23,062 bases of DNA from a virus. The stretch lies in the IMG/VR virus record IMGVR_UViG_3300000227_000003, positions 52,173-75,234 of that record; one strand, written 5' to 3'. Every line of letters starts with the position of its first letter. Position 1 is the stretch's first letter. The notes beneath the pieces are model-generated. The model ran no database searches and had not been told where the DNA came from. It saw only the letters and a list, made by a program, of their open reading frames with translations. Made by a program: the position numbers and the translations under genes. Of the stretch, positions 1-23,062 are shown one piece after another.

Positions 1-1
1 A

Positions 2-262
2 AGTTTTAATGATTTAAATGTTGTTGTAAAATTCATTGAATTGGAAATTTATGATGATTATGTTTTTTGGGGTGGTACTATTAATGGTGTGATTCAATTT
101 GTATATAAAGTAACTCCAAATGAAAATACTTCTGGTGTTGAATTTAATTATTTAGAAGGATTTTCGTCAGATAATCCCGAAAATGATAAAATTATTGAAA
201 GAGTAAAAAAATATTATGATGAATTTTATAAATATTGGAAAAATAATATATTACAGAAATAA
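2..262 (+). CDS. Conserved phage protein, 5' end outside window
   Basis: The reading frame is open from the first bases of the window, so the start lies upstream and only the last 86 codons are visible. The first possible internal start (TTG at 41) is unlikely to be the real one. The visible part has an aromatic-rich motif (YVFWGGTINGVIQFVY), then a charged tail rich in Lys and Tyr ending YYDEFYKYWKNN. I do not recognise a named domain. The gene ends 7 bases before the next start, so the two are probably cotranscribed. Function unknown; being a real gene is likely because the sequence is compositionally protein-like to its stop. Confidence 0.7.
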   Translation, partial: SFNDLNVVVKFIELEIYDDYVFWGGTINGVIQFVYKVTPNENTSGVEFNYLEGFSSDNPENDKIIERVKKYYDEFYKYWKNNILQK

Positions 263-269
263 ATCAATT

Positions 270-1028
270 ATGAAAATTTTTGAAAAAATTATAATTTTAT
301 TATTATTAGTTGCAATTATTATATTTCAAAGATATAAAATTTCATCGCTAAATAATGAAATTATATCACAAAATAATTTATATAAAGCAATTCATGATAG
401 TATCACATATTATGAAAATATTAACAAGCAATTAGTTGCTGAAAAATTAACAATTCAGTCTTCATTCGATAATTTAAATAAAATAAATTCACAATTATCA
501 AAAAGACAAAAAGATTTGTTGAATAATATTGAAAATTTAAAATTAAAAAATAGTATAATTAATAGTGCTTTAATTGATACTAGGTTTAAATTAGATTCAT
601 TATTAATTGTAATTAGTAATAATAATGAGATTAATATTGATACAATAAATAATGTTATTAATTTTAATAATTTATCATCTAAAGATTCGACATTCATTTT
701 TGATATTAATGTAAATAATGTGATGCCAATAAAAAATATATCACCAACATTAATGTTCAACAGTATTGAAATTCCGAATAGACAATATGTAATATTTTAT
801 TGGAAAGATGATAAAAAGGAAGGATATCCTGTGTCATTAAAAGTCGTTAATAGTAACAAATATATTAAGGTTTATGGCATGGATAGTTATATAATACCAC
901 AAATAAATAAAAATGAATTAAATCCCACATTTTGGCAAAAATTTAATCGTTTTATGAAAAGCAATGGTGGTAGGTTGATTATATTTTCTTTAGGCTTAGC
1001 TGGGGGTTATATTATTGGTGTTAATTAA
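270..1028 (+). CDS. Membrane-anchored coiled-coil protein (possible spanin-like)
   Basis: A 252-residue protein. The ATG at 270 was chosen because an upstream ATG at 216 would overlap the previous gene by 47 bases and would put a charged stretch before the membrane segment. Residues about 4-19 form a strong transmembrane segment (IIILLLLVAIIIF). A long Lys/Asn/Leu-rich coiled coil follows to about residue 130. The last 25 residues (GGRLIIFSLGLAGGYIIG) look like a second, glycine-rich membrane segment. This layout suits a membrane-spanning phage protein, possibly linked to lysis, since an amidase lies downstream. It could equally be a structural or assembly factor. A strong terminator follows it. 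Confidence 0.75.
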   Translation: MKIFEKIIILLLLVAIIIFQRYKISSLNNEIISQNNLYKAIHDSITYYENINKQLVAEKLTIQSSFDNLNKINSQLSKRQKDLLNNIENLKLKNSIINSALIDTRFKLDSLLIVISNNNEINIDTINNVINFNNLSSKDSTFIFDINVNNVMPIKNISPTLMFNSIEIPNRQYVIFYWKDDKKEGYPVSLKVVNSNKYIKVYGMDSYIIPQINKNELNPTFWQKFNRFMKSNGGRLIIFSLGLAGGYIIGVN

Positions 1029-1050
1029 TTTTTATTATAATATGTGCATC

Positions 1051-1090
1051 AAAATAATATGATATTATTATATCATATTATTTTTTTTTA
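1051..1090 (+). terminator. Rho-independent terminator
   Basis: An almost perfect hairpin with left arm 1051-1065 and right arm 1070-1084 and a four-base loop, followed by a run of nine to ten T. It sits just after the coiled-coil membrane protein gene and separates it from the next gene set. Confidence 0.75.
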
Positions 1091-1128
1091 TAAATAAAAA
1101 GTATTTATTATCAAGAAATATATATAAA

Positions 1129-1335
1129 ATGACAAATAAAGAAATAAAACAGTTAGTAAACGATGAAATAAAAAAGTTTATTACTGATTCTTTAGATAAT
1201 GAAATAAAAAAAATAATAAAAAAATCCAATAGTCAATCAAGAGAAGAATTAATATCAATGATAAAAAATTCATTTGAAGCAGTATATAAAGTATTATGGC
1301 AAAAAAGAGATTTTTGGAAAACTGATATTAAATAA
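1129..1335 (+). CDS. Small conserved phage protein, unknown function
   Basis: A 68-residue, Lys-rich, mostly helical protein beginning MTNKEIKQLVNDEIKKF and ending in an aromatic/basic patch (WQKRDFWKTDIK). No transmembrane segment or known catalytic motif is visible. It lies 24 bases upstream of the 930-residue gene, with a terminator on its other side, so the two probably share a transcript. A small helical partner or chaperone for the large protein would fit the position, but that is inference. I do not recognise the family. Confidence 0.7.
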   Translation: MTNKEIKQLVNDEIKKFITDSLDNEIKKIIKKSNSQSREELISMIKNSFEAVYKVLWQKRDFWKTDIK

Positions 1336-1359
1336 TATTATTATTAATAAATATATAAA

Positions 1360-4152
1360 ATGGAAAATATTGAAAATAACAAAAACTCAAAATTTAATAT
1401 TGATGTCAATGCTAATTTGACTGAATCTGAAAAATCTTTGAAAAAAAAGATATTCAGTTTACCCAAAATGGAAGCCTTGGTTTTTTCAGACCCAAAATTA
1501 TTAGCAGTATATAATGAAATGGCTGAAACAGGTGAAGAAAAATATGGGTATCATTATAATGAAACTATTATGAATATTATATTTAATGAATATGTTCTTA
1601 ATAGTCTAAAATATATACAAAAATATAAAATGGCTAGGCCTAAAAAGAAAAAAAGACGTGATATTAGTGGAATTAATCAATTGAAGCAAAAATATAGTCA
1701 AAGTATAAACGAAAACTACGATAATAAAAAAACTAAAGTTGTTTTTCTAGTACATAAATCAGATAACGATTCATCTAATGTGTTGGCATATTTTCCCGAT
1801 GAACCATATGATAATTATGGTAATTATATGGGATATTCACATATTACACAATACGGTGCTGTTAGTCCTGAATATGCTAAAAAGTGTAGATTAGCAACAC
1901 AAGATGAATATGAAGATTTAAAAAATGAATTAGAACAAATTGGTTATAATTTAGATGTTGTTAATACTATTGATGAAACAACCACATCTGCAAGTTCTGG
2001 TTCATATTCAGGTAATTTTAGCACACAAAAAAAATTCAGTAATGATACCAATGATAATGTGGATGAAACTGTAACTAGTTCAAGTTCAGGATTTTATTCA
2101 ACAAAATATGTTTGGGGAAAGGGTGATTTAATAAAAGGTAAAGATAGTCCAATATTAAGAAAACCGATTTGGAATGGCGGTAAAATAATACAAGAATCTA
2201 ATTATTTGATTGAATCTGATGGATTTGAAAAATATTATGAACAATTAGATGTTGATATTAATTCGTTATATTCAACAAAAAACGAATTAATCAAATTAGT
2301 TGATTTATTATATAAAAAAACAGGACGTGGTTTGACTGAAAAGCACATACCTATGCTAAAGGGAGAAGCATTGTATATTGTAGCAATTGCTTTAGCTAAT
2401 AAAATATTGCCGAATGATATTAGTTTTAATGATTTACCGCAAATTAATTCATTGTGGGAATATATTGATGTAAATGGGTTTATGTCTTATCAAAAATTAA
2501 TTCATAATATTGAAAATGCCATTAATGATAGATTAAGTTATATCGGACTTAGTTTATCTGATTTAGGAGTTCGAGGTGTTACAAAAAAAGATTTAAGTTT
2601 ATATAATATTAAATCTTTTGATAAGATTGATGAAGAATCAAAATCGAAAGCACAGCAAAGACTTTTTGGTATTGCATATGCAGCAAAAATGGGAAAAATA
2701 CCAATGAATAAATTAAAGGGTGCTGCAAAAAAAATAGCAAAAAGTGTTAGCAAGAATGATATTAAAGATTTTGCAAGTACTAAACATGATAATATTCCCG
2801 AAAAAATCAATGAATTTTTATCAATATATGATACTGTTGAATATGTATCGGATATTTATGGAGAAGAACCATTTGTATTAAATAATGTAAAATGGCAATA
2901 TGTGAATGCAAAATATCCTGATGGTAGAATTGATATTGGTGTTTATAGATATGACCTTGATTTAGTATATGATTATAAAAAATGGCAGAATGAAATGATT
3001 AATAATGCAACTGACCAATTAATTCAAGAATTAATAAATAAAAATAATGTTAGTGAAACTGACAAGTCTATAATATCAAGACAAGAATCAACTATGGCAA
3101 ATCGTATTGATACTAATGCCGATATGGGACAAAATGTTCCAAGAGGTACACAAAATACTAAAATTAGTGAAAATATAGAATATAATGATTTTATGAAAAG
3201 TGTTAAAAATGAATTAAATGCTTTAACTATACATCAAAAAAAATTAAAAAATTTAATGGAAGACAGAAAACCATCAGCATTAATATTAAAAGACCGTTTG
3301 GGTAATGAAAACAAAAAAAATTTTAAAAAAGATTTATCAAATAGCTACACCATACAAATGATTAATATTGAAAATGAATTACAATGGAAAGAACAACAAA
3401 CAAATATTGATAATCCACAGGAGTTGTCGAATGATATCGAAAAAAATGAAATAAAAAATGCTGATATGAAAAGTAATAAGGCATTAAAAAATGTAGGTAA
3501 TTCAGATAATAAAAATGGTGATGAAATACCAAAACGTAATTTAACAGATGAAGAACAAAACGAAGTTGATTTATATCGTTTGGGTCTGCATAGTCTTAAA
3601 TATGATAATGATGTTAGTGATAGATTTGAAGAAAGAATGAAAAATGATATGGGTAATGATTTATATAATTTAAGAAAAAAACAAATTCAATTCCGTAATC
3701 AAGCACCAATGTATAATAAAGATAATCAACCTATTGAAAATAGCAGAGCTACCAAGACCAATGTTGATGAAATGATGATAACTGGTAAATATACTGATAA
3801 ATATGGGAAAAATAGATTGATTGATTTTACATTGAATGATGTGTTAGTTGGTAATTATGCTGGTGATTTGTATGAGTTGAATTTTACTGGATTGGGTAAT
3901 AAATATTATAATAAAACAGAAAATTATACTGTTTTGATTAATGAAGAAATTGATAAAACGTTAAATAATAATAAATTTTATACTGATGGTAAATTAGTTT
4001 ATTTGATAGAAGATATAGAACAAAATAATAACGAAAACAAAAATAATGATAATAACATTTCGGAAAATTATAATAAATTAAAAAAATTAATTAATTACAA
4101 TCCCAAAAATTTTATCGATACGAAAAAAGTAAAAAATAACAGAGGATTTTAA
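1360..4152 (+). CDS. Large multidomain protein, probably virion-associated
   Basis: The largest gene in the window (930 residues). The N-terminal 125 residues are charged and helical with a basic patch (KKKKRR, about 95-100). Residues about 127-200 form a compact region with Tyr/Pro-rich motifs (LAYFPDEPY, YSHITQYGAVSPEYA). Two similar Ser/Thr/Gly stretches follow, TTTSASSGSYSG near 208 and TVTSSSSGFYST near 238, then WNGGKIIQESNYLI (about 271-284). A middle region has Ala/Lys-rich helices, and the C-terminal third is a highly charged, Asn-rich, coiled-coil-like segment ending in KKVKNNRGF. No enzyme motif is apparent. Size, modular layout and neighbouring cell-wall genes suggest a structural or baseplate/tail protein, but I cannot name it. 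The gene is intact throughout. Confidence 0.8.
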   Translation: MENIENNKNSKFNIDVNANLTESEKSLKKKIFSLPKMEALVFSDPKLLAVYNEMAETGEEKYGYHYNETIMNIIFNEYVLNSLKYIQKYKMARPKKKKRRDISGINQLKQKYSQSINENYDNKKTKVVFLVHKSDNDSSNVLAYFPDEPYDNYGNYMGYSHITQYGAVSPEYAKKCRLATQDEYEDLKNELEQIGYNLDVVNTIDETTTSASSGSYSGNFSTQKKFSNDTNDNVDETVTSSSSGFYSTKYVWGKGDLIKGKDSPILRKPIWNGGKIIQESNYLIESDGFEKYYEQLDVDINSLYSTKNELIKLVDLLYKKTGRGLTEKHIPMLKGEALYIVAIALANKILPNDISFNDLPQINSLWEYIDVNGFMSYQKLIHNIENAINDRLSYIGLSLSDLGVRGVTKKDLSLYNIKSFDKIDEESKSKAQQRLFGIAYAAKMGKIPMNKLKGAAKKIAKSVSKNDIKDFASTKHDNIPEKINEFLSIYDTVEYVSDIYGEEPFVLNNVKWQYVNAKYPDGRIDIGVYRYDLDLVYDYKKWQNEMINNATDQLIQELINKNNVSETDKSIISRQESTMANRIDTNADMGQNVPRGTQNTKISENIEYNDFMKSVKNELNALTIHQKKLKNLMEDRKPSALILKDRLGNENKKNFKKDLSNSYTIQMINIENELQWKEQQTNIDNPQELSNDIEKNEIKNADMKSNKALKNVGNSDNKNGDEIPKRNLTDEEQNEVDLYRLGLHSLKYDNDVSDRFEERMKNDMGNDLYNLRKKQIQFRNQAPMYNKDNQPIENSRATKTNVDEMMITGKYTDKYGKNRLIDFTLNDVLVGNYAGDLYELNFTGLGNKYYNKTENYTVLINEEIDKTLNNNKFYTDGKLVYLIEDIEQNNNENKNNDNNISENYNKLKKLINYNPKNFIDTKKVKNNRGF

Positions 4153-4170
4153 ATAACTAAAGAATTAATT

Positions 4171-4545
4171 ATGGCACGAGTAAAAACAAATAAAATATCA
4201 AAAGAAAAATTTATTGAAGTGTATAATAAACACAAACCCAATAAATATATATCATTTGCATATAAATATATTTTATCAAGTAAAAATAATACTATATCAA
4301 TAAATAAAAATATTATAATTCCATTAATAATATTATTTATGTTTGGCTTTATTGATGTAATTTTCAATTTAAATTCATTGCTTGTAAAATATTCTACAAT
4401 TTTATTTGCTTGCTTATTATTTATTATTGGTATTTATTTACTTAGTGTTACGATGTTAAATAATTTTAGAATACGTAAAATTTGTAAAGAATTAAATATT
4501 ACAATTAATGAATATACCAAATTAGTAAATGAATACGATATTTAA
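4171..4545 (+). CDS. Membrane protein with two transmembrane segments
   Basis: A 124-residue protein. A basic N-terminal region (MARVKTNKISKEKF) precedes two adjacent transmembrane helices: about residues 48-68 (IIIPLIILFMFGFIDVIF) and 77-95 (ILFACLLFIIGIYLLSV). A soluble C-terminal tail of about 28 residues follows. Two hydrophobic helices joined by a short turn, close to the amidase gene, would be compatible with a holin, but nothing diagnostic is present and the basic N-terminus is long for one. It starts 18 bases after the large gene and is followed by a strong terminator. Confidence 0.7.
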   Translation: MARVKTNKISKEKFIEVYNKHKPNKYISFAYKYILSSKNNTISINKNIIIPLIILFMFGFIDVIFNLNSLLVKYSTILFACLLFIIGIYLLSVTMLNNFRIRKICKELNITINEYTKLVNEYDI

Positions 4546-4552
4546 TTTTTAA

Positions 4553-4583
4553 TTGTAATATTAAATTATTATTATTATATTTG
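4553..4583 (+). promoter_or_regulatory. Candidate Bacteroidota-type promoter (amidase gene)
   Basis: TTG at 4553-4555 and TATATTTG at 4576-4583 are separated by 20 bases, matching the -33/-7 pattern of Bacteroidota (TTG ... TAnnTTTG). It would drive the amidase gene at 4640. The -7 box overlaps the start of the terminator hairpin that follows, which makes it less certain. Confidence 0.4.
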
Positions 4584-4614
4584 TGGAATAATAAATTATT
4601 ATTCCACATTTTTT
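4582..4614 (+). terminator. Rho-independent terminator
   Basis: A perfect 12-bp stem (4582-4593 with 4597-4608) closes a three-base loop and is followed by six T. It separates the two-helix membrane protein gene from the amidase gene. Confidence 0.75.
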
Positions 4615-4639
4615 GTATTTATATTAAAATATTAATATT

Positions 4640-5392
4640 ATGATTAGTATAAATAAATTATCATTGGGATTAATTGAAGATACAATATCATACGCAAAAA
4701 AATTAAATGATATTGAAGGTAAAAAATATGATGATTTAAATTTAAATGATATTATTCAGGTTAATTTTCCAGTTGATAAATATTATAGAGAGCAAACACA
4801 AAAAAAACAAATAGTTTTGCATCATACAGTATCTGGTATTGGTGTTAATGGTGATTTAGCACATTGGTTGTCAACAACAAACAGAATAGCAACAGCAATT
4901 ATTATTGATTGGAAAGGAAATATTTATCAATGCTTTTCAACTAAATATTGGGCGCATCATTTAGGAGTTAAATCGTCGAATAACGTTCAATTAAATAAAA
5001 TGTCTATTGGTGTTGAAATTGATTCTTGGGGACCTTTAATGAATTATCGAAATAAATGGTATCCTGTTATTTGGAGTAATTCTTTGAAAAAATATATTCC
5101 AAACATATCAAATAAACCTGTGAATAATTTTGTTATTTATTCAAAACCATTTAGAGGGTTTTATGCATATGAAAAATATACCGACGAACAAATAGTATCA
5201 TTATATAAATTAATTAAATATTGGGGTAATATATATAACATTCCACTGGATTATAATGATGATATGTGGGATGTTAACCAAAAAGCATTAGATGGTGTTA
5301 GTGGTATTTGGACACATGTTAGTTATAGAAACGATAAATCAGATTGCCATCCACAATCAGAATTAATTCAAATGTTAAAATCGTTAAAATAG
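4640..5392 (+). CDS. N-acetylmuramoyl-L-alanine amidase (endolysin)
   Basis: A 250-residue protein of the Amidase_2/PGRP family, which cuts the bond between MurNAc and L-Ala in peptidoglycan using zinc. Visible motifs are IVLHHT (His61/62, first zinc ligand), WAHHLG (His106/107), IGVEI with Glu126 in the usual catalytic position, and a C-terminal THVSYRNDKSDCHP where His226 and Asp235 or Cys236 would complete the zinc site. About 55 residues precede the domain and could form a small extra region. No signal peptide is seen, so export would need a holin or other route. It is the best candidate for the phage endolysin and is followed after 4 bases by a gene of unknown function. Confidence 0.9.
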   Translation: MISINKLSLGLIEDTISYAKKLNDIEGKKYDDLNLNDIIQVNFPVDKYYREQTQKKQIVLHHTVSGIGVNGDLAHWLSTTNRIATAIIIDWKGNIYQCFSTKYWAHHLGVKSSNNVQLNKMSIGVEIDSWGPLMNYRNKWYPVIWSNSLKKYIPNISNKPVNNFVIYSKPFRGFYAYEKYTDEQIVSLYKLIKYWGNIYNIPLDYNDDMWDVNQKALDGVSGIWTHVSYRNDKSDCHPQSELIQMLKSLK

Positions 5393-5396
5393 ATAT

Positions 5397-5837
5397 ATGA
5401 AAAATATAACAAGAAAATTAATAATTGTAAATGATAAGGTGAAAATTTTTGAAGATTTCACATTGAATTTATTGTATTATATTTATAACTATTATATAGA
5501 TTATGAATCACTTAGTGATGATGTTGATATAAGAAATCATTACAATTGGTGTTTTAATAAAGTATGTGATGAATTTAAATTAGAAGAAATTGATTTTAGC
5601 GATAATAATGAATTACGTGAATATTTTTTTACTTATTATTATCATCAGTTTTATAAAGTTATTAATGATAAAACGTTAGATACTTCAATAAAATATTATG
5701 AAAATTTTTGGAAAAAAATATTTGATATGTATAATAATAAAAATAAAAATCGTTTAAATGTTTTAATTGAATTGTATAATATTTTTAATATTTCGTTATC
5801 TCAAAAATCAGAAAAAAATATAATAAATTTTGTATAA
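5397..5837 (+). CDS. Conserved phage protein, unknown function
   Basis: A 146-residue, Tyr- and Asn-rich protein starting 4 bases after the amidase gene, so it is probably in the same operon. It contains aromatic helices (NLLYYIYNYYIDY near residue 27; LREYFFTYYYHQFYKV near 77) and acidic patches. No transmembrane segment, signal peptide or catalytic motif is clear. Function not recognised; the operon position could suggest a role at lysis, but there is no direct evidence. Confidence 0.65.
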   Translation: MKNITRKLIIVNDKVKIFEDFTLNLLYYIYNYYIDYESLSDDVDIRNHYNWCFNKVCDEFKLEEIDFSDNNELREYFFTYYYHQFYKVINDKTLDTSIKYYENFWKKIFDMYNNKNKNRLNVLIELYNIFNISLSQKSEKNIINFV

Positions 5838-5842
5838 ATTTC

Positions 5843-5874
5843 TTGTATTTTTATAAAATTTACTTTATTTTTAC
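5843..5874 (+). promoter_or_regulatory. Candidate Bacteroidota-type promoter
   Basis: TTG (5843-5845), a 20-base spacer, then TATTTTTAC (5866-5874). This matches the -33/-7 arrangement seen elsewhere in the window and lies 48 bases before the next start codon. Confidence 0.45.
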
Positions 5875-5921
5875 AATCTCAAACAAATTAATTATTTTAT
5901 AACTAATAAAACTATCTTATT

Positions 5922-6242
5922 ATGGCAAATTTAGTTGTTGATTTATTAAACCATTTAACATCTGAAAAGATGTATGAACAAATGGAATTGGTTCGTTTAG
6001 CACAAGAACCCAACATGTGTTATAGAGACAAAATAACACAAATAAGTAACAAATTAGAAAATATTTTTAAATTGAATGGTCAAATTGATTTGGTTAATAA
6101 ATATTTTACTGAAACATCACAACCATCGCAACAACCACCGCAACAACCACCGCAACAACCACCGCAACAACCACCGCAAGCACAGCAATCATTTGTTCAA
6201 AATTCAAATCCCATGCATCATGGACATACGCATATTGAATAA
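5922..6242 (+). CDS. Small protein with QQPP tandem repeat and His-rich tail
   Basis: A 106-residue protein. The first 70 residues look helical and soluble. A linker follows made of five QQPP-like units (about residues 68-87), encoded by four perfect 12-base repeats. It ends with HHGHTHIE, a histidine cluster that could bind metal. No known domain is recognised. The repeat is probably a flexible spacer whose length can change by slippage. It has its own candidate promoter and a terminator after it, so it may be expressed alone. Confidence 0.7.
   Translation: MANLVVDLLNHLTSEKMYEQMELVRLAQEPNMCYRDKITQISNKLENIFKLNGQIDLVNKYFTETSQPSQQPPQQPPQQPPQQPPQAQQSFVQNSNPMHHGHTHIE
6129..6176 (+). repeat. Four perfect 12-bp tandem repeats (caacaaccaccg)
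   Basis: Four uninterrupted copies of caacaaccaccg, preceded by a partly matching unit. The unit is C-rich in a genome of very low GC and encodes Gln-Gln-Pro-Pro in frame, so gain or loss of a copy would not break the gene. Confidence 0.9.
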
Positions 6243-6258
6243 TAATTAAATCAAATAA

Positions 6259-6308
6259 GCATATGTACAAATATATGATTTGATTTGTTATTTGTGCATA
6301 TGCTTTTT
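6259..6308 (+). terminator. Rho-independent terminator with long stem
   Basis: A 15-bp stem (6259-6273 with 6289-6303, one G-U pair) closes a 15-base loop and is followed by five T. It ends the transcript of the QQPP-repeat gene. Its overlap with an upstream possible start (6280) argues that the next gene begins at 6322. Confidence 0.75.
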
Positions 6309-6321
6309 AATTTTTCATTTT

Positions 6322-6522
6322 ATGAAGGAATTTATATTAGAAATTTATCAAATAATATTTTATTTATCTTGTACTTATTATATATACTTAGTTTTGGATT
6401 TATTAATAAAAATATTTGGTAGATTTAAATTGAAAGACGATACAATTCGTTTTATTTTAACTCAAAATGAAAAAATAATTTTGTGGTTTTCAACAACAAT
6501 AATATTATCTTATTTATTATAA
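6322..6522 (+). CDS. Small membrane protein
   Basis: A 66-residue protein starting at ATG 6322. An earlier in-frame start at 6280 lies inside the terminator hairpin and was rejected. Two hydrophobic segments are visible, about residues 7-31 (IYQIIFYLSCTYYIYLVLDLL) and 51-66 (IILWFSTTIILSYLL), joined by a charged loop. It ends 3 bases before the next gene. No family is recognised; a two-helix small membrane protein in a phage could be holin-like, but other roles are equally possible. Confidence 0.6.
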   Translation: MKEFILEIYQIIFYLSCTYYIYLVLDLLIKIFGRFKLKDDTIRFILTQNEKIILWFSTTIILSYLL

Positions 6523-6525
6523 AAT

Positions 6526-7017
6526 ATGTCAACTACATTAAATGATATAATAAAACCAATTGAAGGATGTCTATTGTCTATTAATAGAAACACTATTAAT
6601 GGCTGGTATGAAATTGAAATTGGAATACCTGAAAATTGGATTTTTGATAGTAATGAACATATTAATTGTACCGTATTAAATAAAAGTAGTGTTGGTGTTT
6701 TATTAAAAATTTATCCAAATAATGATACCGTAACTATTGATAATTTGATTGATTTTGTGAAAATTATTATTGAGATTAATAAAAAAATTGAAGAAAGAGA
6801 AAACGAATTTAATGAAAGTGTTAATAAATTAAAATTATCTTTAGAGAAAGAAAGAGAAAAATATTTAAATGATACTGAAAAAATAAAAAGTGATTTAATT
6901 AAAATGTTTAAAAAGTATGATGTTGTTAATAAATTAGAACCAGATGATAAAACTAAAAATAAAACTAAAATAAAAAAGAGTGAAACAACATCAGATGATA
7001 ATAGTTTTGATAGTTAA
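6526..7017 (+). CDS. Conserved phage protein with C-terminal coiled coil
   Basis: A 163-residue protein. Residues 1-75 look like a beta-rich domain with the motif GWYEIEIGIPENW near 26-38. Residues about 80-137 form a charged coiled coil (KKIEERENEFNESVNKLKLSLEK and onward; only short parts are cited). The C-terminus is a Lys/Thr/Ser-rich tail ending DDNSFDS. No catalytic motif is visible. It follows the small membrane protein by 3 bases. The shape suggests a structural or scaffolding part, without further evidence. Confidence 0.7.
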   Translation: MSTTLNDIIKPIEGCLLSINRNTINGWYEIEIGIPENWIFDSNEHINCTVLNKSSVGVLLKIYPNNDTVTIDNLIDFVKIIIEINKKIEERENEFNESVNKLKLSLEKEREKYLNDTEKIKSDLIKMFKKYDVVNKLEPDDKTKNKTKIKKSETTSDDNSFDS

Positions 7018-7033
7018 AATTTTATTTTTTTTT

Positions 7034-7387
7034 ATGAATAAAAATTTATTAAAATTTGATAATGAAGATAATTATGAAAATTATAATGATTTTAACAATC
7101 AAATAAACGCAATTGTTGAATCAGAAAAAATACAATATGTTCGTAATATAGAATATTTTGGTAGTAAATATTTAAATGAAATTGATAATAAAAATAAAAA
7201 GAATAACAATAAGAAAAAAAAATTAATATCATATATTTTGAAATATGAATCTGATAAATATGATTATGATGAACTTAACTCATATTCATATTATGATGTG
7301 TTGAAGATTTATAATGAAACAAAAGAAGAGCATAAATGTTTTTTTATAAAAATTTTAAAATTTTTGTTTTTTTCCAACAAAATTTAA
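7034..7387 (+). CDS. Conserved phage protein, unknown function
   Basis: A 117-residue protein. ATG 7034 was chosen because the earlier in-frame start at 6980 overlaps the previous gene and encodes a hydrophobic stretch unlike the rest. It is rich in Asn, Lys and Tyr, with a lysine-rich linker (NNNKKKKLI) near residue 60 and an acidic, Tyr-rich part (YESDKYDYDELNSYSYYDV) near 70-90. It ends in a hydrophobic segment (FFIKILKFLFF). Function not recognised. Confidence 0.65.
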   Translation: MNKNLLKFDNEDNYENYNDFNNQINAIVESEKIQYVRNIEYFGSKYLNEIDNKNKKNNNKKKKLISYILKYESDKYDYDELNSYSYYDVLKIYNETKEEHKCFFIKILKFLFFSNKI

Positions 7388-7396
7388 CTATATTTG
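7364..7396 (+). promoter_or_regulatory. Candidate Bacteroidota-type promoter (exonuclease-like gene)
   Basis: TTG at 7364-7366 and a perfect TAnnTTTG box, TATATTTG, at 7389-7396, 22 bases apart. It overlaps the end of the upstream gene and lies 30 bases before the ATG at 7427. Confidence 0.5.
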
Positions 7397-7426
7397 CAAA
7401 TTACTAACCGATAAATTTAATTTAAT

Positions 7427-8218
7427 ATGGAAATGTATGAAATTGTTTTTAATAAAGCATCAATATATGAGATGCTTTTTATAAATGTTGAAACTGTTTT
7501 AATGTTTTCAACAATTGAAAATTTAAAAAACGAAAATAATGAATTGTTTAATTTATGGAAAAATACATTAAAATTTAAATATAATATAGATTATGATAGT
7601 AATGATGAACAAACAAATATTACATTATATAAAAAATATGCACCATATAATCATGAATTTTGTAAAATTATAGCAATAACATATGCTAATGTATTTTTTG
7701 AAGAAGGTAAAATTAATAGAGTTTTTAAAAAAATTGTTAGTGATAATGAGATGATAATTATTGAGCAATTTTTTGATGTACTTAATGAAATTTCTAGTGA
7801 TGGAAATTTATCATCACCAAAATATTTTCCTATTTTATGTGGATATAATATTATTAATTTTGATATTCCATTATTAATAAAAAAACATATTAAATATCGG
7901 AATTCTATTAATAATAAAACAATACCATTAATATTAAAAAATATTTTATATTCAAAACCTTGGGATTCAAAAGTAATCGATGTTATTAATATTTGGAAAT
8001 TTAATGGTTATGATTTTAATACATCATTAGAATATATATCTGATTTAATGAAACTAAAGAAAAACGTTAATATTTTACCAAAAGAAGAAATTTCAGAATA
8101 TTATTGGAAACATTATGATGATAATCCCCAAAAAGAAATGATTGATTTTTTGGTTTTGCAATCTGCAGTAAAAACAAATATACTAATACAATTTATTAAT
8201 GAATTAAGGCAACTTTAA
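7427..8218 (+). CDS. DnaQ/PolB-type 3'-5' exonuclease-like protein, altered active site
   Basis: A 263-residue protein resembling the DEDD exonuclease domain found with family B DNA polymerases and in phages. The first motif reads FINVETV (residues 18-24), where the usual DxE has Asn20 in place of Asp. The second motif is clear: LCGYNIINFDIPLL (about 137-150, Asp146). The region near 177-195 (KVIDVINIWKF, TSLEYISDL) fits the family. The C-terminal helix, where a YCxxD motif is expected, reads FLVLQSAV (241-248) with Gln instead of Asp. It may therefore be inactive or structural. A later start at ATG 7472 would begin right at the first motif and is a plausible alternative, since a hairpin covers 7454-7480. 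Confidence 0.65.
   Translation: MEMYEIVFNKASIYEMLFINVETVLMFSTIENLKNENNELFNLWKNTLKFKYNIDYDSNDEQTNITLYKKYAPYNHEFCKIIAITYANVFFEEGKINRVFKKIVSDNEMIIIEQFFDVLNEISSDGNLSSPKYFPILCGYNIINFDIPLLIKKHIKYRNSINNKTIPLILKNILYSKPWDSKVIDVINIWKFNGYDFNTSLEYISDLMKLKKNVNILPKEEISEYYWKHYDDNPQKEMIDFLVLQSAVKTNILIQFINELRQL
7454..7480 (+). terminator. Terminator-like hairpin at the start of a gene
   Basis: An 8-bp stem (7454-7461 with 7471-7478) with a nine-base loop, ending in a T run. It lies within the first codons of the exonuclease-like gene, so it could attenuate its transcript, end upstream transcription if the true start is ATG 7472, or be chance. Confidence 0.35.
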
Positions 8219-8237
8219 TGGTTGCCTTAATTTTTTT
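8202..8237 (+). terminator. Rho-independent terminator overlapping a stop codon
   Basis: A perfect 12-bp stem (8202-8213 with 8221-8232) closes a seven-base loop and runs into a T tract. The TAA stop of the exonuclease-like gene lies in the loop, so translation and termination are physically coupled. Confidence 0.8.
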
Positions 8238-8281
8238 ATTGTAAATTTTTACTATTTATTTATAGTATTATAAAAAAAATA

Positions 8282-9229
8282 ATGAATAATAAAAGGGTTT
8301 GTATATTTTCTGGGGGTGGTGCTTGGAGCGCATATGGTTGTGGTGTGTTAGCAAAATTAAATAAAAACTATGACATTATTATCGGTATTTCAACAGGTAA
8401 TTTAATTGTCCCCTTTATTGCTAATAATCATTGGGATGTTTTATATTCAATTTTTAATAATATTAACAATAATAGTATTTATGATATTTCATGGTATAAA
8501 CCATTATCATTTACTGAAGATGGTAAAATAAAAAAACTATCATTAATATTATCTATATTATTAAACAATAAAACAATTCATACAACAAATAATTTAAAAA
8601 AATTAATCGATTTGTATTTTACATCATCAATGTATGATGAAATTAGATTAATGAATAAAGAAGTATTACTTACTGCTCAAAATTATGCAGAATCACCATC
8701 AAAAATTCATTTTTTTAGTTCATTATATGAAGATTTTAATGATTTTAAGGATTGGATGTGGTGTGGGGGAAATATTCCATTATTTACATCATTGATTAGT
8801 AAAGGATGGAAAAATGAATCAAATGAATTTCAAATTGGTTTATGGGGTAGTGGTATATTAACTACATCGATTGGAATTAATCAATTATTAAATATAAATA
8901 TTGATGAAATTGATATTATATTAAATAAACCCAAAAATATTGATGTTTATGAAATGTATAATATAAATAATATTATCGATAATATTTTTAGAACTATTCA
9001 TATTGTTAGATATGATATTGAAACAGATATATTTTTTAATAAAATTAAAATGTTAAATAAAAAAGGAGTTAGGGTAATGATATATTGGTTACCCAGAAAA
9101 TTAAATAATAATCCAATGTATTTTAATTCATATCAATTAAATAATTGGTGGAATGAAGGTTATGATAATGCTACTAATAAAAAATATATTGATATTTATA
9201 ATCCCATTGATAATAAAAAATACTATTGA
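8282..9229 (+). CDS. Patatin-like phospholipase family protein, catalytic Asp not found
   Basis: A 315-residue protein of the patatin-like family, serine acyl hydrolases that release fatty acids from membrane lipids using a Ser-Asp pair. The oxyanion-hole glycines (SGGGAWSAYG, residues 10-19) and the nucleophile motif GISTG (35-39, Ser37) are both present. The second catalytic motif should be DG(G/A) about 150 residues on. The matching stretch reads LWGSGILTT (187-195), with Ser190 where Asp is expected. The rest, including the C-terminal YWLPRKL region, looks intact. It may be an inactive or changed enzyme. No signal peptide or membrane segment is seen. Its 3' end overlaps the last codons of the converging minus-strand gene by 7 bases. 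Confidence 0.8.
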   Translation: MNNKRVCIFSGGGAWSAYGCGVLAKLNKNYDIIIGISTGNLIVPFIANNHWDVLYSIFNNINNNSIYDISWYKPLSFTEDGKIKKLSLILSILLNNKTIHTTNNLKKLIDLYFTSSMYDEIRLMNKEVLLTAQNYAESPSKIHFFSSLYEDFNDFKDWMWCGGNIPLFTSLISKGWKNESNEFQIGLWGSGILTTSIGINQLLNINIDEIDIILNKPKNIDVYEMYNINNIIDNIFRTIHIVRYDIETDIFFNKIKMLNKKGVRVMIYWLPRKLNNNPMYFNSYQLNNWWNEGYDNATNKKYIDIYNPIDNKKYY

Positions 9230-9537
9230 GTCCATTCCAATAAATTAGAAAATTTATCATTAATATATTTAGCATCATAATATACATCAAATTCATTTTC
9301 CGTTAATATTGCAGACAAAGTACCGAAATTACCATAAAATGTGTAATTAATTAGTTCTGTAATTGTTTTGAAAAAAATATATGTTTGTGTGTTATAATTA
9401 TAAAGATAAAACAACGTTTCTTTCCAATCTAAATTTGATGAATCGATTGAATAGTTAAATAACACACCAATAATTTTTTTTTGTTCGTATGAATTGGTTA
9501 TTTTTTCTTCGTGAATTGTTTTAATTTTAGTTTTCAT
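9223..9537 (-). CDS. Small protein, unknown function
   Basis: A 104-residue protein, last gene of the minus-strand operon. It is Tyr- and Asn-rich with a possible beta-rich middle part (IGVLFNYSIDSSNLDWKETLFYLY). The stretch SSNLDWKETLFYLY is loosely like NTNDIDWKQGFFSFLLY in the protein at 20393-20944, but the match is short and may be chance. It starts inside the end of the M23 peptidase gene (11-base overlap), which suggests translational coupling. Function not recognised. Confidence 0.65.
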   Translation of the reverse strand: MKTKIKTIHEEKITNSYEQKKIIGVLFNYSIDSSNLDWKETLFYLYNYNTQTYIFFKTITELINYTFYGNFGTLSAILTENEFDVYYDAKYINDKFSNLLEWTQ

Positions 9538-10279
9538 ATTTATAAGAAATTTTATCTTTATACTTAATAAATGTATTGTTTATTGGATTAATTAATTCGT
9601 TTGATTGATAAATTTCATAATGTAAATGAATATTAGTTATCATACCCGTTTTACCAAGTGTACCGATTTTTTGATGTTTATCAACCCAATCATTTTCATT
9701 TACATATATTTTATTTAAATGAGAATATAATGTTTGAAATCCCATTGAATTTTTTATTATGATATAATTACCATATCCAGCATTATTATCTATTTTAACC
9801 ACAATACCAGACATTGTTGCTATAATTGGTGTATTATAAATTCCTTTAATATCAACACCTTTATGAAAAAGTGTTTGATTTTTTATCGGATGTATTCTAT
9901 AACCAAATTTTGATGTTATTATAATTTTATTATTATATTCAATGGGTGGTATGTCTGGAATTAAATTTAATATTTTATTTAAATAAATCTTTATTGAATC
10001 ATTGGGTATGTTATTAATATTAATATTATCGTTCATTAATGTTCTATATAATTCATTAATAGCATCACCTAATAAATTATTTTTATTCAATAAATCATCA
10101 TTAATTCTTTTTTGTTTATAAAAATTATCGTATAATAAATAATTCTCTGCAATTATTGATAAACTCCCATTATTATCTGCATGTGTATTATTTATTTCAA
10201 TCCAATTTATAAATAAACTTCCAAACATTAATAATGTTATTACTATAAATATTTTATATAAAAATTGTATTTTATTCAT
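9527..10279 (-). CDS. M23 family metallopeptidase, membrane-anchored
   Basis: A 250-residue protein. Residues about 7-27 form an N-terminal transmembrane anchor or uncleaved signal (LYKIFIVITLLMFGSLFI). A helical, coiled-coil-like stalk follows to about 105. The C-terminal domain is a LytM/M23 zinc endopeptidase that cuts peptide crosslinks in peptidoglycan: FGYRIHP, HKGVD (His139, Asp143) and HLHYE (His218, His220) supply the zinc ligands and catalytic His. All key residues are present, so it should be active in the periplasm. Together with the amidase and the 3D-type protein it forms the wall-degrading set of this phage. Confidence 0.9.
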   Translation of the reverse strand: MNKIQFLYKIFIVITLLMFGSLFINWIEINNTHADNNGSLSIIAENYLLYDNFYKQKRINDDLLNKNNLLGDAINELYRTLMNDNININNIPNDSIKIYLNKILNLIPDIPPIEYNNKIIITSKFGYRIHPIKNQTLFHKGVDIKGIYNTPIIATMSGIVVKIDNNAGYGNYIIIKNSMGFQTLYSHLNKIYVNENDWVDKHQKIGTLGKTGMITNIHLHYEIYQSNELINPINNTFIKYKDKISYKYEN

Positions 10280-10347
10280 ATTTATTAGATTTTAATAATA
10301 ATTTTTGGAAATGAAAATCATTCGATTTCTAACTTAAAAAACGTGAA

Positions 10348-10377
10348 CAAAAATAATAAAAATTTCGTATGGAACAA
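10348..10377 (-). promoter_or_regulatory. Candidate Bacteroidota-type promoter (M23 peptidase gene)
   Basis: Read on the minus strand, TTG (10377-10375), 19 bases, then TATTTTTG (10355-10348). This is a perfect TAnnTTTG box with the usual spacing, about 70 bases before the start of the M23 gene. The rest of the 192-base gap (10280-10471) shows no other gene. Confidence 0.5.
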
Positions 10378-10471
10378 AATTTAATATTTTATGGTTCTTT
10401 ATTTTCATTTAAAAAAATAAATTACTATTATAAATACTTTAATATATTAAATTAATACAAATTATTCTGAA

Positions 10472-11170
10472 TTAGCAATTAGGGCTTTTATTTATTATTT
10501 GATTTATTATTATATTCGGCTTATTTAAAATGAATATATGTGTATTACTTATTCTTGAAAATCCCATTTTTGATGCGTGACTAAATAATTTTAATTCACA
10601 TAATTCATCATCATTTGTTTGTTCAAATTCATATAGATTATAATAATCAAATGCGTTGATAGTAATATCATTTGATTTTGTTTTTATTATTTGTTTTTTT
10701 TGCTTATAATACTTATAATCAATAGGATTTTTTTGAAATGGTAATACTAATAAAATTATTAATGTATTATTATTATAGTATTCTCTAAATAACATTTCTA
10801 CAAAATCATTGAAAATTTTCTTTTTTCGATATTCTTTTTTTATAACTAATGATTGCACGATAACTATATTACTGTATTTAAAAATATTTAGTTCTTTTTG
10901 ATATATTACTTTTAATAATTCTGAATATAATATTTCATTGGTATAATTTTTAAACACATTTATGATATTAACATTTAATTGTTTTATTATTTCAATATTT
11001 AATGTGGAAATAAAAAATTCACCTATTAATTGTGGCATATTATTATTATCAAAATTTTTTAAATATATAAATCCATCATGATTTGTTATATAACAATCAT
11101 TATAATATGCTAAATCATTATTATTGGGATAACTATTAATTTTATAACTTATGTTATTATTTTCTGTCAT
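10472..11170 (-). CDS. GNAT-like acetyltransferase-fold protein
   Basis: A 232-residue protein. The centre resembles a GNAT N-acetyltransferase: a beta strand IVIVQSLVIKKEYRKKKIFNDF (only the core is given), where YRKKKI occupies the acetyl-CoA-binding R/Q-x-x-G-x-G/A position, followed by a helix and the strand TLIILLVLPFQKN. The glycines of that loop are replaced by lysines, so binding of acetyl-CoA is uncertain. The C-terminal part (LFSHASKMGFSRI) also fits the family's usual final segment. The substrate is unknown. It starts 11 bases after the stop of the gene before it on the minus strand. Confidence 0.5.
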   Translation of the reverse strand: MTENNNISYKINSYPNNNDLAYYNDCYITNHDGFIYLKNFDNNNMPQLIGEFFISTLNIEIIKQLNVNIINVFKNYTNEILYSELLKVIYQKELNIFKYSNIVIVQSLVIKKEYRKKKIFNDFVEMLFREYYNNNTLIILLVLPFQKNPIDYKYYKQKKQIIKTKSNDITINAFDYYNLYEFEQTNDDELCELKLFSHASKMGFSRISNTHIFILNKPNIIINQIINKSPNC

Positions 11171-11181
11171 ATAATTTAAGA

Positions 11182-11760
11182 TTAGTTAAATTTTTTTACA
11201 CTAAATTTATTGTTTTTTTCTGGAATTAATAAAAAATATTCAAATCTAGTGGATATATAACACGTATCATTTATTACTTCAAATTTAAAAATAGATAATT
11301 TCAAAATAATTTCATCACCTATTGAAATTATTGTAGAACAATCATCAGGACTTTCATTATTATATCTGTGAAATACAGCCTCTTGAAAATTTAACGCATC
11401 ATAATAATAATTTGTTATTATATTATTTGTGGCTAATTGCCAATTACTATTTTCATTATCTGTTATTTCTCTATAATATAAATTTAAATTTCTATTTCCT
11501 TTAAAACAAAGACCCATATAATAACTATCATTACTAATTAAATCGTATGATAATAAATATATTTTATTGTTGTATATGAAATGTACATGTTGTATTTCAG
11601 GTATAAACGATATTTTATTTAATGTTGTAACGTTTTTTAAATCTTTTGTTGTTACCCAATTAAATTCATTATATTGAGCAACTTTTTGAATTTGTTTTTG
11701 TCCAAAAATTTGAAATGTGCAAATGTAAAATATTGCTAATGTAATTAATATTTTTTTCAT
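11182..11760 (-). CDS. Secreted protein, unknown function
   Basis: A 192-residue protein with a clear Sec signal peptide, MKKILITLAIFYICTFQIFG, followed by QKQ. ATG 11760 was chosen over an upstream one at 11799 because it begins directly at the signal peptide and because a promoter-like motif covers 11777-11810. The mature part is beta-rich, with many Tyr and Asn (IQHVHFIYNNKIYLLSYDL) and two or three Cys. No named domain is recognised. A phage protein with a signal peptide may act in the periplasm or at the outer membrane, for example in exclusion of other phages or in lysis, but that is a guess. Confidence 0.7.
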   Translation of the reverse strand: MKKILITLAIFYICTFQIFGQKQIQKVAQYNEFNWVTTKDLKNVTTLNKISFIPEIQHVHFIYNNKIYLLSYDLISNDSYYMGLCFKGNRNLNLYYREITDNENSNWQLATNNIITNYYYDALNFQEAVFHRYNNESPDDCSTIISIGDEIILKLSIFKFEVINDTCYISTRFEYFLLIPEKNNKFSVKKFN

Positions 11761-11776
11761 GTTAGTATTTTTTGAT

Positions 11777-11810
11777 TTATAATACGAAACAATAATCATT
11801 TTGTTACAAA
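11777..11810 (-). promoter_or_regulatory. Promoter motif TTGTAACA-N12-TTTCGTATTATAA, copy A
   Basis: On the minus strand, TTTGTAACA (11810-11802), 12 bases, then TTTCGTATTATAA (11789-11777). The same two boxes with the same 12-base gap occur at 13715-13748 and 16385-16417. The gene for the secreted protein starts 17 bases downstream. Confidence 0.6.
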
Positions 11811-11867
11811 CAAAATAATAAATTTTTTTTTATACTGATATTTTTTGTTAAATTATAGGCACTAATT

Positions 11868-11905
11868 AAAAAAAATGCCAATAATTATTTGTTATATTAT
11901 TGGCA
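11868..11905 (-). terminator. Rho-independent terminator (minus strand)
   Basis: A perfect 10-bp stem (11896-11905 with 11876-11885) and ten-base loop, followed on the minus strand by eight T. It ends the operon that runs from 13679 down to 11934. Confidence 0.8.
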
Positions 11906-11933
11906 CATATGCTATTAATAGCAATTAATATTA

Positions 11934-12167
11934 TTAATCGGTTAATGTATATTCTTCTGCTATCATAACTAATATTTTTGATGGTGGTGCTATATTTCTA
12001 TTATTAATCTCATTTTTTATTAATTCAGTTACATTATGAGAAGTAAATATTTGACCAATATCCATCCAAGTTCTATTGGGTATTTTTAATATCAATTCTT
12101 CCGTTTCACTATCATATATGCTAACGGTTATTCTAGATGTGTCTTTACTGTATTTCATTTTTTTCAT
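11934..12167 (-). CDS. Small conserved phage protein, unknown function
   Basis: A 77-residue soluble protein with a beta-rich N-terminus (TSRITVSIYDSETEELILKI) and a C-terminal part ending ILVMIAEEYTLTD. No cysteines, membrane segment or catalytic motif. It overlaps the end of the upstream membrane protein gene by 23 bases; a second ATG at 12158 would reduce the overlap to 14. It is the last gene before the minus-strand terminator. Confidence 0.65.
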   Translation of the reverse strand: MKKMKYSKDTSRITVSIYDSETEELILKIPNRTWMDIGQIFTSHNVTELIKNEINNRNIAPPSKILVMIAEEYTLTD

Positions 12168-12429
12168 TATTATTTGTTAATATATTACTATAATTATTAA
12201 TATTCGTTAATAAATTAATCGTACCCTGTAAAACAGTAAATATGTTTTGAAATACAATTTTTATTATCCAAATAAGAATGACCCATTGAAAATAAGTTAA
12301 ATAAAAATTTATTGTTGGATATATTACAAGATTCCAACAAACTGAAACAAATAATGCTATTAATAATGATTCAAAAAAATAGAACACTATGAATGGCATA
12401 TAATAAATGAAAATTTTTAGTGATTTCAT
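12145..12429 (-). CDS. Small membrane protein with two hydrophobic helices
   Basis: A 94-residue protein. Two transmembrane segments are visible: about residues 6-34 (IFIYYMPFIVFYFFESLLI and onward) and 44-62 (YFQWVILIWIIKIVF). A polar Asn-rich tail follows. It lies between a DEDDh exonuclease gene (10 bases upstream) and a small soluble protein gene that it overlaps. The topology is compatible with a holin, as is that of the membrane proteins at 4171 and 6322, so none can be named with confidence. Confidence 0.65.
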   Translation of the reverse strand: MKSLKIFIYYMPFIVFYFFESLLIALFVSVCWNLVIYPTINFYLTYFQWVILIWIIKIVFQNIFTVLQGTINLLTNINNYSNILTNNNEKNEIQ

Positions 12430-12439
12430 AATGATATAT

Positions 12440-13018
12440 TTATTTAGTTATTAATGATTTCCAAATTTCGCTGCAATATTTTATTTGATACTTACAATCA
12501 TCAATTGGATTGTGTCTAACACCTAAAAATTGAATATTATTTTTTATGTGTGGTGCTAATGAAACTAATGTTCTAACATCTCTTTCATTACGATAATTCC
12601 ACGGTGTTTTTAATTTACATAATTGATATGCGTTATCAAGCAAACCTAAATCATACTTTGACCCATTGCTCCAAATTTGAATATCTTTCAATTCATCAAT
12701 GAAAATTTTAAATTTCAACAATGCATTATATATATCAATAGTATGATTACATATTAATTTACGAGAATTTTCATCTTGATTTAACCACCAATAAAAAGTA
12801 TCACCATCAATTTTAAAATTATAATCTATACTTGAATTAATATCAATTGTTTGATAAAATTCTCTACCTGTAATACCAGTTGATATATCAAATTCAACAG
12901 CACCTATGGATAATATTATCGAATAACTTTTAGTACCTAAAGTTTCAATATCAACCATCAAATGTCCCAAATTATCATCGTTTTTCATTTTTTTTATTTT
13001 TTTTATGAAAATATCCAT
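12440..13018 (-). CDS. DEDDh-type 3'-5' exonuclease (Rv2179c-like family)
   Basis: A 192-residue protein with all catalytic motifs of the DnaQ-like DEDDh fold: MVDIETLGT (Asp23, Glu25), SNGSKYDLGLLDNAY (Asp123) and RHNPIDDC (His169, Asp174). The FYWWLNQD segment near residue 75 and the TLGT motif match the phage/mycobacterial 3'-5' exoribonuclease family (Rv2179c-like, Pfam ExoRNase-type). It removes nucleotides from RNA or DNA 3' ends using two metal ions; the substrate here is not known. The start may be ATG 12988 (MKNDDNLGHL) instead of 13018, which would shorten the overlap with the small gene upstream from 44 to 14 bases. Confidence 0.85.
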   Translation of the reverse strand: MDIFIKKIKKMKNDDNLGHLMVDIETLGTKSYSIILSIGAVEFDISTGITGREFYQTIDINSSIDYNFKIDGDTFYWWLNQDENSRKLICNHTIDIYNALLKFKIFIDELKDIQIWSNGSKYDLGLLDNAYQLCKLKTPWNYRNERDVRTLVSLAPHIKNNIQFLGVRHNPIDDCKYQIKYCSEIWKSLITK

Positions 13019-13115
13019 TTAATAATAATTGTAATACTGTAAATACAATAACAATAAATGTGACTATTCCTATAATAATAAACCATCCCAAATAATTATT
13101 AGTTAATATAATCAT
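12975..13115 (-). CDS. 46-residue single-span membrane protein
   Basis: A short reading frame found by translating the gap between two larger minus-strand genes: it starts at ATG 13115 and stops with TGA at 12977-12975. Residues about 11-33 form one transmembrane helix (WFIIIGIVTFIVIVFTVLQLLL), preceded by a short polar N-terminus with GW, and followed by a basic tail (HKKNKKNEKR). That positive tail would stay in the cytoplasm. It fills a gap that is otherwise 103 bases, and it overlaps the exonuclease gene by 14 or 44 bases depending on that gene's start. Single-span proteins of this size include some holins and antiholins, but no family can be named. Confidence 0.55.
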   Translation of the reverse strand: MIILTNNYLGWFIIIGIVTFIVIVFTVLQLLLNGYFHKKNKKNEKR

Positions 13116-13121
13116 AGTATT

Positions 13122-13679
13122 TTATTTTTGTGGATAAAGTAATTTATTATATTTATATATTTTAATATTTTCAAACCTACCATTCCATAATTTATCATTA
13201 TTATACAATGAATTATCATTAATTGTTTGTAAAAAATCAACGCTATTTGAATATTTTTTGTTTTTTACATCATGAACAATCCACATTCCATTAATTTTTG
13301 AAAATTTACTTTCAATCCATATAGTATCACCATATTTAATTTTGCCTTTAAATCTGTTTTCATTATTGCTAAATAATTTATTTCGATATGAACAATTTAA
13401 CATATTTTGACTTATTGCAATCCATCTTAAATTAGATGCATTATTAACATTAATTATTGAGCCATCAGCAGTAATATTTGGAGTATCATCACATTGATGT
13501 GTTGTTGGATTATATATACTACCCCAAATATTGTCATATAATAATATTCTATTATTAAAATAGTCTAATATTTTTTTATTATTTAAAATATCACATTCAC
13601 TTATATTATAATTAAATAATATAAAAATTATTATCGGTATTTTTTTAAAATAAAAAATTTTGTTTATTTTTATTTTCAT
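13122..13679 (-). CDS. Secreted 3D/RlpA-like double-psi beta-barrel protein
   Basis: A 185-residue protein with an N-terminal hydrophobic signal or anchor (residues about 13-24, KIPIIIFILFNY). The mature part matches the 3D/RlpA-like double-psi barrel used in lytic transglycosylases: YNPTTHQCDDTPNITADGS (about 56-74), RWIAISQNML (85-94), FKGKIKYGDTIWIES (110-124), WIVHDVKN (Asp137) and SVDFL (Asp148). These acidic residues are those expected in the active cleft. It probably acts on the glycan part of peptidoglycan in the periplasm. It is the first gene of the minus-strand operon and lies just downstream of a promoter motif. Confidence 0.75.
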   Translation of the reverse strand: MKIKINKIFYFKKIPIIIFILFNYNISECDILNNKKILDYFNNRILLYDNIWGSIYNPTTHQCDDTPNITADGSIINVNNASNLRWIAISQNMLNCSYRNKLFSNNENRFKGKIKYGDTIWIESKFSKINGMWIVHDVKNKKYSNSVDFLQTINDNSLYNNDKLWNGRFENIKIYKYNKLLYPQK

Positions 13680-13714
13680 TTAAATTCCAAATATATTAAA
13701 ATTTAATTTTTTTG

Positions 13715-13748
13715 TAAATATACGAAATTTTTCATAAAATGTTACAAA
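13715..13748 (-). promoter_or_regulatory. Promoter motif TTGTAACA-N12-TTTCGTATATTTA, copy B
   Basis: On the minus strand, TTTGTAACA (13748-13740), 12 bases, then TTTCGTATATTTA (13727-13715). Spacing and boxes equal those of copies A and C; here the -7 box is closest to TAnnTTTG. It precedes the 3D-type secreted protein gene by 36 bases and lies in the divergent gap 13680-13824. On the plus strand the same gap holds a TATTTTTG box at 13767-13774, without a convincing -33 partner. Confidence 0.65.
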
Positions 13749-13824
13749 CATTTTTATATTTTTTTTTATTTTTGCAAAAAAAATTACATATTCAACTTAT
13801 TTATTATAAATAAAAATTTTAATT

Positions 13825-14112
13825 ATGTTTAATGATTTATATTATGATATAATGAAAGGTACACCATATAGTATCTTTTTAAAAGAATTAATACAATCTG
13901 GTTTTTCGCCAATTGGTATATCACTATTATTTAATGAAGAAGTTTTTATATTTAAAGATATTAAAGAAACAAAAAGAGCAACAATTAAATTTCCATCATG
14001 TGGATTATGGTATGATATTGAATCTTGGAATATTACAAGAAATGAATATGTTAGAATAGTTTATGGTAATGATGAAAATTCTGCACCAAAGGTATATTGG
14101 TTGGATAAATAA
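13825..14112 (+). CDS. Small conserved phage protein, unknown function
   Basis: A 95-residue soluble protein, first gene of the plus-strand run after the divergent gap. It begins MFNDLYYDIMKGTPYS and ends with VRIVYGNDENSAPKVYWLDK, a motif-like C-terminus. A middle part, FIFKDIKETKRATIKF, is beta-rich. No membrane segment or metal site is seen. It is 8 bases upstream of the ATP-grasp gene and is probably cotranscribed with it. Function not recognised. Confidence 0.65.
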   Translation: MFNDLYYDIMKGTPYSIFLKELIQSGFSPIGISLLFNEEVFIFKDIKETKRATIKFPSCGLWYDIESWNITRNEYVRIVYGNDENSAPKVYWLDK

Positions 14113-14120
14113 TAAAAAAA

Positions 14121-14840
14121 ATGAAATTTATTATACAAAAAAACGATAATGAAATCAATTATGATTATTGTTTTATTTTGGTAAAATCAATAAAAATTTA
14201 TAATTTATATTATACAAACAATAAAATAAAATATATATATTATAATAAATTTAGATTTAAACCCTATCATAAGGAATATATTCCTGTCGGTGACGTGAAT
14301 TTTGTTAATTCGTTTTTATATCAATTTTTTAAAATTAAAATAAAACCAATTAATATCCCAATAGAATTGTATGGATTCTCTGGTAAGAAAATTATTAATG
14401 ATACACATAAAATATTAAATAAATTATCTGGTGAATATATTGTTAATAGTAATAGTTCTGTAACTGGTTTTTTCGGCATTGTTAATTGTGATAATAAACC
14501 TGTAAATGTTCCAATTGATACCTATCAAATATCACAACATATTAATTTTAATAGTGAATGGCGTGCTTTTGTCTATCAAAAGCATTTGGTTGGTTTATAT
14601 AATTATTGGGGAGATTTTACAAAATATCCTAATGTTAATAGAATATTAACAATGATTAATTCCTATAAATCATCACCATGCGCATACTGCTTAGATGTTG
14701 GTGTTGATGATAATAATACTTATATTATTAGTGTAAATGGTTTTTATTCTTGTGATTTATATGGATTTTCTAATTATTATATAATACCCATTATGTTTAG
14801 TAAATGGTTTCGTGAATATGTGAAGTATAATTCGTTATGA
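14121..14840 (+). CDS. ATP-grasp domain protein
   Basis: A 239-residue protein. The C-terminal half resembles the phage/bacterial ATP-grasp families that join a carboxylate to an amine or thiol using ATP: EWRAFVYQKHLVGLYNYWGDF (only the core is given; Glu147, Arg148), CAYCLDVGVD (about 187-196, Asp192) and YIISVNGFYSCDLYGF (about 201-216). In the last motif ATP-grasp enzymes normally have a Mg-binding Glu before the Val-Asn, and here it is Ser204, so the site may be weakened. The substrate is unknown. Its stop codon overlaps the next start (ATGA), so the two are translationally coupled. Confidence 0.7.
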   Translation: MKFIIQKNDNEINYDYCFILVKSIKIYNLYYTNNKIKYIYYNKFRFKPYHKEYIPVGDVNFVNSFLYQFFKIKIKPINIPIELYGFSGKKIINDTHKILNKLSGEYIVNSNSSVTGFFGIVNCDNKPVNVPIDTYQISQHINFNSEWRAFVYQKHLVGLYNYWGDFTKYPNVNRILTMINSYKSSPCAYCLDVGVDDNNTYIISVNGFYSCDLYGFSNYYIIPIMFSKWFREYVKYNSL

Positions 14841-15142
14841 TTAATAATGCTTGTTATAAATTAATATATTATCTTGATGGTAATATTAATGAATTAGTTG
14901 TTGAGGTGAAATTGGTTTATAATAAAATGCCATTGTATAATGGTGGTAATATATATAAAGGAATTGTAATTATTGATGGTATTATTTGTAATGATTATAA
15001 ATTAGATAATATTGTAAATGCACTATTTGCAGTAAATGAAATAGGCCGTGATTTAAAAAATAAATTAAAAGAAAAATATAGAAAAGAAAAAAAAAGTTTT
15101 AGATTAAAAAAAGAAGAATCGTTTAAAATCGATAATGATTAA
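14837..15142 (+). CDS. Small protein coupled to ATP-grasp gene, unknown function
   Basis: A 101-residue protein that starts within the stop codon of the ATP-grasp gene (4-base ATGA overlap). The N-terminal 75 residues are beta-rich (YKLIYYLDGNINELVVEVKLVY). A very basic helix follows (NKLKEKYRKEKKSFRLKK), then a short acidic end. The coupling suggests that the product works with, or at the same level as, the ATP-grasp protein, for example as its substrate, though nothing in the sequence proves this. Confidence 0.65.
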   Translation: MINNACYKLIYYLDGNINELVVEVKLVYNKMPLYNGGNIYKGIVIIDGIICNDYKLDNIVNALFAVNEIGRDLKNKLKEKYRKEKKSFRLKKEESFKIDND

Positions 15143-15196
15143 TATTATTTAAATTATGTTAGTATTTAATTTAAAGATTAATAATATTTTACTATT

Positions 15197-15775
15197 ATGA
15201 CCATTCGTAAATTCTTTAATATTTTTTCCAAAAAAGAATCTGAATTAATTCAATTAGATATCGAATTAATTTTAAATAGAAGTAAAATTATAATGAATAT
15301 GGAAAATAATGAACAACAACAATATAAAAAATATTATGATAACACATGTCCCAATTGTAATAATTCTAATAGTAAAACTATTGTTAATAAAATTATAAGT
15401 CAACAAAATAATGTTTATATTAATTTTGCATTATATAATGACGTAGATAAATTTAATAATATAAACAAATCCAATTTTATCGAAATAAATCATTGTAATG
15501 CATGTGGTAATGAATGGTTTAAATTTAAAACAAAAACACTTAACGTATCAACAATTATTACTGTTTTATTAAAATATATTGCATATAATATTGAACATCC
15601 AAATGATGATATTTTGGATTGGAAAAAAGAAATTATACAACAAGTATTTGATGGTTGTCATGCAGAATCAATTTATAGATTAAAAAAACAACACGTAAAA
15701 TATTTACCACCTCATATTAATAATATTTTATCATTGTATAATTTAAGAAAATTATATAAATCTGTTTTCGATTAA
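15197..15775 (+). CDS. Zinc-ribbon phage protein
   Basis: A 192-residue protein with a split zinc ribbon: CPNC at residues about 51-54 and, after a roughly 45-residue insert, HCNACGNEWFKF at about 97-108. Four cysteines plus a nearby His would bind one zinc. The rest is helical, ending in a Leu-rich segment. Zinc ribbons of this kind are common in phage proteins that bind nucleic acid or RNA polymerase, but the insert between the knuckles is long and no specific family can be proven. It has its own 54-base upstream gap. Confidence 0.7.
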   Translation: MTIRKFFNIFSKKESELIQLDIELILNRSKIIMNMENNEQQQYKKYYDNTCPNCNNSNSKTIVNKIISQQNNVYINFALYNDVDKFNNINKSNFIEINHCNACGNEWFKFKTKTLNVSTIITVLLKYIAYNIEHPNDDILDWKKEIIQQVFDGCHAESIYRLKKQHVKYLPPHINNILSLYNLRKLYKSVFD

Positions 15776-15858
15776 AAAAAATTCTTTTTACTATTAATAT
15801 TTTATTATATTTTTACTATGTATTTTTCGCATTATTAAATTATAATTATACTTTATAT

Positions 15859-16377
15859 ATGACTAAATTAATTGCAATTGCTGCTGTTAGTATTGATGGT
15901 ATTATTGGTGTTGACAATGAAATACCATGGTATATACCTGAAGATTTTAATCATTTTAGAAAAACAACAATGGGTAGTTGCATTGTTGTTGGTTATAATA
16001 CATATTTAACACTACCACAAAAAGCATTTGAAAAACGAATGTATTTGGTACTAAATAATCAAATTTCACATATAATACAATTAAAACCAAATGTCTTTCA
16101 AATACCATCAATTGATATGCTTATGCAAATTATTACAAATAGTGATTTTAAATGTGATAAGGTGTTTGTTGCTGGTGGTGCGATGATTTATGAATCACTA
16201 TTAAATTTATGTGATGAAGCCGTAATTACTTGGATTAATAAAAAAATTGAATGGGGAAATAAAAAATTTCCAATGCACATTTTATCAAATAATTTTAATC
16301 CTATTGATATTTCTTCTAATTGGTGTGTTAGTAAAAATCGTATCGAATATAAAATAATTCATTATACTAAAAATTGA
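15859..16377 (+). CDS. folA: Dihydrofolate reductase
   Basis: A 172-residue protein covering the whole DHFR fold. It reduces dihydrofolate to tetrahydrofolate with NADPH, feeding thymidylate synthesis for phage DNA. Motifs: IAAVSIDGIIGVDNEIPW (cofactor and substrate loop), IPEDFNHFRKTTMG with the catalytic acid Asp, IVVGYNTY, VFVAGGAMIYESLL (the GG of the NADPH site) and AVITWI. All key residues are present and length is typical. A phage-encoded DHFR in an A+T-rich genome matches a high thymidine need. No thymidylate synthase is visible in the window. Confidence 0.93.
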   Translation: MTKLIAIAAVSIDGIIGVDNEIPWYIPEDFNHFRKTTMGSCIVVGYNTYLTLPQKAFEKRMYLVLNNQISHIIQLKPNVFQIPSIDMLMQIITNSDFKCDKVFVAGGAMIYESLLNLCDEAVITWINKKIEWGNKKFPMHILSNNFNPIDISSNWCVSKNRIEYKIIHYTKN

Positions 16378-16384
16378 TGTTTTG

Positions 16385-16417
16385 TTGTAACAATATAATA
16401 TTTTTTTCGTATTATAA
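16385..16417 (+). promoter_or_regulatory. Promoter motif TTGTAACA-N12-TTTCGTATTATAA, copy C
   Basis: TTGTAACA (16385-16392), 12 bases, TTTCGTATTATAA (16405-16417). It is on the plus strand, 67 bases before the helicase gene. Its boxes and gap length are identical to copy A on the minus strand. Confidence 0.65.
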
Positions 16418-16484
16418 TTATTATTTCATATCAATATTTTTATGATTACTTTTATTTATTACTGTTTATAATAATGAAATTAAA

Positions 16485-17912
16485 ATGAAAAACATTTCCG
16501 ATGATAAATTATGTCTACCAAATGGTAATATAATAACATTTAATGATGAGCAATATATTGGAATAAAAAAAATTTTGAACTGGTTAAGTAATAATCAAAA
16601 TAATTACTTCACATTAGCGGGATATGCTGGAACTGGTAAAACCACAATTGTAAAAAAAATTATTGATAAATATTCTTTTGGTACTATTATTAGCGCACCT
16701 ACACATAAAGCAAAAAAAGTTATTGTTAATAAAACAGGTATGGGTGGTGCTACTTTACAATCATTATTAGGGTTAAGACCTGATGTGAATCTTGATGATT
16801 TTAATCCAAATGACCCTAAATTTAATTCAATTGCTTTGCCAAAAATTAATGAATATAATTTAGTGATTATTGACGAAGCATCTATGATTAATTTGGAATT
16901 GTTTGAGTTAATTAAGTCAAAAACTTTAAATACAAGAACTAAGGTGTTATTTATTGGTGACCCTGCGCAAATACCACCAATCGGAGAAAATGAAAGCGTT
17001 GTTTTTTATGACAATGATATTGATAAACATTGGTTAACTAAAATTGAAAGACAAAATATACGAAATCCATTAGTATTAGTATATAATGCTCTTAGAAATA
17101 ATTTAGACAAACCAAATGATTGTTTTGAAAGATTTTCAAAAATAAATGAGTATGATGAAGGTGTTATTTTTACTAATGATAAAAATTTTTTCCGTAAAGA
17201 ATTAATTGATAAATTTAATTCTATTGATTTTAAAAAAAATATTGATTATTGTAAGTTAATTGCTTGGAGAAACCAAACAGTATTAAATCTTAATAGAATA
17301 ATTAGAAATGAATTGTATGGAAAAAATGTTGATATCATTGAAGTTGGTGATATCTTAATGGGATATAGAAGTATTATTGATGAAAGATATAATATTAATA
17401 TTATTGATAATGGTGCTGATTATAGAGTAGTTGAAAAATCAAATTTAGAAACTAACAAATACGATATTAAAGGATATAATGTTAAATTACAAGAAGTAAT
17501 TGAAAATTATGAATATCGATATGTCGATATTTTTATTGTTGATATTAATGATTTTGATAACTTACATTTATATGCAGAATTACATGACTTTCTTAGATAT
17601 AGAGCCAAATCAAATAAAAAATTATGGACTGATTATTATAAATTTAGACGTAATAATATTTTATTATCTTCAATAACTCATTTTAAAAATGGTGATAATC
17701 GTAATTCACATGATATTATTTCTAAAGATATGGATTTTGGATATGCTATTACTGGCCATAAATCACAGGGTAGCACATATTCACACGCTTTTATTATGGA
17801 AAATGACATTGATGCTAATTGGCTTGTTAAAGAACGTAATCAAATTAAATATGTTGCATTAACCAGACCAAGTATATCTGCAATTGTATTAACCGATAAA
17901 ATTAACAATTAA
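16485..17912 (+). CDS. SF1B DNA helicase, Dda/RecD2-like
   Basis: A 475-residue ATP-dependent helicase, close in length and motif order to T4 Dda, which unwinds DNA 5' to 3' at replication forks. Seen in order: Q motif FNDEQ (19-23), Walker A GYAGTGKT (46-53), motif Ia SAPTHKAKKV, Walker B VIIDEASM, motif III FIGDPAQIPPIGE, then a UvrD_C_2-like C-terminal domain with GYAITGHKSQGSTYSHAF (motif V) and YVALTRPS (motif VI). No motif is damaged. It belongs to the DNA metabolism module with DHFR and has its own promoter-like motif, so it may be expressed at a different time from its upstream neighbours. Confidence 0.92.
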   Translation: MKNISDDKLCLPNGNIITFNDEQYIGIKKILNWLSNNQNNYFTLAGYAGTGKTTIVKKIIDKYSFGTIISAPTHKAKKVIVNKTGMGGATLQSLLGLRPDVNLDDFNPNDPKFNSIALPKINEYNLVIIDEASMINLELFELIKSKTLNTRTKVLFIGDPAQIPPIGENESVVFYDNDIDKHWLTKIERQNIRNPLVLVYNALRNNLDKPNDCFERFSKINEYDEGVIFTNDKNFFRKELIDKFNSIDFKKNIDYCKLIAWRNQTVLNLNRIIRNELYGKNVDIIEVGDILMGYRSIIDERYNINIIDNGADYRVVEKSNLETNKYDIKGYNVKLQEVIENYEYRYVDIFIVDINDFDNLHLYAELHDFLRYRAKSNKKLWTDYYKFRRNNILLSSITHFKNGDNRNSHDIISKDMDFGYAITGHKSQGSTYSHAFIMENDIDANWLVKERNQIKYVALTRPSISAIVLTDKINN

Positions 17913-17977
17913 CCCAATTGTATTTATTTGAATATTAATCTTTTTTTTATTGTCTATTAATTATATTCATTTTTTTT

Positions 17978-18346
17978 ATGAAAACTTATAAATTTATTAA
18001 AGAAAATAACAAATGGTATATTGATTTGCCTAATTGGATTGGTTCTAAATCATCTTTACAAATGGTTGCTGGTGCTGACAAATTATTAGATTTAATCGCA
18101 AAAGGAGATGATTCCGTATTGCTACTCGTTTCACTAAAAAATTACGATGGCGCTAATCATATTAAAAAATTAAAAAATTGCTTGTTTAATGGTGCTAATT
18201 ATTATTGTGAGTATTATGATAATATTAAAATAAATCATAAATTTTGGCTCTGTAATGTGACAAAATATCTATTCAATCAATTTCCTAATAATATTTATTT
18301 TAATCGTATTAATATTTATAATATTAATCAAATAATATCAATTTAA
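17978..18346 (+). CDS. DUF6717-like family protein
   Basis: A 122-residue protein. Characteristic stretches are YKFIKENNKWYIDLPNW at the N-terminus, SSLQMVAGADKLLDLIAKGDD in the middle (shown only in part) and FWLCNVTKYLFNQFPNNIYF near the C-terminus. These match my memory of a family of unknown function found in phages and bacteria, usually called DUF6717; the assignment is from recall. No catalytic residues are known. It follows the helicase gene by 65 bases and ends 22 bases before the broken ADP-ribosyltransferase gene. Confidence 0.7.
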   Translation: MKTYKFIKENNKWYIDLPNWIGSKSSLQMVAGADKLLDLIAKGDDSVLLLVSLKNYDGANHIKKLKNCLFNGANYYCEYYDNIKINHKFWLCNVTKYLFNQFPNNIYFNRINIYNINQIISI

Positions 18347-18368
18347 TTAGTTTTTATAATTAAATTAT

Positions 18369-19067
18369 ATGCTTATGAATAAAATTATTAATATTATTTT
18401 GGATGAATTAAATGATTTGTTTTATTCAAAATTTACCATTGTTGAAAATGATGTAATATCAAAAATACAAAAAAACAACAAATCTATTAATTTAAATTCT
18501 ATTGATGTTATTGCTTTTCATGGTAGCACCGCTAATCATGATGGCTTTGATGTTAATAAAATTGAAACTGGTGAGAGTAATACATCTTTTGGTTATGAAT
18601 TGTATTTTACTGGATTTTATTAATTGGATTAATGATGGAAAATATAATCCATATAAAAAATTGTTTATAATAATATCGTAAATAATTACAATACTGATAT
18701 TTGTTCTATTATTCATATTTATGAAAATAAATATCAATATGGTAAAAAAATCGCTAATTTCTTAAATAATTATTTATTTAGCGATAAAATACCAAAAATA
18801 TTTTATAAAACTAATTTACATCTGAAAAATCCAATATTTTGGCATAGTAATAATAATCATCACGTCATTTCTATATTAAAACAAAATGAAATTGACAATA
18901 TTGATGATTTAAATGACAAATTGATATATAAAAAAATCGCCAGTTTATAAGGCGGTTTTAATAATGCTTCAAAATTTTTAGACTCAATTAATATAAATTA
19001 AATTGTATATATTGCAGGTACTAAATCAGGCTCTATTAATCATAATTGTTTTAATTATGTTTTATAA
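18369..19067 (+). pseudogene. Broken ADP-ribosyltransferase (ART-PolyVal-like) gene
   Basis: The first 84 codons encode IDVIAFHGST (about 45-54) and SFGYELYFTGF, the His and Tyr motifs of the H-Y-E class of ADP-ribosyltransferases found in phage polyvalent proteins. A TAA at 18621 stops this frame. About 36 bases then read sensibly only in the next frame (NWINDGKYNPYKK), after which the original frame resumes and stays open to TAA 18948. It continues as GGFNNASKFLDSININ, TAA at 18999, then IVYIAGTKSG ... CFNYV to TAA 19065. That last part matches the usual C-terminus of the family. One intact ancestor thus explains the whole stretch, with a double frameshift and two added stops. An assembly error could explain the frameshifts but not easily all the stops. 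Confidence 0.7.
18933..18959 (+). terminator. Weak terminator-like hairpin inside pseudogene
   Basis: A 9-bp stem (18933-18941 with 18951-18959, one G-U pair), nine-base loop, ending in four T. It contains the in-frame TAA at 18948 in its loop. It may be a terminator gained after the gene broke, or a chance structure in former coding sequence. Confidence 0.3.
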
Positions 19068-19082
19068 AAAGAAGCGTAAAAC

Positions 19083-19103
19083 CCACAGGTCTTTAGCCTG
19101 TGG
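19083..19103. repeat. GC-rich hairpin, possible IS200/IS605-type end
   Basis: A perfect 7-bp stem CCACAGG / CCTGTGG around the loop tctttag, lacking a following T run. GC content is well above the surroundings. A hairpin of this form with TTTAG in its loop is typical of the right ends of IS200/IS605-type elements, but no tnpA or tnpB is present here. Confidence 0.35.
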
Positions 19104-19122
19104 AATGTATGCGACAAAAACA

Positions 19123-19155
19123 TTTGATAGTTCAAATTAAAAATTGTATATTTAC
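19123..19155 (+). promoter_or_regulatory. Candidate Bacteroidota-type promoter
   Basis: TTTG at 19123-19126, a 20-base spacer, then TATATTTAC at 19147-19155. It has the same form as the box at 5866. Transcription would start near 19160, upstream of a strong terminator. Confidence 0.5.
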
Positions 19156-19159
19156 ATTG

Positions 19160-19234
19160 CCTGTACAAAATATTAAAACCTCTTAAAATATGTTAAATTG
19201 CTAAAACAATGATTTTTGTCATTGTTTTTTTTTT
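19160..19234 (+). ncRNA. Candidate short RNA or attenuated leader, about 75 nt
   Basis: A promoter-like element ends at 19155 and a strong hairpin with T run ends at 19234, with no ORF between. The transcript would be about 75 nt and carry a terminator stem. Alternatively it is the leader of the gene at 19259, whose expression would need readthrough of the hairpin. The 5' boundary is an estimate from the promoter position. Confidence 0.3.
19203..19234 (+). terminator. Rho-independent terminator
   Basis: A perfect 10-bp stem (19203-19212 with 19219-19228) with a six-base loop, continuing into a run of ten T. It lies 25 bases before the next start codon rather than after a gene. Confidence 0.75.
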
Positions 19235-19258
19235 ATCATAATTAGTTTAATTTGCCAC

Positions 19259-19849
19259 ATGTTAACTAAAATAAAAAATATGAAGAATCACGCAAAAAAT
19301 GAATTCCATATTTTCGAAAAAGTACAACCTGATGCTGTTGTATTAGAATTTAAAAATGAGATTATGGCTTTGGTAAATAACTTTATGAAAAGTGGACAAA
19401 GTGGAGGCTCTGTACATTATGTCGCAGCAACTATTTCAGAAACAGTTAAAAATCTTTGTTTAGCCAAAACAATAACACCATTAACAGGTGAAAACGACGA
19501 ATGGGTAGATGTAGGATATTTTTATCAAAATAAACGTATGAGTAATATCTTTAAATATAAATATAATAACAAAGCATATAATATTGATGCTATTGTTTGG
19601 GTTAGTGATACTTATTCATTCACAGGCTCTGTTTATCTTGATAATAACGGTAAATTAGAACTCGTTAATTCAAAGTTATTCATTAATATTTTCCCGTTTA
19701 CACCAAAAACATTCTATATCGAAATTGAAAATATCCCTCTTGATAAAAATTTCGCAATAGAAAATGATATTCTATATGATGAGATAGACGGTAATTGCTT
19801 CTATGCTAATATGCTAAAATTAAAGATAATATTAAATATTACTAAGTAG
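19259..19849 (+). CDS. Conserved phage protein (HAKxEF ... PLTGExDEW family), unknown function
   Basis: A 196-residue protein. Distinct motifs are MKNHAKNEFHIF near the N-terminus, MKSGQSGGSVHYV (about 44-56), ITPLTGENDEWVDVG (about 76-90) and YQNKRMSNIFKY (about 94-105), followed by a beta-rich C-terminal half (AYNIDAIVWV, FTGSVYL). I recall this motif set from many phage genomes of different hosts, without a known function. The real start may be ATG 19280, directly before the first motif. Codon use is different from upstream genes, with more C and G at third positions. It lies between two GC-rich hairpins and behind a terminator, so it may be a recent arrival. Confidence 0.75.
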   Translation: MLTKIKNMKNHAKNEFHIFEKVQPDAVVLEFKNEIMALVNNFMKSGQSGGSVHYVAATISETVKNLCLAKTITPLTGENDEWVDVGYFYQNKRMSNIFKYKYNNKAYNIDAIVWVSDTYSFTGSVYLDNNGKLELVNSKLFINIFPFTPKTFYIEIENIPLDKNFAIENDILYDEIDGNCFYANMLKLKIILNITK

Positions 19850-19875
19850 TTAAATATTATAATAATGAATAATTT

Positions 19876-19894
19876 AGTGGGTGGGTAGCCCACT
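19876..19894. repeat. GC-rich hairpin after conserved phage gene
   Basis: AGTGGG (19876-19881) and CCCACT (19889-19894) can pair around TGGGTAG; a tighter GTGGG-TAG-CCCAC fold is also possible. There is no T run, so it is not a normal terminator. Like the hairpin at 19083 it is unusually GC-rich, and the two flank the gene at 19259-19849. Confidence 0.4.
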
Positions 19895-19938
19895 TAATGA
19901 CCGTGATGTTAATATTATTAGCAAATGAATAAAATAAT

Positions 19939-20337
19939 ATGAAAATCGTTACTTTATTTTTTATCATATATCAAAATAAAATTGTATTATTGAAAAGAAG
20001 TAACATTAACTAATATTTTAAAAATAAATACAGCATAATTGGTGACTCTATAATATTTGATGAAAAAACAATTGATGGCATTAAAAGAAAATTATTTGAG
20101 GAAACTAATTTAACTATTGATAATATCAAATTTTTAAATACTTACGATTTATTTAATAAAAAATTTTATGCCTTTGTGAATGAAATTTTTGATTTATATT
20201 TAATTCGTTTAAATAATGAACTTATTAATTTTAAATTATTTACCCCTAATAAATTAAATGACCATCCTGTTGTTCCAACCACTAATATGTTTTATTGCAA
20301 TTTTATTCTAAAATTTAATTCTGGTTTATTCTTTTGA
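19939..20337 (+). pseudogene. Broken Nudix hydrolase gene
   Basis: From ATG 19939 the frame reads MKIVTLFFIIYQNKIVLLKR, the usual N-terminal strand of a Nudix fold, and meets a TAA at 20011. The same frame continues without any further stop to TGA 20335. It contains IIGDSIIFDEKTIDGIKRKLFEETNL (cited only as positions about 34-59), which lines up with the Nudix box GX5EX7REUXEEXGU. In it the first box Gly is Asp, the REU Glu is Lys and the last Gly is Asn, while the two adjacent metal-binding Glu remain. The single in-frame stop plus lost residues indicate a decayed pyrophosphohydrolase gene. Total length of 132 codons is normal for the family. Confidence 0.65.
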
Positions 20338-20392
20338 TTTTATTTTTTTCAGTATTTATTATTGTATTCAATATTAATTATTTCTATTTCTT

Positions 20393-20944
20393 ATGAAGAA
20401 TAATAAAATATATAATATAATTTTTCAATTTATTTTTGAAAATATCGTTTTAAATGATGATATCGATTTTAAAAATAAAAATAATGTCATTTCTTGGCTT
20501 AATAAAAATGCTCCAGATGCTCTATTTGATGTTGACGGTAATCTTGATTGGAATTATACTGATGTTATGACTGGTGATCCTCTTGATGACTTAATTGATA
20601 CTTATATTGATAAATATAAATCCGTCTCTAATTTACCTATTGCTCAAATTTATAGAATGGTTTTACTTAATACTATTGATGACTTAGATTTAAATAATGT
20701 TGGCGTTTTTTGGTCTTTTGATGAAAATGGTGCCGGATTTTATGACATAAAAAAAACTGGTGATTATCTATTTATATTAACCGCTACTGTTAATACTAAT
20801 GATATTGATTGGAAACAAGGTTTTTTTTCATTTTTACTTTATGGTAAAACTGAATTTGATTGCTATATGAAAAAGGGTGCTCCTTGTATTATAACCCATA
20901 TTAACGGTGAAAAACTTTCTAAACCTTTAAATGGTTTTTGCTAA
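20393..20944 (+). CDS. Possible ADP-ribosyltransferase-fold protein
   Basis: A 183-residue intact protein. The N-terminal 80 residues are helical and acidic (FDVDGNLDWNYTDV). The C-terminal 100 residues hold motifs in the order of an R-S-E type ADP-ribosyltransferase: IYRMVLL (Arg88), VFWSFDENGAGFY (Ser108) and GKTEFDCYMKKGAPCIITHI (Glu154-x-Asp156 before a KGAPC loop). The usual ExE is here ExD. The similarity is by eye and the assignment is tentative. Its T- and C-ending codons (tct, gct, ctt) set it and the next gene apart from the upstream module. It lies 16 bases upstream of the metallopeptidase gene and is probably cotranscribed. Confidence 0.5.
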   Translation: MKNNKIYNIIFQFIFENIVLNDDIDFKNKNNVISWLNKNAPDALFDVDGNLDWNYTDVMTGDPLDDLIDTYIDKYKSVSNLPIAQIYRMVLLNTIDDLDLNNVGVFWSFDENGAGFYDIKKTGDYLFILTATVNTNDIDWKQGFFSFLLYGKTEFDCYMKKGAPCIITHINGEKLSKPLNGFC

Positions 20945-20959
20945 TTTATTAATATTATT

Positions 20960-21910
20960 ATGAATATTAATTATATGTTAAATGAAGAAATTTTAAATTT
21001 ATTTGAAACCTATAAAACAGTTAATGAAATTATTAAACTTGGTAGTGATATTATTAAATTATTATCTAAAGAATGTGTTAATATTCTAAATAAATATGGT
21101 AAATTAAATGATTTACCCGTAATTAATTTATCTTCTATCGATTCTTCTAACTATCTCGAATTAAAAGATTTTATTCATAATTTTAATTTGAAAATTCGTT
21201 TTATTCCTGTTACTTCTTTATCTAATGTTCGTGGTAAATATATAACTAATCTTAATAATAACAATAATTCATATATTGAAATTTTTGTCGAATATAATAC
21301 TATTAATTTAATCATTAATCAATATATCGAATCTCGTAAAGATAATACTTCTTTAGATTATAATAGTATTTATATTACTATTTCCGATAAATTATTTAAT
21401 GCTCTTATTCATGAATTACAGCACGCTTTTGATGATTATCGCTCTAATAATAAAATTTTTCAGTCCACTAAATCAAAAAAATATTTTAATTATCAAAATA
21501 AACTTAATTCTATTAATACTGTTCTTAATAATAAAAATGATAATGATAAAGATGATGATAATTTAAAATCTTCTTTAATTTATAATAAATTAAAACTACA
21601 ACAAATAAATAGATACATTAATTTACCTATGGAGATTTGGGCTAGATTTATTCAAACTGTTGATATCTTATTTTTTAAAGAATTAAAATTTGATGCTAAT
21701 AATAATATTTATTATATTATGCGTCCAATTTATGATGTCGTTTTAGATTTTAAAAAAAATTATCCCCTTTTTAATAATTTATCTGAAAAAATGCAACGTA
21801 AATTAATTAATAAAATTGTACAATTTTGGCATTTTGAAAAAGAAAATTTAGAAAAAGAAAACTTAGAAAATAAAATGAAAATGTTTAATAACAATCCCAA
21901 TAAAAAATAA
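20960..21910 (+). CDS. HExxH zinc metallopeptidase (phage type)
   Basis: A 316-residue protein. The active-site motif is ALIHELQHAFDDYRS (about 148-162) with His151, Glu152 and His155. About 70 residues later LPMEIWARF (Glu225) supplies a likely third zinc ligand, as in gluzincins. Between them is a long acidic, Asn/Asp/Lys-rich linker (about 185-210). This HELQHAxDDxR ... LPxExxARF pattern is found in phage polyvalent or virion-associated peptidases. The site is complete, so it should be active, unlike several neighbours. The C-terminus is a Glu/Lys-rich helix with a repeated KENLE unit. No signal peptide is seen; cytoplasmic or injected action is possible. Confidence 0.7.
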   Translation: MNINYMLNEEILNLFETYKTVNEIIKLGSDIIKLLSKECVNILNKYGKLNDLPVINLSSIDSSNYLELKDFIHNFNLKIRFIPVTSLSNVRGKYITNLNNNNNSYIEIFVEYNTINLIINQYIESRKDNTSLDYNSIYITISDKLFNALIHELQHAFDDYRSNNKIFQSTKSKKYFNYQNKLNSINTVLNNKNDNDKDDDNLKSSLIYNKLKLQQINRYINLPMEIWARFIQTVDILFFKELKFDANNNIYYIMRPIYDVVLDFKKNYPLFNNLSEKMQRKLINKIVQFWHFEKENLEKENLENKMKMFNNNPNKK

Positions 21911-22051
21911 TTATTTTTTTATATCTATTTTTTATTTATATCGATTGTTGCCTTTTTAAAAAAAAATTCATTTAACTAATCTTAAATCTTTTAATCTTTT
22001 AATATTTTAAATATTAATTATATTTCTGATTATTGGTATTTTTTTGATTAA
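21911..22051 (+). other. T-rich non-coding stretch
   Basis: Very T-rich on the plus strand with many stops in all frames. No promoter, hairpin or ORF is convincing. It may be the more decayed beginning of the remnant that follows. Confidence 0.4.
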
Positions 22052-22305
22052 TATTCTTATATCTTAATTTTTTTAGATATTGATATTTATATTTATGGCT
22101 TATCTAAATATGGCGATAATAAATTACGTAATTTTTTTATTATTTATGAATTTTCATGTGAAATTTATCTCTAATAACAAATTGGACTATATTTATCTTA
22201 TTAATATTACTATTGATTCTCTTATTGATGATATTTATATTAACTAATTGTATTGTTACTTTCGAATTTATTATTGTTGATCCTGGTATTATATCTTTCG
22301 ATTAA
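22052..22305 (+). pseudogene. Decayed coding remnant, unknown product
   Basis: Protein-like sequence appears in three frames in succession: a frame from 22052 to TAA 22172 (with YGLSKYGDNKLRNFFIIYEF), then a second frame from about 22173 to TAA 22245 (NKLDYIYLINITIDSLIDDI), then a third to TAA 22303 (CIVTFEFIIVDPGIISFD). Codon use is like the two intact genes upstream. The most economical reading is one gene with two frameshifts and no surviving start. No family is recognised. Confidence 0.4.
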
Positions 22306-22373
22306 AATAACATTATTTTATTTTAATTTTATTTTTCTTTCACAATTCTATTTATTTTATTATTCTAATTCTT

Positions 22374-22404
22374 GTACCATAATCCCATTTTATCGTACCA
22401 TAAT
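22374..22404 (+). repeat. Two direct repeats GTACCATAAT, 21 bases apart
   Basis: Identical 10-mers at 22374-22383 and 22395-22404. The 21-base period equals two DNA turns, so both would face the same side of the helix, as for a repressor or initiator site. Only two copies are present. Confidence 0.5.
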
Positions 22405-22452
22405 TATTAATCTTTTATTATTATATTGTTATTCTTTCGTTTATATTGAATA

Positions 22453-22500
22453 CTGATTATCAATGTGTTAGACATTATATGTTAAATGTTTGATAATCAG
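22453..22500. repeat. Perfect 11-bp inverted repeat with 26-bp centre
   Basis: CTGATTATCAA (22453-22463) and TTGATAATCAG (22490-22500) flank 26 bases. It sits at the end of the T-rich stretch. No T run follows, so a terminator is unlikely; a recombination, element-end or protein-binding site is possible. Confidence 0.6.
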
Positions 22501-22532
22501 ATAGTGTTTAAAAGTGGAAATTTGTGGTAAAA

Positions 22533-22575
22533 AATGGTAATTTGGTGTCCCACCATTAACATCGGCGACACAATT
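22533..22575. repeat. Second dyad at composition boundary
   Basis: AATGGT (22533-22538) pairs with ACCATT (22552-22557), and TGGTG with CACCA nested inside. It is more GC-rich than its surroundings and is followed by a short T run and then the start of the A-rich sequence. Confidence 0.35.
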
Positions 22576-22688
22576 TTTAATTTAAAAAAGTATAAATTAT
22601 AAAAAAAAATAAAATAAAAAAATAATAATAGCAATATTTATAATAGTAGTATAAAATAAAAATAACAGTATTAGATAAAACAGGAATA
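22576..22688 (+). other. A-rich, T-poor non-coding stretch
   Basis: Almost only A with scattered T on the plus strand, no ORF. It contrasts sharply with the T-rich sequence ending near 22450. It may be the leader of the small gene that follows. Confidence 0.4.
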
Positions 22689-22910
22689 ATGTTTGAAAAT
22701 AAAATAAAAATGATATTAATAATTCATCAAAAGGGTGTAGATGAATTAAAAAAGAGATACGTAGAATTGAGAGATAAAGAAAAGGAAGGGATGATAACAA
22801 ATGAAGAGAGTGATGAAATGATAATTGTAAAAATGCGAATGCTAAATAATTTTTTATTAGATGAGAATGAATTGGATGATGATGATATAATAAAATACAT
22901 ATACAAATAA
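22689..22910 (+). CDS. Small charged protein, unknown function
   Basis: A 73-residue protein beginning MFENKIKMILIIHQKGVDEL, followed by a charged helix (KKRYVELRDKEKEGMITNEE) and an acidic end (DENELDDDDIIKYIYK). The start has an AGGA six bases upstream, one of very few Shine-Dalgarno-like sites in this window. The helix-rich composition would suit a small regulatory or structural protein. Its purine-rich codons differ from all upstream genes. No family recognised. Confidence 0.5.
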   Translation: MFENKIKMILIIHQKGVDELKKRYVELRDKEKEGMITNEESDEMIIVKMRMLNNFLLDENELDDDDIIKYIYK

Positions 22911-23020
22911 AAAATAGTAATGCTAAAAATAATAAAATGGGACATGAAGAAATAAAAAAAACATAGGAGCAAAATAGAAGAAGAATAAATATAATAATAA
23001 GTTATCCAACACCCTAAAAG

Positions 23021-23062
23021 ATGACACCACAGGAAATAAATCTACTTAAATTTTCAAGACTT
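23021..23062 (+). CDS. Start of a gene running off the window
   Basis: ATG at 23021 opens 14 codons, MTPQEINLLKFSRL, up to the last base. There is no stop, and the amino acid composition is less biased than in the A-rich DNA before it. Too short for any assignment; it could be chance. Confidence 0.35.
   Translation, partial: MTPQEINLLKFSRL

Follow-up and report, generated by a model that had tools for sequence, protein, structure and literature searches.

The phage record and its three candidate promoter copies

The stretch of DNA analysed here (the window, 23,062 nucleotides) corresponds to bases 52173-75234 of an 87,899-base IMG/VR virus record. This record is listed in IMG/VR as linear and without end repeats, and may be a fragment of a larger genome; the G+C content of the phage is about 21%. 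It encodes a baseplate wedge protein, SbcC/SbcD-like nucleases (gp46/47-like), a primase, a DNA polymerase, a Dda-like helicase and a sigma factor whose gene adjoins the gp46/47-like genes, and on the basis of this gene set we assign it to the T4-like tailed phages. The first tblastn matches were to crAss-like phages, but a crAss-like identity was rejected, since the gene set is T4-like and crAss-like records hold only 0-1 copies of the motif described below. The window also encodes, at 5922-6242, a short protein with a repeated PPQQ run from a tandem repeat; of all repeated words in the record, those of this repeat are the most extreme.

Exact matches to TTGTAACA-N12-TTTCGTAT are present in the window at 11782-11809 (minus), 13720-13747 (minus) and 16385-16412 (plus). 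The initial annotation had placed three copies here on both strands, and all three prove to be exact and to lie in gaps before genes. When the boxes are cut back to the bases conserved across other phages, the motif becomes TGTAAC-N16 or 17-CGTAT. The copies and the genes behind them are as follows.

11783..11808, minus strand: candidate ECF-type promoter, copy 1; -35 TGTAAC at 11803-11808, 16-base spacer, -10 CGTA at 11783-11786; the -10 region reads CGTATTATAA; matrix score 25.6
11182..11760, minus strand: gene behind copy 1, secreted protein; likely start at the inner ATG 11760, MKKILITLAIFYICTFQIFG...
13721..13746, minus strand: candidate ECF-type promoter, copy 2; -35 TGTAAC at 13741-13746, 16-base spacer, -10 CGTA at 13721-13724; matrix score 24.4
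13122..13679, minus strand: gene behind copy 2, ORF for a 185-aa protein with an N-terminal hydrophobic segment
16386..16411, plus strand: candidate ECF-type promoter, copy 3; -35 TGTAAC at 16386-16391, 16-base spacer, -10 CGTA at 16408-16411; the -10 region also reads CGTATTATAA; matrix score 26.0
16485..17912, plus strand: gene behind copy 3, Dda-like SF1 helicase, 475 aa (PHROG 325, E 4e-87; Pfam AAA_30)

All three copies point at their gene, the likely ATG of which follows the -10 box at a distance of 22, 41 and 73 nt. For the gene behind copy 1, the listed ORF start overlaps the promoter, so the inner ATG at 11760 (MKKILITLAIF...) is the probable start. At the syntenic place in a related phage, G002, there is a gene with weak homology to it (28%, E 0.005), and before this syntenic gene stands a counterpart of copy 1 with a spacer of 17 (59683-59708, minus). 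Copy 2 heads a minus-strand gene block, as does a copy in G002 at 64705-64730 (minus); the 185-aa protein itself gave no Pfam or PHROG match. Copy 3 has no conserved counterpart before the G002 helicase. Two of the three window copies therefore have counterparts at syntenic places in G002, where the proteins of the region are only 24-50 percent identical.

The chance expectation of the exact dyad is 2.2e-4 under an order-2 Markov model of the whole record on both strands (log10 P about -11.8). In four shuffled records, the most extreme dyads had a log10 P of only -6.3 to -8.6, and the sole dyads of the real record that surpass the motif come from a tandem repeat. Searching the 87,899 bases with the two boxes and the 12-base gap returned no further exact match, while a loose search allowing 3 mismatches was uninformative, with 3 matches seen versus 1.4 expected. 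The signal of the three copies is thus carried by their exactness and not by a loose count. For a two-box matrix whose training set comprised other phages exclusively, the null is 0.08 matches per shuffled record at a score of at least 16. The window copies score 24.4-26.0, and weaker copies were found elsewhere in the record at 87010-87036 (minus), 87133-87158 (minus) and 76802-76827 (plus). The record total is six copies, which form no array. All six (three exact and three weaker) lie outside genes. The proposed exact gap of 12 bases holds for the three window copies but not for relatives, which also use one base more.

Motif architecture and distribution

Exact copies of TGTAAC-N16-CGTA number 13-58 in 14 phage contigs, compared with 0-1 for the reversed pattern. 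The exact and reversed counts are, respectively, 40/0 in G006, 23/1 in G008, 35/0 in G009, 30/0 in G013, 33/0 in G020, 52/0 in G022, 30/1 in G023, 58/0 in G229, 33/0 in G231 and 44/0 in G234. Some contigs carry long one-strand arrays, G022 having a copy about every 500 bases. The copies are intergenic, near an ATG and almost always directed towards the gene, at a median distance to the ATG of 28 nt (157 targets), and the target proteins are small (median 107 aa). Two genes behind the promoter, L162:6645-7814 (minus) and L230:13103-14266 (plus), have starts that by eye resemble adenylosuccinate synthetase; these genes, in two phages, possibly encode PurZ, for synthesis of base Z.

The spacing is narrowly constrained. 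In the 134.7 kb read of the 324,744 bases of G006, gaps of 16 and 17 occur 44 and 8 times, respectively, and all other gaps from 12 to 20 not at all; gaps other than 16-17 are nearly 0 in the remaining phages. The consensus common to ten phages is tTGTAAC-N16-CGTATAAt, with both boxes conserved. Over 183 distinct copies, the positions after CGTA are T90 A76 A80 T58 percent, giving a -10 consensus of CGTATAAT. Several G006 copies, for example 324590-324614 (minus) and 322440-322465 (minus), lie within a GC-rich hairpin with a run of T after it (CCCCTTGTAACAATCGCAAGGGGTTTTCGTAT), so that a single element might serve both as terminator of the preceding gene and as promoter of the following one. 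The G006 genome may be complete, because the same promoter sequence at both ends (36-63 and 324589-324616) suggests an end overlap.

Promoters of ECF sigma factors are characterized by AAC at -35, CGT at -10 and a spacer of 16-17. The phage motif has the AAC core in its -35 TGTAAC, CGT in its -10 CGTA and spacers of 16-17 only. Judged by these sequence features, the motif is an ECF-type promoter family (group 4 sigma) of T4-like phages. No earlier description of a TGTAAC/CGTAT phage promoter was found in the literature, of which subscription journals were thinly covered.

The initial annotation had instead aligned the copies with the -33/-7 promoters of the Bacteroidota primary sigma, with TAACA and TTTCG as additions to that consensus. 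TTG and TA are indeed present at a spacing of 22, and copy 2 reads TATATTTA. The boxes of this sigma are TTTG at -33 and TAnnTTTG at -7 (PMC6847099), however, and the -7 box is in register in only four of the 183 copies, the consensus being CGTATAAT, and in none of the three in the window; TAACA and TTTCG belong to the core of the motif. These phages also have separate promoters of the primary type, TTG-N16-23-TAnnTTTG being found five times versus one and eight times versus none in reversed controls. That the motif copies are themselves strong primary-sigma promoters is in our view barely credible. It is also highly improbable that the two boxes are the binding site of a repressor or activator rather than a core promoter: two half sites at a fixed spacing would suit such a site, and some G006 copies overlap inverted repeats, but the motif is neither a palindrome nor a direct repeat, is nearly always directed at a gene, has the shape of an ECF promoter and is linked to an ECF sigma gene.

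Candidate sigma factors

Two classes of phage sigma factor were found, A (gp55-like) and B (SigW-like). Class B matches ECF models, with SigW among the best and an E of 3e-19 to the solved SigW structure 5wuq. Its genes are present in G006, G008, G009, G013, G020, G022 (two) and G023, as well as in G229, G231 and G234, which were chosen first by motif count, the class B gene then being sought and found. Contigs with at least 20 copies carry class B in 10 of 11 cases, versus 0 of 12 for those with fewer (Fisher 1e-5, which overstates independence because the compared phages are related; G009 and G020, two of the ten class B contigs, share one sigma sequence). Other ECF-like sigmas take the place of class B in G010 (21 copies) and G014 (13), and no class B was seen in G012 (18 copies), G016 (16) and G017 (8). 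No class B gene was found in the window's own 87.9-kb record, which may be partial. These exceptions, and the lack of a promoter array in the record, speak against class B as the reader of the motif.

The linkage extends to gene order. Full position lists, available for six phages, put the class B gene at the head of the array in every case: the next promoter copy on its strand follows at 1-868 bp, and 3-27 copies are found in the 15 kb downstream of the gene, compared with 0-1 upstream. As judged by eye, the TAnnTTTG of a primary-type -7 box precedes the ATG in four class B genes, and this hints at a cascade in which host sigma turns on class B and class B turns on the arrays.

The residues that would read the -35 box can be compared with those of SigW, the -35 element of which is read as T-36 G A A A C X T T T (consensus TGAAACXTTT), with Arg175 on G-35, Thr171 and Thr168 on A-34 and Lys170 on G'-31 (PMC6713349). 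Several of the phages read TGTAACCTTT or TGTAACATTT at -35, one base off this consensus; where SigW promoters have A at -34 (TGAAAC), the window copies and the whole family have T. In class B, Lys170 and Arg175 are kept in 10 of 10 sequences and residue 171 is Val, Gly or Ala in 10 of 10. Class B thus lacks the hydroxyl at 171 that contacts A-34 in SigW, which fits T at -34; the link between residue and base is a correlation only, because about one third of unrelated host ECFs likewise lose Ser/Thr at this residue.

The only sigma gene in the window's own record (45320-45907 of the record) is of class A, and its product contains both sigma regions, so that class A has to be weighed as the reader of TGTAAC-N16-CGTA. 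We consider this very unlikely: at the positions of Lys170, Thr171 and Arg175 of SigW, class A has Ser/Cys, Asn and Tyr/His in 12 of 12 sequences, and on these three residues it was rejected as reader. Moreover, G007 has class A without the motif, and G022 and G023 have the motif without class A. Class A, which is encoded beside gp46/47 and primase in these phages and in the window's record, goes instead, although not cleanly, with a second promoter-like box, GTATTTAT (often AGTATTTAT), which is close upstream of genes and has no -35 box. In the window this box is found at four positions.

1101-1108, plus strand: GTATTTAT box
4615-4622, plus strand: GTATTTAT box
10430-10437, minus strand: GTATTTAT box, 151 nt upstream of its gene
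20352-20359, plus strand: GTATTTAT box

AGTATTTA is enriched in upstream regions, with 12 sites versus 0.8 expected in the window's phage and 14 versus 0.5 in G002, mostly 13-40 nt before ORFs and with no upstream box. Genome-wide enrichment of the box tracks class A in most phages; the assignment is provisional, because some enrichment is also seen in G022 and G023, which have no class A. GTATTTAT is likely to be a late promoter and the target of class A.

The main rival to class B is a host ECF sigma, for example of the envelope-stress type, that could read these promoters, the phage mimicking the regulon of its host. With a stringent 18-base version of the motif, 84,980 species gave 31 matches; roughly half of these are in Bacteroidota or near relatives, and the matches on the Bacteroidota side are mostly in gaps before genes. 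A phylum scan with TTTG added to the pattern was too strict to be informative and gave no match. One exact copy lies 23 nt before an ECF sigma gene of Dysgonomonas, the product of which has Val at 171. A host sigma would also account for the phages without class B, and it is the only rival that needs no missing gene in the window's phage. We nevertheless regard it as unlikely. Host genomes have one or two, at most three, copies each even with a looser pattern, compared with up to 58 in the phages, and the linkage to class B is left unexplained. Furthermore, no such promoter precedes 30 other host ECF genes taken at random, and general autoregulation of host ECF genes by the motif was rejected. 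The operon behind the exact copy in Dysgonomonas sp. UBA5412 (L188) encodes the sigma, an anti-sigma-type membrane protein and a larger secreted-looking protein. Judged from the cellular occurrence of the motif and the primary-type promoters in these phages, the host of the window's phage probably belongs to the Bacteroidota.

Proposed mechanism and comparison with known systems

In our view, the most consistent interpretation is that the sites are promoters for the host RNA polymerase core with a SigW-like ECF sigma, most likely phage class B, to which we give a probability of roughly 0.68. Sigma region 4 would read TGTAAC, and region 2 would read and melt CGTATAAT, 16-17 bases apart. The class B sigma would be expressed early, from a promoter of the ordinary host type, and would then turn on gene blocks in which most genes are small and many have a promoter copy to themselves; late genes would probably use the gp55-like class A sigma at the -10-only box GTATTTAT. 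The motif, with its spacing, position and conservation, and its linkage to class B sigma genes are direct observations; recognition of the motif by class B, its early action and the location of a class B gene of the window's phage outside the present record are inferred. For the three window sites the sigma would be a phage class B, as judged from the relatives, or a host ECF sigma. The initial proposal of a promoter family that marks a class of genes and is read by host polymerase with a phage factor thus stands as regards the family, which is real, and is probably correct in mechanism. A more speculative extension, which we think rather improbable, is that a common promoter code serves viral and host ECF sigmas: a Bacteroidota stress sigma would start these phage genes with infection as the signal, and the phage sigma would in turn switch on host stress genes.

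These results bear on gene timing in uncultured T4-like jumbo phages, probably of Bacteroidota, by giving a promoter that is recognizable by its sequence, a candidate sigma for it and a second candidate sigma-promoter pair for late genes. The residue-level rule that connects base -34 with residue 171 is directly testable, and the pair could find use as an orthogonal sigma-promoter system for Bacteroidota.

A known case of a phage-encoded sigma that diverts the host polymerase to viral promoters, as part of a cascade, is the middle sigma gp28 of SPO1, from which the present system differs in its ECF-family sigma, its ECF-type boxes and its occurrence in T4-like phages probably of Bacteroidota. 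T4 late transcription uses the sigma gp55 and an TATAAATA box. The phages studied here resemble T4 in having a gp55-like sigma beside the gp46/47 and primase genes and a -10-only box (class A and GTATTTAT), while their second, two-box ECF sigma system is not known from T4; the TGTAAC-N16-CGTA motif, with both boxes conserved, is unlike a T4-type late promoter, which has a -10-only TATAAATA-like box and no -35.

SigW promoters have -10 CGTA and a spacer of 16. The SigW regulon of Bacillus subtilis shares these with the phage family, together with a -35 of TGnAACnTTT (PMC6713349), and SigW is the nearest solved structure to class B. The phage system differs in having T rather than A at -34, Val, Gly or Ala rather than Thr at residue 171, a phage-encoded sigma and 20-58 promoters in one virus. 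The 'RNA polymerase sigma-W factor' of crAss-like phages is an ECF sigma 25-32% identical to class B, but has mostly Ser/Thr at 171 and Lys rather than Arg at 175. TGTAAC-N16-CGTA promoters are missing from crAss-like phages (0-1 copies) and from RM378, although both have related ECF sigmas. Group 2 jumbo phages, the same broad group as the phages studied here, all carry sigma factors, described as minimal and RpoD-like in a review (PMC7824862), in the text of which the term 'ECF' does not appear and the sigma passages give no promoter family. Phage sigma factors with their own promoters are known; the pairing of an ECF sigma with tens of promoters in one virus is, to the extent of our searches, a new form.
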